A stretch of 64,000 bases of DNA from Bombilactobacillus bombi. GTDB taxonomy: Bacteria; Bacillota; Bacilli; Lactobacillales; Lactobacillaceae. Shown here in pieces: positions 1 to 64,000 of the stretch. The position numbers and the translations under genes are program-made. The notes below the pieces were generated by a model. That model ran no database searches, was not told where the DNA came from, and worked only from the letters and a program-made list of their open reading frames with translations. Location: the NCBI RefSeq assembly GCF_013607485.1, contig NZ_SCHP01000001.1:1-64000 (forward strand), given 5' to 3'. Position 1 is the stretch's first letter; the number at the start of each line of letters is the position of its first letter.

Positions 1-45
1 CCACAAAAATAATGAGAATAGTCGCGGTTGGTAGGCTTTTGTTGG

Positions 46-65
46 GCCCCTTGAAGGGGCTTTTT
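46..65 (+). terminator. Terminator-like hairpin with T run
   Basis: A seven-base-pair perfect stem (GCCCCTT/AAGGGGC, one-base loop) is followed directly by TTTTT. It looks like an intrinsic terminator for something transcribed from before the window, and it is also part of structured element A. Confidence 0.55.
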
Positions 66-90
66 GTGTGGGACAAGCCCTTCTAGGGCT

Positions 91-119
91 AATAAAAAGC
101 CACCAGCTATGCTGGTGGA
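91..119 (-). terminator. Hairpin with T run on the minus strand
   Basis: The stem CCACCAGC/GCTGGTGG is followed on the minus strand by CTTTTTATT, which is terminator-like. No minus-strand gene ends here. The palindrome may instead be an end of a mobile element, since IS200/IS605 ends carry similar AAAGCC-plus-stem motifs. Confidence 0.4.
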
Positions 120-184
120 TGATTACTAAGAAGCTCATAATAATTAGATTTATAAGCCTTAAATCTAAAATAAAGATGAGTTTA

Positions 185-206
185 TGCGAGTGTTTAAATA
201 ATTATG
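185..206 (+). repeat. 22-bp exact repeat, copy 1
   Basis: The 22 bases starting TGCGAGTGTTTAAATAATTA are identical to 51108-51129. The GAGTGTTTAAATAATTATG core resembles the terminal inverted repeats of some lactobacillar insertion sequences, but no transposase flanks either copy. Confidence 0.5.
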
Positions 207-468
207 GGTAAATACAATTTTTTTGGAGTGGGTACTTAGCTTTAAGGGTAAATTCATGATTGCTCGATGGGTGTTTAACTTTTGATGATCGAAAAACAAG
301 GTCCCTCTTTCATTTTCACAATTAACTATTGCTTGTCTTAGCACTTATAAAAAGTACAGGTTTATGTTTATCTAAATATTCAATATTTAGCTTTAATAAT
401 TAGTTTTTGCAGAATAATGCGGACATGGTAAAATTAATTTTGCTAGACAACAAGAAGAAGGCGCAAAA

Positions 469-1251
469 ATGAAACAACCAACTAATTTAGTATTTCAGCC
501 CCAAGTAGCTAAGAATAAGCCGGAAACCATTCATCATCAGAATAATGCTTGTCCTTTTTGTGATTATGATAGTCTGACTAATATTTTAGATCAAGAAGCT
601 GATCGTGTTTGGTTAGTTAATAAATATCGAACTTTAAAACATACCTGGCAGACGATTATTATTGAAACCCACCAGCATGACGGTGATATTGTTAACTATG
701 GAATTGCTCAAAATCGCCAAATTATTAATTTTGCCATTAATAAGTGGCAAGAAGTCATTGCAAGCAATAAGTATAAAAGTGTGCTTCTTTATAAAAATCT
801 TGGCCCACTGTCAGGCGGCAGTTTGAGTCATCCCCATTTACAAATTGTAGGTTTAGAAGATATTGATATTCACGATAATATAAATCTTGCGAATGTTTTA
901 GGATTGCCAGTTTGGGAGCAAGAATTTTTAAAGGTAAATATCTCAACACAACCGCTAATTGGCTTTGTAGAAATTAACGTCTTATTAGCAAATTTAAAGG
1001 ATTTGGCGGCCTTTGCGGATGTGATTCAAGTGATTGTGCGCTATTTGCTTCATGACTATTTAAATGGTCGCTGTGATTCTTATAATTTATTTTTCTATAA
1101 ATTTGATCAACAAATTGCTGTGAAAATTGTACCCCGTTTTGTTACTTCGCCATATTTTGTGGGCTATAAAATTCCTCAAATTAATGATCAGCAGCAAATG
1201 CTACAAATGAAACAAAAATTGCAGCAACTGATAGGACAAAAGTTGTTGTAG
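469..1251 (+). CDS. DUF4931 HIT-like (GalT-like) protein
   Basis: 260-residue cytoplasmic protein. A CPFC motif near residue 28 could bind zinc, and SLSHPHLQIVG near residue 120 is the HIT-type histidine signature (HxHxQ) of nucleotidyl transferases and hydrolases related to galactose-1-phosphate uridylyltransferase. This pattern fits the DUF4931 family common in lactobacilli, whose substrate is not known to me. The start is supported by a purine-rich AGAAGG site seven bases upstream. It stands alone, with a strong terminator right after its stop, so it is probably monocistronic. A nucleotide-sugar or dinucleotide substrate is inference from the fold only. Confidence 0.75.
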   Translation: MKQPTNLVFQPQVAKNKPETIHHQNNACPFCDYDSLTNILDQEADRVWLVNKYRTLKHTWQTIIIETHQHDGDIVNYGIAQNRQIINFAINKWQEVIASNKYKSVLLYKNLGPLSGGSLSHPHLQIVGLEDIDIHDNINLANVLGLPVWEQEFLKVNISTQPLIGFVEINVLLANLKDLAAFADVIQVIVRYLLHDYLNGRCDSYNLFFYKFDQQIAVKIVPRFVTSPYFVGYKIPQINDQQQMLQMKQKLQQLIGQKLL

Positions 1252-1273
1252 GTTAAATTATAATAGAACGACT

Positions 1274-1307
1274 AAAAAAGCTGGAATATTTTTATTCCAG
1301 CTTTTTT
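1274..1307. terminator. Bidirectional terminator
   Basis: A long stem AAAAAAGCTGGAATA / TATTCCAGCTTTTTT with a TTTT loop. It has A and T runs on both sides, so it can serve the DUF4931 gene on the plus strand and the broken HTH gene on the minus strand. Confidence 0.85.
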
Positions 1308-1314
1308 AAAGTAT

Positions 1315-1545
1315 TTATTCCTCTTTTAAAATGATGTCTTTTAACTCTTTTACATCTAATTGTTATAAATCTGTCAAAGCACATAAGAGATGGGTACTAA
1401 TATTTTTGGGAGAATGTTCCAGCCGTTGCAGAGTAGATTTACTTATCTGCAGATGATAATAAATATTTAAAATCCAACTTAATTTTCTCAAGGAATAATG
1501 ATGTTTAAACCGTTGATTTTCTAAGACCTTACTTATGCTTTTCAT
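1315..1545 (-). pseudogene. Small HTH-like protein with in-frame stop
   Basis: The intact open frame encodes 60 residues (MKSISKVLENQRFKHHYSLR...) and ends at a TAA at 1363-1365. The same frame then continues for 15 sensible hydrophilic codons, reading QLDVKELKDIILKEE, to a second stop at 1315-1317. The whole would be about 76 residues. The internal TAA therefore looks like a recent nonsense change, for example from TAT. The segment LRKLSWIL...ISKSTLQRLE resembles a helix-turn-helix of XRE type. There is no clear ribosome site before the ATG. It could still make a shortened protein. Confidence 0.5.
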
Positions 1546-1654
1546 GAGTAAAATATTAACAAATCTATGAACTAATGCAAGAATTATGGCCTTTAATATA
1601 GTTTGGCTAGCAGATTATGAGATAATAATGTTAAATAAATAAAGGGATGATAAA

Positions 1655-2854
1655 ATGCTTCAAAATAAGAAGATTGCTCTTTATATAACCGGTAGCATTG
1701 CTGCTTATAAATCTTTAAGCTTGGTGCGCTTATTAGTAGGCTCTCAGGCTCAAGTCCGGGTTGTCATGACTGCGGGTGCGCAAGAGTTTGTAACGCCCTT
1801 AAGTTTTCAAACACTATCGAAGAATCAAGTTTTGACAGACACATTTTCCGCCCAAAGACCAGAAGTAGTAGATCATATTGAATTAGCCGATTGGAGTGAT
1901 TTAGCCATTGTAGCTCCTGCTAGCGCTAATCTTATTGCAAAAATGGCGCAAGGTTTAGCTGATGATTTTGCTAGCTTGACATTATTAGCTACGACCGCTC
2001 CTAAATTAATTGCCCCGGCAATGAATAGTCACATGTGGGCTAATGCTGCCGTACAGCGGAATTTAAAGACTTTAAAGGCAGATGGTATTCAGGTTATAGA
2101 GCCGGATGTTGGTTTTTTGGCGGAAGGATATCAAGGTAAAGGCCGTATGGTCGAACCACAACGACTTCTTGCTGCTATTGATGCCCAATTGCCAGCAGGC
2201 TCCACTTTGGTAAATAAAAAAGTTGTAGTAACTGCAGGTGCAACGCATGAGCGAATTGATCCCGTGCGTTTTATCGCAAATGATTCTTCGGGTAAAATGG
2301 GTTACGCTATTGCCCACACATTACAGCAGCGCGGGGCTAATGTTACTTTAATTTCTGGGCCGACCCATTTGTCAGTGCCTTTAGGAGTGCATTTAGTATC
2401 GGTTATCAGCACTTCTGAATTACAACAAGCAGTTGTAAAACATTTTAAGAAAAGTGACATTTTAGTAATGGCAGCGGCTGTGGCTGATTTTAAACCTCTG
2501 CAAACAGCTGCTCAAAAAATTAAAAAGTCTCCTAATAATAATCGTTGGCAGTTAGAATTAGAAAAAACTCCGGATATTTTAAAAACGGTAGCTCAGATTA
2601 AACAGCCACAACAAATTACTGTTGGCTTTGCCGCGGAAACGCAAAATTTAGTAGCAAATGCTACTAAAAAATTAACGACGAAAAATTTGGATTTAGTGGT
2701 GGCTAATGATGTTTCGCAACCGGGAGTGGGCTTCAATGGAGATACTAATCAGGTTACTTTTATTAAGACTCAGCAGCCGCCCTTAACGACTGCTTTGCTG
2801 CCAAAATCGGAAATTGCTGAACAATTGGCAGATCAAATAGAACAATTAATTTAA
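1655..2854 (+). CDS. coaBC: CoaBC, phosphopantothenoylcysteine synthase/decarboxylase
   Basis: Bifunctional 399-residue coenzyme A enzyme. The CoaB half joins cysteine to 4'-phosphopantothenate and the CoaC half decarboxylates the product to 4'-phosphopantetheine. The CoaC flavoprotein domain is residues 1-180, with GSIAAYK near 13-19, the active-site His74 (VDHIELADW) and the PAMNSHMW motif at 121-128. The CoaB domain follows a linker near 185 (VVTAGATHERIDPVRFI; AVADFKP; KIKK). One oddity is that the substrate-flap motif, usually ACG followed by GxGRM, reads LAEGYQGKGRM, so Glu157 stands where Escherichia coli CoaBC has its catalytic Cys158. The start follows AAAGGGATG. It stands alone, with no terminator seen. 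Confidence 0.93.
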   Translation: MLQNKKIALYITGSIAAYKSLSLVRLLVGSQAQVRVVMTAGAQEFVTPLSFQTLSKNQVLTDTFSAQRPEVVDHIELADWSDLAIVAPASANLIAKMAQGLADDFASLTLLATTAPKLIAPAMNSHMWANAAVQRNLKTLKADGIQVIEPDVGFLAEGYQGKGRMVEPQRLLAAIDAQLPAGSTLVNKKVVVTAGATHERIDPVRFIANDSSGKMGYAIAHTLQQRGANVTLISGPTHLSVPLGVHLVSVISTSELQQAVVKHFKKSDILVMAAAVADFKPLQTAAQKIKKSPNNNRWQLELEKTPDILKTVAQIKQPQQITVGFAAETQNLVANATKKLTTKNLDLVVANDVSQPGVGFNGDTNQVTFIKTQQPPLTTALLPKSEIAEQLADQIEQLI

Positions 2855-2977
2855 AAAAAGTGCGGGATAAGATCTATTATCTTTATTATTATAAAAATAA
2901 TTTGAAAGTGTTTTACTTTGTTATATAACAGGGTAAAATGCTTTTTATTTTTAAAATTAGAAAAAATTAATATTTTG

Positions 2978-3005
2978 TTGACAATTTTAACTAAATAACT
3001 ATAAT
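2978..3005 (+). promoter_or_regulatory. SigA promoter of the GntR gene
   Basis: TTGACA at 2978-2983, a 16-bp spacer, and TATAAT at 3000-3005. Both boxes match consensus exactly. It lies immediately upstream of the tandem operator and 65 bp before the regulator's start codon. Confidence 0.8.
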
Positions 3006-3007
3006 TA

Positions 3008-3027
3008 AATACGTATTAATACGTATT
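3008..3027. promoter_or_regulatory. Tandem palindromic operator
   Basis: Two directly adjacent copies of the perfect 10-bp palindrome AATACGTATT, placed just after the -10 box where the transcript should begin. The likely ligand is the GntR/UTRA regulator encoded next, giving autorepression. GntR/HutC-type sites are often short symmetric sequences of this kind. Confidence 0.65.
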
Positions 3028-3069
3028 AAAAAATTACATAATAAAACAATTCATAGACGAGGGATCATT

Positions 3070-3768
3070 ATGGCGGAAATTTTGTATCAAAAAATTAGAA
3101 ATGATATAAAAAATAAAATTATTACTGGTGACTATCCTCAAGATAGTAAGTTGCCAAATGAAATTGAATTACAAAATTATTATCAAGTTAGTCGCGTTAC
3201 TTTACGGAATGCAATTAATGGTTTAGTAAAAGAAGGTCTAGTTGAACGAATTCAAGGAAAGGGCACCTTTGTTCGTCAGCCTCATAAATTAAATCGTTTA
3301 ATCTGTAAGTCTAGTGTGGAGAGTTTTACAGATATAGCTTTGGAAAATGGTCTAACACCAAGTTTTAGAGTTTTAAAAGTAGAACACAGTTCCTACCCAG
3401 AAATTTTTGGGGTGAAAGTAAATAATAAGATTGCGTTGTATATTCAACGAATTTGTAAAGTTAATAATGAACCAATTATGCTGGAAAATAACTATTACAC
3501 TTTGCCGCGGTTTCAAAATTTAGAAAAATATGACTTAAAACAGTCTATGTATACTCTTTTAGATAAACAATTTAATATCAAAAAATTACATTCAGATGAC
3601 ACAACTTTAAGTATGATTTCCTGTAATTTAAAAGAAGCACAACTCTTAAATAAACCTGTAGGATTTCCTTTATTTTGTTTAGATACTGTGGTTCTTGATG
3701 AAAATAACGAATTAGTTCATGTCGGTCAACAATATATTGTTGCCGATCGTTATCAATTTAAAATTTAA
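3070..3768 (+). CDS. GntR family regulator, HutC/UTRA type
   Basis: 232 residues. An N-terminal winged helix spans residues 5-70 (LPNEIELQNYYQVSRVTLRNAINGLVKEGLVERIQGKGTFV). A UTRA effector-binding domain spans roughly 90-228, including YIQRICKVNNEPIM and the ending VGQQYIVADRYQF. GntR/UTRA regulators usually sense phosphorylated sugars or sugar amines; Escherichia coli FrlR, the fructoselysine regulator, has this architecture. The gene has its own consensus promoter and a tandem operator, and it is followed 44 bp later by a sigma-54 activator and the PTS operon. This suggests two layers of control over one locus. The start is set by GAGGGATC just upstream. Confidence 0.88.
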   Translation: MAEILYQKIRNDIKNKIITGDYPQDSKLPNEIELQNYYQVSRVTLRNAINGLVKEGLVERIQGKGTFVRQPHKLNRLICKSSVESFTDIALENGLTPSFRVLKVEHSSYPEIFGVKVNNKIALYIQRICKVNNEPIMLENNYYTLPRFQNLEKYDLKQSMYTLLDKQFNIKKLHSDDTTLSMISCNLKEAQLLNKPVGFPLFCLDTVVLDENNELVHVGQQYIVADRYQFKI

Positions 3769-3812
3769 ATTAATAAAACAAACCAGTGTAATTATAAATT
3801 GGAGGCTGTTAA

Positions 3813-6548
3813 ATGATTGAACAGCAAATTTCAACTATTTTGAAGCAATTAACAGCTACTAGTGATTGGCTAAATCAAAGGATCTCGGCAGTTTTTTTAT
3901 GTAATAAACTACATGTTAAGCGAAATACAGTTAGCCATTATTTAAATATTCTATATAAGCGTGGTCAAGCAATTAAAATTAATTCACGACCTGTAATATT
4001 TTGGGATAAAAGAGTTTTAGAAGAGACATATCAGGTAAGATTAAAAGCAGATTATGGATCAATATCAGAGCTAAAATCTGAATTGAAGCGTCCTCAACAG
4101 CTCACTGCCTTTGACAAAGTTATCGGTAATAAACAATCATTATATAATCCTATTTTAAAACTAAAAGCTGCTGCTGGTTATCCTCCTTTAGGTTTGCCGG
4201 TTTTACTTACTGGACCAACAGGATCTGGTAAAAGTTTTTTGGCCCACGCTTATTATGATTATTGTGTTGATAAGGGTTTATTAAATTCCGATGCACGTTT
4301 TGTATATTTCAATTGTGCAGAGTATGCTGATAATCCAGAGTTATTGACTAGTAATTTGTTTGGCTATAAAAAGGGAGCTTTCACCGGCGCTCATAATGAT
4401 AGTATGGGACTTTTCGATGAAGCTGATGGCGGAATGTTATTTTTAGATGAAATCCATCGACTATCCCCTAAAGGACAAGAAAAATTATTTAATTATCTTG
4501 ATAATGGACAAATTACGCCATTAGGAGAAACCCATAAGGGTCATAAAGTACAAGTTCGATTAATTTTTGCTACTACTGAAGATATTAAGAGTCATTTTTT
4601 AGATACATTTCTTAGAAGAATACCAATTCAAGTTGTAATTCCTAAGTTGAATGATCGTACTTCGCAAGAGAAAGAAAGTCTCATTAAGTTATTTTATTTG
4701 CGTCAAGCAAAAATAATTAACAAAACAATTCTTTTAAATTCTTCAATTTTAAAATTACTTGTTACCGCCAACTATCCTGGTAATGTTGGAGAATTAGAAA
4801 ATGATATTTTGATTTCTGTTGCTAATGCATTACAAACAAATACTGCTACTGCAAAACAAATTAAAATATTGCTGACTGATATGTCTATAAATATTTTAAA
4901 ACAAAGTATGACTAATCCTAATATTTTAAATACTAATAATCAATATATAATAATTTCACCCCAAGATACTATGACTACATTATTATATAAGACTCAAACA
5001 AGTAATGATGAGTTTAAAAAGTATTTTTTAAAAATATTTGCGTTAGATATTCAAAATAATCACACCAAATTTGTGAATCATGCCCTCACTATTATTAATT
5101 CTTTATGTGATTTTTTAATTTTTGATAAAAGTCCGCAAAATAATAATTTAGCCTTAGAACTTTTTAAAAATTTTTTTAAACATGAAATTGCTAATCTAGA
5201 AAATATTCAACAAATTCATTTAAATGGTAATACGGCTTTAGTACTATCTTATTATTTTTATAATCGTCAATTTTCTAATTGGACATTGTCTGCCAAAGAA
5301 GAAAAAATAGCGCAAAAAATAATAACTTATCTACAAAAAGTTGAGCCTAATATTAAATTACTATCTAATAGAATACTATCAGCCCTTCAAAAAAGTCTTA
5401 ATTTTTATAGTGATAAGGCTGATGAACTTTTTATTGTACTTTATCTTAAAAGTATTATTAAAAATATAAATAGACTAGATATTCATTGTTTAGTTTTGGC
5501 ACATGGGTACTCTACTGCAAGTAGTATTGCTAATGTAGTCAATAACATGCAAAAAGAACATATTATTGATGCAATTGATATGCCTTTAGATATTGAAATA
5601 CAGGAAATTGGAGCGAAGGTGAATAATTATATTCAAAATCGACATATAAATTCTGGCTTAATTTTAATGGTAGATATGGGATCTTTAGAAGGGATAAAGA
5701 AATATATTGATGAAACAATTGATTTTCCTATTGGTATAGTCAATAATGTTTCCACTCAATCAGTCTTAACAGTTTCACAAGATATTAATCAACATCATGA
5801 TTTACAAAAAATAATGAATTCACTTGCTCATATTAGTCCTACTACTCAAATTATTTATCCCCAAGAAGTAAAAAAGAATTTGATCATTACTTGTTGCCTA
5901 ACAGGATTAGGAACAGCTGATCAAATTAGAAAATTGCTTTTAAATAGTATGCCCAAAGATTTAAATATTGAAATTAAGCCATTTGAAGTGAAAAGATTAC
6001 AGGATATTCAACAAATAACTAATTTAAAAAAAGTCTACAATATTATCACAATTGTTGGTACTGTTAACCCCAAATTAAAAAATATACCTTATATTGCTCT
6101 TGAAAGTATTATTTCTGGTAAGAAAACACAGCTATTTAATGAAATTTTAAGCCATTATATGACCAACCAGCAGTTACAGCAATTTAGTGATGAGTTAATT
6201 CATAACTTTTCTCTTGAAAGAGTTATTAACTCTATGACAATTTTAGATGTTAACATTGTTATGAAAAATATCGATGAGGCAATGCGTAGCTATGCAATTA
6301 TTAGTGGACATAAACTCAGCAATATTACTCGGATGTCTCTATATGTACATGTAAGCTGTTTAATTGAAAGATTGATCCGCAATGAACCTATCACTACTTA
6401 TGATAACCATCTAATTAATGACACTAAGGCTCAAAAACAGTTTAATCAAATTAAAAAAGCCTTTAGCGTCATAGAAGATAAATATAGTGTCAAAATACCT
6501 AATAGTGAGTATGGTTATATTTATGATATTATTAGTGCTGAACCTTGA
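3813..6548 (+). CDS. LevR-type sigma-54 activator with PTS domains
   Basis: 911 residues. Domains in order: N-terminal winged HTH (about 5-65); AAA+ sigma-54 interaction domain (about 95-340) with Walker A GPTGSGKS at 134-141, an intact GAFTGA loop at 188-193 and Walker B GGMLFLDEIH at 206-215; PRD1 (about 400-520); mannose-type EIIA-like domain around 555-670 with LAHGYSTAS; EIIB-like domain near 690 with ITCCLTGLGTADQI; and PRD2 at the C-terminus (HVSCLIERLIR). This is the LevR/ManR/GfrR architecture, which activates RpoN-dependent promoters of mannose-family PTS operons when PTS phosphorylation signals substrate. The intact GAFTGA loop implies a working RpoN elsewhere in the genome. Ribosome site TTGGAGG is upstream. 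The target is surely the adjacent IIABCD operon. Confidence 0.92.
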   Translation: MIEQQISTILKQLTATSDWLNQRISAVFLCNKLHVKRNTVSHYLNILYKRGQAIKINSRPVIFWDKRVLEETYQVRLKADYGSISELKSELKRPQQLTAFDKVIGNKQSLYNPILKLKAAAGYPPLGLPVLLTGPTGSGKSFLAHAYYDYCVDKGLLNSDARFVYFNCAEYADNPELLTSNLFGYKKGAFTGAHNDSMGLFDEADGGMLFLDEIHRLSPKGQEKLFNYLDNGQITPLGETHKGHKVQVRLIFATTEDIKSHFLDTFLRRIPIQVVIPKLNDRTSQEKESLIKLFYLRQAKIINKTILLNSSILKLLVTANYPGNVGELENDILISVANALQTNTATAKQIKILLTDMSINILKQSMTNPNILNTNNQYIIISPQDTMTTLLYKTQTSNDEFKKYFLKIFALDIQNNHTKFVNHALTIINSLCDFLIFDKSPQNNNLALELFKNFFKHEIANLENIQQIHLNGNTALVLSYYFYNRQFSNWTLSAKEEKIAQKIITYLQKVEPNIKLLSNRILSALQKSLNFYSDKADELFIVLYLKSIIKNINRLDIHCLVLAHGYSTASSIANVVNNMQKEHIIDAIDMPLDIEIQEIGAKVNNYIQNRHINSGLILMVDMGSLEGIKKYIDETIDFPIGIVNNVSTQSVLTVSQDINQHHDLQKIMNSLAHISPTTQIIYPQEVKKNLIITCCLTGLGTADQIRKLLLNSMPKDLNIEIKPFEVKRLQDIQQITNLKKVYNIITIVGTVNPKLKNIPYIALESIISGKKTQLFNEILSHYMTNQQLQQFSDELIHNFSLERVINSMTILDVNIVMKNIDEAMRSYAIISGHKLSNITRMSLYVHVSCLIERLIRNEPITTYDNHLINDTKAQKQFNQIKKAFSVIEDKYSVKIPNSEYGYIYDIISAEP

Positions 6549-6578
6549 TTCACTAAGAATTAGAATTATTAATAAGAG

Positions 6579-6606
6579 CGTGCCACTTTTTGGCACGCTT
6601 TTTGCT
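6579..6606 (+). promoter_or_regulatory. Terminator hairpin overlapping sigma-54-like site
   Basis: GCGTGCCA-CTTTT-TGGCACGC (6579-6599) is a strong stem followed by TTTTGC, so it can terminate the activator transcript. Its right arm also supplies TGGCAC, and TTGCTT follows, giving a near-match to the sigma-54 consensus TGGCAC-N5-TTGC. The spacer is four bases rather than five, so GG to GC is one base short of the usual distance. I see no better -24/-12 pair between the activator and the PTS genes. Either reading, or both, may be right. Confidence 0.5.
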
Positions 6607-6636
6607 TATATAAAAATGTAATGAGTAAAGGAGTTA

Positions 6637-7053
6637 ATGACAGTGAAATTAATATTAGTTAGTCATGGCCGTTTAGCAATTGGAATGAAAAACACCCTGG
6701 AAATGATCGTAGGGCAGCAAGATAAAGTTCTGGCCATAGCGGCTTATGATGTAGATCAAAGTGATTTTAAAAGCACTGTTCAAAAGGAGGTGCAGAATAA
6801 TCCCGGACAACAAATTGTTATTTTGACTGATATTTTGGGCGGTTCAGTGAATACTGAGTTATCTAAGTTAGTTGTTCAATATGACAATGTGTATCTAATA
6901 ACAGGAATGAATTTACCGCTAGTCTTAACTTTGGTTACTTATACAGGCACTATTGACACTCAAAATATAAGCAAGATGGTTACTGAATCACAAAAAAGTA
7001 TTATTTTTATGAATCAGGCCATTAGCCAAGCTAGTGAGGAGGATGACTTGTGA
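6637..7053 (+). CDS. PTS mannose-family EIIA
   Basis: 138-residue cytoplasmic phosphocarrier. Its start, MTVKLILVSHGRLAIGMKNTLEMIVG, contains the SHG motif whose histidine near residue 10 accepts phosphate from HPr. LTDILGGSVNTEL near residues 65-80 is a family hallmark. It is the first gene of a IIA-IIB-IIC-IID set and overlaps the IIB start by four bases. The ribosome site AAAGGAG lies just before the ATG. It is preceded by a hairpin carrying a sigma-54-like motif, so it is probably controlled by the LevR-type activator. Confidence 0.92.
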   Translation: MTVKLILVSHGRLAIGMKNTLEMIVGQQDKVLAIAAYDVDQSDFKSTVQKEVQNNPGQQIVILTDILGGSVNTELSKLVVQYDNVYLITGMNLPLVLTLVTYTGTIDTQNISKMVTESQKSIIFMNQAISQASEEDDL

Positions 7054-7520
7054 TAAAAGTTATAAGAATTGATCACCGTTTATTACATGGACAAGTTATT
7101 TTTGCATGGACCAAATCTCAAGGTATTGAAAGAATCATTGTTATTGATAATCAAACAGCTAATGATGACTTTAAAAAAATGTCACTAAAATTGTCTAAGC
7201 CTGCTGATATAAAGCTAAGCGTTTTTAGTGTTGAACAAGCACTAGAACGTATAGATAAAATTAATGCTTTGAAATCAACTACTATGATTATTTTTGGTAA
7301 CGTGACGGAAACAGCACAAGTTGTACCACATTTTAAGGGAATTAAAGAAGTTAATTATGGTGGAGTGCCAGAACGTCCCAATACTAAAAAATTTAGCAAT
7401 GCTATTTATTTAACACCTGATGAAGTGGAAGAAAGCAAAAAGCTCAAAGAATTAGGATTTGAACTTTACATGCAACAGGTTCCTACTTCCAAACGTGAGA
7501 GTTTAAACTCTTTAATTTAG
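7050..7520 (+). CDS. PTS mannose/sorbose-family EIIB
   Basis: 156 residues. IRIDHRLLHGQVIFAW carries the phosphorylated histidine near residue 14 (DxRLxHGQV). It passes phosphate from IIA to the sugar during transport. The GTG start at 7050 overlaps the IIA stop in a GTGA arrangement with GAGGAGG eight bases upstream, typical of translational coupling. The rest (GVPERPNTKKFSNAIYLT) matches the IIB fold. The substrate is not determined by this subunit alone. Confidence 0.92.
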   Translation: MIKVIRIDHRLLHGQVIFAWTKSQGIERIIVIDNQTANDDFKKMSLKLSKPADIKLSVFSVEQALERIDKINALKSTTMIIFGNVTETAQVVPHFKGIKEVNYGGVPERPNTKKFSNAIYLTPDEVEESKKLKELGFELYMQQVPTSKRESLNSLI

Positions 7521-7541
7521 AGTTGAAAAGGAGGTATATAT

Positions 7542-8318
7542 ATGCTTATTAAAGCGATCTTGCTAGGCCTAGTTGGGGTTTTTGGCAACATGGACTCACG
7601 ACTATTGGGAAGAACTAACTTTGAACAGCCTTTGGTTATGTCCTGTTTGGTCGGTTTAGTTTTAGGCGACCTACAAAAGGGGCTAGTAGTTGGTGTAGCT
7701 CTAGAATTGATTTTTCTTGGTGTCGTTAATATTGGCGCGGCGGCACCACCAGATATGGTTTTGGGTTCAGTAATTGCCACGGCTTTTGCAATTTTGTCAC
7801 ATACAAATGCCCAAACAGCTTTGACAATTGCCTTACCGGTGGCTATTTTAGGTCAGATGATTGGAATAGTATTACGGATGTTTATGTCTACATTTGGGCA
7901 TATGGCGCAAAAAGATATTGATAATAGTAAGTTTAATAAAGTGCGTAGCTATCATATTCTCTGGGGTCCAATTTTATATGCTTTAATGTATTTTGTTCCA
8001 ATATTTTTATCAGTTTATTTTGGAACTGGTGTTGTTAGCTCAATCGTCAAAATGGTTCCTAAATGGCTAACTGATGGTTTAACTTTAGCAAGTAAAATTT
8101 TGCCAGCCTTTGGTTTTGCTCTGTTGATGCAAACAATGCTTACTAAAAAAACAGTAGTTTACCTACTAATCGGATTTTTTATTACTGCATATGGACAGCT
8201 ATCAGTTACCGGCGTTGCTATTTTTGCGGTGCTATTAGTACTTGTATTGAATGAAGTTTTGCCTAAGAAAAACTCAGTGTCAAGTGCTGATACCGATGAT
8301 GACTTAGAGGAATTATAG
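7542..8318 (+). CDS. PTS mannose/sorbose-family EIIC
   Basis: 258-residue integral membrane permease subunit with about seven or eight hydrophobic segments. GNMDSRLLGRTNFEQPLVMSCLVGLVLGD near residues 15-45 and NIGAAAPPDMVLGSVIATAFAI near 65-90 are characteristic of the sorbose/mannose IIC family. It forms the translocation channel with IID. Ribosome site AAAGGAGG lies eight bases before the ATG. It is the third gene of the PTS operon. Confidence 0.9.
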   Translation: MLIKAILLGLVGVFGNMDSRLLGRTNFEQPLVMSCLVGLVLGDLQKGLVVGVALELIFLGVVNIGAAAPPDMVLGSVIATAFAILSHTNAQTALTIALPVAILGQMIGIVLRMFMSTFGHMAQKDIDNSKFNKVRSYHILWGPILYALMYFVPIFLSVYFGTGVVSSIVKMVPKWLTDGLTLASKILPAFGFALLMQTMLTKKTVVYLLIGFFITAYGQLSVTGVAIFAVLLVLVLNEVLPKKNSVSSADTDDDLEEL

Positions 8319-8333
8319 AAGGGGGTGGAATAA

Positions 8334-9182
8334 ATGACAACAACGGAAAGTACAAAAAGTTTAACTAAAAAAGAGTTAAATCATCGTTATTGGTCGTTTT
8401 TCTGGCGTTCATACGCAATTCAGGCGTCTTGGAATTACGAAGGTCAAATGAACATGGGATTCTTATATGGAATTGCACCTGTAATTGACCGATTGTATGG
8501 AGATGCTGATACAAATCCAGATTCACTAGAAAAAAAGAAAGAGGCTTATAGGCGTCATCTGGCCTTTTATAATTGTACCCCTCAAACTAGTGCTTTTGTT
8601 CTAGGTTTAGCTTCTTCAATGGAAGAAGAATATGCGAAGAATCCAAAAGAATTTAATCCAGATTCTATTAATGCGGTTAAATCATCTTTAATGGGCCCTT
8701 TGTCAGGAGTGGGAGATTCTTTTTTTCAAGGTACAGTTAGAGTTCTGGCATTTGGTTTGGGATTAAACTTTGCCCGTCAGGGTAGTATTTTAGGCCCGAT
8801 ATTGGCTATTGTGATATCGGCAATTCCTTCTATTTTAGTTACTTATTACGGAGGCAAGTATGGATATACTGCTGGTAATAAATTCTTAAAGAAACTCACT
8901 AGTGAAGGCATAATGGATCGTGCTATGTATTTGGTAACTATTGTGGGTTTAATGGTTATTGGTTCAATGATCGCAAGCATGATCGGAATTACGACACCAT
9001 TGCATATGGGTAAATCATTCAAGCTTCAAAAGACTTTAGATTCTATTTTTCCACAAATGATTCCTTTGGCATTTACCTTCCTTATGTATTGGTTGCTCAA
9101 GAAAAAAGTAAGTACTGGCTGGATCATGGTAATTTGTATTGTCAGTGGATTAGTACTGAGCGTCTTAGGCATTTTTGCCTAA
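8334..9182 (+). CDS. PTS mannose-family EIID
   Basis: 282-residue membrane subunit. RYWSFFWRSYAIQASWNYEGQMNMGFLYG near residues 23-50 and SLMGPLSGVGDSFFQGTVR near 120-140 are family signatures. Three or four hydrophobic segments follow in the C-terminal half. It pairs with IIC. Ribosome site GAAGGGGGTGG precedes the ATG and the IIC gene ends 16 bp upstream. With the next gene it makes a transport-plus-first-step catabolic unit. Confidence 0.92.
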   Translation: MTTTESTKSLTKKELNHRYWSFFWRSYAIQASWNYEGQMNMGFLYGIAPVIDRLYGDADTNPDSLEKKKEAYRRHLAFYNCTPQTSAFVLGLASSMEEEYAKNPKEFNPDSINAVKSSLMGPLSGVGDSFFQGTVRVLAFGLGLNFARQGSILGPILAIVISAIPSILVTYYGGKYGYTAGNKFLKKLTSEGIMDRAMYLVTIVGLMVIGSMIASMIGITTPLHMGKSFKLQKTLDSIFPQMIPLAFTFLMYWLLKKKVSTGWIMVICIVSGLVLSVLGIFA

Positions 9183-9227
9183 CTAAAATCTAGTAACAAA
9201 ATTTTAAAAATTTTTGGAGGCATTATT

Positions 9228-10205
9228 ATGACTGTTACACCTAAATCTATTATTGAGGATATTAAGAAAAAAAATCCCAATATTAATCGAGTAATCTTTA
9301 CTGGATGTGGAGCATCCATGGCTGATTTATATCCTGGATATTATTTCATTGCACATGAAAGTAAGAAAATGATTTCTGCTATTATGCAGGCTAATGAATT
9401 TAATTACGATACACCTAAAGACGTTGGAGAAAATACGATTGTAATTACCGCTTCATTAGGAGGTACGACTCCTGAATCTATCGCAGCAACAAAACATGCT
9501 CGCGAATTAGGGGCTCATGTGGTTACCCTATCTCATGATGCTAACTCTGCAATTGTAAAAGAAGCCGAATATCAACTGATTCACGGCTTTGAAGAAGATT
9601 ATGCTAATAAAACTGCCAAAATGACTTTAGCACTGCAGTTAGCCGTTGAAATTGTTAATCAATTTGAAGGTTATGAATTTTATGATGAAGCTCAAACAGC
9701 TTTTGATGGTTTATTTGATTTGATTAATCATGAAGCTAATATGGTAACACCAGCTGCTGAAGAATTTGCAGCTAAGTATAAAGATGATAAGACAATTTAT
9801 GTTCTTGGAAGTGGTGCTACTGCAGGAGCAGCTTATTCAACAGCATCCTTCCTCTTTATGGAAATGCAATGGATTTCAGCACCTACAATTCATTCTGGTG
9901 AATTTTTCCATGGTCCTTTTGAATTAGCTTTGAAGAACACACCATACTTATTATTTGTTAATGATGGTCCTACTCGTCATCTTGATGCCCGGGCTTTAGA
10001 ATTTATGCAACGCTTTGACGCTAAAATTACAGTAATTGATGCTAAAGATCATAATTTAGCTTCTATAGCTTCAAAGAATGTAATTGATTACTTCAATCCA
10101 ATGTTAATTACCGGTGTAATGAGAGTTTACGCAGAAAAATTATCAGAAGCACGTAAACATCCATTAACTCAGCGTCGGTATATGTGGAAATTGGAAAATT
10201 ATTAA
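9228..10205 (+). CDS. SIS-domain sugar-amine deglycase (FrlB/GfrF-like)
   Basis: 325 residues with two SIS domains: TGCGASMADLYPGYYF and VITASLGGTTPES in the first, VLGSGATAGAAYSTASF in the second. The motif HSGEFFHGPFEL near residue 222 aligns with the ESGEFRHGPLE active-site region of fructoselysine-6-phosphate deglycase FrlB, whose glutamate acts in catalysis. In Salmonella the gfr locus joins this enzyme type to a mannose-family PTS and a LevR-type activator, exactly the set seen here. I infer that imported Amadori compounds (glucose- or fructose-amino acid adducts) are split to hexose 6-phosphate and amino acid. AgaS- or GlmS-like isomerase activity is the alternative. Ribosome site TTGGAGG. 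Last gene of the operon. Confidence 0.8.
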   Translation: MTVTPKSIIEDIKKKNPNINRVIFTGCGASMADLYPGYYFIAHESKKMISAIMQANEFNYDTPKDVGENTIVITASLGGTTPESIAATKHARELGAHVVTLSHDANSAIVKEAEYQLIHGFEEDYANKTAKMTLALQLAVEIVNQFEGYEFYDEAQTAFDGLFDLINHEANMVTPAAEEFAAKYKDDKTIYVLGSGATAGAAYSTASFLFMEMQWISAPTIHSGEFFHGPFELALKNTPYLLFVNDGPTRHLDARALEFMQRFDAKITVIDAKDHNLASIASKNVIDYFNPMLITGVMRVYAEKLSEARKHPLTQRRYMWKLENY

Positions 10206-10226
10206 TTTTAAAATCAGTTATTAGTG

Positions 10227-10261
10227 AAGGGGATGGGACAATAATTTTGTTCCATCCCCTT
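10227..10261 (+). terminator. Long stem-loop after PTS operon
   Basis: A perfect 15-bp stem, AAGGGGATGGGACAA / TTGTTCCATCCCCTT, with a five-base loop, 21 bp after the SIS gene. It lacks a long T run, so it may act as a transcript-stabilising end or a weak terminator. Confidence 0.65.
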
Positions 10262-10402
10262 ACTATTAAATGGAGCTGATGAGATTGAACTTTAAAATCT
10301 GCATATAATGAAGCCATTTAGCAAATTAAATTCATAATTTTGTATTAGAATCCCAATTTTTTATGGCTTTTGATTTCAGTTATTTTATAAGGAGAATTTA
10401 TA

Positions 10403-11053
10403 ATGATTAAAGCCTTTATTTTTGATATGGACGGTGTACTAATTGACTCAGAAACAGCTTATTTTCAAAGAAGAATGGACTTTTTTCATGAAATTAATGT
10501 GCAACCAGATTCTAATAAGTTCAGTGATTATTTAGGGTGTAGTAATCAGAAAGTTTGGGAATTATTGGTTAATGACCCAATTAAAAGGAAAAAATTAAAG
10601 ACTCAGTATACACCGTACCTAAAATCCCATCCCCTTAATTATCCCCAATACCTTAATAAAGATGTTAAGTCATTGCTAAATTTACTTCAGTTACAACAAA
10701 AAAAGATAGTTTTAGCCTCTGCAGGTGCTAAATCAGACTTGTTAGAAATGCTAGATGAGTGTCAAATTAAATCTTTTTTTAATATTGTACTTAGTGGTGA
10801 AGAAGTTAAACATAACAAACCAGCACCAGATATATATATACAAGCATTAACAAAAACTGGATGTAAGGCTGATGAATGTATAGTTGTTGAGGATAGTAAA
10901 TATGGGATTCAAGCAGCTAAGGCAGCTGGGCTGACAGTATGGGCGTTAAAACCAAAGGACTATGAAGTAGATCAAACCCAAGCAGATCGGATCTTTACAG
11001 ACTTCAAACAAATGATTGCATTTTTGAATAGCACTAATAATTGCTTTGTATAA
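10403..11053 (+). CDS. HAD-superfamily phosphatase/phosphoglucomutase-like
   Basis: 216-residue cytoplasmic protein of HAD subfamily IA. Motif I is FIFDMDGVLIDSE at residues 5-17, motif II is LASAGA near 99, and motifs III and IV are KPAPDIY and VVEDSKYGIQAAKAAG near 138-175. An alpha-helical cap lies between motifs I and II. Family members are sugar phosphatases or beta-phosphoglucomutases; the second aspartate of DMD is the general acid-base. It follows the PTS operon after a stem-loop, so it may have a separate or read-through promoter. A role in removing phosphate from a PTS-derived sugar is inference. Ribosome site AAGGAG. Confidence 0.8.
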   Translation: MIKAFIFDMDGVLIDSETAYFQRRMDFFHEINVQPDSNKFSDYLGCSNQKVWELLVNDPIKRKKLKTQYTPYLKSHPLNYPQYLNKDVKSLLNLLQLQQKKIVLASAGAKSDLLEMLDECQIKSFFNIVLSGEEVKHNKPAPDIYIQALTKTGCKADECIVVEDSKYGIQAAKAAGLTVWALKPKDYEVDQTQADRIFTDFKQMIAFLNSTNNCFV

Positions 11054-11129
11054 ATTATTCTTACTGTAAGGCGCTTTATTAACCAGTAACTCTTGATTGT
11101 ATTATTTTTACATTAAGAGGGGTGAGTGT

Positions 11130-11783
11130 ATGAAGATATTTGAGATTTGCGCTAGTGGAATAGCAGGTTCTGCTTTGGTTAAAACCGCGGTGGCGCAAGG
11201 TCTAGAGATAATAGCTATGGGCGTATGTCGTCTAAGCTGGAACAATTACAGGCACAAGTGCTTTTCATCACGATTTTAGCCAAGGATGACTTTGGATTAG
11301 AGTTGACTGATTATGCTGATAGTGATGTCATTATTGATGCGTTTACAACTGCACCAGATAAGGGCCTATCTTCATTTAGATTTAGCAGCCAAATTAAGTG
11401 GCCAATTTCGTGAAAATCATAAAGTTCGGCTTGGCTTCATTCTAGGAGCGGGCAGTTTGCTAACTGGATCCGACCAATACTTGGCTTTGTTAGATATGGA
11501 ACAATCTCCTCATGCTGGCCCTTGGTTAGCTGTTCCGCAAAATCAATATCACGAATTGCAGTTTCTCAAAATGGTAGATAATGTAGATTGGTTTGGAGTA
11601 TCGCCGGGATTAAACTTTGTTGCTGGTCCTCCCGCTGAAAAAATTTTAGTGGGTAAAGATACTCTGCTTTTCAATGCTGCCGGCAAATCAGAAACTACAG
11701 CACAAACGATGGCAGCTGCTTTGGTAAAAGAGATTTGGACACCTGCTCATCATCAAGAACGTTTTACAGTAATTAATGGTTAG
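11130..11783 (+). pseudogene. Frameshifted NAD(P)-binding oxidoreductase
   Basis: Three overlapping fragments in two frames join into one Rossmann-type protein of about 217 residues. MKIFEICASGIAGSALVKTAVAQG is the nucleotide-binding start and sits in one frame. KLEQLQAQ...DYADSDVIIDAFTTAPDK is in the next frame from about 11225. AYLHLDLAAKLSGQFRENHKVRLGFILGAGSL to the end returns to the first frame near 11365. Two compensating indels, near 11222-11230 and near 11362-11366, would restore it. The intact form would be a YwnB/NmrA-like short-chain dehydrogenase. Ribosome site GAGGGG is still good, so decay looks recent; sequencing error is the alternative. Confidence 0.75.
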
Positions 11784-11825
11784 ATTTAAATATGTATGGA
11801 TTAATTTTCTATATCATAAAGAAAT

Positions 11826-11857
11826 CAGTAATTATCAATGATAACTACTGTTTTTTT
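11826..11857 (+). terminator. Intrinsic terminator
   Basis: CAGTAATTATC / GATAACTACTG with a short loop, followed by seven T. It closes the oxidoreductase pseudogene. Between it and 12087 I see only a weak hairpin with arms ATAAG..GCAT around 11911-11936. Confidence 0.7.
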
Positions 11858-12087
11858 AATCATAAAAAAGGGCGCGAGACAAAGATATTGACTCACGTCT
11901 AATTTTTATAAGTAGCATAATCTAATGCATCTTATAAGGATATCTTTAAATATCAACAGAGAATGTTTTAACGCTGCGAAATTGGTTTAAAGGATGAGTA
12001 TATCAAGTGCATATTATTGTTGGCTATGTAGTAAAAAGATATTTTCCTACATATATAATTTATGCAACTATATTTTGACTTATTGAA

Positions 12088-15000
12088 CTAATTTGGTGCA
12101 TCAACCAAGGTATAAGTAATAGCACCCTTGTATTTCCCAGCTTTAGGAACGGAATTATTTTTAATATTTAATTGTATACCATTATCACCCGTATAATTCC
12201 ATTGGTATTTAGTAGCAGTATTACTGGCAGTACTATAAACAGAGTATGGATGGGAACTAAGAATATGGGTAGTACCATTCAATTTAAATTCTATAACATC
12301 TGAAATTTTTGTGCTGGAATTACCATCTAATATTAGCGGACTAGCTGTTGCGTCCACATGCCAATGACGTCCTGCACGTAAAGGGCGGTCATCATCGACT
12401 TGAAAATCTTGGGAATCACTCGTTGTTAATATATGAATCATTCCCAAAATGTTATTGCCATAATCTAAATTGTCAGGGACTTTAGTTAAGGTTAAATAAC
12501 CTGATAAAAAAGGTTCCCAAACATAAGTGTGATTATTATTATTGCTATCACCACTATATTTGCTAAGATCAGCCGCTGAAATGACTTTTCCTGTAGGCTC
12601 ATAATCACTGCCTGTCCCTACTTCTTGCCAATTACTACTCCTACTAGAATAGTTATGATCCTCTGGAAAGGGTGTATTATTGCCAGGGGCAGGCATAATA
12701 GGATTATCAGCCGAAGTTAGTGGGAATTTAACCTTGGGGCCAAGAGTGATTTTCCAGAGATTATCATCACCCTGAAACATTGCTGAAGCATCTGTTACAT
12801 TACTCATATCAAAATCGCTTAAATCTATTTCATTTATAGGCATATTAGCAAACATATAGTTAATTGATTTTTCAGCGCTAACACCAGGTTTTACTTCTAC
12901 TTTAGTTATGTCTTTACGTTTACTATCCCAGGGCCATTTATCTGCAGAAGTAACATCTAAATCAATTTTATGGGGATAAATTGTTAATTTCCCATTATCA
13001 AACCACCACCACAATAATTCGTCTAATGTAGTCGCTGAAGTTTCAAGGACATAGTTGCCCAAATTGTAAGAATCCTTAGCCTGCTTAGCTAAAGGAGATT
13101 TGTCATTATCTATACAATAGAAATAAGAACCGTAAATGGAATTTCCATCAGTATCAACTAATTGGGAGGACTGATCATAAATCGCTACTTTAGAAGTAAT
13201 CTCAGCTTGCGGAGTACTATTAGGAGCTGATGGTAAGACTGCATTAACTTTGACCTGCCCATTATCTTGAGCAGTTAATCGAACTTGATTAGCTCCTTTA
13301 TAAGTAAAAGTGACAGTATTTGATCCAGTATCCCCTCGGGATAGATTATTACTATTATTATTATTTTGATTGAAGAGGGGTATATAAAGTAATCCTGATT
13401 TTTCCTCTAAGCCACTAGTTAATGGATTAGGTGGATCTAAAAAACCGGCTAGTGATTGAACAGCAGTGACATTCTTCCAGAAATTGGGACCAGAATTGTT
13501 AGTAACACTATATTTAAAAGTTACCGTATCTCCAGGAGAAACATTAGCAGTTGAACCATATGAGCCATTGCTGCCAACCTTTAACTGTAAGTTTGTCGTT
13601 ATATCAGAACTATTGGGTGGTAACTGTCGTCGATAAACATAATTTAATACTATCAGATTATTGAATGTAGATTTAACTGCCAGATTGCCTTGTGCATCAT
13701 TGCTAACATTGGTCTGATTATTTCCAATTGGTGTATTATTTGTTAATTGCTTAAAAATTTTACTAGTATTGAGACCAGACGAGGTATACAAGGTACCATT
13801 AACCTGTGCACGTTGATAATTTTTACCATCCTTGTCAGCAAGTGTTGGTTTATCATTAATATCAGTAAAATTATAGTTATTTCCATTATCACTTAAAGTA
13901 GTAATCTTTGCTTGCTGGAGATCAGTCCCATTTTCATCGGTATAACGGGTAATTAATGTAGGTTCTGCCGGAGTAAATGTTCCTTCGACATCTTTAATCT
14001 GATTACTTTCATGAAATAGTCCTGTTGATGATACGATACCAAATGCATATTTATAATCTTTTGTGTGATCTAAAGAGGGAACTGTGGTAGAAATACTTTC
14101 ATTTTTATTTGGCTTATTGGGATCAAATATAGTTACTGTAACAGTAGTATTTACCTTTTGAATATGCATCTGCCACCAATTACCATCAGTAATCTTTACA
14201 TTTCCAGAATCGAGTTTAATATAATTTTTATTAATATTTGAATATCCAGTAATATCAGTAGTCACAAATGTTCCAAATGGCTTCGTATATTTGTCCCATG
14301 ACCAAAACGCATTACTATTTATTTTGCTATCTAGATCTCCATAAACTACACGGTTATCATGGCTTTGGTCCCCATAAAAAGAACCGGCAACAGAGCCTTT
14401 GCTTCCTGTTTCTGTGCCATTATAGTAGGTATCAATTTTAAAACCAAACGAATTCATTAAGTCCCCAATACCTAAATTACCACCTGCAACTCCAACAGAA
14501 TCAATATTTTGCCCATTATCAGGATCAGCGGGGTCGTTAACCCTAGTACCGTCAGCATGACGTCCAAAGACATCGGGTAAAGTTATAGATTGAGAAGTTG
14601 TCGGATCAGTAATAGTCTGGCCTGGCTTGTAAAGTGGATGAACAACAAAACCAATTCCGTCACCGGGAGTACTTGCAGCGGAAATCTTTACTTTCCAAGA
14701 AAAATCAAAATCTTTACTCATATCTATTGCAGTATTCAGTGTTACAGCTCCAACTTTGCTCCCTTCATCAGGATTTAAATCAATAGTATTCCAAGTGCCA
14801 TCTTGCGATGCATTAACAATTGCAGTTCCCTTAGGTGAAAAGAAATTCTGTGTATCATCAGTAGTAATAGATATGGGATTGAGACTAGCAGAATCACGAA
14901 GCAGTTGATTAGGTGAAGTTACTAACACCGATAAGGGATTGGATGAAAAAGTAGTCAATGACTGTGGTGATGATCCACTTTCATTAAGTAATGGTAGTGA

Positions 15001-15180
15001 TGAGATAATATTAGATGGTAGCTTATTAGAAGCTTGCACTAAAACTGCAGAAGACAAAAATAAGACAAATAAAAAGTTAATAATTATAGTTGTAGAAATA
15101 GCAAGCGCTTTCGTGGGGATATCAGTACTAAATAAAGTACCAATTAAATTAAGCGACCCCCCTGTAATCGCTTTCAGCAT
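12088..15180 (-). CDS. Large WxL-type surface protein with lectin domain
   Basis: 1030 residues with an N-terminal hydrophobic export segment (about 26-50, IIINFLFVLFLSSAVLVQA). Domains in order: L-type lectin-like beta sandwich (about 110-400, DGIGFVVHPL, GNLGIGDLMNSFGFKIDTYYN); MucBP-like segment (about 400-515, ITRYTDENGTDL); an Ig-like stretch (about 520-650); a BspA/DUF285-like segment (about 700-830, IDLSDFDMSNVTDASAMF); and a C-terminal WxL-like domain (about 890-1030, AGRHWHVDATASPL and ITYTLVDAP). WxL domains bind peptidoglycan without sorting by sortase, and no LPXTG motif is present. The annotated ATG lacks an evident ribosome site. A GGGGGG run lies 15 codons in, so the true start is uncertain. 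No WxL-interacting DUF916 partner is next to it. Confidence 0.75.
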   Translation of the reverse strand: MLKAITGGSLNLIGTLFSTDIPTKALAISTTIIINFLFVLFLSSAVLVQASNKLPSNIISSLPLLNESGSSPQSLTTFSSNPLSVLVTSPNQLLRDSASLNPISITTDDTQNFFSPKGTAIVNASQDGTWNTIDLNPDEGSKVGAVTLNTAIDMSKDFDFSWKVKISAASTPGDGIGFVVHPLYKPGQTITDPTTSQSITLPDVFGRHADGTRVNDPADPDNGQNIDSVGVAGGNLGIGDLMNSFGFKIDTYYNGTETGSKGSVAGSFYGDQSHDNRVVYGDLDSKINSNAFWSWDKYTKPFGTFVTTDITGYSNINKNYIKLDSGNVKITDGNWWQMHIQKVNTTVTVTIFDPNKPNKNESISTTVPSLDHTKDYKYAFGIVSSTGLFHESNQIKDVEGTFTPAEPTLITRYTDENGTDLQQAKITTLSDNGNNYNFTDINDKPTLADKDGKNYQRAQVNGTLYTSSGLNTSKIFKQLTNNTPIGNNQTNVSNDAQGNLAVKSTFNNLIVLNYVYRRQLPPNSSDITTNLQLKVGSNGSYGSTANVSPGDTVTFKYSVTNNSGPNFWKNVTAVQSLAGFLDPPNPLTSGLEEKSGLLYIPLFNQNNNNSNNLSRGDTGSNTVTFTYKGANQVRLTAQDNGQVKVNAVLPSAPNSTPQAEITSKVAIYDQSSQLVDTDGNSIYGSYFYCIDNDKSPLAKQAKDSYNLGNYVLETSATTLDELLWWWFDNGKLTIYPHKIDLDVTSADKWPWDSKRKDITKVEVKPGVSAEKSINYMFANMPINEIDLSDFDMSNVTDASAMFQGDDNLWKITLGPKVKFPLTSADNPIMPAPGNNTPFPEDHNYSSRSSNWQEVGTGSDYEPTGKVISAADLSKYSGDSNNNNHTYVWEPFLSGYLTLTKVPDNLDYGNNILGMIHILTTSDSQDFQVDDDRPLRAGRHWHVDATASPLILDGNSSTKISDVIEFKLNGTTHILSSHPYSVYSTASNTATKYQWNYTGDNGIQLNIKNNSVPKAGKYKGAITYTLVDAPN

Positions 15181-15345
15181 TTTTTATCATATTAATTTTT
15201 ATTTTTTTGAGATTTATTATTCCTCTCTTCATAATTATCAAAGACCCCTTTTTTAACTATTTGTTGCATTTTTTGTTGTTAAATATCTCGATTATCAATA
15301 TACTACAAATAGAGATATATTTAAAATGTGAATTAATAATTTTCA

Positions 15346-15385
15346 CAAAAAAACACTAACAAGTTAGGCTTGCTAGTGTTTTTTG
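15346..15385. terminator. Bidirectional terminator
   Basis: AAAAAACACTAACAAG / CTTGCTAGTGTTTTTT around a short loop, flanked by A and T runs. It ends the 1402-residue WxL gene on the minus strand. The rest of the gap 15181-15486 shows no gene. Confidence 0.8.
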
Positions 15386-15486
15386 AAAAATTAATACAGT
15401 CGTTTAACATTATATTTAACTTTTATTCAAAAGACACAATTATTATTTAATCCATAAGTTTACACTAAATTTTTAATTCCTAATAA

Positions 15487-18400
15487 TTATGGTTGCAAGG
15501 TAGTGGTAAGTTCCCAAGTTATCTTAGCCTTATGTTGTTTGGCTGGAAAATGAGTATTTGCTGGAATTTTTAAAAGGGGGCCATGATTTTTATCCCAATT
15601 ATCGGAAATTTTCAAGGTGTTGTTGTTTGATCCATGTGAAATTGTTTTTTCTTTCAATACTGTAAATTTATCACCACTAGCAATAGCAGTATTGTGGGAT
15701 AACGGATCATCAGTCAAATAATAAAAATAATTTAACGGGCTAGTATTAATGCTTGAAACATAATTTTCCATGATCCCAGTTACGGTAACCTTTTGATCAC
15801 TAGTAGTGTGGTTATGAACACTCAAATTACCATATCTATTATCAGTAATTGAATTATTTAGAGGTAATATCTTCCTCGGCATGCCACTTACTGCAAAAAT
15901 TCCAAAGTCAATCTGGTCAGGAACACTAAGCACTAAATACCCATCTATTTTATAAAAATTCTGATTGCTTTGACTCAAGACTAAATTATCATGATTAGAA
16001 TCAGCCGGATGAACATGTAGAACATCAGCAAGAGTTTTAGCCTGAACAATATTATTACCGGAGAATTTAACATTATAATTTATTTTAAATTGGGCCCTTT
16101 CGGGAAATTTCAAATCTGTAAGTCCAAAGTCTTTGGGAAGATATTTAGCATTGAACTTAAAATCATGTATGCCCAGTTGCCTGCCATCTTTATCAAGAAC
16201 TGCAATTGTTGCATCTTTCATAATATTAGATGCATTAATACTGGTACTATTAGAATCAACATCTTCTTGACCAATAGAAATGCAATCCAATCCTGGTGTT
16301 GCTGTGTTGGTGTTAAAAATAGTTTCGACTGGCTCAACTCCTCTTGGAATGGGTGCTTCATTACTAAGTTCATGTTTTTGACCATTAACTTTTTGTTCGC
16401 CTTTATATTTAGGATAAGGCAATACAGTATATTCCCATGTAAAAGTATCACCGTCAATCTTATTATTTATTTGACTATCATCATAAGCTGGATTAACAGG
16501 ATTGGCATTATCTTGAGAAGTAAATTGAACTTTGTGCTTACCTGTTGTTGAAGAATTACCAATATTAAAATAATCCTTAGTCCTTTCTCTCAACTTAATA
16601 TTTTTAATATTACTGGTTATAAGCTTACCGCTGGATCCATTAGCGTCGACATCTGATTGCCCTGCTAACGTTAACATAGGCTTAACAGAACTTGGAAAAT
16701 TATTATCACCGTCATAATAATAGATTGGAATTTTTACATCTTCACCTGTTAAAAACTCGTTGCTTTGATTTTTGTCAATAGACATGAACAAATTACGCAC
16801 ATAAGTAGTCTGCAAGGGTGCAGACTGAAAATTAGTAACTGCACTAGTAATAATTTGGTCATTGCCGACTAACTGCAAAGGTGCAGAAGGATGATCCCTA
16901 TTATATTGGCGAATGAGATAACTTAGATTATATTGTAACTTATGCCGTAATTCATTGGAAGCATTCGGGCCGCTGAGATTGGCATCCCAACCGGTATCAT
17001 CCCATTTTACTTCAGATGACTTCAAATACTTTGGATGCTGTTTTTCAAAATCTACAGCAATATCCGTTGAATTCTCGTTTTTATATTTTTGAAGAGGTCG
17101 ACCTAAATTAGGATTAGGGACTGTTCCCAGCGAATTATTAGGATCGGGAACTTCTAAGCTCAGATAACCAGTATTATCATCTAATATATTCGGTGTTACT
17201 GGATTAGTTAATTCTGCTAATTGTGGTGGAGTGATATTGGCATTAGCCTTTTGCTGAGCTTCTTTCAGATTAACTTCTGTTCCCAAATCATAATAATCAT
17301 AGTCAGCCTCAGAAATTGGCTTAGTAACCCCAGCCTTAACACGCTTAATCTGAACCCGGATTAAAGGAGGTTGCTGATCAAACTCGGTAGATTTTTTATC
17401 TTGCTGATAGTCCATCCATTCATCTCCACCCAGTCGTGCATTAACCAGATAATCACTACTATTAGAATTAGAAGCAATGGAATTTAAATTATTATAAGGA
17501 TAAATCTTAGAATCTTTATTTAAACTCATAGAAGGACCAGGTAAATCTGACATATTGATATAACGAAATTGCTTTCCTAACATTGCAAACATGGCATCCT
17601 TAAGCTTATCCAAACCATCTTCTTTGGTAGATTGAATAATCTTCTTGTTATCCGCAAATAAAATAGGATCAATTAAATTCTTAGTGAAAGGTAGCTCAAC
17701 TCTTTGTATACGCACAGGACCATCTTTGTCCATACCTATTTTAATATCATTTTCTGGACCCTTTGGTCCTTGAATGTTAAAACCGTTAAGTTGCTTACCA
17801 CTAAGAGAGCCAGCATTATTACCCTCCGCACGCATACGTGCATTATAAACTTGTATATCAGAGTTAGAGTCACTACCATAAGCTCTACTAATAGTATTAG
17901 CACTCGTGGCACTATTAGTGAGTGCATAGACAAGCTTATATAAAAGCTCAGGTGAAACAACGACATTGGTTCCACTAGGAATTGTATAATTATCATTACC
18001 TTTTTTAGGAATATTAACATCGCGTGGCACTTTATAAGCCCTGCCTCCCCCATCAGCGTATACTAAAGCGCTGGCTTGACAAGGATCTTTACGTAAATCC
18101 AAAGTGACATCCGCTGGGTTAACAATATTTACGTGAATTTTACCACTGGAATAGAGTAAGTTCAGCGGAGAATTATCATCATGCCCATCGCCCACTACAA
18201 TGCTAAATCGGCCGCCCGTCCGCACATCTATTCTCATATCAGAACCAACACTCATTAAGCCGCCTCCAGTAGTGTTACTACCATGAGTATCATACTTACC
18301 TAAGTTATTAGCTTGAATACTGAAAGCTCCTTGATGTAACTGAGCATTTCCCGATTTGAAATAGACAAGCGGCTTACTACCAATAATTTGGCCATCACTG

Positions 18401-19695
18401 ATTACTTCTAATTGCGGATATGTGTTAACACTATTACTTTCTGCTTGCTTATTAAATAATAATTGGGCAGCTTTACTATCAATATAGATAGCTCCGCAAG
18501 GTTGTGATGTGCTGGGGGCATCAGTAGTAATCATTGGAATTTCAGCATCTTTTGCATCACAGACAATTTTTAATTTAGCTGACCCATTTAATTTTAATGT
18601 TGGTTCCCCATCACTATTACGATTCATCAAAATCCCATAAGACATTCCTCCCACATTACCTTGATTAATAGCTTCGGGGCTAGCACCATGTGGGTGTAAT
18701 TCAACTTGTGCACCATTTTCCAGGGTAGCATCGCCAGTCAATTGCAGTCCATTCCCATTATAGGTATAACCATAATAATTACAGCCTTCAGTAAAAGTAA
18801 TATTATGAGCTTCAATGTTTTGCTGACGACCATTTCCAAAACAAGTATATTCATTATGGTCCGGACCTATATAAGAGTTCAAAGAATAAGCTGTTACCTT
18901 ATTTTTGATTTTAATATCCACATTACCTCGGCTCCATAACAATTGTGAACCGTAATAAGTAACATTATCAAAATTTTCTTTAGTCTCACCATTTATGGCA
19001 TCAATAATTCCATAATAACTAGTACCGTAAATAACCATATTTTGAATTGTTGCCGTTAAAGGCCGTGCATCCCTGACATTCGAAGTAGTGAGACTCACAT
19101 TCCCCAGGTTTAAAAAATGATTAGTACCTGTAATAGGGTCTTGACCATCCAAGATTAATTTATCACTTACACGATTAAGATCCATTCGATAACGATTCAT
19201 ACCACTATAACTGCCAAAGGCACCAGTAAAGCCATAGGCACCATCAAATCTCAATAATTTACCATCCAAATAGATATCATCAGTTTGCGGATTACGCGGA
19301 TTAAAACTAGTATTAGGAATATCAATATCGGCACATAAAACAATTTTAGTAATTGTAGTTGGCGCTCTCCTAATACCCATGTTATGTACTACATTGCCAT
19401 TATTGTCACCATAAACAGCATGCAAGAATTGTTTGGAATTCTTAACATAAGCAGTAGCCTGTCCATCAGGATTAGTCTCAAGTGCATAATCACCAGTGTT
19501 AGGAAACGCCGGTACTAGTGAGCGCGACTGAAAATTACTAAAGGAATTATTATAACTACTTAACACATGAAAAGGATTTTGGACTATTTGATTGGTTACA
19601 CTATCTGTATGTGCTTGCACAGCAGTTACCATAAATAATGTACACGTCATCATTAGTGTTATAAACAATGATAATTTACCAGCCGTTTTCAACAT
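15487..19695 (-). CDS. Giant WxL-type protein, pectate-lyase-like adhesin
   Basis: 1402 residues from the chosen ATG at 19695, which begins MLKTAGKLSLFITLMMTCTLF and has GGAGG eleven bases upstream. A longer in-frame start at 19800 lacks a ribosome site and would precede the signal peptide by 35 residues. After cleavage near VQA-HTD comes a long beta-rich region (about 60-600) resembling the pectate-lyase-like adhesive domain of lactobacillar surface proteins. A mid region has repeated strand-rich modules. The C-terminal WxL-like domain has YLVLSVPDQIDFG, where the neighbour has YLTLTKVPDNLDYG, and ends KAKITWELTTTLQP. It has no LPXTG or membrane anchor. The likely role is a cell-surface adhesin held by the WxL domain. 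It and its downstream neighbour are transcribed in the same direction but separated by a terminator. Confidence 0.78.
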   Translation of the reverse strand: MLKTAGKLSLFITLMMTCTLFMVTAVQAHTDSVTNQIVQNPFHVLSSYNNSFSNFQSRSLVPAFPNTGDYALETNPDGQATAYVKNSKQFLHAVYGDNNGNVVHNMGIRRAPTTITKIVLCADIDIPNTSFNPRNPQTDDIYLDGKLLRFDGAYGFTGAFGSYSGMNRYRMDLNRVSDKLILDGQDPITGTNHFLNLGNVSLTTSNVRDARPLTATIQNMVIYGTSYYGIIDAINGETKENFDNVTYYGSQLLWSRGNVDIKIKNKVTAYSLNSYIGPDHNEYTCFGNGRQQNIEAHNITFTEGCNYYGYTYNGNGLQLTGDATLENGAQVELHPHGASPEAINQGNVGGMSYGILMNRNSDGEPTLKLNGSAKLKIVCDAKDAEIPMITTDAPSTSQPCGAIYIDSKAAQLLFNKQAESNSVNTYPQLEVISDGQIIGSKPLVYFKSGNAQLHQGAFSIQANNLGKYDTHGSNTTGGGLMSVGSDMRIDVRTGGRFSIVVGDGHDDNSPLNLLYSSGKIHVNIVNPADVTLDLRKDPCQASALVYADGGGRAYKVPRDVNIPKKGNDNYTIPSGTNVVVSPELLYKLVYALTNSATSANTISRAYGSDSNSDIQVYNARMRAEGNNAGSLSGKQLNGFNIQGPKGPENDIKIGMDKDGPVRIQRVELPFTKNLIDPILFADNKKIIQSTKEDGLDKLKDAMFAMLGKQFRYINMSDLPGPSMSLNKDSKIYPYNNLNSIASNSNSSDYLVNARLGGDEWMDYQQDKKSTEFDQQPPLIRVQIKRVKAGVTKPISEADYDYYDLGTEVNLKEAQQKANANITPPQLAELTNPVTPNILDDNTGYLSLEVPDPNNSLGTVPNPNLGRPLQKYKNENSTDIAVDFEKQHPKYLKSSEVKWDDTGWDANLSGPNASNELRHKLQYNLSYLIRQYNRDHPSAPLQLVGNDQIITSAVTNFQSAPLQTTYVRNLFMSIDKNQSNEFLTGEDVKIPIYYYDGDNNFPSSVKPMLTLAGQSDVDANGSSGKLITSNIKNIKLRERTKDYFNIGNSSTTGKHKVQFTSQDNANPVNPAYDDSQINNKIDGDTFTWEYTVLPYPKYKGEQKVNGQKHELSNEAPIPRGVEPVETIFNTNTATPGLDCISIGQEDVDSNSTSINASNIMKDATIAVLDKDGRQLGIHDFKFNAKYLPKDFGLTDLKFPERAQFKINYNVKFSGNNIVQAKTLADVLHVHPADSNHDNLVLSQSNQNFYKIDGYLVLSVPDQIDFGIFAVSGMPRKILPLNNSITDNRYGNLSVHNHTTSDQKVTVTGIMENYVSSINTSPLNYFYYLTDDPLSHNTAIASGDKFTVLKEKTISHGSNNNTLKISDNWDKNHGPLLKIPANTHFPAKQHKAKITWELTTTLQP

Positions 19696-20029
19696 GAGAT
19701 ATATTTCCTCCATATAATTAATAAGTAACGCTTTCATGTAAAAAGATAGCCTATATTTAAAAACTGGGACAATAATTGCCTCAGTTTTATTATTGTGCAA
19801 ATAAACAAATATAATGGGAACTATCCCAATTTAGAAATCTGACTATCTGCTATTTAACGTGATCCACCTATTAATTACGTTAACAAAGATATATTTTTTT
19901 TGCAATTTATTTGCCGGATCGCCTCTAGCTCCTGCCTAGCAGTAATAAAATTATCTTTTAAAGAACTGCTTCTGAATGACAATTACTTAATCTTATTTAC
20001 AAAACCAGTGCAGCAATTATCCAACTTAG
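19696..20029. other. Gene-free stretch
   Basis: No credible gene. It contains the hairpin TGGGA-ACTA-TCCCA (19815-19828) and an inverted repeat TTAACGT ... ACGTTAA (19854-19883) with 16 bp between arms. The latter could be an operator for the giant WxL gene, although it lies about 160 bp upstream of its start. Confidence 0.5.
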
Positions 20030-20124
20030 CTTTTATTAACCTTAGAAGGACCTGCACTACACAAAAGGCTCCTTAAAGGAGGCCAATAAAAGCCTACTAG
20101 CCGTGGCTACTATAATATTTTTTA
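20030..20124 (-). repeat. Structured repeat element, copy B
   Basis: Minus strand 20102-20030 aligns without gaps to 26-98 of the window (57 of 73 identical by hand), and weaker similarity continues to 20124. The first hairpin is conserved through a compensatory pair change (CTCCTT/AAGGAG here, CCCCTT/AAGGGG in copy A) and is again followed by TTTTGTGT. An extra hairpin TAGCC-AC-GGCTA lies at its 5' side. The third hairpin of copy A is missing. It is either a decayed mobile-element end or a small structured RNA. Confidence 0.6.
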
Positions 20125-20177
20125 AGTTTAATATTTTGAAATGGAGCAAGATAATCTCTTTTATTTATATTACCCGT

Positions 20178-20212
20178 GGTTCTAGTTAATAAAAAAGCCT
20201 GACTAGGCTACA
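20178..20212 (+). repeat. Partial third copy of the repeat element
   Basis: TTCTAG, then TTAATAAAAAAGCC, followed by the hairpin AGCCT-GACT-AGGCT. This matches the 3' part of copy A, where TTCTAGGGCTAATAAAAAGCC leads into a hairpin. Only this third of the element is recognisable. Confidence 0.4.
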
Positions 20213-20246
20213 CTTTAGTCAACTACTACTAAAGAAGTAAATCCTA

Positions 20247-20382
20247 TGTCAGACCAATTAATTTTAACCAACAACGCGCTTTATTACAACTCCCAATGTA
20301 CTTAAAAAATATAACTATTAAATATGGCGCAGATTCTATAATTATTTGTAAAAGTAATTTATATGGAGATTATAAAATGTAA
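20247..20382 (+). pseudogene. Possible remnant of a transposase start
   Basis: A short open frame MSDQLILTNNALYYNSQCT begins 35 bp after the hairpin of the third repeat copy. It can be continued in another frame by LQLPMYLKNITIKYGADSII. The pattern of a terminal hairpin, a leader and then a truncated frame suggests the end of a lost insertion sequence. I cannot assign a family, and it may be chance. Confidence 0.2.
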
Positions 20383-20477
20383 ACTTCTCCCTTATGAATA
20401 TTATTATGTTAGATTATATAAACGCAATATATTTATAGAGATACGGAAAAACAGATTATATTGGAATTTCACAACAC

Positions 20478-20512
20478 AAAATCCGCAAAGGCAGTACATC
20501 CCCTACGGATTT
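20478..20512. terminator. Stem-loop after the DUF871 gene
   Basis: AAATCCG / CGGATTT arms with a 21-base loop, 23 bp beyond the stop of the minus-strand DUF871 gene. T runs flank both sides. Confidence 0.6.
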
Positions 20513-20534
20513 CTTTTTGTTACTTATAAATAAT

Positions 20535-21629
20535 TTATTTTTCAACCAATTTAAAACTGCTCCACGGTTTAATATAATCTAACAATGCCAAATCACTAGC
20601 AGCAAGATGACCAATCACATTCCGCCGACCATCATTAGGGAAAGCACATAAGGCAATTTGGAGTTCACCCTTGTAGCGCGCATACTTATCATTAACAACA
20701 ATTACATCACCGCGCTGAAAGTCGCCTTCATTATCATGTGCGGGAATGATTTCATCTTTATACTTAATCCGCGACATTGTCGAACGTAATAAGTATGCCG
20801 AAGCATCACCGCGATATAATTGTAATTCATTCAGAGCAATATTCTTTTCAGTGCCATTAATATTATCATTTAATTCTATTTGTAAGAACGGTTCTGGAGC
20901 CTTAAAGGCCACTGCAATCTCCTGCAGTTCTGCTTCTGATGCATAAGCATTACCAATAATTACATCATCTACCATGTTAGTTAATACCAAATGGTTAACT
21001 TGGGAAGTTACGGGACGGTGGCGGTCACTTTCCAGTGTCGGCAAACCTTCACTTACAGGCCAAGGCCCTGTAGTGGCAGCATGAGAAGAAACAAACGCCG
21101 CACTATGAATATTAAATTTACGATATAATTGCGAATACTCTATAAATAATTCTTCACTTAATCCGGTGTAAGCTTGCGGATAAAAGTTATGACAGCCTAA
21201 TAGATTATCTGGATTAGGTGCATAATCCATAATTTGCTGCAAATAATGCGTTCCGCGACTCATATTCAGCTCAATTTTTAAGCCATAAGGATTGCGGGTC
21301 ATCTGGGCTTCTTCTAAACCGCTGAATCCTTCATCCAAGCGCAACCCCCAGACATTTAATTCATGGAAAAATGCCAAATCATCATATTTAATATTTAATG
21401 ATGAAAATAAACTTGGATTAATATCAACGATTACTTTCATTCCTAAAGAATTAGCATAATTAACTACCTGCTTAAATTTAGCTAAAATATCTTCGCCATC
21501 ATCACCAACTAATTGTAATAAAGATGTGAAAACTCGCTGATAGCCATACTTATGGGCTAAATCTAAATATTCTTTATCCTTGGCAAAACTAGATTGTTCG
21601 GGATAAACAGAAACTCCTAACATCCGCAT
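20535..21629 (-). CDS. mupG: MupG-like DUF871 6-phospho-muramidase
   Basis: 364 residues. An N-terminal TIM barrel (MLGVSVYPEQSSFAKDKEYLDLAHKYGYQRVFTSL; LRLDEGFSG; NLLGCHNFYPQAYTGLSEE; HRPVTSQVNHLVL) is followed by a C-terminal cyclophilin-like domain (RSTMSRIKYKDEIIPAHDNEGDFQRGDVIVVND). This is the DUF871 family; Staphylococcus aureus MupG of this family splits MurNAc 6-phosphate-GlcNAc during cell-wall recycling. The MurP transporter and MurQ etherase that usually accompany it are not in the window. The start is supported by GAGGTGAC. It is probably monocistronic. Confidence 0.85.
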   Translation of the reverse strand: MRMLGVSVYPEQSSFAKDKEYLDLAHKYGYQRVFTSLLQLVGDDGEDILAKFKQVVNYANSLGMKVIVDINPSLFSSLNIKYDDLAFFHELNVWGLRLDEGFSGLEEAQMTRNPYGLKIELNMSRGTHYLQQIMDYAPNPDNLLGCHNFYPQAYTGLSEELFIEYSQLYRKFNIHSAAFVSSHAATTGPWPVSEGLPTLESDRHRPVTSQVNHLVLTNMVDDVIIGNAYASEAELQEIAVAFKAPEPFLQIELNDNINGTEKNIALNELQLYRGDASAYLLRSTMSRIKYKDEIIPAHDNEGDFQRGDVIVVNDKYARYKGELQIALCAFPNDGRRNVIGHLAASDLALLDYIKPWSSFKLVEK

Positions 21630-21865
21630 TAATTGTCACCTCAAAGTTTATTTGTTTACCTTTTCATTATATAGTAAATTAAGATAATAGTCTGCTAATT
21701 ACACTAGCAAATTTAGACGTAACAAATTCACCCCTGCACAAAATTAAGCAGGTCTTAAATCAACACTTTGTTTAACAGTTAGGATGCTATCAGAAAACAA
21801 CCACTAGTCAAAACCAATCAGTTCCATATTAAATTTTAATAGTTCTGCAATTATTAGCCATCCAG

Positions 21866-21906
21866 AAAAAAGCCAGCTTTGGTAGTGATCAAAGCTGGCT
21901 TTTTTC
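21866..21906. terminator. Terminator of lipoate ligase 1
   Basis: AGCCAGCTTT / AAAGCTGGCT with a ten-base loop and A/T runs on both sides, 15 bp after the lplA1 stop. The gap back to 21630 shows no gene. Confidence 0.85.
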
Positions 21907-21920
21907 TTATTTTTCACAAA

Positions 21921-22934
21921 TTAGGGCTGAACCAAATCTAAAACAGCTGCTGGATCAATTCCATTAAAGTACTGGGTTAAATTGTTTTCTGCGAAAACTT
22001 GTTTCAAACTATCATAGTCATAGTTAATTCCGATTAACTTCTGTTCTAATTCACCGACATCACTCGCACCAAAGAAATCACCATAAAAGCGAGCTGCACT
22101 AATCTTACCATGCTGCACTTGAAAACGCGCATCAATTGTTCCCATGTCAAAATGTTTACGCTTTTTCACTGTGAATTCCGGTGAATGCCCATAAACCCAA
22201 TCCCAATTATAGTAATATTGCTCTTTTATTTTATTAATTTGTACTTGATCTTCCGTAGTAATTTGGTACTCATGATCTTTAATTTCATCTAAATTATCAG
22301 CATCAAATAAACTCATCAATAACACATCTCGAAATTGTTCAGTGGTTAAGTCTTGATATTCTTCTGCCAAATATGGCCGGATATTAGTTACTCGACTCCG
22401 AATTGACTTAATGCCCTTAGATTCAATCTTATCTTTATTAACATGTAAAGCCCTCGTTAATACATCTAAGTCAACATCATAGGACAAAGTACCGTGGGAG
22501 AATGTTTTACCGTTTTTAGTATACATAGCATTACCGGAAAATTTCTTACCATCAATCAAAATATCATTACGACCGGATACCTCAGCCCCGACAGCTCCCA
22601 ATTTATGTAGAGCTTCGACCATCGGGCTAACAATCTTTTTAAAGTCGCCAAATTGCTCATCAGCAGCATTGACCACAAAACTAAAACATAAATTTCCTAA
22701 ATCTTGATAGACAGCACCCCCACCGGAAAGTCTTCTTGTAACTACAATGTTGTGTTCGCGCACATATTCATTATTTAGTTCTTCAATGGTATTTTGATTG
22801 CGCCCTACGATAATGCACGGACTTTCAATATAAAACAACACTAAAGGCTCATCAAAATTCTTATTATTCATTAAATACTGTTCAGTCGCCAAATTATCAC
22901 GAATATCATTAGACTTCATTACCACGTAATACAC
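21921..22934 (-). CDS. lplA: Lipoate-protein ligase, copy 1
   Basis: 337 residues. It adenylates free lipoate and transfers it to lipoyl domains of 2-oxoacid dehydrogenases or GcvH. Motifs are RRLSGGGAVYQDLGNLCFSF at 67-86 and GRNDILIDGKKFSGNAM at 121-137, with Lys130/131 in the adenylate site. A C-terminal lipoate-ligase accessory domain is present (FTVKKRKHFDMGTIDARFQVQHG). The GTG start has AAGGAGG eight bases upstream. It is the last gene after thiT-thiT on the same strand but has its own TATAAT box and a 23-bp palindromic operator. A paralogue of the same length is at 44915-45928. Confidence 0.92.
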   Translation of the reverse strand: MYYVVMKSNDIRDNLATEQYLMNNKNFDEPLVLFYIESPCIIVGRNQNTIEELNNEYVREHNIVVTRRLSGGGAVYQDLGNLCFSFVVNAADEQFGDFKKIVSPMVEALHKLGAVGAEVSGRNDILIDGKKFSGNAMYTKNGKTFSHGTLSYDVDLDVLTRALHVNKDKIESKGIKSIRSRVTNIRPYLAEEYQDLTTEQFRDVLLMSLFDADNLDEIKDHEYQITTEDQVQINKIKEQYYYNWDWVYGHSPEFTVKKRKHFDMGTIDARFQVQHGKISAARFYGDFFGASDVGELEQKLIGINYDYDSLKQVFAENNLTQYFNGIDPAAVLDLVQP

Positions 22935-22951
22935 TAGTCAATTCCTCCTTA

Positions 22952-22974
22952 ATTATTGAAACGGTTTCAATAAT
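22952..22974. promoter_or_regulatory. 23-bp palindromic operator before lplA1
   Basis: A perfect inverted repeat with arms ATTATTGAAAC and GTTTCAATAAT around a central G. On the minus strand it begins inside or just after the TATAAT at 22974-22981, so a bound protein would block initiation. The odd symmetry centre (GAAAC-G-GTTTC) differs from a cre site. A LacI- or GntR-type repressor is more likely. Confidence 0.65.
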
Positions 22975-23040
22975 ATTATACCTTATTTGAAATAATTATT
23001 AAAAATCACGTCTTGTGAAATAGTTTTCAAATATCTAGTG

Positions 23041-23610
23041 CTAATTAACTATCACTAAACGCTTTAAAAATCTTTTTAACAAAAGCAAAACAAAAGCCAC
23101 CATGATAATATTCGCTATGGCGCTCCCACCATTAATAATTAAAGAATAAAGCCACGGATTCATCGACCTAGGAGCATAAGCGGCCCAAACAATACCACCG
23201 GCAATAAAATGTAATAAATATTTACTGCAAATGGCTACCAAACTACTCAACAACATGATTGAGTACACCGAGCGGTGCTGCTGAAAGTCAGTTTGAATCA
23301 CGGATGACCACAAGCCAGCTAAGCCTAAAACACCAAAAGCAATGGGATATTCTAGTAGTCCTTGCCAAGGATTGACGACTGAGCCATTACTCAAAGCGAA
23401 TAATAGCATTTCTAAAATACCCCAGACCATCCCAGCAACTGCACCAGCACGCAAACCCCGCCGCCAAGCATAAATAACTACGGGTATAGTACCATATTGC
23501 AGTTCAATAGATGAAACCCCAAAACTATTGGGTATATAAGTTAAAGCAGTTGCTAAAGCAACAATGATTGCCCCTTCAACTGTCACAGTAGTTTGATTTT
23601 GTGTTTTCAA
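23041..23610 (-). CDS. thiT: ThiT thiamine ECF S-component, copy 2
   Basis: 189 residues from a TTG start at 23610, which has AGGAG eight bases upstream; the GTG nine bases earlier overlaps that site. It is the membrane S-component that captures thiamine for the shared ECF transporter. It has six hydrophobic segments with YGTIPVVIYAWRRGLRAG, VWGILEMLL, WQGLLEYPIAFGVLGLAGLW and KYLLHFIAGGIVWAAYAP, all typical of ThiT. It follows copy 1 by 18 bp and shares its TPP riboswitch. The two copies are similar along their whole length. Confidence 0.88.
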   Translation of the reverse strand: MKTQNQTTVTVEGAIIVALATALTYIPNSFGVSSIELQYGTIPVVIYAWRRGLRAGAVAGMVWGILEMLLFALSNGSVVNPWQGLLEYPIAFGVLGLAGLWSSVIQTDFQQHRSVYSIMLLSSLVAICSKYLLHFIAGGIVWAAYAPRSMNPWLYSLIINGGSAIANIIMVAFVLLLLKRFLKRLVIVN

Positions 23611-23628
23611 AATTATCACTCCTATTAT

Positions 23629-24192
23629 TTATTTACCCACTAATAATTGCTTAAGCACACCTTGCAATAAAAAGACAACTACTGCTACCATTACAACATT
23701 GACTACCGCACTGCCACCATTAGTTAGTAAGGAATAAACCCAGGGATTCATCGATTTAGGAGCATAGATCCCCCAGACAATGCCACCTGCAATAAAATGA
23801 CAGAAATACTTGCTAAAAACTGCTATTAAACTGCTCAACAACATGAAGCTAAATTGTCGTGTTTTATTATCTATACTCATTTGAATTTGGTGAGACCACA
23901 AGCCAGCAATACCTAAAACACCAAAGGCAATCGGATACTCTAGCAGTCCTTGCCAAATATTAACAATCTCACCCTTACTTAGGCCACGTAAAACCAAATC
24001 TAACAAACCCCAGACTACTCCAGCACTTACCCCAGCTCTAAACCCGCGCCGCCAAGCATAAATAATTAAAGGAATAATTCCATATTGAAATTGAAAAGAT
24101 AATCCAATAGTATGGGGTAGATAAGTTAAGGCCATTGCTAAAGCCGCAATTATTGCCCCCTCAATAGTTACCGTTAATTTAGTTTTAGACAT
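23629..24192 (-). CDS. thiT: ThiT thiamine ECF S-component, copy 1
   Basis: 187 residues, six membrane segments. TVEGAIIAALAMALTYLPH is segment 1. FQYGIIPLIIYAWRRGFRAGVSAG is the L1 region seen in ThiT. WQGLLEYPIAFGVLGIAGLWSH and KYFCHFIAGGIVWGIYAPKSMNPW carry the thiamine-binding residues of segments 4-6. It needs the EcfAA'T energising module, which is absent from this window. Ribosome site AAGGAGAG. It is directly controlled by the TPP riboswitch and terminator upstream. Confidence 0.9.
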   Translation of the reverse strand: MSKTKLTVTIEGAIIAALAMALTYLPHTIGLSFQFQYGIIPLIIYAWRRGFRAGVSAGVVWGLLDLVLRGLSKGEIVNIWQGLLEYPIAFGVLGIAGLWSHQIQMSIDNKTRQFSFMLLSSLIAVFSKYFCHFIAGGIVWGIYAPKSMNPWVYSLLTNGGSAVVNVVMVAVVVFLLQGVLKQLLVGK

Positions 24193-24225
24193 AAAAAAAC
24201 ACTCTCCTTGCTTGAATTACCTCGC

Positions 24226-24247
24226 AAAAAAGAGTGCCACTGCACCC
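24226..24247 (-). terminator. Riboswitch expression-platform terminator
   Basis: On the minus strand GGGTGC-AGTG-GGCACTC-like arms are followed by TTTTTT, immediately after the TPP aptamer. Thiamine pyrophosphate binding should favour this hairpin and stop transcription before thiT. Confidence 0.8.
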
Positions 24248-24249
24248 AT

Positions 24250-24332
24250 CACAAATCCCTACGCTTGTACTAACAAACAGGTTCCAAGGGTCTGAACTTA
24301 ATCACTCTCAGCTTAATAGCTCCCCTTTTGCG
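24250..24332 (-). promoter_or_regulatory. TPP riboswitch
   Basis: Classic THI-element features occur in order on the minus strand: P1 arm CGCAAA, then AAGGGGAGC, GCTGAGAGTG, AGACCC, GGAACCTG, TTAGTACAAGCGTAGGGA, and the closing P1 arm TTTGTG. The aptamer is followed directly by an intrinsic terminator, so it is a transcription-off switch for the two thiT genes. Confidence 0.93.
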
Positions 24333-24532
24333 ATGATTATTCAATTATTTATTATTAACATACACTGAATTCATTCAAAGAGCAAGCGGTTTACTTAAAC
24401 CAAGTTTTTAAATTAGCGTTATACTATGTTTAGTTGCCGTAATTTGGTACCTTGTTTCCAGAAAAACATAACTATGAAATTTTTGGTATAATTAAATTAG
24501 CAACAAGAAATTTTAGAGTTTGAGGAGAAAAT

Positions 24533-25264
24533 GTGGACTTTCTAATTAATCTTTACCGACCATTCTTTGATCTGCACAATTGGCAAACGGTGATTACTTC
24601 GCCTAATGATTGGTTGTTAATCCTTTCATTAGTAATTATGGAATGCTTATTGTCAGTAGACAATTCCATTGTATTAGCAGCTCAAGCCCATACGCTTACC
24701 CAGCGTAAGCACCAAGAAGAAGCTTTATTTTATGGTATTTGGGGTGCTTTTGTCTTTCGTTTTCTAGTGATTGGAATTGGCACTTATTTAATTGAACTCT
24801 GGTGGATAAAAATCTTAGGGTCACTTTACCTAATCTATATGGCACTCCATTTTTTCTATGAAAAGTTGACCCACAAGAAAAAACATTTCAAAATGTTCAA
24901 AATTAAAGGCCTATCTCCAGTTTGGCAAGTGGTAATTTCTATTGAGTTTACTGATATTATGTTTTCTCTAGACTCCGTACTAACGTTAATTGCTATTTCG
25001 AATAATCCGGTCATCATTTTAATTGGCAGCATTGTTGGTATTATCGCCATGCGAGGTGTGGCAGAAGCTATCATGGGGTTAATGAATAAAATACCCGAAT
25101 TGGAACCGATGGCTTATGCGCTCATCTTTTTTATAGCAATTAAACTCTTCTTAACAATTCCCGCTATTGATGTAGAAATACCAAACACCATTTTTACATT
25201 AGTATTAGTTATTGCTTTTATTATTACTTTCGCCATTCATTTTTGGCGGCGGCGCAAACAATAA
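24533..25264 (+). CDS. TerC-family membrane protein
   Basis: 243 residues, about seven membrane segments. LSLVIMECLLSVDNSIVLAAQA at 30-51 and VISIEFTDIMFSLDSVLTL near 135-153 carry the paired acidic residues of the TerC family. Family members export metal ions such as manganese or aid metallation of secreted enzymes; which applies here cannot be told from sequence. The start is GTG at 24533 with GAGGAG upstream; an overlapping out-of-frame ATG two bases earlier is followed by a quick stop. Monocistronic. Confidence 0.85.
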   Translation: MDFLINLYRPFFDLHNWQTVITSPNDWLLILSLVIMECLLSVDNSIVLAAQAHTLTQRKHQEEALFYGIWGAFVFRFLVIGIGTYLIELWWIKILGSLYLIYMALHFFYEKLTHKKKHFKMFKIKGLSPVWQVVISIEFTDIMFSLDSVLTLIAISNNPVIILIGSIVGIIAMRGVAEAIMGLMNKIPELEPMAYALIFFIAIKLFLTIPAIDVEIPNTIFTLVLVIAFIITFAIHFWRRRKQ

Positions 25265-25333
25265 TTTAATATTGATCAAACTCTAAATTGCTTGTCGAAT
25301 TCAGTCAAGTGATTTATTTTGTGTAATTTTCAA

Positions 25334-25347
25334 AGAAAGCGTTTTCT
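25334..25347. promoter_or_regulatory. cre-like site upstream of opuC
   Basis: AGAAAGCGTTTTCT matches the CcpA consensus TGWAANCGNTNWCA at all but the two terminal bases, and it lies 43 bp before the opuCA start. This implies carbon control of osmolyte uptake. Confidence 0.6.
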
Positions 25348-25389
25348 TTTCGAGGATAACTTTCTTAATAAAGAAAGGAAGTTGATTTA

Positions 25390-26565
25390 ATGACTGAAGA
25401 TACAGCTTGCGTAGAATTTCGCCATGTAACTAAGATTTACAATAAATCCCAATTACCAGCCGTGAGTGACATCAATCTAAAAATTGCTCGGGGAGCTTTT
25501 TGTTGCTTAATCGGCACCTCAGGATCAGGTAAAACCACTTTGATGAGGATGATTAATCGCATGAACCCAATCACTAAGGGAACCGTTTTGGTCAACGGCC
25601 AAGATGTTAAAAATCTTAATCCGGTCAACCTCAGGCGACATATTGGCTATGTTATCCAAAGCAATGGCCTAATGCCACATATGACTATCAAAGATAATAT
25701 TACCATTGTCCCCCGACTCTTAAAGTGGTCCGAGGATAAAATTGAACAAAAAGTTCAAGAATTAATTCAACTGGCCGAACTACCAACAGAGTTTTTAAAC
25801 CGTTATCCAGCTGAACTTTCGGGGGGACAGCAGCAACGTGTCGGCGTCCTGCGGGCTTTAGCAGCTGATCAGGACTTAATATTAATGGATGAACCCTTTG
25901 GAGCATTGGACCCCATTACTCGTGAAACTTTACAAGATTTTGTAAAAAAACTGCAAACACAGCTAGATAAGACGATTATTTTTGTCACTCATGATATGGA
26001 TGAAGCCTTAAAATTAGCAACACAAATGGTAATTATGAATGAAGGCAAAGTCATTCAAGATGACACACCTGTAAATATCTTGCATCAGCCTGCTAATGAA
26101 TTTGTCAAAAATCTTTTGGGGGAAGATCGCCTAGAAGAAGCCCAGCATTATACCGTCCAAGTAGGCGAAATCATGTTGACAGACCCCGTTAAGATTAATA
26201 TTGGCGCTAGCTTAACTCAGGCCTTGTCAGTGATGAAAAACCGTCATGTAGACACACTTTTGGTTACTGATGATTCTAATCACCTCAAAGGCTTTATTAG
26301 CGTAAGTAAATTAGACAAGCGCTATCACCATGTTGACAGTGTTAGCGATATTTTGGAAACCAAGCTAGCTACGCTCCATCCTGATTCTTATTTGCGCGAT
26401 TACGCTGGCAAAATTTTACAAGGAAATATGACCTATGTCCCCGTTGTTGATCACCAAGACAAGTTAGTCGGTATTGTTACGCGCTCAGCATTGGTGAACT
26501 TAGTTTATAGCACTATTTGGGGCAGTACAGAAGGTAATATTCAAGGAGCTGACAAGCATGAGTGA
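25390..26565 (+). CDS. opuCA: OpuCA, betaine/carnitine ABC ATPase
   Basis: 391 residues. An ABC ATPase domain (1-235) with Walker A GTSGSGKTTL near 40, Q-loop VIQSNGLMPHMT, signature LSGGQQQR and Walker B LILMDEPFGALDP is followed by a tandem CBS pair (about 260-375). CBS domains in OpuA/OpuC ATPases sense ionic strength and gate transport. First gene of a four-gene operon; its end overlaps the next gene by eight bases. The gene is preceded by a good ribosome site and a cre-like element. Substrate range (glycine betaine, carnitine, choline) is inferred from family. Confidence 0.92.
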   Translation: MTEDTACVEFRHVTKIYNKSQLPAVSDINLKIARGAFCCLIGTSGSGKTTLMRMINRMNPITKGTVLVNGQDVKNLNPVNLRRHIGYVIQSNGLMPHMTIKDNITIVPRLLKWSEDKIEQKVQELIQLAELPTEFLNRYPAELSGGQQQRVGVLRALAADQDLILMDEPFGALDPITRETLQDFVKKLQTQLDKTIIFVTHDMDEALKLATQMVIMNEGKVIQDDTPVNILHQPANEFVKNLLGEDRLEEAQHYTVQVGEIMLTDPVKINIGASLTQALSVMKNRHVDTLLVTDDSNHLKGFISVSKLDKRYHHVDSVSDILETKLATLHPDSYLRDYAGKILQGNMTYVPVVDHQDKLVGIVTRSALVNLVYSTIWGSTEGNIQGADKHE

Positions 26566-27184
26566 TTTTTTAGCAGCACATGGTTCAGAATTAATTTTAA
26601 AAACCTGGCAACAAATTTATATTGCAGCAATTTCCTTAGGCTTAGGAATCTTAGTGGCCGTTCCTGCGGGGATTATTTTAGCTCATTTTCCTAAAGTTGC
26701 ACAATTGGTGATGGGTATTTCTAGCATGCTGCAAACTATACCGGCTTTAGCTATTCTAGCCTTAATGATTCCTATCTTTGGTATTGGTGCCTTACCTGCA
26801 ATTATTGCGCTATTTATTTACAGCCTAATGCCAATTTTAAGAAACACTTACATTGGCATGCAAGGAGTAGATCCCAATGTCGTCGATTCCGCCAAGGGTT
26901 TAGGAATGACCAATACTCAATTAACTTTCAAAGTGCAAGTTCCGTTGGCAATGCCAGTCATTATGGGCGGTATTCGCCTCTCAGCTGTTTATGTAATATC
27001 GTGGTCAACTTTAGCCTCATATATTGGTGCGGGCGGTCTCGGAGATTTTATTTTTAATGGTTTGGATTTATTCCAAACTGACCTAATCCTTGGCGGTACT
27101 ATTCCAATAATTATTATAGCTATTTTGACCGATTATTTATTAGGTAAAATAGAACATAGATTATCGCCGATTCCAAAACAATGA
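26558..27184 (+). CDS. opuCB: OpuCB, osmolyte ABC permease
   Basis: 208 residues with five or six membrane segments. GLGILVAVPAGIILA, MLQTIPALAILALMIPIFGIGALPA and the coupling loop YIGMQGVDPNVVDSAKGLGMTNTQ are typical of the OpuC/ProW inner-membrane permeases. It overlaps opuCA upstream and the first possible ATG of opuCC downstream. It forms a heterodimer with OpuCD. Confidence 0.92.
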   Translation: MSDFLAAHGSELILKTWQQIYIAAISLGLGILVAVPAGIILAHFPKVAQLVMGISSMLQTIPALAILALMIPIFGIGALPAIIALFIYSLMPILRNTYIGMQGVDPNVVDSAKGLGMTNTQLTFKVQVPLAMPVIMGGIRLSAVYVISWSTLASYIGAGGLGDFIFNGLDLFQTDLILGGTIPIIIIAILTDYLLGKIEHRLSPIPKQ

Positions 27185-27195
27185 GGAGGCTCTCA

Positions 27196-28134
27196 ATGAA
27201 AAAATTTTTAACTAAGTTATTAATACTTTTTAGTATGATGTTCATCCTCATACCTTTATTAGCCGGTTGTACACTGCCGGGGTTGACTTCAGCACAAAGA
27301 AACAGCGATTCAGTCCGCGTAGCTGCTACTACTAGTACTGAATCACAAATTTTAGCTTATATGATTTCCGAATTAATTGAACATGAGACGAATTTACAAA
27401 CCTCTATTGTAAATAACATGGGGTCAGCTTCAATGATGCATGAAGCTTTGGTGCGCAAAAATGCGGATATTCAAGCGACTTCTTTTAACGGTACAGAATT
27501 AACTGGTAATTTACAGTTGCCACCCACCAAAGATGCACACAAAGCCACCCGCATTGTCCGTCGTGAACTAAAAAAGCGCTATGATCAAACTTATTACCCG
27601 ACTTATGGTTTTGCTGACACCTATGCCTTTATGGTTAAGCAAGCAACTGCACAAAAATATCATTTACAAACAGTATCCGACCTAGAAAAAGTAGCCCAAC
27701 AATTTTCTGTGGGAGTAGATTCTATCTGGTTAAATCACAAAGGTGACGGTTATAAAGACTTTATTCGTTATTATGGTTTTGAATTCAAACGTGCCCATCC
27801 CATGCAGATTGGCTTAGTTTATTCAGCACTAGCAGCTAATAAAATGGATGTCGTTTTGGGTTATTCGACTGATGGCCGTATTGATAGTTATCATCTACAA
27901 CAGCTTCAAGATAATAAGCACTTCTTCCCGCCCTATCAGTGTTCTTTAGTTGTAAATAACTACATGCTGCGTGAGCATCCCCAATTAAAGTCACTTTTGC
28001 ATCGCTTAGACGGCAAAATTAACCTTCACACCATGCGACATTTAAACTATCAAGTTGATGATCAATTATTGGAACCACAAGTAGTGGCTCATCAATTTTT
28101 GGTACAACACAATTATTTTCGAGGTGATAAATAA
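27196..28134 (+). CDS. opuCC: OpuCC, osmolyte-binding lipoprotein
   Basis: 312 residues from the ATG at 27196, which has AGGAGG six bases upstream; the ATG at 27181 overlaps the opuCB stop and has no site of its own. A lipoprotein signal (LIPLLAGC, lipobox cysteine near residue 25) anchors it outside the membrane. The OpuAC-type binding domain follows (VRVAATTSTESQILAYMISELIEHETNLQTSIVNNMGSA; TYGFADTYAFMVKQATAQKYHLQTVSDL). It delivers betaine-like solutes to the OpuCB/CD pore. Confidence 0.92.
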   Translation: MKKFLTKLLILFSMMFILIPLLAGCTLPGLTSAQRNSDSVRVAATTSTESQILAYMISELIEHETNLQTSIVNNMGSASMMHEALVRKNADIQATSFNGTELTGNLQLPPTKDAHKATRIVRRELKKRYDQTYYPTYGFADTYAFMVKQATAQKYHLQTVSDLEKVAQQFSVGVDSIWLNHKGDGYKDFIRYYGFEFKRAHPMQIGLVYSALAANKMDVVLGYSTDGRIDSYHLQQLQDNKHFFPPYQCSLVVNNYMLREHPQLKSLLHRLDGKINLHTMRHLNYQVDDQLLEPQVVAHQFLVQHNYFRGDK

Positions 28135-28796
28135 TGGCTCATTTAAACACTTGGCAACAATTAATCTATTACTATCAACATAATGGCCTGTATGTTTGGG
28201 AACAATTTAGCCGCCACTTTTTGGTATCTATTTACGGTGTTTTATTTGCCGCAATTATTGGGATTCCAATTGGCATTTATGTGGCTCGTAATCATCATCT
28301 GGCAGACTTTGTCATTAGTATTGCCAATGTAATTCAAACTATTCCTTCGCTAGCCTTACTTTCTATTATTATGCTGGGATTGGGCTTAGGAGTAAATACC
28401 GTAATTGTGACTGTCTTTTTATATTCGCTGTTACCTATTATTAAAAACACTTATACGGGCATGAGCAATGTTGATGCAAATATTATCGATTCTGGAAGAG
28501 GGATGGGAATGACTAAATGGCAAATTCTGTATATGATTCAGTTGCCCTTATCCTTATCAATTATTATGGCAGGAATTCGGAGTGCCTTAGTCATCGCGAT
28601 TGGAATTACCGCTATCGGCTCCTTTGTAGGAGCTGGGGGACTTGGCGATATTATCACTCGTGGAATTAATGCCACTAATGGTGCTGCCTTAATCATTGCC
28701 GGAGCTTTGCCCACAGCCTTTATGGCAATTATCACTGATACAGTTTTAAACTTTTTAGAAAAATGGCTCCAGCCTGCTGCCCTAAAAAACTCCTAA
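28134..28796 (+). CDS. opuCD: OpuCD, osmolyte ABC permease
   Basis: 220 residues, about six membrane segments. NVIQTIPSLALLSIIMLGLGLG and the coupling loop YTGMSNVDANIIDSGRGMGMTKWQ match the second permease of OpuC systems. Its ATG overlaps the opuCC stop by one base (TAATG) with GAGGTG upstream. Its own stop abuts a CIRCE element, so the operon end and the heat-shock promoter are packed together. Confidence 0.92.
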   Translation: MAHLNTWQQLIYYYQHNGLYVWEQFSRHFLVSIYGVLFAAIIGIPIGIYVARNHHLADFVISIANVIQTIPSLALLSIIMLGLGLGVNTVIVTVFLYSLLPIIKNTYTGMSNVDANIIDSGRGMGMTKWQILYMIQLPLSLSIIMAGIRSALVIAIGITAIGSFVGAGGLGDIITRGINATNGAALIIAGALPTAFMAIITDTVLNFLEKWLQPAALKNS

Positions 28797-28823
28797 TTAG
28801 CACTCGATAATTTAGAGTGCTAA
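28797..28823. promoter_or_regulatory. CIRCE element (HrcA operator)
   Basis: TTAGCACTC-N9-GAGTGCTAA, an exact match to the CIRCE consensus. It sits directly after the opuCD stop and 69 bp before hsp20. A SigA promoter can be read just downstream (TTGCCT, 17 bp, TAATAT), which would put CIRCE upstream of the -35 rather than in the usual leader position. Confidence 0.93.
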
Positions 28824-28891
28824 TTACTTGCCTCTTTTTCTTCGAGGTACTAATATATAGTTGTACCAAGAAAGAAAGGAAGTAAGCAGTT

Positions 28892-29317
28892 ATGGCAAAC
28901 AATTTAATGAATCGTCGCAATGATATGTTTGATATGTTCAATAATATGGATCGTTGGTTCAATAATTGGGGCCCAGATTTCCCAGCTGCTAATATGAAAA
29001 CCGACGTTTCTGAATCGCAAAAGGCTTATGATGTAGTCATTGACCTCCCCGATATGAATAAAAAAGATATTTCAATTACCTATGATAATGATATATTAAC
29101 AGTCTCGGCTCATCGTAATTCTTTAAATCATGCCAGTGACAAAGACGGTAATTTGATTATGAATGAACGTTCTTATGGTCGCTTTAGTCGTCAATATCGG
29201 CTTCCAGATGTTGACCGGCAGCAAATTTCTGCCAAGTACGAAGATGGCACTTTAAAGATCAACTTACCAAAAACTCATGATTTACCAAATAACGATACTA
29301 AAATCCAAATTGATTAA
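28892..29317 (+). CDS. hsp20: Small heat-shock protein, Hsp20 family
   Basis: 141-residue holdase chaperone of the alpha-crystallin family. The N-terminal arm MFDMFNNMDRWFNNW is followed by the alpha-crystallin domain (about 40-130, MKTDVSESQKAYDVVIDLPDMNKKDISITYDNDILTVSA; YEDGTLKINLPK). The canonical IxI tail is reduced to KIQID. Ribosome site AAAGGAAG. Controlled by HrcA through the CIRCE upstream; no CtsR box was seen. Confidence 0.93.
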   Translation: MANNLMNRRNDMFDMFNNMDRWFNNWGPDFPAANMKTDVSESQKAYDVVIDLPDMNKKDISITYDNDILTVSAHRNSLNHASDKDGNLIMNERSYGRFSRQYRLPDVDRQQISAKYEDGTLKINLPKTHDLPNNDTKIQID

Positions 29318-29330
29318 TAAACCATTTAAA

Positions 29331-29367
29331 AACGCATCCGCGGTTTAATACCGGAGATGCGTTTTTT
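29331..29367 (+). terminator. Terminator of hsp20
   Basis: AACGCATC / GATGCGTT arms with an inner CCG/CGG pairing, followed by TTTTTT. Confidence 0.85.
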
Positions 29368-29389
29368 CGTTTGGTGAAAGAGATTGACT

Positions 29390-30805
29390 TTAAATGATTG
29401 TACTTCGCTTTGTTGTAGAATTGCAGCTAACTGGCAACTTAAATGAAATTAAAATCCCTAATATCGCAATTACTATCATAAAATCAAATGTCCAGTGATA
29501 ACCTATTTCAGTAGCTAATTGTGGGGATAAACCTCTATTAGTCGCTGTCAAGGATCCTAAACTTACAATAGTCATTGAAATGGCCGTGCCTAAAGAACCA
29601 CCAATTTGGCGAATAGTCGAAGATACAGCATTGCCATATGCTGTGTCGGTTTCATCTAAAGCATTAATTCCAGCAGTAAAGGTCGTCATCATTGTTAAGG
29701 CAATCCCCATCATCCTAATAGCATAACTGAACACTATGAGTAAAATGGAAGTATGTGCCGTAAAAAAGGCCATTGGAATCGTACCAAGCAATAGAGCAAT
29801 AAAACCTATAAAAGAAATAATTCTCACACCAAATTTATCAAACAAATAACCTGAAAGCGGGTTAAAAAGTCCCATAATAATTGCTCCAGGCATCATAATT
29901 AATCCTGTTGACAAGGCAGTTTCATTTCTAGTAGTCTGCAAGTATAATGGTAAGACTAATTCAATTCCCACCATTGCTAGATTACTAAGCGTACTAAGAG
30001 TGGTTGCCCAATTAAATTGACGATTTAAAAGCACCCTAATATTTAATAAAGGCTGCGTCAATTGAAGCTGTCGTTTGCCAAATAAAATCAAAAAGACAAT
30101 CCCTATTAAAAACAAGACACTTTCAATTAACGTTATTTTACCAGTATTACCTATCTCAGAAAAAATAAAAAGAATCATCCCAAAACCCACAATTGCTTCA
30201 GCAAAAGAAAGCCAATCTAAATTGGTTTTATGAGGATTATTTATTTTATAAAACCCAAAAAAAGCACATAAAAAAACTATTGTACTAGCGACTGTCAAAA
30301 TTATAAATAACATACGCCAATCATAATATTTTAAGATTATGCCAGAAATTGTAGGACCTACGGCAGGACCAAAAGCAATTACCAAACCCGTCATGCCTAC
30401 AGCAACCCCACGTTGCTGTGGAGCAAATAACTTTAAGATAACGTTTTGAACAAATGGCATTAATGCTCCTGCTGCTACAGCTTCAATCAGTCGACCACCT
30501 AATAAAATATAAAAATTAGAAGCGGACAAACAAAGCAAGGAACCAATAATAAAAATAAATAACATTACTAAATAGCTGCGGCGCGTCGAAAAACGTTCAA
30601 AAATCCACGCCGATAGAGGTATCATCACTCCAACAATCAATAAATACCCCGTTGATAACCATTGAACGGTAGTTTGGCTCACTTGAAATGTGCGCATAAT
30701 AGTAACTAAAGCATTATTTAAGAAAGTTTCTGCTAATAATGAAATGAAAGCTCCAGCCAACAAAATTATCATCATAATATTGCGCTTTTTAGTATTGATC
30801 TGCAT
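29390..30805 (-). CDS. DHA2 (EmrB/QacA) drug efflux MFS
   Basis: 471 residues from the ATG at 30805, which has GGAGG five bases upstream; a second ATG twelve bases earlier contains that site and is unlikely. Fourteen membrane segments are predicted. MRTFQVSQTTVQWLSTGYLL, GGRLIEAVAAGALMPFVQNVI and the motif C region GLVIAFGPAVGPTISGII are signatures of proton-drug antiporters. Expressed from the MarR gene just upstream (25 bp apart), a common arrangement for MarR-controlled efflux pumps. The exported compound is unknown. Confidence 0.88.
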   Translation of the reverse strand: MQINTKKRNIMMIILLAGAFISLLAETFLNNALVTIMRTFQVSQTTVQWLSTGYLLIVGVMIPLSAWIFERFSTRRSYLVMLFIFIIGSLLCLSASNFYILLGGRLIEAVAAGALMPFVQNVILKLFAPQQRGVAVGMTGLVIAFGPAVGPTISGIILKYYDWRMLFIILTVASTIVFLCAFFGFYKINNPHKTNLDWLSFAEAIVGFGMILFIFSEIGNTGKITLIESVLFLIGIVFLILFGKRQLQLTQPLLNIRVLLNRQFNWATTLSTLSNLAMVGIELVLPLYLQTTRNETALSTGLIMMPGAIIMGLFNPLSGYLFDKFGVRIISFIGFIALLLGTIPMAFFTAHTSILLIVFSYAIRMMGIALTMMTTFTAGINALDETDTAYGNAVSSTIRQIGGSLGTAISMTIVSLGSLTATNRGLSPQLATEIGYHWTFDFMIVIAILGILISFKLPVSCNSTTKRSTII

Positions 30806-30829
30806 AATATCCTCCATAAATATAGCATG

Positions 30830-31288
30830 CTACATGTTAAAATTATGAATTACTTTTTGTAAGATTTCAGTCAATTGCTCTTGCTCACTTATTGTCATGC
30901 CTAACGTGATCTTATGATTAACTTTAGTCATAATCTGATAAATATTCATAATATTATCACCAATTAAAGTTGAGCCTCTCGCAGACAAGGACAAAATGAT
31001 TTGGCGTTTATCACTTTTTAATGTGGCAATATTAATCAAATTCCGCTGTTCTAAACGCTTGACAATGCTACGAATTGTTGGATGACTGATTGCAAAAACC
31101 TTTTCGAGTTCCTTTTGTGAAACCGTCCGGCTGCGCGCCTCATACAAATAAGTTAATAAAGCAACTTGGGTTCCCGTTAAATTAAATTCTGTAAACAAAT
31201 TATGCATTTCGTGATTCAATTCTTTTTCTACTAATGTATTAGCAATTTTAATTAAAGGCCCTAGTTTGTTCATCTCATTAGTTTTCAT
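30830..31288 (-). CDS. MarR family regulator
   Basis: 152 residues from the ATG at 31288, which has GAGGTG six bases upstream; the longer GTG start overlaps that site. Winged helix at about 50-110 (TVSQKELEKVFAISHPTIRSIVKRLEQRNLINI; wing LKSDKRQIILSLSARG). It forms an operon with the DHA2 pump and probably represses it until a ligand binds. A candidate operator with arms GTAGT and ACTAC lies 18 bp upstream of its start. Confidence 0.88.
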   Translation of the reverse strand: MKTNEMNKLGPLIKIANTLVEKELNHEMHNLFTEFNLTGTQVALLTYLYEARSRTVSQKELEKVFAISHPTIRSIVKRLEQRNLINIATLKSDKRQIILSLSARGSTLIGDNIMNIYQIMTKVNHKITLGMTISEQEQLTEILQKVIHNFNM

Positions 31289-31306
31289 AATCAACACCTC
31301 AAATAC

Positions 31307-31318
31307 GTAGTTTACTAC
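31307..31318. promoter_or_regulatory. Candidate MarR operator
   Basis: GTAGT-TT-ACTAC, an inverted repeat immediately upstream of the MarR ribosome site. MarR proteins bind short symmetric sites of this sort; assignment is by position. Confidence 0.45.
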
Positions 31319-31425
31319 ATATTTTCAAAATAGCAAGAATAATTCCAATTATAGTATCTATAACTTCTAATCTAATTTTGCTTCGTCCAAAACAAAAGCG
31401 TAAGCTTTCTTTAGAGGTGATTTTC

Positions 31426-32382
31426 ATGAAAATTTTAATTGCAGCACCGCCGATTAATTTTGATTTGGCAAAAATCAAACAAAAAATTGCCAAAAATTTT
31501 AAGTCAGATGAATTCTTTTACTTAGATTCAGCCTTATCTGACCAACAATTAGAGCAAATAGAAGTATTAGTAGGAAATGACCAGCAGATTCTTGAAAAGA
31601 TTCTGGCGCTGCCTAATAGTCATTTACGTTGGGTACAAGCTTTATCTGCCGGAATTGATTACCTGCCCTTAAAAAAGTTACAACAAAGTCATATTTTACT
31701 GACAACGTTAAAAGGTCTCCATGCTGAACCTATCGCAGAAACCATCTTAGGAATGATTCTCAGCAGTTATCGTGGAATAGTTAATTCAGCCCGCCACCAA
31801 TCCTGGCAAAAGCCCCCAAGAAAATCCCATTTGATTAAAAATAAGCGTGTGGTCATTTTTGGTACAGGACATATTGGCAGCCGGACTGCAGAATTGTTGC
31901 AAGCCTTTGGAGCTCAGGTTAGCGGAGTAAACCATAATGGTCATCCTGCAGCTAATTTTTTACAAACTGTCAGCACTCAAGATTCCTTACAATTAGCAGC
32001 TGATGCTCAAATCATCATTAATACAATGCCCTTAACTAGTGCTACTAAAGATTATTTTAATGCTGGTTTCTTTAAGCATCTCACCAAGCAACCGCTATTC
32101 ATCAGCATTGGTCGAGGTCCAAGTACCAATACCGCTGACTTAATTACTGCCTTAAAAAAACAGCAGCTAAGCGCTGCCGCTCTTGATGTGACGGATCCTG
32201 AACCCCTGCCAGCCGATAATCCCCTTTGGCAAATGGGTAATGTACTAATTTCACCACATATTTCTGGTATTTATTCGGAATATACTATGGAAGCAATAGA
32301 ACTTTTTCATACAAATCTCCAGTATTTCCATCAGGATGGTACTGTTGCAATTAATCAAGTTGACTTTAACAAGGGTTATTAA
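31426..32382 (+). CDS. D-2-hydroxyacid dehydrogenase family
   Basis: 318 residues from the ATG at 31426 (GAGGTG upstream). An N-terminal catalytic domain is followed by a Rossmann NAD domain with VVIFGTGHIGSRTAELLQAFG (GxGxxG near 143-148). Catalytic candidates are Arg in SIGRGPS, Glu in DVTDPEPLP and His in SPHISG. It reduces or oxidises 2-keto/2-hydroxy acids with NAD(H); the substrate cannot be read from sequence. It is divergent from marR across a short promoter region. Confidence 0.85.
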   Translation: MKILIAAPPINFDLAKIKQKIAKNFKSDEFFYLDSALSDQQLEQIEVLVGNDQQILEKILALPNSHLRWVQALSAGIDYLPLKKLQQSHILLTTLKGLHAEPIAETILGMILSSYRGIVNSARHQSWQKPPRKSHLIKNKRVVIFGTGHIGSRTAELLQAFGAQVSGVNHNGHPAANFLQTVSTQDSLQLAADAQIIINTMPLTSATKDYFNAGFFKHLTKQPLFISIGRGPSTNTADLITALKKQQLSAAALDVTDPEPLPADNPLWQMGNVLISPHISGIYSEYTMEAIELFHTNLQYFHQDGTVAINQVDFNKGY

Positions 32383-32436
32383 ATAATAATTATCTACAAT
32401 CCCCTCAGTATTAAAATATATGAGTAAGACAAAAAA

Positions 32437-32467
32437 CGACTGGAGCAATAATATTCCAGTCGCTTTT
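32437..32467. terminator. Bidirectional terminator
   Basis: CGACTGGA / TCCAGTCG stem with A run before and TTTTT after. It separates the dehydrogenase from the convergent LOG gene. Confidence 0.8.
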
Positions 32468-32511
32468 TAAATATTAAATTGACTTTGATAGTCGTTTTTA
32501 TCTACTTTTGA

Positions 32512-33078
32512 TCAGTTATAAGTTCTGATTTGGGGTGGGAGATAATTTTCTATGAAATCAAATATTTCAGTTAAAGAATCTGAAAACAACAATTTGTCTA
32601 ACTCTCTAGCCGTTAAAAAATCCTTTGCTACCATTTGCTGAAACATTGTTTTTAAGGAATCATAATAACCACCTACGTTGTATAAAACACAAGGTTTAGT
32701 ATAATCGCCTAAGCGTGTCCACGAAAAAGATTGCGAAATCTCTTCTAGAGTTCCAGGGCCGCCAGGAAGAGCAATACAGCCATCTGATAATTCTAGCATG
32801 CGTTGCTTACGTTCTGACATATCTTTAACTACTTGTAAATCAGCCAGCTCCACTAAAGCCGCCCCTCTTTGAACTAATTCTCGTGTTATTACTCCCTGAA
32901 CTTGGCCTCCACTTTGCAAAACTCGTTTAGCTAAAAGACCCATTAAACCAACGCTACCCCCGCCATAAACTAACCCTAGATTATGTTCTACTAAATAATC
33001 AGCTAATTCTAGGGTAGCTTGTTGATAAATTTTATCATTGCCCATTGCTGCTCCACAATATACTGCAATATTTTTCAT
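32512..33078 (-). CDS. LOG family nucleotide phosphoribohydrolase
   Basis: 188 residues. GGGSVGLMG near 38-46 and PGGPGTLEEISQSFSW near 105-120 are the two signatures of the LOG/TIGR00730 lysine-decarboxylase-like family, which removes ribose 5-phosphate from nucleoside monophosphates (cytokinin-activating activity in some members). The physiological substrate in lactobacilli is not established to my knowledge. Ribosome site AAGGGG. Confidence 0.87.
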   Translation of the reverse strand: MKNIAVYCGAAMGNDKIYQQATLELADYLVEHNLGLVYGGGSVGLMGLLAKRVLQSGGQVQGVITRELVQRGAALVELADLQVVKDMSERKQRMLELSDGCIALPGGPGTLEEISQSFSWTRLGDYTKPCVLYNVGGYYDSLKTMFQQMVAKDFLTARELDKLLFSDSLTEIFDFIENYLPPQIRTYN

Positions 33079-33190
33079 ATCTTAACCCCTTAAAATTATT
33101 GGAAGATGTGATTATTATATTACAGTTTAACTTTGCAATAAATCGATTAAAAGAGTTCTATGTTAAAAAGTGCTAATACATTTTTTCTTT

Positions 33191-33218
33191 CCAACTAGAT
33201 AAAAAAATTTCTAGTTGG
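33191..33218. terminator. Terminator of the Mrr gene
   Basis: CCAACTAG / CTAGTTGG with a 12-base loop and T-rich flanks on both sides. The rest of 33079-33348 is AT-rich with no gene. Confidence 0.7.
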
Positions 33219-33348
33219 TTTTTATTATTTATTAATCACCAATTAGGTAATAATCACAGTAACTTGATATAACTGTAATAAAAATATCACTATTAACAAT
33301 ACTATTTATTAAATTTATAAGTGTAACAGTTTAGTTATTATATAAAAC

Positions 33349-34290
33349 TTATTCAAAATAATCTCGGTCAATATCATAAATCATAAATTGATTCTTCACA
33401 CGTACACCTACAGAATATTTAATCATTAAATTAGCTAACATTTGTCCATTAACTAAAATAATACCCAATTTTTCTGCAGCGTTTTGTGCTCCTTGAGAAA
33501 AATCAGAAGTAGTAATAAAGACACCCCTATCAGCATTTTTTTCATCTAAAGCACCATGAAACTTTTGAATTTCTGGACGACCCACAATATTATTTTGGGA
33601 ATAACGTTTAGCTTGCAAATAAATGGTCCGTGTACCTAATGGATCCTGATTAATAATACCATCAATACCGCCGTCATTACTGATTGAAGTTACTTTAGAG
33701 GAACCATTTTTACCTTTATACCCCATCTTACTAAGTAACTCAACAACTAAACTTTCAAAAAAATTAGGTGCATTATTCAAAATTAAGGTTAATAATTCCG
33801 TTGCCACTTGATTATTTAGTTCCTGAACCATTTGATCAATATCAGTCACATTATCAACGCTTGTAATTTCTTGGACGTTTGCTTGTTTTTGAGATATTAC
33901 TGCTTGACGATGTTGGGAATATGCAGGTTGTCGATGTACAATTTGACGATTAATTTTAATTCCGTATTGTTTTAATAAATGTAAGCCTAAATGCGTAATT
34001 TGATAATGTCCCCTCTCAGGACGCTGCAACATTTTAGCTATAAACATGTCTGAGCAAGCCCAACCAACACGATCTTCAATAACTTTAGTAGTTTGCTTAC
34101 TATTATCATAGGATTTTTGTCGCAATTGTGCTGGTAGGCCAATGCTATCAGCTACTGCATGTCTAATTTCTAGACCAGTACGTATTTGTCGATCTTGAAG
34201 ATAAAGCAAAGTAGGGTAACACAAACCATCCCAAGTTGGCATACCATACTTTCCCAATTTTAATCTGTGATAATCAATCAGCAATTCCAT
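33349..34290 (-). CDS. mrr: Mrr-type restriction endonuclease
   Basis: 313 residues. An N-terminal winged-helix Mrr_N domain (about 10-115, MPTWDGLCYPTLLYLQDRQIRTGLEIRHAVADSIGLP) is followed by a linker of about 50 residues and a C-terminal PD-(D/E)xK nuclease (about 175-300). The core is GGIDGIINQDPLGTRTIYLQAKRY, with the Asp and the QAK triad in place, and RPEIQKFHGAL follows. Mrr enzymes cut DNA carrying foreign methylation. It is the last gene of a three-gene run behind a DndD-like protein and a 152-residue protein. It could be a free-standing type IV enzyme or the nuclease effector of that triad. It must tolerate the host's GATC methylation by the adjacent DpnM. Confidence 0.88.
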   Translation of the reverse strand: MELLIDYHRLKLGKYGMPTWDGLCYPTLLYLQDRQIRTGLEIRHAVADSIGLPAQLRQKSYDNSKQTTKVIEDRVGWACSDMFIAKMLQRPERGHYQITHLGLHLLKQYGIKINRQIVHRQPAYSQHRQAVISQKQANVQEITSVDNVTDIDQMVQELNNQVATELLTLILNNAPNFFESLVVELLSKMGYKGKNGSSKVTSISNDGGIDGIINQDPLGTRTIYLQAKRYSQNNIVGRPEIQKFHGALDEKNADRGVFITTSDFSQGAQNAAEKLGIILVNGQMLANLMIKYSVGVRVKNQFMIYDIDRDYFE

Positions 34291-34341
34291 TATTAAATCC
34301 CCATATGCATAATCTGTAGATTTTATTATTTATCAAAACAT

Positions 34342-34800
34342 TTAAAAAGGTGCTATTTTGTCATCATTTTCCGTTTGTAAAAATTCATTCAATTTTAAAA
34401 GTACTAGCTCAGGCTCTAATTCAATAGCTCCCTGCTCATTGAGATTGTCAGCAAAAGTATGGGATCTTAGCCACTGCATTCCTCCTTGAGCATAGCTAAT
34501 AAAAGTTCGCCAAATTTGCGCAATAATTTCGTCATTAGCTAATTTATCTAAATCCATATCATCTTGATTTAAAATAATCCCGTACACAAGGTCTTTTTGC
34601 ACTGGAGAAAATTCTAAAGTATTAAACTTCGGGCCAGCAGGAGTAGACGGAGTTATTTTTTGATTTTGACGACATCCAATAATCATTGTCAAAAAAAAGA
34701 TATCAGCTGTACTTAAATTAGCTTTTTGCAGAGTTTGATAATCCACCTTATATTCCACATCTAAAGTAATACTTCTATTTCCATCAAATAAATCTGCCAT
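34342..34800 (-). CDS. Unrecognised 152-residue defence-triad protein
   Basis: 152 residues from the ATG at 34800 (AAGGAG seven bases upstream); a longer frame to 34848 overlaps the previous gene and lacks a site. No family recognised. It is acidic, soluble and mostly helical in appearance, with FFLTMIIGCRQNQ and IIAQIWRTFISYAQGGMQWLR as its most hydrophobic stretches. It lies 10 bp after the DndD-like gene and 51 bp before mrr, the position held by the small middle component in ABC three-component or Lamassu-like systems (SMC ATPase, small helical protein, nuclease). That analogy is inference from order and size. Confidence 0.75.
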   Translation of the reverse strand: MADLFDGNRSITLDVEYKVDYQTLQKANLSTADIFFLTMIIGCRQNQKITPSTPAGPKFNTLEFSPVQKDLVYGIILNQDDMDLDKLANDEIIAQIWRTFISYAQGGMQWLRSHTFADNLNEQGAIELEPELVLLKLNEFLQTENDDKIAPF

Positions 34801-34810
34801 AATTTTCTCC

Positions 34811-36625
34811 TTATAAAATAAATGATAGAGAGCGTAACTCTTCAACACTGGTGGAACTAGCAGAAATTGGATTATTTAATAAATAAACTCGATCGGTAAT
34901 CTTTTCCATTTCTGTTCTTGACTTAGAATCTAAATCTGATGTCTTTAAAAAGATAACCAATTGATCAGCCAAGTGGGATATGGAATTGAGGAGCTTATAA
35001 TCAAAGTGTTCTGCTTCTTGGTCACATGGATGCATCATAAAGAATGATCCTATTTTTTCTGATTGTGTTTCCATAAATAATAAAGTAAAAGCTAAAATAA
35101 AGGCTATATTCATTGTCAGTTGTGGGTTAATTGTGATAGTGGACTGAATTTGCGATTCTAATTTACGGATAGTTTGTTGTAGTTTTAACAAATCTTGTAA
35201 ATTCATTGTAGCTAAACTTTTTGCAGTCTGCTTTAAAAAGTTCGCTTGCTTTAACGGCACCAAAGATCGTTGTTGCTCGTATTCTCTTACTTCTTGCTTG
35301 ATAGCCGCTAACTTAGTTTGTGCTTTTTGCAATTCATTATTTTCCAAATTTAACTGCTGTGTCCACTTATTTACTTCTGCTTTAATCTCGGAAACAATAG
35401 ATTCCGAATCGGAAGTGTGCTGGTCTGCAGTAGGTTTATTCGCTAACCAATTTCGATATTCTTGGAGCGCTTGTGGCTGCTGTTTTTGAAAATAAGCGCG
35501 ATTATGGCCTACTTGAGCTAATCCGGCTTCAATTTGATTTAAAAGAGCTGTTGAATTAATATCACTGAAGGTTGACTGCAATTCTTTCACATGATTTTGT
35601 TCGGGAGAATCGTCTTGAAGATCACTGCCGCATACATAGCATGTGTTATCTTGAAGAGTTTTTTCAAAAACGGCGGGAGCAATAGTTTCACTGCTATGGT
35701 GCCGCATCTCGCTTATTTTAAAGCGGATATTGGAGTCATAAATATCAAACAACTGATTAGCCCCTAAGCGCACCCACTCTGCCATTTGGGACATTTTAGC
35801 AGCAGTTAATTGTTGCCATTGTTGCTGATAATTAGCATTGTACTTTGCATGATTATGTTTATGGGCATACTGTAATTGTAATTGCCAAGCAATCGTTAAT
35901 TGTCCTTGAGCTTGATTTTTTTTGTGTTCACTCAAAGAAATCTGCTGTTCCAATTGCTGGACTTTACGCTCTTGTTCATGTTGTTGCTGTCGCAATGAAG
36001 GTTGATTTATCCTCGTGTCATTACCGACTAGCCATTGAATTTGGTGACTAATTTTCTGAGCTAAAGTGACTGTTTCTTTACTATCATTAGCGGTAATTAA
36101 TTTTTTGATATTTTGCTGCATTTTTACATTGAGTGTTTTAGTCGAATCAGCAGCGGTTAAGGCTTGCCAACTTTCTGTATCACACCACCAAAAGTTACGA
36201 AACTCTGCTGGAAAAATTGCCTGTAGTTTTTGATTAATATCTTTTTGGGTAGTGATAACTTCTTTTTTATTAGCTGTTGTAAGTTCAAGCCAGCATTTTT
36301 GTTGAGGACTATCACTGCGGATACGCCGGATAATATCATAATGAATTCCCGCTTGTTCAAATATTAATTCTACTTTAGCAATAACTGCTAACTTGGGGTG
36401 GGCATTTAAAGCGTCCTCATTAATCAACTGCTTATTATATTTTTCTAAATTAAAATCTGCTGTCCCCAATAAAGCAAATAAAATCGCACGAAAAATATCA
36501 GTTTGGCTTTCTGGATTAGATCCTAAAATAAGAGTTACATTTTGAGACGTATTTTCCGCAAAGTGTAAACTATGCCGATCTTGAAATTGCAGAAAATTAG
36601 TCATGATTAACTGGTTTAAATGCAT
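34811..36625 (-). CDS. DndD-like SMC protein with degenerate ATPase motifs
   Basis: 604 residues from the ATG at 36625 (GAGGAGGAG upstream). The layout is that of DndD/Rad50-like proteins: N-terminal half ABC domain, coiled coil (about 205-265), CYVC zinc-hook-like motif near 330, second coiled coil (about 415-500), and C-terminal half ABC domain. VELIFEQAGIHYDIIRRI and FWWCDTESW match the DndD strands and its FFFDGE segment. Walker A reads GSNPESQTD, with Gln in place of the invariant Lys. The signature (usually LSxGE) reads INPQL. Walker B reads FFMMHPCDQEAE, with the catalytic acidic pair lost. A 604-codon frame with no breaks argues for selection as a pseudo-ATPase. Downstream partners are a 152-residue protein and Mrr. 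Confidence 0.8.
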   Translation of the reverse strand: MHLNQLIMTNFLQFQDRHSLHFAENTSQNVTLILGSNPESQTDIFRAILFALLGTADFNLEKYNKQLINEDALNAHPKLAVIAKVELIFEQAGIHYDIIRRIRSDSPQQKCWLELTTANKKEVITTQKDINQKLQAIFPAEFRNFWWCDTESWQALTAADSTKTLNVKMQQNIKKLITANDSKETVTLAQKISHQIQWLVGNDTRINQPSLRQQQHEQERKVQQLEQQISLSEHKKNQAQGQLTIAWQLQLQYAHKHNHAKYNANYQQQWQQLTAAKMSQMAEWVRLGANQLFDIYDSNIRFKISEMRHHSSETIAPAVFEKTLQDNTCYVCGSDLQDDSPEQNHVKELQSTFSDINSTALLNQIEAGLAQVGHNRAYFQKQQPQALQEYRNWLANKPTADQHTSDSESIVSEIKAEVNKWTQQLNLENNELQKAQTKLAAIKQEVREYEQQRSLVPLKQANFLKQTAKSLATMNLQDLLKLQQTIRKLESQIQSTITINPQLTMNIAFILAFTLLFMETQSEKIGSFFMMHPCDQEAEHFDYKLLNSISHLADQLVIFLKTSDLDSKSRTEMEKITDRVYLLNNPISASSTSVEELRSLSFIL

Positions 36626-36869
36626 TTTCTCCTCCTCATATCCTACAATGTCCATAATTTTTTTAAAGCTGGTTCATCCCCATGCTGGACAATAACATTA
36701 TAAATTATAGTTGCATTAACTGGCTATTGAAGATTTTCTAAAATTGAACCTGACAGACCTGGATAAATTATTTACTAAAAATAACCAGTTAAAATATCTA
36801 AAATGAATGTTTTTTAATTAGTTATGCAATTACCCACCCTCTAATCAACAATTATAATAATTTTTTTAT

Positions 36870-37148
36870 TTATGATGGTACTCCCTTAAAAATACCTTGA
36901 CCATAATTGGTCCGCATATTAATACCAAACAAATAAAAAAGTTGGGTTAAATGCTGAAAAGCTAAAATATCAGTTAAATATAACTGTCGCAGCCAATCTA
37001 AGGGCAGCCATAGTTGCTCTTTTGCAGCTGCTTGATATGTATTAATTGTTAAATTGCAATTATTCGGGATAAAACTATCTCGCCAATGTTCAACCTGTTT
37101 TTTCGACCAAAAATCGGGAAAGAATATTCCTTCTTGCAAATTGCACAC
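36870..37148 (-). CDS. Unrecognised 92-residue protein
   Basis: 92 residues from a GTG start with GAGGATGAG close upstream. Not recognised. Rich in aromatic residues (FFPDFWSKKQVEHWRDSFI; QLWLPLDWLRQLYLTDILAFQHL), no signal or membrane segment. It lies between the DpnII endonuclease (106 bp) and the DndD-like gene (214 bp) on the same strand, so it belongs to the defence island by position. It might be a remnant of a longer gene; I see no frame continuing it. The gap 36626-36869 after it shows no gene. Confidence 0.5.
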   Translation of the reverse strand: MCNLQEGIFFPDFWSKKQVEHWRDSFIPNNCNLTINTYQAAAKEQLWLPLDWLRQLYLTDILAFQHLTQLFYLFGINMRTNYGQGIFKGVPS

Positions 37149-37254
37149 CTCATCCTCAAACTTCCTAAATTGATTATATAATAGCTAAAAAGCAAGTCAA
37201 ATAAGCTTTAGAAATTACAAAAATGTCACAAAAGTTAATAATAAATAATTTTTA

Positions 37255-38199
37255 TCACAGCATCATCATCTTATTTGCAAGGATAATTTCTTCTAACATT
37301 CCACTTTTTACCATATGCAAATTTATTATTGTAGGAATCACATCAAAAGCTTCACGTAAGGGATTTTTTGCTTGATCCCATCCCGGCCCATCACTAATCC
37401 ATACAAATTTAACGTTAGACGTATCCTTTAAGCTAGTTTCATATAAACTCATAAATTCACCAGCTACTGCTTTTAATTTAGAACCTCCACTGCCATAGAA
37501 ATTAGTTTCAATTATCGTAACTGAATCTTGTTTCGTATTATAAACTGCGCCATCATACCGGCGTCCCCCTTTTTTTCCTGATTGCAACATTTCTGGAACT
37601 TTAATTCTCCAATGACTTTCAATATTTTTAGCCGTAGCTTGCGTGATAAATTCTAAATTAGAATTAAATTTAGTAATTGCTTTTAAATTTCTAGATAAAA
37701 TCAATTCATTTTGAGCACCACTGCGATTCTTGCGGCCATTGGTATCAAGTCCTACTTGAACTCCCAAAAGATAATCAACCAATGACTCTTTTAAGCCCTT
37801 ACTCAAAAAATGTAATAAACCTGTTTCTTCCATAAAATCTAAATATTGATTAAGTTTATGCAAATCCGGATGAGAAAAATCAACAGTATAAGTAGACATT
37901 TTATTGTCTTTTTCTAAAGTCAAAACGTCCATTTTTAAATCCCTGCTAGCTAATAATATTGGGATGCTTTTCAACAATTGTGGCTGTTGTTGAAATAATT
38001 TATACGCTATTTCTTTAATATTATCTTTGCCGACTAAATAATTTAAGGTATTTAGATTCAGTTCATGTTCTTGCATATTAGACATCACATTATCCCAATT
38101 TACCCAATATTTCGGTGTTCTATTAGTTATAAAACGAGTTTTTAAAAAATACGCAAATTTATCGTCATTTTTCATATGCAGATATTGGACAAGATTCAT
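37255..38199 (-). CDS. dpnII: DpnII-type GATC restriction endonuclease
   Basis: 314 residues, a little longer than Streptococcus pneumoniae DpnII. Conserved blocks include SLVDYLLGVQVGLDTNGRKNRSGAQNE near 150-175, GGRRYDGAVY and SVTIIETNFYGSGGSKLKAVAGEF near 215-245, which carries the catalytic ExN/K region of this PD-(D/E)xK-like nuclease, and VKFVWISDGPGWDQAKNPLREAFDVIP. It cuts unmethylated GATC. Its start overlaps the dpnA stop by four bases. Host DNA is protected by DpnM and DpnA upstream. Confidence 0.92.
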   Translation of the reverse strand: MNLVQYLHMKNDDKFAYFLKTRFITNRTPKYWVNWDNVMSNMQEHELNLNTLNYLVGKDNIKEIAYKLFQQQPQLLKSIPILLASRDLKMDVLTLEKDNKMSTYTVDFSHPDLHKLNQYLDFMEETGLLHFLSKGLKESLVDYLLGVQVGLDTNGRKNRSGAQNELILSRNLKAITKFNSNLEFITQATAKNIESHWRIKVPEMLQSGKKGGRRYDGAVYNTKQDSVTIIETNFYGSGGSKLKAVAGEFMSLYETSLKDTSNVKFVWISDGPGWDQAKNPLREAFDVIPTIINLHMVKSGMLEEIILANKMMML

Positions 38200-38963
38200 T
38201 TAATTTTACCTACTTTTTCATTTTTAAAATCTTGAATACGTTGTTGTGCGATTTTTAAATACTCTAAAGAATTATCAACACCAATACTTTTAATTCCCAA
38301 TATTTTACTAGCAACAATAGTAGTCCCACTGCCAACAAAAGGATCTAATATTGTCATATTTTGATTAGCACTGGCTTGAATCATTCTAATTAATATTGAA
38401 AGAGGTTTTTGGGTAGGATGTTTGCCAAACCTTTTTTCACTACGACTAATAGTTGATGTTTGCCACACATCCTTCATTTGCTTCTGGTTATTTAACTTTC
38501 TCATTAAATTGTAATTGAATACTTGCTTTCCCTGTTCTTTTTTGGCCCACAAAATAGTTTCAGTTGAATGAGTAAACATTCTTCTACCTAAATTGGGAGC
38601 AGGATTCGTTTTTTGCCAAGTAATATTATTTAGTAATTTGAAATTATATTTAGGTAACAAATATCCTAGGGTATAAATATTGTGCATTGTACCAAATAAC
38701 CATAAGGTACCATTAGCAGTTAATATTCGGTAAAATTCTTGAAGCATCAGACGATAAAAGTCTTCAGGAGATTTTGTCTGATCCCATTTACCCTTATTGA
38801 CACTAACCATTTTGCCGCCAGAATTACTGATTCCACCATTGCTTAAAAAATATGGTGGATCAACAATAATCAAATCAATTGTTTGGGAAGCTAATTTTTT
38901 TAAATAATCGAATGTATCACTATAAATTAAAGTAGCTAAATCATCCTGATAAATTGTTTTCAT
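38196..38963 (-). CDS. dpnA: DpnA-type adenine methyltransferase
   Basis: 255 residues. Motif IV DPPYFLSNGG near 36-45 and motif I DPFVGSGTTIVASKILG near 205-221, in DpnA order. Other conserved stretches are GTLWLFGTMHNIYTLG, NPAPNLGRRMFTHSTETILWAKK and FGKHPTQKPLSIL. DpnA methylates adenine in GATC, also on single strands, which protects incoming transformed plasmid DNA in S. pneumoniae. Placed 7 bp after dpnM and overlapping dpnII. Ribosome site GGTGAAG. Confidence 0.93.
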   Translation of the reverse strand: MKTIYQDDLATLIYSDTFDYLKKLASQTIDLIIVDPPYFLSNGGISNSGGKMVSVNKGKWDQTKSPEDFYRLMLQEFYRILTANGTLWLFGTMHNIYTLGYLLPKYNFKLLNNITWQKTNPAPNLGRRMFTHSTETILWAKKEQGKQVFNYNLMRKLNNQKQMKDVWQTSTISRSEKRFGKHPTQKPLSILIRMIQASANQNMTILDPFVGSGTTIVASKILGIKSIGVDNSLEYLKIAQQRIQDFKNEKVGKIK

Positions 38964-38970
38964 ACTTCAC

Positions 38971-39807
38971 CTAATAACTAGTAATAATTACTTCATTAAT
39001 CTTTCCACGTTTTTGGGCATTAGAATTAATAGCTCGTCTAGCTTGTACTATATGAATATTGGCATTCTTATATAAAGAACGTGTTAAAGCAGTATCAGAA
39101 TTACTTAACATAACCTTTACATCGCGCCGCGCAAGATCAAAGAATGTTTGGCAAAGGCGTTTTTGATCTTCTAAAGTAAAATCATCTTTAGTATACGAAG
39201 TAAAATTAGCAGTCGATGTTAAAGGAATATATGGAGGATCAAAATATACTAAATCATTTTTTTGAGCAGAAGCGACCGCTTTTTGGAAGTCACCACACAA
39301 AATTTGTATATTAGCTTGCTGAAAATAATTACTGACACGTAAAATATCGTCACGATTTACAATATTAGGGTTTTTATATTTTCCATAAGGGACATTAAAC
39401 TGTCCTTTTTTGTTTACTCGATATAAGCCATTAAAATCTACTCGCAGCATATATAACAAACGTGCCGCCCTTTGGATGGGCGTTAATTGCTGCCAAATTT
39501 CACTGCGATCCCAATTTCTCACATATAAATAGTATTCCTTAGAGTTATTATCCTGATGCTTTTGTAATTCTGCCAATAAGCTCAGCGGATGATCCTTAAT
39601 TACCCGGTAAACATTTATTAATTCCTGATTATTATCATTTATAATTGCTTTTTGGGGAGCCAAAGCTAACAATAATGCGCCACCACCAATAAATGGTTCA
39701 AAATAAGAATTAAAATCTTGAGGTAAATGCTCAATTAATTTGGACACTAGTTGTCTTTTACCTCCTACCCACTTAGTAACAGGCTTTAAATTATTTGCAA
39801 TTATCAT
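38971..39807 (-). CDS. dpnM: DpnM/Dam-type GATC adenine methyltransferase
   Basis: 278 residues from the ATG at 39807, with GGGGAT upstream; a TTG just before it is less likely. Motif I is KWVGGKRQLVSKLIEHLP with FEPFIGGGALLLAL; motif IV is DPPYIPL near 188; AARLLYMLRVDFNGLYRVNKKGQFNVPYGKYKNP is the target-recognition segment typical of Dam/DpnM. It converts GATC to Gm6ATC on duplex DNA and leads the dpnM-dpnA-dpnII operon. Divergent from a wrecked dpnA copy. Confidence 0.94.
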   Translation of the reverse strand: MIIANNLKPVTKWVGGKRQLVSKLIEHLPQDFNSYFEPFIGGGALLLALAPQKAIINDNNQELINVYRVIKDHPLSLLAELQKHQDNNSKEYYLYVRNWDRSEIWQQLTPIQRAARLLYMLRVDFNGLYRVNKKGQFNVPYGKYKNPNIVNRDDILRVSNYFQQANIQILCGDFQKAVASAQKNDLVYFDPPYIPLTSTANFTSYTKDDFTLEDQKRLCQTFFDLARRDVKVMLSNSDTALTRSLYKNANIHIVQARRAINSNAQKRGKINEVIITSY

Positions 39808-39915
39808 CAAAATCCCCTTTATTAAACTTCTAGTTAATATAATATCATCAAATATACCAAATATTTTGTTCTAAAAACTTTTTAGTAGCGTTTCTGTAAT
39901 TATTACTTTAAGCTG

Positions 39916-40540
39916 GTGATTAAATTGTATTTAAAACCTTACTATATGGATCAACATTCCACTCTTATTTTACATGATATTTTTGAATTTTTATCGCATA
40001 TGAAATCCCAAACTATGGATCTAATCTTTGCTGAGACACCTTACTTTTTAATCAATAGTGGAATCACTAATTCTGGCGGTCGAATGGTTAGCGTCAATAA
40101 AGGGAAATGGGATCATGTTAATTCTTTTGCTGAACATCATACTTTCAACTTATGTTGGATTAAATTATTCAAAAAATTTTGCCCATTCTACTGAAACTAT
40201 ATTATGGGCACGTAAAAAGACAGCCACAAAGCAGTGCTTTAATTAACAACAAATGCGTGTTCTAAATCACAATCGACCAATGACCGACGTTTGGAATGGA
40301 TCTGCTGTCACTACAGTCGAAAAACAATATGGTTACCACCCGACTCCAAAGCCAGAACATTTATTGTATAAAATTATTTTAGCTTCTACAAATCCTAATG
40401 CTTATGTTTTGGATCCCTTTATTGATTCAGGAACTACTGGCGTAGTTGCCAAAAAATTAGGAAGGAATTTTATTGGTATTGATCAAGAGAAAGAATATCT
40501 TAATTTTCAATTCCAGAGAATATTTGGTCATAAAAAGTGC
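39916..40540 (+). pseudogene. Decayed second dpnA copy
   Basis: Fragments of a DpnA protein in two frames. The first reads TLILHDIFEFLSHMKSQTMDLIFAETPYFLINSGITNSGGRMVSVNKGKWD, with the catalytic DPPY changed to ETPY. About 50 residues of the middle are deleted. Another frame then has NFAHSTETILWARKK, a TAA stop at 40244-40246, and then PMTDVWNGSAV...YGYHPTPKPEHLLYKII...LDPFIDSGTTGVVAKKLG, where the motif I glycine is changed. It is divergent from dpnM, opposite the intact dpnA. Clearly non-functional. Confidence 0.9.
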
Positions 40541-40581
40541 CTCACAAACGTTAGTATTTGTCTAACAATTATGAGGCACTT
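40535..40581 (-). terminator. Terminator of the glucosidase gene
   Basis: AAGTGCCTCA / TGAGGCACTT with inner GTTAG/CTAAC pairing; on the minus strand it is followed by TTTTTATG. It lies 80 bp beyond the glucosidase stop and inside the tail of the dpnA remnant. Confidence 0.75.
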
Positions 40582-40661
40582 CATTCCTGCAGAGTACTTA
40601 TTTTATGAAATTTTGCTTATATTTAGTGCTATGCTAATCAAATATTAAAGCAACTTACCTA

Positions 40662-42338
40662 TTAGTCTAATAAATATACCTTACTTTCATATGGACGTAA
40701 AGTCATACCCAGATCATCCTTGTAATTACTAATTAACAAATGACCCTTTAGCTCCTCGTTATACTCGCGTTGTAATTTACTATCAGTAAAATTACTAATA
40801 ACTAATAATTTTTGATTATTGTAAATTCGTTCATAAGCAAAAACTTCTTCATCTTGTGGATCTAATAAATTATAGGAACCTAAGCGGATAATTTCATATT
40901 GATGACGTAATTCAACCAATTTTTGATAATGATAAAATACAGATTCCTTATCACTTAAAGCTTGTTTTACATTGATAGTAGGATAATTATCATTCAATCG
41001 ATACCAAGGTGTCCCCTCAGTAAAACCAGCATTATTACTATCATCCCATTGCATTGGAGTTCTTGCATTGTCACGTGAAATACTTGCAAGATATTTCAAC
41101 ATAGTTTGTGAATCTGTTATAGCTTCTTTTTCTACTAAATCATGATAAATATTTAACGATTCAATGTCTTCATATTGGTCAATTGAAGTTAGATGAGCAT
41201 TTGTCATACCAATTTCTTCTCCCTCATAAATATAAGGGGTGCCTTGCATCATATGCAAAGTAGTTCCCAACATTTTTGCGGCATTTATTCGATATTTAGG
41301 ATCATCATTCGCAAAATGAGAAACTGCACGCGGTCTATCATGATTATTCCAATACAGGCTATTCCAAGCTTTACCATTTAATTTATTCTGCCATTTCGAA
41401 AGAACCTGCTTTAATTCGACTAAATTAATTGGTTCATCATTCCATTGACCAAATCGTGGATCTGGATTAGCACCCAATGAGACATGTTCAAATTGGAAAA
41501 CCATATTTAATTCTTTACGATCTAATCCAGTATAATTAATAGCATCCTCTGGAGTTACATTAGGCATTTCACCAACGGTCATAATGTCATACTTCGATAA
41601 AACTTCGCGATTCATTTCTTGTAAAAATTCATTCAAACGAGGACCATCTGCAACAGCCGCCTGAGAATTACTATATTTAGCACCAGGAACGCATGGATAA
41701 TCTGGTAGTCCTTCAGGCTTAGAAATAAAATTGATAACATCCATACGGTAACCATCAATTCCCATATCTAACCAATAACGCATTATCTCATAAACGCTTT
41801 GACGTACTTGAGGATTTTCCCAATTTAAATCTGGCTGGCCTTCAGCAAACAAATGCAAATAATACTGTTTTCTTTCTGGAACATATGTCCATGCTGAACC
41901 GCCAAACGAAGAACCCCAGTTATTAGGTTCATGCCCATTTACAGGATCTCGCCAAATATAATAATCAGAATATTTATTAGAGCGAGATTTACGGCTGGCT
42001 TTAAACCAGTCATGCTGATCTGAAGTATGATTAACAACCAAATCCATAACTAACTTCATATTTTGTTCATGCAAGGTATTTAATAGTTGTTTAAAATCTT
42101 TTAAACTACCATATTTGCTAGCAATATTCCGATAATCACTTATATCATATCCATTATCTTGATCTGGTGAATCATAAATCGGATTGAGCCAAATAACATC
42201 AACTCCCAATTTTTTTAAATACGGAATTCTATCTTTAATACCTTGAAGATCACCAATACCATCATTATTACTATCTTGAAAACTACGAGGGTATATTTGA
42301 TAAACAACTGCATTTTTCCACCAATTACTTTGTTTCAT
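40662..42338 (-). CDS. malL: GH13 alpha-glucosidase (oligo-1,6-glucosidase type)
   Basis: 558 residues, cytoplasmic. WWKNAVVYQIYPRSFQDSNNDGIGDLQGI is the usual start. DLVVNHTSDQHDWF, DGYRMDVINF (nucleophile Asp near 200), TVGEMPNVTPEDA (acid Glu near 255) and WNNHDRPRAVSHF (Asp near 330) are the four GH13 conserved regions. The family splits alpha-1,6 or alpha-1,4 glucosyl ends of isomaltose, maltose-derived oligosaccharides or sucrose. It is transcribed after the SLC45-like permease (22 bp gap) and under the LacI-type regulator, so it should work on whatever the permease brings in. Confidence 0.9.
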   Translation of the reverse strand: MKQSNWWKNAVVYQIYPRSFQDSNNDGIGDLQGIKDRIPYLKKLGVDVIWLNPIYDSPDQDNGYDISDYRNIASKYGSLKDFKQLLNTLHEQNMKLVMDLVVNHTSDQHDWFKASRKSRSNKYSDYYIWRDPVNGHEPNNWGSSFGGSAWTYVPERKQYYLHLFAEGQPDLNWENPQVRQSVYEIMRYWLDMGIDGYRMDVINFISKPEGLPDYPCVPGAKYSNSQAAVADGPRLNEFLQEMNREVLSKYDIMTVGEMPNVTPEDAINYTGLDRKELNMVFQFEHVSLGANPDPRFGQWNDEPINLVELKQVLSKWQNKLNGKAWNSLYWNNHDRPRAVSHFANDDPKYRINAAKMLGTTLHMMQGTPYIYEGEEIGMTNAHLTSIDQYEDIESLNIYHDLVEKEAITDSQTMLKYLASISRDNARTPMQWDDSNNAGFTEGTPWYRLNDNYPTINVKQALSDKESVFYHYQKLVELRHQYEIIRLGSYNLLDPQDEEVFAYERIYNNQKLLVISNFTDSKLQREYNEELKGHLLISNYKDDLGMTLRPYESKVYLLD

Positions 42339-42360
42339 AACAATTAACCTCCAAATTATT

Positions 42361-43716
42361 TTAATAATTAGAATGAATTACGTTAACTACTACAGCCCCT
42401 AATAACATAGCAATTCCACCTACAATCAACATATTAGGCATTGAATTATGCAACATTGGAAAAATAGCAAAACTTAAAAGAGATGCTATAATTTGCGGCA
42501 GACATATACCGCAATTAAACAATCCTAAATAAGCGCCTTCATTTTGCCCATTCAAAGATTCAGTAAATAATGAAAAAGCTTCCGTCTGCATAGTCAAATA
42601 GCTAATACCAATAAGAATAAAAGGTATTATAAGTAAATATTGATCATGAATAAAAGCAGTCCAGATAAATCCTATACCACCAATAACTAAACCAATTTTA
42701 AACCATAGCTTTCTTTGTGAGGGTTTTGTTTTGGATAAAACTAAAAAGCCCCAAATTACTGCTGCCAAAGATTCTACACAAGATAAAATACCGAACCAAT
42801 TGCCGGCAGCCTGATAACCAGCAGAAGACGGATCACTAGTGTGCCAAACATTTTGTGCGATTGCTCCCGTACTATAGGTCCATAAATACTGAAAAGCAAA
42901 CCAATCGAATAATTGTACCAAAGATACTTCCCAAAAAGCTCTAGGAGCAGTCTTAACTAGTTTCCATAAACTAACTTGCTTCGATAAGTCATGCTCTTTA
43001 ATATGGTGATATTTCGCATAATCAGCAGGGTTATATTCATGAACTGAAAATATTGTCCAAAATGATGTTATAAGTAAAATTGCTGCACCAATATAAAAAG
43101 TTAATTTAACTGAAAAGGGAACTTCTCCTTTTGGAGCAACATTTGCAACTCCTAATAATGTCAATACAAAAGGTAGTATAGTTGCTAAAACTCCTCCTAA
43201 ATTTGAAAACGATTGTTGCCAAGACCAGGCTAAATCTTTTTGATCTTCATTTACCATATCACCTACAATCATTTTAAAAGGCTGCATACAAACATTGGAT
43301 GAGAGATCCATAAACAATATAGTTATAGCTCCAAAAATAAGAGCTCCTAAAGATGCATATCCTAATCCAAACGAACCTACATTGGGCAAAAGAACCATGA
43401 CTAATGCAGCAATTGGAGCGCCAAATAAAAGATATGGCATCCTTCTTCCAAATTTATTCCATGTAATATCAGAATATTTTCCAACTAGCGGCTGAACGAT
43501 CATTCCCGCTAATGGTGGAAATATGAAAAAGAAACCTAACTTAGTAGGATCTGATCCAATTGTTTGAAAAATACGACCCATTTGTGAAGATTGAAGAGAA
43601 AAAGCCATATTAACGCCAAAAAAACCAAATGTCATTGCAAAAATAGTTGATAATTTTAGAGTTGGCAAATTAGCTTCATTATCCTTCAACTCTTGTCCAG
43701 AACTACTTTTATTCAT
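42361..43716 (-). CDS. malT: SLC45-like sugar permease (MalT type)
   Basis: 451 residues, twelve membrane segments. FGFFGVNMAFSLQSSQMGRIFQTIG near 30-55 and PPLAGMIVQPLVGKYSDITWNKFGRRMPYLLFGAP near 67-101 (MFS motif A variant) are characteristic of the SLC45/MalT-like sugar-proton symporters used by lactobacilli and enterococci for maltose. First gene of the glucosidase operon; ribosome site GAAAGGAAG. Paired LacI-type operators lie just upstream. Confidence 0.88.
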   Translation of the reverse strand: MNKSSSGQELKDNEANLPTLKLSTIFAMTFGFFGVNMAFSLQSSQMGRIFQTIGSDPTKLGFFFIFPPLAGMIVQPLVGKYSDITWNKFGRRMPYLLFGAPIAALVMVLLPNVGSFGLGYASLGALIFGAITILFMDLSSNVCMQPFKMIVGDMVNEDQKDLAWSWQQSFSNLGGVLATILPFVLTLLGVANVAPKGEVPFSVKLTFYIGAAILLITSFWTIFSVHEYNPADYAKYHHIKEHDLSKQVSLWKLVKTAPRAFWEVSLVQLFDWFAFQYLWTYSTGAIAQNVWHTSDPSSAGYQAAGNWFGILSCVESLAAVIWGFLVLSKTKPSQRKLWFKIGLVIGGIGFIWTAFIHDQYLLIIPFILIGISYLTMQTEAFSLFTESLNGQNEGAYLGLFNCGICLPQIIASLLSFAIFPMLHNSMPNMLIVGGIAMLLGAVVVNVIHSNY

Positions 43717-43740
43717 TCCTATCTTCCTTTCAATTCAACA

Positions 43741-43792
43741 TAGTAAACGTTTAACATAAATGATTATATCACAGAGGTTAAACGTTTACTAT
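43741..43792 (-). promoter_or_regulatory. Paired LacI-type operators and promoter of malT
   Basis: Two 15-bp sites in exact inverted orientation, TAGTAAACGTTTAAC at 43741-43755 and GTTAAACGTTTACTA at 43778-43792, each with the palindromic core TAAACGTTTA. Between them on the minus strand is an extended -10, TGATATAAT. Spacing of the centres is 37 bp, which suits a looping or cooperatively bound LacI-family regulator, namely the one encoded upstream. Confidence 0.75.
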
Positions 43793-43805
43793 CATAAATT
43801 TTAAA

Positions 43806-43823
43806 AAAAGCCTTTAGGGCTTT
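43806..43823 (-). terminator. Terminator of the LacI-type gene
   Basis: AAAGCCC-TAAA-GGCTTT on the minus strand followed by a run of T, right after the regulator's stop. Confidence 0.7.
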
Positions 43824-43827
43824 AAAA

Positions 43828-44826
43828 TTATGTTGATTGACGTTCCATTATTTTAAATGGCACAAAATTATTTTGTACATTTTGTAGGTTAGTTAATATT
43901 GTAGAATTTATAAACCTTACTCCATCAACACCCATTTTAAAAAAAGCTTGTGTAACACTACTTAATTTTGGTCTGACTATTTTACACAAATCAGTACCAT
44001 CAATACTTAAGAGTGCAATTTGTTGTGGAACTTTAATTTTTAAATCTTCTGCTTTATTTAAAATTCCTATCGCAGTGACATCACTTGCAGCAATAATTGC
44101 ATCTACATTATTTAATTCATGATATTTATTTAACGCAGACTGACCGGCTTCATAAGTAAAATCATTCTCTTGCAACCAATCAGAACGAAAATCCAATTGG
44201 CAATCTTTAAGAGCTGTTAGATAACCATCTATTCTTTGTCGTGCAATAAAAGAATCAAGCCTAATACCTGTTAAGCCTATTCGACGATAACCATGTTCAT
44301 ATAAAAATCTAGTTGCTTGATAACCGATAGCATAATCATCAGAAGATATAAAAGGTATACTTCGATTATTAAATGATAACGACAAAAATATATAGGGAAT
44401 TTTAGATTGTTGCAAATGACATAAATTATTCTTAGTAAATTCAACAGATACAATGATTATTCCCATAACTGGTCTTTGTAAAACAGTTTCTAGAGCTCTT
44501 TTTTGTAAATACGCATTATCCCTACCTGCAGATACAATGATAACATTAATATCTAATTTCAAAGCCTCTTCTTGGATGCCGGCTAATATTTGATCTTTAA
44601 AATTAGTATCACTAGCCGTAGTAATTACTGCTAAACTATTACTTTTTTGAGTAACCAACTCAACAGCAGAAGTATTGCGATGGTAGCCTAATTCCTTAGC
44701 AGTTTGTAAAACCAATTTTTCAGTTGCTTTTGAATAAGAACCCTTATTATTTAAAACTCTCGATACAGTGGCAATTGATACATTAGTAATTTTAGCTATA
44801 TCTTTAATTGTTATCCTTGGCATCAC
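43828..44826 (-). CDS. malR: LacI family regulator (MalR-like)
   Basis: 332 residues. N-terminal LacI HTH ITIKDIAKITNVSIATVSRVLNNKGSYSKATEKLVLQTAKELGY with hinge helix near 50-60, then a periplasmic-binding-protein-like core (about 65-328, LAVITTASDTNFKDQILAGI; GHRRIGLTG-like YRRIGLTG; VDAIIAASDVTAIGIL; LSIDGTDLCKIVRPKLSSVTQ). Expected effector is a sugar linked to the adjacent permease and glucosidase, such as maltose. It reads in the same direction as those genes, with its own terminator between, and is likely to bind the paired TAAACGTTTA sites. Ribosome site GGGGGCAG. Confidence 0.88.
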   Translation of the reverse strand: MMPRITIKDIAKITNVSIATVSRVLNNKGSYSKATEKLVLQTAKELGYHRNTSAVELVTQKSNSLAVITTASDTNFKDQILAGIQEEALKLDINVIIVSAGRDNAYLQKRALETVLQRPVMGIIIVSVEFTKNNLCHLQQSKIPYIFLSLSFNNRSIPFISSDDYAIGYQATRFLYEHGYRRIGLTGIRLDSFIARQRIDGYLTALKDCQLDFRSDWLQENDFTYEAGQSALNKYHELNNVDAIIAASDVTAIGILNKAEDLKIKVPQQIALLSIDGTDLCKIVRPKLSSVTQAFFKMGVDGVRFINSTILTNLQNVQNNFVPFKIMERQST

Positions 44827-44875
44827 TGCCCCCTTATATGCCCATAGAATTATTAGTTAATATTATACTAAAAAA

Positions 44876-44903
44876 GCCCGACTTTGCGAACAAGCCAGAC
44901 AAT
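44876..44903 (-). terminator. Terminator of lipoate ligase 2
   Basis: On the minus strand GTCTGGCT pairs with AGTCGGGC using several G-U pairs and is followed by TTTTTT, 11 bp after the lplA2 stop. Confidence 0.65.
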
Positions 44904-44914
44904 TATGGCAGCTC

Positions 44915-45928
44915 TTATGGTGCTAACAAATCCAAAACTTCCTTCGCTTTAATACCAGTAAAATATTGATTCAAATCATTGCTGTTAAAAATTTCTTGTA
45001 GAGCTTGATAATCATAGTTTACACCCATTAACTTTTGTTCCAATTGGCTAACATCTTCGGTACCAAAGAAATCTCCATAAAATCGTATTGCAGTAATTTT
45101 ACCATGTTCTACCCGTATACGGGCATCAATTGTTCCCATTGCAAAATGGTGCCGCTTTTGCACGGTGAATTCAGGTGATTTACCATACACCCAATCCCAA
45201 TTGTAATAATATTTGGTCTTTAATGCGTCAATGGCCGCTTGGTCAGCTACTGTAAGTTGATATTCATGATCTTTAATTTCATCTAAACTCTGTGCTTGGA
45301 ACAAGCTCAATAATAAAACGTCACGAAATTGTTCTGTTGTCAAATTCTGATATTTTAAATCAAGATATGGACGAATATTAGTCACTCGACTCCGAATCGA
45401 CTTAATACCCTTAGATTGAATTTTGTCCTTTGGTACACGTAAAGCCTTAGACAAAACATCTAAATCCACATTATAAGATAAGGTGCCATGGGAGAAAGTC
45501 TTACCGTTTTTAGTATACATGGCATTTCCAGAAAATTTCTTCCCATTAATAGTGATATCATTGCGCCCAGAAACCTTAGCTTCCGTAGCTCCAAGACGGT
45601 GCAAAGCAGACACTATTGGTTGAACAATTTGTTGAAAATTACCGAATTGCTCATTATGGGCATCAATCACAAAGCTAAAACACAAATTACCTAGATCATC
45701 ATAAATACCACCACCGCCAGAAACTCGACGGGTCACAGTAATATTATGCGCCCGCACATATTCATTATTCAATTCTTCCACAGTATTTTGATTGCGCCCG
45801 ACAATGATACAAGGCTTTTGAATATAGAAAAGAACCAAGGGTGCATCGAAGTCTTTGGACTCAGTCAGGTATTGTTCCGTAGCTAAATTATCTCTAATAT
45901 CGCGTGAAGGCATGATAAAATAATACAA
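44915..45928 (-). CDS. lplA: Lipoate-protein ligase, copy 2
   Basis: 337 residues, collinear over its whole length with the copy at 21921-22934 (same length, same motifs: RRVSGGGGIYDDLGNLCFSF, GRNDITINGKKFSGNAM). It differs at SGGGG-I-Y-D where copy 1 has SGGGA-V-Y-Q. The start appears to be TTG at 45928, aligned with the GTG of copy 1, with GGGGGAGA upstream. The 23-bp operator of copy 1 is absent, so the two copies are regulated differently. They may serve different lipoyl proteins or lipoate sources. Confidence 0.9.
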   Translation of the reverse strand: MYYFIMPSRDIRDNLATEQYLTESKDFDAPLVLFYIQKPCIIVGRNQNTVEELNNEYVRAHNITVTRRVSGGGGIYDDLGNLCFSFVIDAHNEQFGNFQQIVQPIVSALHRLGATEAKVSGRNDITINGKKFSGNAMYTKNGKTFSHGTLSYNVDLDVLSKALRVPKDKIQSKGIKSIRSRVTNIRPYLDLKYQNLTTEQFRDVLLLSLFQAQSLDEIKDHEYQLTVADQAAIDALKTKYYYNWDWVYGKSPEFTVQKRHHFAMGTIDARIRVEHGKITAIRFYGDFFGTEDVSQLEQKLMGVNYDYQALQEIFNSNDLNQYFTGIKAKEVLDLLAP

Positions 45929-46024
45929 AAAATTCTCCCCCTTTAATAAAGCGTTACCAATAGTTAGTATAACTTACTTCGATTTATTAACAAACCTCCA
46001 CACTTGTTAATAAATTAACAATAA

Positions 46025-47116
46025 TTAGAAAAATCGTTGGAGTATTTTTTCAAAGATCCAGGCTGAAATAAAGGCTAAAATCCAAGTCAAACCATAAATT
46101 ATTAATATTCCCCACCAAAATTCATTAGCTAAAAACTTTTTTCCAAATGTTTGCCATAATAATTGGGCCCAAAAAAAATTAGACAAATAAGCCTTATAAG
46201 CCAAATCAGCTCCCCTGTGCACCCAGTTTGTAATTGTGCTTGGTTGCCGGCTACATGTTAAAGCCACCTTCGCAATTAAGGCAATCACAGCTAAATTATA
46301 AATCATCATGGAAGGTTTATAATATGGTGCATTCGCTAATAGTAATGGCCAGCCGAATGCTAATAATTCTTGATTAATCCAGATAAAAGATCCTATTCCG
46401 ACAAAAAACGCTAACCACCAATATTTTTGAACAAGATAATTAAAATATTGACGATTTTGCCAGGCCAAAGTACCAAGTATTCCATAAAGTAAAAAGCTCA
46501 AAAATAACCGATCTAATAAATACCAATCTTGCTGATGTGGACCATGAAAAATATTGCTGTCATAAAACCAGAGCCACAACCCCGCAATAATCAAAGCTGT
46601 ACACATAAGTCCAAGTCCGCGGGTTAGTGATGAACCGCCCCACTTTGCCAGGCGCCAAAACAAGGGCATCAAAATAATAAATTGCAACATCATTGTGTTA
46701 TACCATAAGTGGGGTGCCGCATTACCATTAATAAGTTGCCATAAAAAATGAAACCAATCATGATAGGGCCGCCCCAATTGGGCTTGAGGCCAGACGAATA
46801 AATATATTAGTGTCCAGATAATACTCGGCAAAAATAAGCTTGACCAAGCATTATGTAAGTATTGTCGATAAGTCCAAGGAACCGCAGATTGAAAAGTGAT
46901 TCTAGTGGTAGTATACAAAATTCCAAAAATAAATGCCGGTGCTGTAAATTTGACCAAATTATAAAGATAACCAATAATAACTTGGTTACTGCGACTAGGT
47001 TGAGTACTAAGCGCCAGGCTTAAAATTGTCTGTAAAATAACCGCCGTACACGCAAAAACTTTCAGATAATCGCCGATGTCAGCATTATTAGTTGTAGATT
47101 TCATTTTTGCTGTCAA
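46025..47116 (-). CDS. Acyltransferase-3 family membrane protein
   Basis: 363 residues with about ten hydrophobic segments. DYLKVFACTAVILQTILSLA near 15-35 and VKFTAPAFIFGILYTTTRITFQSAVPWTYRQYLHNAWSSLFLPSIIWTLIYLF are typical of the acyltransferase-3/OafA fold, which O-acylates cell-wall or surface polymers using acyl donors from the cytoplasm. The canonical first-helix RxxxxxxVxxxH motif is weak, so activity is not certain. The substrate could be teichoic acid, exopolysaccharide or peptidoglycan. It stands alone. The gap 47117-47445 shows only the next terminator. Confidence 0.75.
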   Translation of the reverse strand: MTAKMKSTTNNADIGDYLKVFACTAVILQTILSLALSTQPSRSNQVIIGYLYNLVKFTAPAFIFGILYTTTRITFQSAVPWTYRQYLHNAWSSLFLPSIIWTLIYLFVWPQAQLGRPYHDWFHFLWQLINGNAAPHLWYNTMMLQFIILMPLFWRLAKWGGSSLTRGLGLMCTALIIAGLWLWFYDSNIFHGPHQQDWYLLDRLFLSFLLYGILGTLAWQNRQYFNYLVQKYWWLAFFVGIGSFIWINQELLAFGWPLLLANAPYYKPSMMIYNLAVIALIAKVALTCSRQPSTITNWVHRGADLAYKAYLSNFFWAQLLWQTFGKKFLANEFWWGILIIYGLTWILAFISAWIFEKILQRFF

Positions 47117-47398
47117 CTTTCATTTTTATTATTTCAGCCTCTTATTGCCAGTTGCTGTTAGCCAATACTATTATTAAAGCAAACTAAAAATCTAATATTC
47201 CTTATTGCAACAATTATAACTCAAGATAGCCAAGTTTCTTTAAAAGAATTAATAACGAAATCAAGCCCCGAAAACGCACTAATGAAAGCTTTCAAAGCTA
47301 AAATAATTCCCATTTGTACATTTATTAAAGCCTTACTAGCTGTGAATACAGTCATGATGGAAAAATTAAATTATCACTTCTTGATATTTACTGCAAAT

Positions 47399-47429
47399 AA
47401 AAAGGACAGCTATCGAAGTTGTCCTTTTT
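47399..47429. terminator. Terminator of the SLAP protein gene
   Basis: AAAAAGGACA / TGTCCTTTTT with an eleven-base loop, 17 bp past the SLAP gene stop. Confidence 0.85.
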
Positions 47430-47445
47430 ATTTGGTATTTAAAAA

Positions 47446-48969
47446 TTAATTTAAAGTCGCATCATTCGTAATAATCCATTCATTAGTTGAAACTTGATAA
47501 TAACTTGTTCCATTTATTAAAATCTCTTGTTTGGTCAACCATGGTGTATGATTTGCCAATACCCTACCTGTTAGAGCCATTGAATCTCCATTAAGCGAAT
47601 AAACGTAGGCTCCATTTGATTTATTTATTGTAGCCACTCTATTACCTATTTCAATTCCTGATAGGTTCACATCACTAGATTTTACCCATTCATTAGTTGA
47701 AACTTTATAATAGTTGATTCCATTAATATTTTTCTTTTGATCTATTTTCCAAGCGGTATTATTAGCCAAAATTCTCCCTGATTTAGAAACAGAATCTCCA
47801 TTAATATTATATACTGAAGTACCACTACCTAAAGCTACTGTTACGACACCACTAATAGTCGTAGTTGGACTATTATCAGGAAGAGCTGGGTTAACTGGTC
47901 GTTGAGTCTCATTACTTTTTAGTTGACCATCACTACTTGTAATCCATTCTGTCGATGAAACTTGATAGTAAGTGTTCCCATTGACAACTTTCTTTCGATT
48001 AGTTGCCCAAGGTGAATTTGGTGCTAATACCCTGCCAGTTGTTGTAACAGAGTCTCCTTGAATATGATATACAGGAGCCCCATGGGCATTAGTTACAGTA
48101 ATGATATCATTAATACTAATGCCGGAATTTTCAACACTGCTACTTCCATTACCTGTATTTGCAGAAGTTTCATTATGACTTGGGGCTACTGGATGATTTT
48201 CTTCGTGATTTGGTGTATTAGGAGTATTGGGTTGTGATGGTGTTGGAGTATTTGGCTGTGAATTATTTGGTGGTGTTACGGGTGTAACAGGTTGGTTAGA
48301 ATTTGGAGGAGTAACCTGGTTATTCCCCTCTACTCTAATTGTTCGTATTACAACTGTTGGTGCATTATACCGATCTTTGGCTTCAATATGAACTGTATAA
48401 TAACCAGCAGCATTCCAATTAACAGTATTTAAATCTTGAACAAATACTCGTAAATTTTCTTCACTGTCAGTCCCGTTATTACTATGTGCCGAAATTCCAG
48501 CTAAGACTTGTTGCTCCGTGAGAGGTTGTCCTACTTGAGTAGTTAAGAGCATATCTGAAGGAGTATTAACGGTTGGACGTTGTGGTTGCCTTTCTAATGT
48601 GGTCTTTGGTCCAGGGGCTCTATTACCATTTGGATAGGTAGCATACCATTGAATTACTGTATTTTTACCATTACCATCTTGAGCGCCAAAAACATAGCTT
48701 ACTGTGCCCGTAATACCCGAGGCACTTATAACTGTTGGTAAAGAACCATATTTAGCTAAATACTGTTGCATTACTTCCTCATTTGTTGCTCCTGTACTTA
48801 CTGTTAAACGAGGATGAATGTTTTGCCAATTGGCTTCATTCATATCATGCCAAACGCCATCAGCGGTCCAATAAGCCTGGGGAGTGATGGTATGTTGCGC
48901 TAATCCTACTGTTCCACCGCCAATTAATAATAATGTCGCTGCACATAAGCCTAAAATTTTTTTATTCAT
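47446..48969 (-). CDS. SLAP-domain surface protein, three repeats
   Basis: 507 residues from the ATG at 48969, with AAAGGA upstream and MNKKILGLCAATLLLIGGGTV as signal peptide; a longer frame to 49011 lacks a site. After the signal come a beta-rich N-terminal region (about 30-125), an Ig-like module (about 140-215, YYTVHIEAKDRYN), a Pro/Asn/Thr-rich linker (about 218-270), and three C-terminal SLAP-type repeats of about 50-70 residues. Each repeat has VYxxxGDSxxxxGRxLAxxxxW and YYxVSxxEWI. SLAP domains bind wall polymers non-covalently in lactobacilli. A strong promoter with a palindromic operator lies about 360 bp upstream. Confidence 0.82.
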   Translation of the reverse strand: MNKKILGLCAATLLLIGGGTVGLAQHTITPQAYWTADGVWHDMNEANWQNIHPRLTVSTGATNEEVMQQYLAKYGSLPTVISASGITGTVSYVFGAQDGNGKNTVIQWYATYPNGNRAPGPKTTLERQPQRPTVNTPSDMLLTTQVGQPLTEQQVLAGISAHSNNGTDSEENLRVFVQDLNTVNWNAAGYYTVHIEAKDRYNAPTVVIRTIRVEGNNQVTPPNSNQPVTPVTPPNNSQPNTPTPSQPNTPNTPNHEENHPVAPSHNETSANTGNGSSSVENSGISINDIITVTNAHGAPVYHIQGDSVTTTGRVLAPNSPWATNRKKVVNGNTYYQVSSTEWITSSDGQLKSNETQRPVNPALPDNSPTTTISGVVTVALGSGTSVYNINGDSVSKSGRILANNTAWKIDQKKNINGINYYKVSTNEWVKSSDVNLSGIEIGNRVATINKSNGAYVYSLNGDSMALTGRVLANHTPWLTKQEILINGTSYYQVSTNEWIITNDATLN

Positions 48970-49329
48970 AATAATTATATCCTTTCTAATTTTAATTATT
49001 TCAGCTGTCAATTATGTGGAATTATAGTTAAAGATTTGTTTATCTTACTATAATCACATTTCTTATATAGTGAATTGTGAGGTTATGGCAGAATAATATT
49101 CAAGTTTCACTTTGGAAATTATTAAAATCTTTTGTAATATTGAAAAGTTGGATTGCTATTAAAAATAATGGTAGTAAAATTTCACAAATATTTTTTATTT
49201 TAGAAACAACCCCCTTAATAGCAGTAGCGTTATTTTATATAAAAACATCATCAAGAGATATTTTTATCAAAAAATTAAAATCTTAAGTATTAAAACATCT
49301 ACTTAGGAAGAAAGCTTTACCCAGCCAAA

Positions 49330-49346
49330 GTACACGTTACGTGTAC
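49330..49346. promoter_or_regulatory. 17-bp palindromic operator
   Basis: GTACACGT-T-ACGTGTAC, a perfect palindrome placed immediately downstream of the -10 box of the minus-strand promoter at 49347-49375. The XRE regulator encoded divergently at 49441 is the obvious ligand. Related sequence (ACGTTATGTACATATAAT) lies upstream of the signal peptidase gene at 51040-51057. Confidence 0.7.
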
Positions 49347-49375
49347 ATAATATGCTAAAATTCCGGGGATGTCAA
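49347..49375 (-). promoter_or_regulatory. Strong SigA promoter toward the SLAP gene
   Basis: Minus strand TTGACA (49375-49370), 17-bp spacer, TATTAT (49352-49347). The transcript would have a leader of about 360 bases before the SLAP gene. I see no other convincing gene in that leader. Long leaders are known for some S-layer genes. Confidence 0.75.
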
Positions 49376-49393
49376 CACGATTTGTGAACTAGG

Positions 49394-49399
49394 TATACT
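49394..49399 (+). promoter_or_regulatory. Likely -10 box of the XRE gene
   Basis: TATACT 42 bp before the XRE start, with GTCAAC-like -35 sequence 18 bp upstream that overlaps the -35 of the opposing promoter. The two promoters are therefore back to back. Confidence 0.45.
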
Positions 49400-49440
49400 C
49401 CTTCTTTCAGTCAATTTATAATCATTGAGGGGGTCTGTTA

Positions 49441-49833
49441 ATGACCATTGGACAACGTATCAAAGAATTGCGCCAAGCGCATAACCTAACTCAATATGAA
49501 CTGGGAAGAAGACTTAATATTACTAAATCAACGGTCTCAATGTGGGAACGCGGCGATCGAACACCTGATATCGCCATGATTATTAAAATAGCAAATTTTT
49601 TTAAAGTATCTAGTGATTATCTATTAGGATTAACACCAAACAAAAATCCCCTTAACTCAACAACTACTAATGATTTAGGAATAATTATTGAAGAATTATT
49701 AGAAGCAATTGAAAAAGAAGATGATTTTAAATTTTGGAATCAGCCTGCTACCCAACCTCAAGTAGCGCGATTACAAACAGCTTTACATCTGGTAATTCAA
49801 CTTAATCAAAATGATAAGGATAAACAAAAATAA
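49441..49833 (+). CDS. XRE family regulator
   Basis: 130 residues. Cro/C1-type HTH at residues 3-65 (IGQRIKELRQAHNLTQYELGRRLNITKSTVSMWERGDRTPDIAMIIKIANFFKVSSDYLLG), then a short acidic C-terminal part without a recognised domain. Ribosome site GAGGGGG. Divergent from the SLAP surface-protein promoter, with a perfect palindrome between them, so it probably represses that promoter and possibly itself. ImmR-like phage or ICE repressors have the same N-terminal pattern, but no ImmA protease or integrase is nearby. Confidence 0.85.
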   Translation: MTIGQRIKELRQAHNLTQYELGRRLNITKSTVSMWERGDRTPDIAMIIKIANFFKVSSDYLLGLTPNKNPLNSTTTNDLGIIIEELLEAIEKEDDFKFWNQPATQPQVARLQTALHLVIQLNQNDKDKQK

Positions 49834-50196
49834 GCTATTAGTGATTGCTAAAAAGTTGCTGGTTATCCTATGCTAAATAAGTAATCCATGGTTGTTCTAT
49901 TTTTTGCTAGTAAAATTTAAAAGTTCAAAATAGTTCTTTGGTATCTACCACTTTCTTGAATTTTCGGGCACTTGTTTAATTAAGACTTTTAACATTTTAC
50001 AAAACATGTTATCTTTAATTGCATAGCCAAATGAAAAGATAATGTTTAAAGAAAAATTTTAATTAAGCAAATGGCATAATTGAGCTTAATCTGATAATAT
50101 AGGAATTTACATGTTTTAAAATTGTTAACTCATACTATAATTACGTTACTTTCTACAATTGCAGTAACTTAAAGATAAAAATTCTCTGTGCTACAT
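49834..50196. other. Gene-free stretch
   Basis: AT-rich sequence with no gene I can support. Near the end a TATAAT (50135-50140) precedes an ACGTTAC motif resembling the half-site of the XRE operator. Nothing else is seen. Confidence 0.4.
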
Positions 50197-50240
50197 AAAA
50201 ATAGCCGTAAAATCAAACTATTGATTTTGCGGCTATTTTT
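50197..50240. terminator. Long terminator stem
   Basis: AAAATAGCCGTAAAATCAA pairs with TTGATTTTGCGGCTATTTT around an ACTA loop, with T runs on both strands. It ends the signal peptidase transcript on the minus strand, 60 bp past its stop. Confidence 0.85.
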
Positions 50241-50300
50241 TATTTAATTTAAAAGGAAGATTTTGTACAAGCAACTTCCTATGCTTAAATCAACTAGATT

Positions 50301-51011
50301 TCAACTTAACTCAAGAATAAAAATTGCTATAGTAAGGATAACAAGAACTTGGATTAATATAGTTTTAACAGCCATAATAGGGATACCGACATTAATGATT
50401 TTAGATTGTACTTCATCATGAATATTAAACGATCCATATACCCGAGAATCCCAAGAATAGTTGCGATTATCTCCCATGGCAAAAAAATTATTATTTGATA
50501 GTTTAACAATAATATTTTTATTATTGGGTGTATTATTGCGAAACATTCTTTCTTTAATAAAATATGGATAATTTTTATGACTGACTTTTTTTCCATTAAC
50601 ATTATCAATGAAATTATTTTTTGAAATATAAATTTCATGAAGTGGTCTATCATTAATAAAAACAGCATGATTTTTAATTGCTAAAGTTTCTCCAGGCAAA
50701 GCAATAACTCGTTTAATTAAGGGATCAGCTAGCCCATTTTGTCTTTTTTCCATATTTTCAAACTTTTTGCTATTTATAACTAATACGTCATTACGATGAA
50801 TCGAAAAAAGATTAGTTCCAAAATAGTTATTATCAAGCGGATTTTTAAGCTTATAATTGAGTCCCCATAAAATTTGTTGATTTTTATATGTGTTTTCCAT
50901 TGAATTACCCTGGATTTTGGTTGGCGAAAAAATCATTACAAAACTTAGCAGAATTAAGAACCATAAAATAGTTAAAAACCATAAAGCTCTTTTAATTTTT
51001 ATTTTTGTCAT
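50301..51011 (-). CDS. lepB: Signal peptidase I
   Basis: 236 residues. N-terminal membrane anchor (about 10-30), catalytic Ser in IQGNSMENT near residue 37, catalytic Lys in LIKRVIALPGE near 101, and the box E FFAMGDNRNYSWDSRVYG near 178-195. It cleaves signal peptides outside the membrane. Unusual for Gram-positive enzymes is a second hydrophobic segment at the extreme C-terminus (about 210-234, IMAVKTILIQVLVILTIAIFILELS). The upstream region has a motif resembling the XRE operator near the SLAP promoter, so it may be a dedicated peptidase co-regulated with surface proteins. Confidence 0.9.
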   Translation of the reverse strand: MTKIKIKRALWFLTILWFLILLSFVMIFSPTKIQGNSMENTYKNQQILWGLNYKLKNPLDNNYFGTNLFSIHRNDVLVINSKKFENMEKRQNGLADPLIKRVIALPGETLAIKNHAVFINDRPLHEIYISKNNFIDNVNGKKVSHKNYPYFIKERMFRNNTPNNKNIIVKLSNNNFFAMGDNRNYSWDSRVYGSFNIHDEVQSKIINVGIPIMAVKTILIQVLVILTIAIFILELS

Positions 51012-51107
51012 TTATACAATTTCCCTTTTAATTAAACAAACGTTATGTACATATAATACAGATAGTATAATACTTCAATAATTTTCTCTATCATATTTTA
51101 CTTAAAT

Positions 51108-51129
51108 TGCGAGTGTTTAAATAATTATG
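51108..51129 (+). repeat. 22-bp exact repeat, copy 2
   Basis: Identical to 185-206 and in the same orientation. It is followed by TACCCATA, whereas copy 1 is followed by GGTAAATA. It lies in the gap between the signal peptidase gene and a small membrane-protein gene. Confidence 0.5.
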
Positions 51130-51241
51130 TACCCATACTAATATTATTAATGCAGCCTTTGTATGCCTGCAAAAAGAAGATTGACATCAAACTTATAAAA
51201 ACATATATTAAAAATTAATCTAAAAAAAAGAGGTTATCTCA

Positions 51242-51445
51242 ATGAAATCTTCAAAAAACCAATCAAAAAAAACTAAATTTTATATCGCTATCTGCTGGCT
51301 GGTTTTACTACGCGCGACATTATTAGAACTATTTAAAATGTTACATTATCATTGGCGTATTGATAGCTGGTGGTTAATTTTGTCATTAATTGCAATTATT
51401 TATACAACTAAGGTCTTACTGAGTAAAAACTCCAGCCCTAAATAA
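51242..51445 (+). CDS. Small two-helix membrane protein
   Basis: 67 residues. A basic N-terminus (MKSSKNQSKKTK) is followed by two hydrophobic segments (FYIAICWLVLLRATLLELF and SWWLILSLIAIIYTTKVLL). AAGAGGTTATC lies just upstream as a ribosome site. No family recognised. Precedes a CPBP protease gene in the same direction by about 100 bp. Size and composition would suit a small regulatory or immunity-type membrane protein, but nothing proves it. Confidence 0.55.
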   Translation: MKSSKNQSKKTKFYIAICWLVLLRATLLELFKMLHYHWRIDSWWLILSLIAIIYTTKVLLSKNSSPK

Positions 51446-51548
51446 GTACTTTTTAGAAGTATATTCCCCGGGAAATATGACCCTGGCTTGTCAAAGCTTC
51501 TTAACTACTGTAAATTAGACTTGTTATTTTGTGGTGAGGAGCATAAAT

Positions 51549-52775
51549 ATGCTAAAACAAAAGTTAGACCAAACTTTTATTAAAAGGTGGTTTTTAGGAC
51601 AATATTTTCTTGAGTTGCTTATTGTAGGAATTATGTTAATGCGGCGGCTTTTAGGCGTGAGTTGGACTACTACACCACTAGGGGTATTTTTACTAATTTG
51701 CTTGCTGTTAATAATTGTTATTTTACCAGGCATTCTTTTATTGAGTCCCCAAGAAGATCATCTTCAAAAACTGCGGTCTTGGCAGCGTCGAGGCCGTCAA
51801 TTCAATCATTACTTGCAGATGATTGGGCAATTACTATTTTTACCGATACTTATTAATATGCTAACAGTTTTATTGCCAAGTCAAAATATTCCTATCAATA
51901 ATATCATTTTAATAATTATCTTCTTATATAGTCTCATTATGTACTTGCCTGTGGGTGTCTTAGCCCTAGCCAGAATCCAATCTTTATTAGGCCGTTTGTT
52001 AATGACGTTAGGGAGTGCCTTGTTACTCATTGGTATGCCCTTAACAGAACAAAAAGTATTTGCTAAAGTTTTATTAGCAATTAATCACAGTGGCGTGATA
52101 CCAGCCGTCAGTTTTGCAATCTTAATGGCAGTAATAATGCACATCTGGGGCTTTTCTTTACCCAAATTTTCTTGGACAGCCAATGGGCAAAAATCAGTCT
52201 TAATATTTTTAGCTATTTTTTCTGTTCTTACTATTTTATTTAATAGCTTTAGCGCAGCTAATAACTGGAGAGAAATTTTCACCAAATTTGACTTTACAAT
52301 TCGTTCGACTTCGCTGCAACTAATTTTAAGTGGTGTTGAAGCAGGACTTTTAGAAGAGTGGGCCTGTCGGTTTGTTTTGCTTTATTTACTATTACAAGCT
52401 TGTCGCAATCATTTATTTCAGTTAGATGAAGCAATTATCGGTAGTTCTTTACTGTTTGGGATAGTTCATTTCACCAACTTAGGGACACAAAGCTTGGCAG
52501 CAACGCTCCAGCAGGCTATTGCCGCTTTCGCTATAGGGGTTGTTTTTGCCGCTATTTATCTGTATACGCAAGCCTTTTGGTGGCCGATACTATTTCATAT
52601 ATTTTGGGATATTTTGTCTTTCATGTCTAGTGGTCAAATAACTATGTCTCAGCCAACAACTTTTGATTGGTGGGGGCTGGCTGCAACTTCAATAATTTTT
52701 CTTGGTGTAGCTCTCTTTTTATTGAGTGGTAAACGTCGCGAAACTATTAAAGAAAATTTCCCAGAATTAATATAA
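51549..52775 (+). CDS. CPBP family intramembrane protease
   Basis: 408 residues from the ATG at 51549, which has GAGGAG nine bases upstream; the GTG at 51531 contains that site. About ten membrane segments. The Abi/CPBP motifs are VEAGLLEEWACRFVLLYLLL near 258-277 (EExxxR), LLFGIVHFTNL near 305 (FxxxH) and FHIFWDI near 353 (HxxxN/D). These place it with Rce1-like proteases, which in lactobacilli include bacteriocin self-immunity proteins. No bacteriocin gene is adjacent. An additional role in surface-protein processing is conceivable. Confidence 0.83.
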   Translation: MLKQKLDQTFIKRWFLGQYFLELLIVGIMLMRRLLGVSWTTTPLGVFLLICLLLIIVILPGILLLSPQEDHLQKLRSWQRRGRQFNHYLQMIGQLLFLPILINMLTVLLPSQNIPINNIILIIIFLYSLIMYLPVGVLALARIQSLLGRLLMTLGSALLLIGMPLTEQKVFAKVLLAINHSGVIPAVSFAILMAVIMHIWGFSLPKFSWTANGQKSVLIFLAIFSVLTILFNSFSAANNWREIFTKFDFTIRSTSLQLILSGVEAGLLEEWACRFVLLYLLLQACRNHLFQLDEAIIGSSLLFGIVHFTNLGTQSLAATLQQAIAAFAIGVVFAAIYLYTQAFWWPILFHIFWDILSFMSSGQITMSQPTTFDWWGLAATSIIFLGVALFLLSGKRRETIKENFPELI

Positions 52776-52922
52776 TAGATACAGTAGCTGCCTCTGTTTA
52801 AGTGATATTATCTGAAACTTTAGTAATAATAATTCCGTTTACTAAACTTCTGACTGAAATTTAATAAAAAATAAGTCGTCCCGTTAAAATTAGGGCGACT
52901 CCAATATTTTCAAATATGATTC

Positions 52923-52953
52923 AGAGTTGATGTGTCGTCGTCAACTCTTTTAT
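52923..52953 (+). terminator. Terminator of the CPBP gene
   Basis: AGAGTTGA / TCAACTCT with TTTATTTT following. A second hairpin just before (52870-52897, arms GTCG-CCC/GGG-CGAC) has no T run. Confidence 0.7.
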
Positions 52954-53034
52954 TTTACAAATTTTTGCAGCTTAAGTACTCATTTACGCCGCTTCTAATT
53001 GGTAGGACTACTTCCCTCGAATTTCATAGTTACC

Positions 53035-53259
53035 CTATATAATAGCTTGTATATGATATTTAATCTTTAAGCAATTGTTGCTTAAAGCCTTAGGATTTTG
53101 TTGAGCTAATTGTTGTAATTTTAAACGCTGTGGGCGCCAACGAATCTTTTGAAAGACTGCTAATTCAAAAAACATAATTGCCAGCCAAAGCATCTCTAAA
53201 TTTTTAAACCAAGGAAACTGCCATATTAGCCCTGATAATAATAAAAGGTAAATTATCAT
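53035..53259 (-). CDS. Small membrane protein, unrecognised
   Basis: 74 residues. One or two hydrophobic segments occupy residues 1-35 (IIYLLLLSGLIWQFPWF; MLWLAIMFFELAVF), followed by a basic tail (KIRWRPQRLKLQQLAQQNP). The ribosome site is weak (GAGTATCTT). No family recognised. It lies alone on the minus strand after the DUF3278/XRE pair. Confidence 0.45.
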   Translation of the reverse strand: MIIYLLLLSGLIWQFPWFKNLEMLWLAIMFFELAVFQKIRWRPQRLKLQQLAQQNPKALSNNCLKIKYHIQAII

Positions 53260-53349
53260 AACAAGATACTCAATGAGTAATCACGTCAATATTTTTTCAA
53301 TTTAGTTATCTTTAAGCTTTTGTATTATAAACGGACCTTCTTTAGAGCA

Positions 53350-53880
53350 TTATTGTTCATCATCTTCCACGGGAATAATTTTTTTATTTTTGCGATAAAC
53401 TTTATAAAGCCCAAAAATAATTCCATAGACAACAGCAAATATAATGTTTTTAAAATCTGTTAAAGATTTTAATAACGGCACATTGACACCTAGAGCAACA
53501 AAAGCAATTATTAAATAAAACTCAATACTATATTCCAGAATATAAAGAATGCCTCGACGACGATTATGGAGTTTTAATTGTTGAGCTTGTCGTGTATTAA
53601 CTTCTAAATTAGACAAATTATTTGAATTAATTGTAAAATCTAAATAGGTACTAATTACAAATCCCACTAATAAGTTTAAAAACGAAAAAATAATTAATAG
53701 ATCATTAGAATATCGATCCCCCATAACTAAAGCAATAAAAGATGCTATGTTGAAGTAAATATATAAAAATAAAAAAGAATTATTTCCCACCTGATCAACT
53801 TTTTGTCGCCTTTGTTCATCCAAAGGACCATAAATATCATAAACTTGTTTAACTATCCAATCTCTTTTACTCATTTTCAT
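53350..53880 (-). CDS. DUF3278-like membrane protein
   Basis: 176 residues from the ATG at 53880, with GAGGAG seven bases upstream inside the XRE gene; the longer frame to 53907 has no site. Four hydrophobic segments in two pairs (about 35-85 and 115-160). SKRDWIVKQVYDIYGPLDEQRRQKVDQVGNNSF and the QAQQLKLHNRRRGILYILEY loop fit the DUF3278 proteins that lactobacilli often encode next to a small XRE regulator. Function unknown. It overlaps that regulator's end and must be co-translated with it. Confidence 0.72.
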   Translation of the reverse strand: MKMSKRDWIVKQVYDIYGPLDEQRRQKVDQVGNNSFLFLYIYFNIASFIALVMGDRYSNDLLIIFSFLNLLVGFVISTYLDFTINSNNLSNLEVNTRQAQQLKLHNRRRGILYILEYSIEFYLIIAFVALGVNVPLLKSLTDFKNIIFAVVYGIIFGLYKVYRKNKKIIPVEDDEQ

Positions 53881-54073
53881 CTTTTTTCTCCTCCCAAAAT
53901 AAGGCATTTAAATCCGTAGACAAAGCCTGTGCTAAATGGAGGCACAGCTCCAGTGTGGGATTATACTTATCATTTTCAATCATGTTGACTGTTTGCCGCG
54001 ACACGCCAATTTTATCAGCCAAGGCTAATTGTGAAAGCCCTAATTTTTTACGATAATAACGGACGTTATTCAT
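53867..54073 (-). CDS. Small XRE family regulator
   Basis: 68 residues, essentially one HTH domain: VRYYRKKLGLSQLALADKIGVSRQTVNMIENDKYNPTLELCLHLAQALSTDLNALF. Homologous small regulators usually repress their own operon with a membrane protein, as here. Its last codons (GAGGAGAAA) contain the ribosome site of the DUF3278 gene. TGTCAATTATATTTTACA and TGTCAAATATAACTGACA, related AT-rich inverted repeats just upstream (54090-54160), could be its operators. Confidence 0.82.
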   Translation of the reverse strand: MNNVRYYRKKLGLSQLALADKIGVSRQTVNMIENDKYNPTLELCLHLAQALSTDLNALFWEEKKDENE

Positions 54074-54211
54074 GAATACTCCTTTTTAATATGTCAGTTA
54101 TATTTGACATACTTTTATTATACTAAGCCCAAAATAAATGTCAATTATATTTTACACAAATAAAAACATTTAGCACTTTGGCTAAATGTATATAAATTTA
54201 TTTTAAAGATT

Positions 54212-55855
54212 TTAATCCTTTATCCGGAGAGATACCATATTATACATACCCGATGGTCCATAATCTAAGTTATGTACCCGTTTATGAGTCAACCAAGCAG
54301 CACCATTTTGGTACAGTGGAATTACAGCTTGCTGGTTGTTGATTAAATTTTGTGCAGCAATCATGTCTTGCCAGCGCTGACTAGGATTATTGGCATCTGT
54401 AGTCATACTTTTATTAACTAAGGTATCATATTGGTTATTACTCCATTTACCATAATTATTGCTGGCGCCAGTAGTAAATAATGTTAAGTAATTAATTGGA
54501 TCGGGAAAATCTGCTGTCCAACCAGATACTACTAAGTCAAAGTTGCCATTTTCTGATCTACTGAGTCGTCCTTTAAGTGGAACATTATTAATTGTTATTT
54601 GCATCCCTGGTAATTTTTCTAGTTGATTTTGTAAATATTCATCTTGCTGTTTGGCAATATCTGAATCATCATCTAAGAGAATTAATTTAAATTTTTTATC
54701 CGTATTATTAGTTTCTGCTAAACCTAATTTCCACAATTGCTTAGCTCTCTTTAAATTATAACTTGTTTGCGCTTTACCAGTAGAACTGGTTTCCTCAACA
54801 AAATCTTTTTGTGAATTATTTGGATCAAAAGCCATATTAGTTGGAGTAAAGGAAGTGGCAGCAATCGTGCCATTACCCAATATTTTTTTAGTCAATTGCT
54901 GACGATTAATGGCAAGTGATATAGCCTGACAAATTTTAGTATTTTTAAAGATAGAATCTTTTTGCCTGTTCATCTCTAAATAAAAAGTAGAATTTTGCTT
55001 TTGAATTTTATACTCTGAAGAGTTCTTCATTTGTTTAGAAATATCTCCAGTTAATTTAGTCCGATCAAGCTTATTAGCCTGATATAAATTTAATGAAGTA
55101 GAAGAATCCTTTACAACTTGATAATTCAACTGCTGTACTTTGACTTTTTTTGCATTCCAATAATGTGGATTTTTAACTTCCTTCCAACTATTATCTGGTC
55201 CATTCCAATTGACTAACTTATATGGCCCGTTGAAGACTAAAGTTTTAGAATTAGTTCCGTACTTTTTACCCCATTTTTTTACTGCCGTCTGATTTTGTGG
55301 AAAAAACACCGCTGAGGTCATTAATTCATTAAAATAAGGTAATGGCTTATCTAAAGTTACTTGCAATGTATACTTGTCCAAAGCTTTAATTCCTAAAGAA
55401 TTAACTGGTTTTTTACCTGCTGTTATTTCTTTAGCATTAGCAATTCCTTCACAAATATAAGCATATTGAGATTTAGTTCGTGGATCAACGGTACGACGCC
55501 AGGCAAATACAAAATCTTGAGCTGTGACAGTTTGTCCATTACTCCATTGAGTATTTTTCTTTAAGGGTATAGTATAAGTTAAACCATCGTTAGTAGGTGA
55601 AACTACTTTAGTAGCTAAAGCTGGCATAATAGTTTTACCTTGATAACGATAAAGGCCTTCCATAGTATCAGTTAAAGCTTGACCACTAATCATGTCAGTA
55701 CTAACAGAAGAATCCATGGTAGGAATAACATCAGATACAAAAGTACGATAAGTGTCTTTAGGAACTTGACTTTGTTGCTTGGCCTGACAACCTGTTAAAG
55801 TTAAAGCGCTAATCATAATAGCTAAACCAATTGTCGCAAAACTTTTTTTACTCAT
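54212..55855 (-). CDS. oppA: Oligopeptide-binding lipoprotein, OppA type
   Basis: 547 residues. Lipoprotein signal with lipobox LTLTGC (Cys at about 23), then a class C (SBP_bac_5) fold. YRTFVSDVIPTMDSSVSTDMISGQALTDTMEGLYRY is the start; TYTIPLKKNTQWSNGQTVTAQDFVFAWRRTVDP near 90-122 is the family signature; FDLVVSGWTADFPDPINYLTLFTTG follows near 430. It binds extracellular peptides for an Opp ABC transporter that is not encoded nearby, so it is an orphan binding protein. A structured leader RNA and terminator lie between its promoter side and start. Ribosome site GAGAGG. Confidence 0.9.
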   Translation of the reverse strand: MSKKSFATIGLAIMISALTLTGCQAKQQSQVPKDTYRTFVSDVIPTMDSSVSTDMISGQALTDTMEGLYRYQGKTIMPALATKVVSPTNDGLTYTIPLKKNTQWSNGQTVTAQDFVFAWRRTVDPRTKSQYAYICEGIANAKEITAGKKPVNSLGIKALDKYTLQVTLDKPLPYFNELMTSAVFFPQNQTAVKKWGKKYGTNSKTLVFNGPYKLVNWNGPDNSWKEVKNPHYWNAKKVKVQQLNYQVVKDSSTSLNLYQANKLDRTKLTGDISKQMKNSSEYKIQKQNSTFYLEMNRQKDSIFKNTKICQAISLAINRQQLTKKILGNGTIAATSFTPTNMAFDPNNSQKDFVEETSSTGKAQTSYNLKRAKQLWKLGLAETNNTDKKFKLILLDDDSDIAKQQDEYLQNQLEKLPGMQITINNVPLKGRLSRSENGNFDLVVSGWTADFPDPINYLTLFTTGASNNYGKWSNNQYDTLVNKSMTTDANNPSQRWQDMIAAQNLINNQQAVIPLYQNGAAWLTHKRVHNLDYGPSGMYNMVSLRIKD

Positions 55856-55886
55856 ATTAATTTCCTCTCATCAATTATTCAAAATA

Positions 55887-55919
55887 AAAAAGGAGTCCTC
55901 ACCATGAAGACTCCTTTTT
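55887..55919 (-). terminator. Terminator inside the oppA leader
   Basis: On the minus strand AAAAAGGAGTC pairs with GACTCCTTTTTT. It lies between the structured leader and the oppA start, in the position of an attenuator. Confidence 0.85.
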
Positions 55920-55932
55920 AGACAAAAAGATA

Positions 55933-56060
55933 GCCTGCATGTGAGTAATCCATGCAGACTTATACTGACAGAAATAGAAAATAAGCCGGCATGAACACGA
56001 ACTGACGTCTCAGATCGCATCCATGCTGGATTCGACCTGATTTACCGGCTTCGCAGACGA
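55933..56060 (-). ncRNA. Structured leader RNA before oppA, unknown family
   Basis: On the minus strand a 7-bp stem AAGCCGG (56051-56045) / CCGGCTT (55989-55983) encloses a nested hairpin CAGGTC..ATCCA-GCA-TGGAT..GATCTG. CGTCT at 56059-56055, just outside the stem, is complementary to AGACG at 56010-56006 inside it, which allows a pseudoknot. A second hairpin CTGCATG/CATGCAG (55957-55935) follows and then the terminator. The compact domain, pseudoknot option and attenuator suggest a riboswitch or other cis-regulatory RNA. It is not a TPP, SAM, lysine, purine or T-box element by its conserved cores. Confidence 0.55.
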
Positions 56061-56173
56061 ATATTTAATTTTTCAATTAAATTAATCATTTTCTATCTCC
56101 TCAATTATCTGACTTTTTGTCATTATATAAGCAAATTATTAAAATGTCAAATCTTATTCTAATAAAATAATTA

Positions 56174-57784
56174 TTAACCCTCATCTTTAATAAACAATTG
56201 CTGCGCTTGATAATTCAACTGCTCAGCTTCACGAAAATCTGCTGTTATTTTCCCGCTATGAATTCCCCAATAATAAAAAACTAGAGAAACCGCGATAATG
56301 ACGAGCTGATCCCAAGGATAACTAAGCCAATTGCAGCCGCCAAATTCATGACTACCACCATACGATAAGAGTGATATTACAACTAAATAAATAATTAACC
56401 ACCAAGACGCCTGCAAATTAATTTTAAAATCACGAAAATGGCGCCTATATTCATAAAATAAATACAGCGGTAAACCCAACATAATAATGCCGATTACTTC
56501 AATAGTAGTTGGCCACATCGACCAATAAATGGCTAAAGAAGCTAACACAAATGAAAACGGAGCAATCCATGTCAAATGTTTTAACCTGATTGGGCGAAAT
56601 AATTGCGGGCCTAACTTGCGCAATGAAACGGCAGTCACGGGACCGGTTAAATATGCAATCAAAGTAGCAGCTGATAACACCGTTGCTAACAGCGACCACG
56701 AACGAAACACTGCTACCATAACCATACTTAACAACGTATTAATCACCATGGCTGCCCGTGGAATTTGGTATTTGGGATTGAGTTTACCTAGGAAATGTGG
56801 CAAATGACCATTGCCCTCCATTGCTGATAATGCCCTTGCGGCGGATGCTACAAAGGATACCCCCGTACCAAAAGGTGAAACAAAAGCATCAATATATAGT
56901 AAAACCGCTAACCAATTAATTCCCAACAATATTGCCAAGTCAGCAAAAGGCGAATCAAAAGTGAGGTGCTGCCAACCATGAGCAAGAGCTTTGGGCGGAA
57001 TAGAAGTAATAAAAGCGCTCTGCAGTAATAAGTAAATAATGCCTGCTATTAATAAAGAAATCGTAATTCCTAAACCAATATAACGCTGAGGTTTTTCAAT
57101 TTCACTGCCCATATTAATTACAGTTTGAAAAGCATTAAAAGAAAAAATAATCCCCGCTACTGAAGTAGCTGCTAATACAGGTGCTGTTCCATATGGAAAA
57201 AATTCTTGCACACTATGACCATAATTTTCCGGATGAAAACTTGACCAAGTTAAAATAATTACAGTTAAAATCGGCAAGCCTATCTTGAAAAGTGAAATCA
57301 AAGAAGTAAAATGCGTCATTAAAGTTATCGATCCATAATTAATTAAAGTAAAAACAATAATTATGCCAAAAACTACCATTAAACCAGCAGTTGTAATTTG
57401 GCCATGGCCCACAAATTGCCGCGTCCAATTAGCCCAAGTCCAGGGCCAAGTACTCATATATTGAACCGTCGCCACAGCTTCAATCGGAATAATAGTTACC
57501 AAAGAAACCCAATTAGCCCAGCCAGCGATAAATCCGAGTAAAGAGCCATGCGAATATTGAGCATATTTGCTCATTCCCCCTGATTCGGGAAACATTGTAC
57601 CAATTTCTACATAATTATAGGCAATCGTTCCAATAATTAAGCCTCCTAAGGCCCAAGATAATATAGCCGCTGGCCCTGCCAACTTCGAGGCCTCCCAAGA
57701 ACCGAACAGCCAACCGGAACCAATTAAGGCACTTAAAGCCATCATAACAATCGAAAACAAACTCATCTTTTTTTGAATATGCAT
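56174..57784 (-). CDS. APC family amino acid permease
   Basis: 536 residues, about fourteen membrane segments. MSLFSIVMMALSALIGSGWLFGSWEASKLAGPAAILSWALGG near 9-50 is the APC segment 1 with its unwound GSGWLF turn, which contacts the amino group of the substrate. FPESGGMSKYAQYSHGSLLGFIAGWANW and FSFNAFQTVINMGSEIEKPQRYI follow in the usual order. The length and start recall AspT-like/YjeM-type amino acid/polyamine permeases of lactobacilli; the substrate is not readable. Ribosome site GAGGT. Monocistronic. Confidence 0.85.
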   Translation of the reverse strand: MHIQKKMSLFSIVMMALSALIGSGWLFGSWEASKLAGPAAILSWALGGLIIGTIAYNYVEIGTMFPESGGMSKYAQYSHGSLLGFIAGWANWVSLVTIIPIEAVATVQYMSTWPWTWANWTRQFVGHGQITTAGLMVVFGIIIVFTLINYGSITLMTHFTSLISLFKIGLPILTVIILTWSSFHPENYGHSVQEFFPYGTAPVLAATSVAGIIFSFNAFQTVINMGSEIEKPQRYIGLGITISLLIAGIIYLLLQSAFITSIPPKALAHGWQHLTFDSPFADLAILLGINWLAVLLYIDAFVSPFGTGVSFVASAARALSAMEGNGHLPHFLGKLNPKYQIPRAAMVINTLLSMVMVAVFRSWSLLATVLSAATLIAYLTGPVTAVSLRKLGPQLFRPIRLKHLTWIAPFSFVLASLAIYWSMWPTTIEVIGIIMLGLPLYLFYEYRRHFRDFKINLQASWWLIIYLVVISLLSYGGSHEFGGCNWLSYPWDQLVIIAVSLVFYYWGIHSGKITADFREAEQLNYQAQQLFIKDEG

Positions 57785-57903
57785 GGTTTACCTCATTAAT
57801 TTTAATAGTATAGTTATGTATTACACTATATTGTGCCCAAACAACCACTTAAGGTCAAGGTGTTTATCTGCCCAGAAGAATAATTAACTTTAATAAATAA
57901 AAA

Positions 57904-57932
57904 AGACCAGAACCAAATTCTCGTTCTGATCT
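57904..57932 (-). terminator. Terminator of the LacY-like gene
   Basis: On the minus strand AGATCAGAAC pairs with GTTCTGGTCT (one G-U), followed by TTTTTT, 44 bp after the symporter stop. Confidence 0.75.
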
Positions 57933-57975
57933 TGATGTCTAACTAACCACTGGCTAGTTTGTAATAGCACTACTA

Positions 57976-59238
57976 TTAAGCGGCTTGTTTTACTGGTGTC
58001 GGATTACTATTATGTCCCCGAACCAAGAAAATTGCAGCAAAGAGGGCAAAACAGCCACAAATAATACCAAGAATTAAATAAGTTGAATGAAAACCTAACT
58101 TATCATAGCTGGAGCCAATTACGCCTGAAAAAATCGTTTGGGAAATCTGGACAGCTGAAACCGTACTTAAAGACTGGATAGTGGCAAATTCATTTTTGTT
58201 AAAGACTGAGAAAATGTAACCCATTGGGCAAATAAACCATAATGGTGTATATAAGCCACCAAGAAGTTGGGCAAAGGCTACAACTACCCAGTTTGTAGCA
58301 AAGGAAAAGAGTAACAATCTAATCGCCATAATAAAGGCCATAATTACTAAACCATTACGATAGCCAATTTTTTTGATGACAGCTGGAATTACTAACATCC
58401 CTATAAAGGCTAAAATCTGTTGCAAAGTTGTGGAATAAGAAAAGAGCATTACACCTTGATTATTATTAAAGAAAGTCTGAAAATAATTAGACACTTGCTG
58501 ATCAGCAATTTGAGACAAAGGCACAGTTCCCAATAAAAAAACTACAAATACAATAAAGGCCTTAGAAAACATACTTTTTAAAATACCATGAAAATTAATT
58601 TTTTCATGTTCTTCATCTTGTAATACGCCCAAATTACTTTCATCATGTTTAACAAAAAACACTACCATAATCAAGAAAATTAATCCACTAACGGATAAGC
58701 TCCAAAAGAACTGTCTAGGAACGGTCAGTAATAAATAACCACAAATTAGAGGACCAATAAACCCAATGATAGTCACACCTGAGCGGACCCAACTGTATTC
58801 AAACCCGTTAACAAAACTAATTCTTTGTTCATAAGTTTCAATCGCACCGGTACCACCATTCATAACTAAGCCAAAAACCAGTCCCATGATAATTGACATT
58901 GCATAGGTATTGCCACCCCGCATTGGCAAAATGAACAATTCCATAAATGGTCCCATCAAAACTGATAAAACCGCGATAAATTGAATTAAATACTTTTTTT
59001 CCAGAATTTTGTCGCCAATATAACCGAAGATCGGCGCCGAAATCAATCCCATTAAAGACATCATTGAAAAAGATAAACCAACATTGGCGTGCGAAAATCC
59101 GGCATATTTTACCAACCACAGTGAAGAAAAGGTCCCCATTACTGGCCACATAAAGTTATAAGACATTTCAGAAATAATATATGACCAAAATTTATTGAAA
59201 GAATTATAGGGGCTTTTAATATTTTTTAAAACACCCAT
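57976..59238 (-). CDS. LacY-like oligosaccharide:H+ symporter
   Basis: 420 residues, twelve membrane segments. SEMSYNFMWPVMGTFSSLWLVKYAGFSHANVGLSFSMMSLMGLISAPIFGYIGDKILEKKYLIQFIAVLSVLMGPFMEL is the N-terminal domain with MFS motif A (GYIGDKILEKK). FEYSWVRSGVTIIGFIGPLICGYL contains the Glu/Arg pair typical of LacY (Glu near 146). These show membership of the LacY oligosaccharide:proton symporter family. It is 29 bp after the arabinofuranosidase gene on the same strand, so arabino- or xylo-oligosaccharides are the likely cargo. Ribosome site GAGGAGGG. Confidence 0.85.
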   Translation of the reverse strand: MGVLKNIKSPYNSFNKFWSYIISEMSYNFMWPVMGTFSSLWLVKYAGFSHANVGLSFSMMSLMGLISAPIFGYIGDKILEKKYLIQFIAVLSVLMGPFMELFILPMRGGNTYAMSIIMGLVFGLVMNGGTGAIETYEQRISFVNGFEYSWVRSGVTIIGFIGPLICGYLLLTVPRQFFWSLSVSGLIFLIMVVFFVKHDESNLGVLQDEEHEKINFHGILKSMFSKAFIVFVVFLLGTVPLSQIADQQVSNYFQTFFNNNQGVMLFSYSTTLQQILAFIGMLVIPAVIKKIGYRNGLVIMAFIMAIRLLLFSFATNWVVVAFAQLLGGLYTPLWFICPMGYIFSVFNKNEFATIQSLSTVSAVQISQTIFSGVIGSSYDKLGFHSTYLILGIICGCFALFAAIFLVRGHNSNPTPVKQAA

Positions 59239-59267
59239 GTGTTACCCTCCTCATATTTAATGCAGTC

Positions 59268-60719
59268 TTACTTTAAAGTGATGGAAACAACACTTTTAGC
59301 AGGCAATTTAACTTGTAGCTTACCATCATTGACAGTTGCACCTTGGAAGTCTTGCAAAGTTACTGCATTAGGATTATCAAAGGTATTATGAGCATCCATT
59401 GTTTCACCAGTAATAATACTTGCTTCCGTAATCTTATTAAGTGGAGAAGCAAATGTGAAATCAAGATCTTGATCTTGACTGAGATCATAATTACCCAAAC
59501 TAATAGTTAATTGACCATCTTTTTGCGAAGCAGTATAAGTAATATGATCTGGCAAAGTACCTTCGGCTTCGACTAAGTCAGCATCCATATGCTTTTGATA
59601 CATATCAAATAGGTAGTAAGTTGGTGTTTTAAGCATTTGGTCATCTTTAGTTAAAATCATTGCTTGCAACACATTAACCATTTGCGCAATATTGGCCATG
59701 TGTACTCGATCAGCATGCTTGTGGAAAACATTCAAAGTGATAGCTGCTGATAAGACATCACGAATTGTATTTTGCTGATATAAAAATCCAGGATTGGTGC
59801 CCTTCTCAACGTCATACCAGGTTCCCCACTCGTCAACGATTAAGTCTACCTTCTTTTGTGGGTCATATTGGTCCATAATGGCTGAATGCTTAGTAACTAA
59901 TCGATCCATAAATTGAGCTTTATTCATTGTGGAATACCATAAATCTTTGGTAAAGCCTGTTGCACTGCCCTTACTATGCTCCCAATCACCTGTTGGCAAA
60001 GTGTAATAATGTAGGCTAATTCCATCTAAAAATTGACCAGCATTCTTCATAACTACATCTGTCCAATGATAATCATCTTCATTTGGTCCACAAGCCACTT
60101 TATATATAGGATCATCAGGATTATATTGTGGTAAGAAGGTTTGATATTGACGATAGACATCGGCATAATATTCTGGCCGCATATTACCGCCGCCACCCCA
60201 TGACTCGTTACCAATTCCAAAGAACTTAACTTTCCAAGGTTCTTTTTGACCATTTTGCCGCCGCAAATTCGACATTGGTGATTCACCAGACATGGTCATA
60301 TATTCAATCCATTCTGACATTTCTTGCACAGTACCACTACCAATATTGGCATTAATATATGCATCAGCACCTAATTGTCTCAATAATTCAAAATATTCAT
60401 GAGTTCCAAAAGAATTATCTTCAGTAACTGAGCCCCAATTAGTGTTTACAATTTTTTTACGTTGATCCTTAGGACCGATACCTTGTTGCCAATGATAAGT
60501 ATCTGCAAACAAACCACCTGGCCAACGTAAAACTGGTACATGAATCGCTTTCAAAGCGTCCACAACATCTTTACGCATTCCGTTAACATTAGGGATCTTA
60601 GAATTTTCACCTACATAAATACTTCCATAAATACCGCGACCCAAATGTTCAGAAAATTGGCCATAAATATACTTACTAATTTTTGGTCCTTTTTGATCTG
60701 TGAGTAATTTAATTGTCAT
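59268..60719 (-). CDS. abfA: GH51 alpha-L-arabinofuranosidase
   Basis: 483 residues without a signal peptide, so intracellular. [20 protein letters not shown] near 18-37 and [21 protein letters not shown] near 65-85 are GH51 marks. The acid-base Glu is in [13 protein letters not shown] near 173, and the nucleophile Glu is in VDEWGTWY near 293. A C-terminal beta-sandwich follows from about 390. It removes terminal arabinofuranose from oligosaccharides brought in by the adjacent symporter. Promoter TTGGAC-N17-TATTTA has a 22-bp palindrome within it, so the gene is tightly repressed. Some GH51 members act on beta-xylosides instead. Confidence 0.92.
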
Positions 60720-60751
60720 GATTAAACCAACCTTTTTAAATAAATTTGTTT

Positions 60752-60773
60752 AAATATAATTGCAATTATATTT
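60752..60773. promoter_or_regulatory. 22-bp perfect palindrome in the abfA promoter
   Basis: Arms AAATATAATTG and CAATTATATTT with no spacer. It fills the gap between the minus-strand -35 (TTGGAC, 60779-60774) and -10 (TATTTA, 60756-60751) of abfA. A protein bound here would exclude RNA polymerase. The divergent ArsR-like regulator is the natural candidate. The rest of the gap to 60926 shows nothing else clear. Confidence 0.7.
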
Positions 60774-60926
60774 GTCCAACGGTGTTTTTTTAATTATTTA
60801 TCCGCTTAACAACTTTAGTATATCGCTTACATCCGCCATAAAAACCCCTCTAAAAATTAAACGTTATCCTTGATTTAGAAAAGGATTGGCGTTATTTTTA
60901 ACCAAAAGGTTAAATGAGGTGAACAA

Positions 60927-61823
60927 ATGGATTTAGATATTTCCGCGAAATCGCTAGCAGTTTTCACGGCTCTAGATAGTGACGTCCGACTGAAAATTAT
61001 CCAACTATTAGCCCAGCAAAAAATGAACGTCACCCAAATTGCTTTAGCATTAAATTTAAGTAATGCTATTACAACAAAACATTTAGATAAACTTGAAGCT
61101 GCCAAAGTTATTAGAACAGAAAAAAAAGGAAAACAGCGCCTGTCTTCCTTAAATGTAGATACCATTAATATTAGATTTCCTAAAAAAATCTATTCTAAAT
61201 TAAACCATTGGGAGTTAGAATTACCAATCGGTCAATATACTAACTTTAAAGTAGCCCCTACTTGTGGCTTGGCAGGCCCAAAGGGCTTTATTGGCAAAGT
61301 TGATGATCCCAGCCATTTTATGAATCCTCTCCGCTATCAAGCAGGAATGCTCTGGTTTGCCCAAGGCTTTGTTGAATATCAAGTCCCTAATTATTTAAAA
61401 GCACATAAAGAACTAGTCATGATTGAACTAAGTGCTGAATTAAGTTCTGAGTTTCCCTTTTCTAACAATCGCTGGCCTTCAGACATTACCGTTTCTTTAG
61501 ATAATTACGAAATTGGTACGTGGACAAGCCCGGGAGATTTTTCCGACGTCCGCGGTCTTTATACTCCAAAATGGGTTTATAACGATATGAATCAATATGG
61601 AATGTTAAAATCGTTTCGCATTTCACGGCACGGTTCTTTTATTGATGGTCACCATTCGGCAGATACAACCATTGCCGATATTAATCTATCTAAGCCTAGC
61701 TGGACCTTGCGTTTTGAAGTAAAAGATGACAGTAAAAATCGCGGTGGCTGTACAATTTTCGGCAACAAATTTGGTAATCATGACCAGGGGATTAAAGGAA
61801 CTTTTTACTATAGTCATAACTAA
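60927..61823 (+). CDS. ArsR-like regulator with large C-terminal domain
   Basis: 298 residues. An ArsR-type winged helix at 5-75 (FTALDSDVRLKIIQLLAQQKMNVTQIALALNLSNAITTKHLDKLEAAKVIRTEKKGKQRLSSLN) lacks the cysteine metal ligands. It is followed by a beta-rich C-terminal domain of about 210 residues (LPIGQYTNFKVAPTCGLAGPKGFIGKVDDPSHFMNPLRYQAGMLWF; DNYEIGTWTSPGDFSDVRG; LRFEVKDD). That part is much longer than in metal sensors and looks like a carbohydrate- or ligand-binding beta sandwich. Divergent from abfA, it probably controls the arabinoside genes through the palindrome at 60752. Ribosome site GAGGTG. The ligand is unknown. Confidence 0.8.
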   Translation: MDLDISAKSLAVFTALDSDVRLKIIQLLAQQKMNVTQIALALNLSNAITTKHLDKLEAAKVIRTEKKGKQRLSSLNVDTINIRFPKKIYSKLNHWELELPIGQYTNFKVAPTCGLAGPKGFIGKVDDPSHFMNPLRYQAGMLWFAQGFVEYQVPNYLKAHKELVMIELSAELSSEFPFSNNRWPSDITVSLDNYEIGTWTSPGDFSDVRGLYTPKWVYNDMNQYGMLKSFRISRHGSFIDGHHSADTTIADINLSKPSWTLRFEVKDDSKNRGGCTIFGNKFGNHDQGIKGTFYYSHN

Positions 61824-61824
61824 T

Positions 61825-62625
61825 TTAACTTTGGCCCCTTTGAAACTGGCGGGGAGTCAAGTGATTATGCTCCCGAAACAGTTTAATAAAGTGCGATACA
61901 TCTTCAAAGCCAGTAGCGGCAGCAATTTCTTGAATTTGCAATTCTGGTTTTGAAAGCATTAGGGCTTTAGCTTGGCGTAAGCGATAATCTGTTAAATATT
62001 GTAAGGGCGTCATGTTAAAGTAGTTCTTAAAAACTTTATTAGTATGCGAAACAGAAAATTGGGTTACGGCTTGCAATTGCTGATTAGTAATCTTCTGTGA
62101 ATAATGGCGATGAATATAAGCCACTAAAGGCTGCACAATTGCCTTTTGCGAAAAAGTTAGCGGCGTTTGGGGAACTCTTTGTTGCAACAACAATAAAAAA
62201 TTATAAATAATCTGAGATTGTAAAATAGTGGCGGCAGCATCATCTTGTTGAAAACAGTCATAATGCTCTTGCAAATATCCTGTGGTGGAAGCATCTAAAT
62301 GAAAACGAGCAAAGGGTTGAGGAAATAGATAATTAACTATCGGTGCCGCCAAAGCCCCTGAAAAAGTTAAAAAGGCGGTCTGCCACGTTTGATTTGCCCA
62401 CGGATAATATTGGTGAGCAACAAAGGGTGCTAACAATACACCTTCATGCGCTTTTAACAAAAAATGCTGTTGACCAATAATTATTTTTCCAACACCAGCT
62501 TCTGTCTGCAGCCAATGATAAAAAGGATAACCGTGACTGCGTCTAACGGGCGTTTGGGTCCAATGATAGCCGACAGTTTCGCCGGACAATGGTAAAGTAG
62601 TATTTAAGCGAGTTACAATCCGCAT
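61825..62625 (-). CDS. AraC family regulator
   Basis: 266 residues. An N-terminal cupin-like sensor (about 10-150, GVGKIIIGQQHFLLKAHEGVLLAPFVAHQYYPW) is followed by two C-terminal HTH motifs (about 165-262, KITNQQLQAVTQFSVSHTNKVFKNYFNMTPLQYLTDYRLRQAKALM; IQEIAAATGFEDVSHFIKLFREHNHLTPRQFQ). Divergent from the beta-galactosidase gene, so it is likely its activator in response to a galactoside. Its stop lies one base from that of the convergent ArsR-like gene. Ribosome site AAGGAGC. Confidence 0.88.
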   Translation of the reverse strand: MRIVTRLNTTLPLSGETVGYHWTQTPVRRSHGYPFYHWLQTEAGVGKIIIGQQHFLLKAHEGVLLAPFVAHQYYPWANQTWQTAFLTFSGALAAPIVNYLFPQPFARFHLDASTTGYLQEHYDCFQQDDAAATILQSQIIYNFLLLLQQRVPQTPLTFSQKAIVQPLVAYIHRHYSQKITNQQLQAVTQFSVSHTNKVFKNYFNMTPLQYLTDYRLRQAKALMLSKPELQIQEIAAATGFEDVSHFIKLFREHNHLTPRQFQRGQS

Positions 62626-62815
62626 AGAATTTTTGCTCCTTTTATATAATCAACTAGACATATTTAAAATTTAGCAAAGACTAATTAAATAGTATTTAAT
62701 ACGCTATCATTAAATTGCTTTTATGAATTAAAATCACCTATTTTAAGCGAAAATTATCATATTAAATTGCCAAATAGTCTTCTATAATTTACCTTAAAAA
62801 TTAGGGAGGACAATC

Positions 62816-64000
62816 ATGCAGCCTAAATTATCTTGGCTAGATGACCCTGAAGTCTTTCGGGTTGGCCAACTAGAGGCCCACAGCGACCATCAATTTTTTC
62901 AGAATATAACCGAATGTCAGCAAAATCAGAGCAGCTTCGTGCAATCATTAAATGGCACTTGGCAGTTTAAGTTTTCACCTAATCCCCAAGTGCGTCCAAG
63001 TAATTTTTACCAAGAAAGTTTTCAGGCCGATAATTTTGATACCATACAAGTTCCGCAACATATTGAATTAGCTGGCTTCAGCCAAATTCACTATATCAAC
63101 ACGTTTTATCCTTGGGAAGGTAAGCAATTTCGGCGGCCGCCTTATACATTGGAAAATGAGCAGCTAGAAGCAGGATTATTCAGCCAAAGCGCTGATAATC
63201 ACGTGGGTTCATACTTAAAGCGCTTTGACTTAAAACCTTCATTACAAAACAAAAAAATTCGTTTACGTTTTGAGGGGGTTGAAAGAGCTTTTTATGTGTG
63301 GCTAAACGGACATTTCTTAGGCTATGCCGAAGACAGTTTTACTCCGGCAGAATTTGATTTGACCCCGTATATAAAAAATAAAAATAACAAATTAGCCGTG
63401 GAAGTCTATAAATATAGTACCGCAGCTTTCATTGAAGACCAGGATTTTTTCCGCTTTTTCGGAATCTTTCGCGATGTTCAATTAATCGCCCAACCTTCAG
63501 TACACGTTGAAGATTTAACTATTAAGCCCACAGTAGACGCTGATGGAACTACCGGTAAAGTTCAGCTACAATTTAAAATTGCTCAATCGGACCCAGCAGA
63601 AATCAAAGTAGTTATTAAAGATCAGCAAGGTCAAGAAATTTTTAATACTCAAGCCAAGACCAACTCTCAACTTACTTTACCAGCGATTACTGTCAATGAC
63701 CTTCATCTCTGGTCCCATAACCAACCCTATTTATACCAACTAGAGTTATCCATACTTAAAGATAATACCGTTCAAGAAGTTGTACCTTACCAATTTGGAT
63801 TTCGCAAAATTGAAATTAAAAATAAAGTAATTTATTTAAATAACAAACGTCTCATTATTAAGGGAGTTAACCGCCACGAATGGAACGCTCATAGTGGCCG
63901 AGTAATTTCTAAAAATGATATGTTGGAAGATTTGGCAATTATGCAAGCCAATAATATTAATGCTGTTCGTACTTCGCATTATCCTAATCAAATCTACTGG
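62816..64000 (+). CDS. lacL: Beta-galactosidase large subunit LacL (partial)
   Basis: The first 395 codons are present and the frame runs off the window. GH2 architecture: sugar-binding domain (about 40-220, SFVQSLNGTWQFKFS; YPWEGKQFRRPPY; GSYLKRFDL; FEGVERAFYVWLNGHFLGYAEDSFTPAEFDLTPY), immunoglobulin-like domain (about 225-335), and the start of the TIM barrel (VNRHEWNAHSGRVISKNDMLEDLAIMQANNINAVRTSHYPNQIYW). The N-terminus matches the LacL subunit of heterodimeric lactobacillar enzymes, which need a separate LacM. The catalytic glutamates lie beyond the window. Ribosome site TTAGGGAGG. A TATAAT is present at 62783-62788. Confidence 0.9.
   Translation, partial: MQPKLSWLDDPEVFRVGQLEAHSDHQFFQNITECQQNQSSFVQSLNGTWQFKFSPNPQVRPSNFYQESFQADNFDTIQVPQHIELAGFSQIHYINTFYPWEGKQFRRPPYTLENEQLEAGLFSQSADNHVGSYLKRFDLKPSLQNKKIRLRFEGVERAFYVWLNGHFLGYAEDSFTPAEFDLTPYIKNKNNKLAVEVYKYSTAAFIEDQDFFRFFGIFRDVQLIAQPSVHVEDLTIKPTVDADGTTGKVQLQFKIAQSDPAEIKVVIKDQQGQEIFNTQAKTNSQLTLPAITVNDLHLWSHNQPYLYQLELSILKDNTVQEVVPYQFGFRKIEIKNKVIYLNNKRLIIKGVNRHEWNAHSGRVISKNDMLEDLAIMQANNINAVRTSHYPNQIYW

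Follow-up and report, generated by a model that had tools for sequence, protein, structure and literature searches.

Upstream of oppA in the 64,000-nucleotide stretch of Bombilactobacillus bombi DNA analysed here (the window), an element on the minus strand is very probably a transcription attenuator of the trp/his kind, ribosome-mediated and re-specified from tryptophan to arginine or possibly to leucine. Bombilactobacillus is a genus known from bee guts. Attenuation by a leader peptide is a known kind of mechanism, and His leaders in some Firmicutes have already been reported (PMC9413887, PMC2965389).

Layout of the element upstream of oppA

The element lies on the minus strand, flanked by an amino-acid permease gene upstream and by oppA downstream. 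A promoter, a Shine-Dalgarno sequence, a 15-codon ORF, hairpins and terminators were found there:

56122..56150, minus strand: predicted promoter, TTGACA-17-TATAAT, agreeing at 12/12 consensus positions
56042..56089, minus strand: leader ORF, read from the sequence as MINLIEKLNIRLRSR and a stop codon, with the Shine-Dalgarno sequence GAGGAG upstream
56045..56050, minus strand: arm A (AGCCGG, codons Ser-Arg), which pairs with D and is predicted to sequester it when no ribosome is present
56033..56040, minus strand: arm B (TCAGGTCG), directly 3' of the stop codon, pairs with C
56010..56026, minus strand: arm C (GCATGGATGCGATCTGA), partner of B or of D'
55982..56000, minus strand: arm D'/D (TCGTGTTCATGCCGGCTTA), partner of C, of A or, as antiterminator, of E
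55951..55962, minus strand: arm E (TAAGTCTGCATG), which pairs with D as antiterminator or else serves as the 5' arm of terminator 1
55924..55941, minus strand: arm F (CATGCAGGCT) and a U-rich tail, the 3' arm of terminator 1
55887..55919, minus strand: terminator 2, a 15-bp stem with a T tail; many sister copies have a second terminator too
54212..55855, minus strand: oppA, for an oligopeptide-binding protein (SBP family 5), the putative controlled gene

The 5'UTR thus holds a short ORF with a ribosome-binding site, whose codons are ATG ATT AAT TTA ATT GAA AAA TTA AAT ATT CGT CTG CGA AGC CGG TAA (56089-56042); CGT-CTG-CGA at 56059-56051 forms the specifier region, and the peptide end is kept in all homologues read. 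An earlier sequence-only reading of this DNA overlooked the ORF with its Shine-Dalgarno sequence, the consensus promoter and three further copies of the element in the same genome. The structures that it described are nevertheless present on the minus strand: a 7-bp closing stem, AAGCCGG (56051-56045) with CCGGCTT (55989-55983), whose 5' arm consists of the last codons of the leader ORF; a hairpin nested within it, TCAGGTCG:CGATCTGA; a second hairpin at 55960-55932, itself terminator-like; and a strong intrinsic terminator at 55919-55887 ahead of the oppA start at 55855. A pseudoknot had also been proposed between CGTCT and AGACG. The two segments are complementary, but CGTCT is simply the leader codons CGT-CT(G), and of the six homologous copies of this type the window copy alone has the complement. 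The window RNA folds at -66.6 kcal/mol; shuffles gave -42.0 ± 4.1 kcal/mol (z = -6.0), and 0/200 of them folded as well.

Tandem intrinsic terminators 3' of the switch are seen in the window (55887-55962) and in many Lactobacillaceae copies. The sole Rfam family reaching its gathering score in the window is a TPP riboswitch at 24239-24336 on the minus strand (59.8 bits, cut-off 54.3). A known riboswitch or T-box at the element was set aside, as no Rfam family matched that region at its gathering cut-off; the T-box model in particular had no match in the window at gathering, nor in the element region up to E = 5, and the proteobacterial Rfam leader families had no match in the element region. 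Sub-threshold matches to a plastid 3'UTR and to PreQ1 were judged to be chance, and a tRNA-like reading of GGTCGAATCC was dropped, the window having no tRNA gene.

Mutually exclusive helices and the position of the ribosome

The six arms permit five mutually exclusive helices, A:D, B:C, C:D', D:E and E:F. The sequence-only reading had named covariation in homologues as its check, and this covariation is real: the alternative helices recur in 24 homologues and changes on both sides of a pair are present in every helix. The proportion of cells paired is 94% for A:D (changes on both sides at 3/6 pairs), 88.5% for B:C (5/8 pairs), 94.6% for the main C:D' helix (8/14 pairs), 95.3% for the main D:E helix and 96.7% for E:F. 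When partners were slid as a control, 22-44% of cells paired, as against 88-97% for the five helices. The covariation of D:E taken by itself is weak relative to shuffles (171/500 for pairs changed on both sides), which counts against an attenuator.

In a second class of the phylum, which we label clostridial by protein resemblance, the specifiers lie in or near arm A. Cognate A:D duplexes there have a mean energy of -15.8 kcal/mol, compared with -11.0 for swapped and -8.4 kcal/mol for shuffled partners; arm D has changed along with the specifier codons in arm A. The same swap inside Bombilactobacillus gave 4/9, a comparison that is uninformative because the arms are alike in that genus.

Pairing states were computed with the RNA cut at the ribosome edge, 12 nt from the A-site codon, and with E made and F not made. 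Without a ribosome, the window RNA forms A:D with a probability of 0.76 (range 0.76-0.97) and D:E with a probability of 0.00. A ribosome on CGT, CTG or CGA gives 0.96-0.98 for B:C and 0.97-0.99 for D:E, and one at the stop codon 0.96 for C:D' and 0.51 for D:E. The antiterminator and terminator helices, which exclude one another, are thus tied to ribosome position in the calculation. Once F is present, the terminator wins in every state at equilibrium; this also counts against an attenuator, and the switch must therefore be kinetic, which holds generally for such attenuators. Among 150 elements, a generic probability that E is paired upstream was higher for a stalled ribosome than for one at the stop codon by more than 0.2 in 85 cases and the reverse in 2; the stalled value was taken from whichever candidate specifier codon scored highest, a choice that favours stalling somewhat. 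As this generic measure is noisy for the Bombilactobacillus copies, helix-by-helix probabilities were used for the window copy.

From these calculations we infer a mechanism in which MINLIEKLNIRLRSR would be translated during RNA synthesis. If charged tRNA for CGT-CTG-CGA were scarce (most likely that for Arg, with Leu at CTG the alternative), the ribosome would stall over arm A, B:C would form, the free arm D would pair with E, terminator 1 would be blocked and oppA would be transcribed. If the codons were read promptly, the ribosome would reach the stop codon and cover B, allowing C:D' to pair and E:F to terminate. Without translation, A:D would hold D and termination would again be favoured. 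Two features of the window copy speak against this account: the specifier run is short, its Arg codons being separated by Leu and Ser, versus the HHHH or FFF of other leaders, and terminator 2, which follows terminator 1, has no place in the proposed switch.

Kinship with the trpB motif and specifier codons across the family

The earlier reading held that the conserved bases match no class known to it. This did not stand, as the element is related to Rfam RF04312 (38.1 bits, E 0.0015 in a 901-base search, full-length alignment 1-107), below the 59-bit gathering cut-off. Scores of the sister copies range over 49-87 bits, with 49 bits for the one that precedes trpX in the window's own genome, so we file the window element as a divergent relative of RF04312. 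The P1 (C:D') hairpin, spacer and terminator are common to both, and the two are homologous: the 5'UTR has the P1 hairpin and then a terminator hairpin with its U run, with 92.4% of cells paired over C:D' and E:F. The RF04312 model begins 3' of the leader stop codon, while the window copy includes the upstream leader. RF04312 has matches in 211/395 Lactobacillales genomes, and a model that we built from 24 Lactobacillaceae elements (R1) has matches in 268/398 genomes of the window's family.

RF04312 is the trpB motif, or SRC-39-1, of Narunsky et al. 2024. According to the parts of that paper available to us (PMC11109978), it is classed as a strong, orphan riboswitch candidate with more than 900 representatives, most often before an uncharacterised amino-acid-type ABC transporter; Fusobacteria are named among its carriers, a classic attenuator is said not to be ruled out, and those parts make no mention of a leader ORF.

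In 155/157 related elements a leader ORF with a ribosome-binding site and a length of 8 codons or more ends at the expected place, compared with 7.6% in dinucleotide-preserving shuffles of the same DNA. RF04312 begins after the leader stop and R1 after the specifier codons, so neither model selects for the sensing codons; nine of the 157 elements, all from Bombilactobacillus, were picked by a pattern that contains them. Clear false matches were removed from this set beforehand, and its counts are not independent events because many of the elements are close relatives. In the two exceptions, one element (L301) has a peptide behind a weak Shine-Dalgarno sequence and the other (L132) lacks a proper start. 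The weak RF04312 matches L298, L299 (a tRNA), L306, L308 and L312 in the second class were rejected as false, having no matching leader together with switching arms.

The specifier codons follow the gene. In Lactobacillales, Trp codons precede trpX-type genes in 76/76 cases (the Bombilactobacillus copies included) and trpB in 4/4, together 80/80, and Trp is kept even where the remaining peptide end differs (WQSR, WQNWRR, WWRR). In the clostridial class, His runs stand before hisS or hisZ-type genes (10/10), Leu runs before one subgroup of SNF symporters (8/8) and Phe/Tyr codons before the other SNF subgroup, BrnQ and TrpXYZ-like systems. Weaker Lactobacillales matches include Tyr leaders (YYYGYFG) before TrpX-like SBPs. 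Copies with different specifiers coexist in single genomes (G1163, G1169, G1217 and G000). The match between codons and the amino acid of the controlled gene is thus clear for the family; for the window copy Arg is likely and Leu possible.

Several individual leaders deserve mention. Among the weaker Lactobacillales matches, L408 and L409 have Tyr/Phe leaders (LNNYYFSYFR and LNKYYFSYFR, each followed by the stop codon) before aroE, for shikimate dehydrogenase, and L378 has the His-rich leader MFKSNVTLHHHLHR (HHHLHR, then the stop) before a basic-amino-acid antiporter gene. The product of the latter most resembles arginine-ornithine antiporters (541.5 bits, cut-off 591); judged by its leader, this permease may carry histidine. 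In another genus, and likewise among the weaker Lactobacillales matches, L358 and L360 have the Trp leader MNRCAQQLNTWQSW, ending in a stop, before an SBP_bac_5 (oppA-type) lipoprotein, a second tie of the switch to peptide-binding proteins. The leaders of SNF symporters (L288, L292, L301, L304, L331, L334, L335 and L338) divide these proteins into a 'GLGNIWRFPYV' subgroup with Leu and a 'GLGNIWMF' subgroup with Phe/Tyr, a split that amounts to a substrate prediction. A hydrophobic residue followed by Asn (LN, VN, IN or FN) stands shortly before the specifiers in 119/155 leaders, in both classes; the first codon is variable and Asn is AAT in 114/119. The window example is Leu-Asn at 56068-56063.

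The earlier reading took the element for a riboswitch with transcription attenuation. A cis-acting attenuator most likely controls oppA, and that part of the claim holds; the small-molecule riboswitch is unsupported, since the conserved upstream part is a translated peptide and the specifier codons vary with the gene while the switching architecture stays constant. A metabolite-binding riboswitch, which is also how the discoverers of RF04312 read it, would be consistent with a covarying conserved structure followed by terminators and with publication as a strong candidate (PMC11109978, in its available parts). It is most improbable nonetheless: the pseudoknot is not conserved, the codons that change from gene to gene lie within a translated ORF, and a single architecture that precedes Trp, His, Leu, Phe/Tyr and Arg-type genes fits poorly with a conserved aptamer for one ligand or ligand class.

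The conserved peptide end and the hydrophobic-Asn pair could instead belong to an arrest peptide, in which a free metabolite or a macrolide-like compound, and not low charged tRNA, would make the RLR (+X+) end stall the ribosome. A conserved Arg-Leu-Arg in hflX leaders has been likened to antibiotic-sensing leaders (PMC8632094). We regard this as improbable, because the downstream genes are for nutrient transporters and not resistance, the whole family tracks the amino-acid identity of the codons, and the sister Trp leaders have no RLR.

Specifier and origin of the Bombilactobacillus copies

The genome that contains the window (1.8 Mb in 164 contigs) has four copies, which sit before oppA, two fused type-3 SBP/permease genes and trpX, the last identified by the NCBIfam TrpX equivalog (458 bits, cut-off 390). 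Their leaders end in ...LNIRLRSR before oppA and both SBP/permease genes and in ...LNIRWQSR before trpX, each followed by the stop codon. Three congeneric species have one copy each ending in ...LNIRLRS[RQ] and the stop, before the SBP/permease gene, and B. mellifer NZ_KQ034028.1 carries the same element. Six copies in the genus read RLRS[RQ] (LR leaders) instead of RWQSR, five before arginine-type ABC transporters and one before oppA.

A functionless remnant of duplication, its tandem terminators insulating oppA from the upstream permease gene, would explain why two terminators follow one another. Against it stand a perfect promoter 3' of the permease gene, an intact ORF, the retention of all five pairings in the copies and an LR leader kept before the same transporter in three species, which make such a remnant very unlikely.

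The LR leader was seen in no other genus sampled; of the 80 matches listed for a collection-wide DNA pattern, which is too unspecific, only the one in B. mellifer is real, and as far as this listing goes LR leaders may also occur outside the genus. In a tree, LR copies group with the genus's Trp copies (82/83), the branching within the group not being resolved. Given this grouping, and with LR leaders seen in one sampled genus only, the simplest history is that the leader was duplicated and re-specified within the genus. The window copy would most simply be a duplicate of the Trp-specified trpX leader in which TGG CAA became CTG CGA.

We favour arginine as the sensed amino acid with fair though not high confidence, on computational grounds. 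Arg accounts for 3 of the last 5 leader codons (chance 2.7e-4 at the genome's codon usage), two of the three being present already in the sister Trp leader; the derived codons in the LR leaders are CTG (from TGG) and CGA (from CAA). Five of the six LR leaders precede the SBP/permease gene; among binding-protein models this transporter matches the Lys/Arg/Orn SBP TIGR01096 best, below cut-off, and its best PDB relatives (Art-type) include 4yms/4ymx and 4h5f/4i62, which we take to bind arginine. In two relatives its gene and argGH are divergent, and the operon also holds a deacylase of the ArgE/DapE family. The same attenuator could instead sense leucine, a possibility that we hold to be rather unlikely. 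CTG, a rare codon (5.3% of Leu codons), stands at codon -4 in place of TGG, exactly where sister copies have Trp; stalling on it predicts equal antitermination (D:E 0.99), and Leu-specified members exist in the clostridial class. However, true Leu leaders have runs of three or four Leu codons and this one has a single Leu codon near its end, the Arg codon gained when CAA became CGA is not required for A:D pairing, and the controlled SBP/permease is arginine-type and lies beside argGH and the ArgE/DapE-family gene.

The trp, his and leu operon leaders of the E. coli type likewise combine a short ORF of cognate codons, alternative antiterminator and terminator helices and an intrinsic terminator. 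Unlike them, the present architecture has six arms, lets the end of the ORF form an arm and is common to members with different specifiers. It resembles the T-box in its proposed sensing of amino-acid starvation, in its exchangeable specifier codon, in its placement before transporters and tRNA ligases and in its occurrence in Firmicutes. T-boxes bind uncharged tRNA directly, whereas here the ribosome would read the specifier codon. In the open-licence literature, the phrase 'trpB motif' occurs in no paper besides PMC11109978, and we found no report there of this motif as a leader-peptide attenuator, of one attenuator architecture used with several specifiers, or of oppA being preceded by an Arg/Leu version.

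We consider it likely that RF04312 is not a riboswitch but the 3' half of leader-peptide attenuators that form one homologous class, spanning Bacilli and the second class of the phylum, in which specifiers (Trp, Tyr, Phe, His, Leu, Arg) have been exchanged repeatedly to suit the gene. Such a class would be the counterpart of the T-box with the ribosome as reader; the copies before oppA and the arginine transporters of Bombilactobacillus would be a recent Trp-to-Arg re-specification. If so, a riboswitch candidate credited, in the available parts of its description, with over 900 representatives would gain a different mechanism, one that accounts for the variety of its associated genes, and a fruitless ligand search could be spared. 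Gram-positives, where T-boxes are usually credited, would have one leader-peptide attenuator architecture whose codons are exchanged between amino acids. The specifier codon would predict the substrate of many uncharacterised transporters, among them SNF symporters, TrpX-like and type-3 ABC systems, and in Bombilactobacillus a peptide-binding protein would be tied to shortage of arginine (or leucine).
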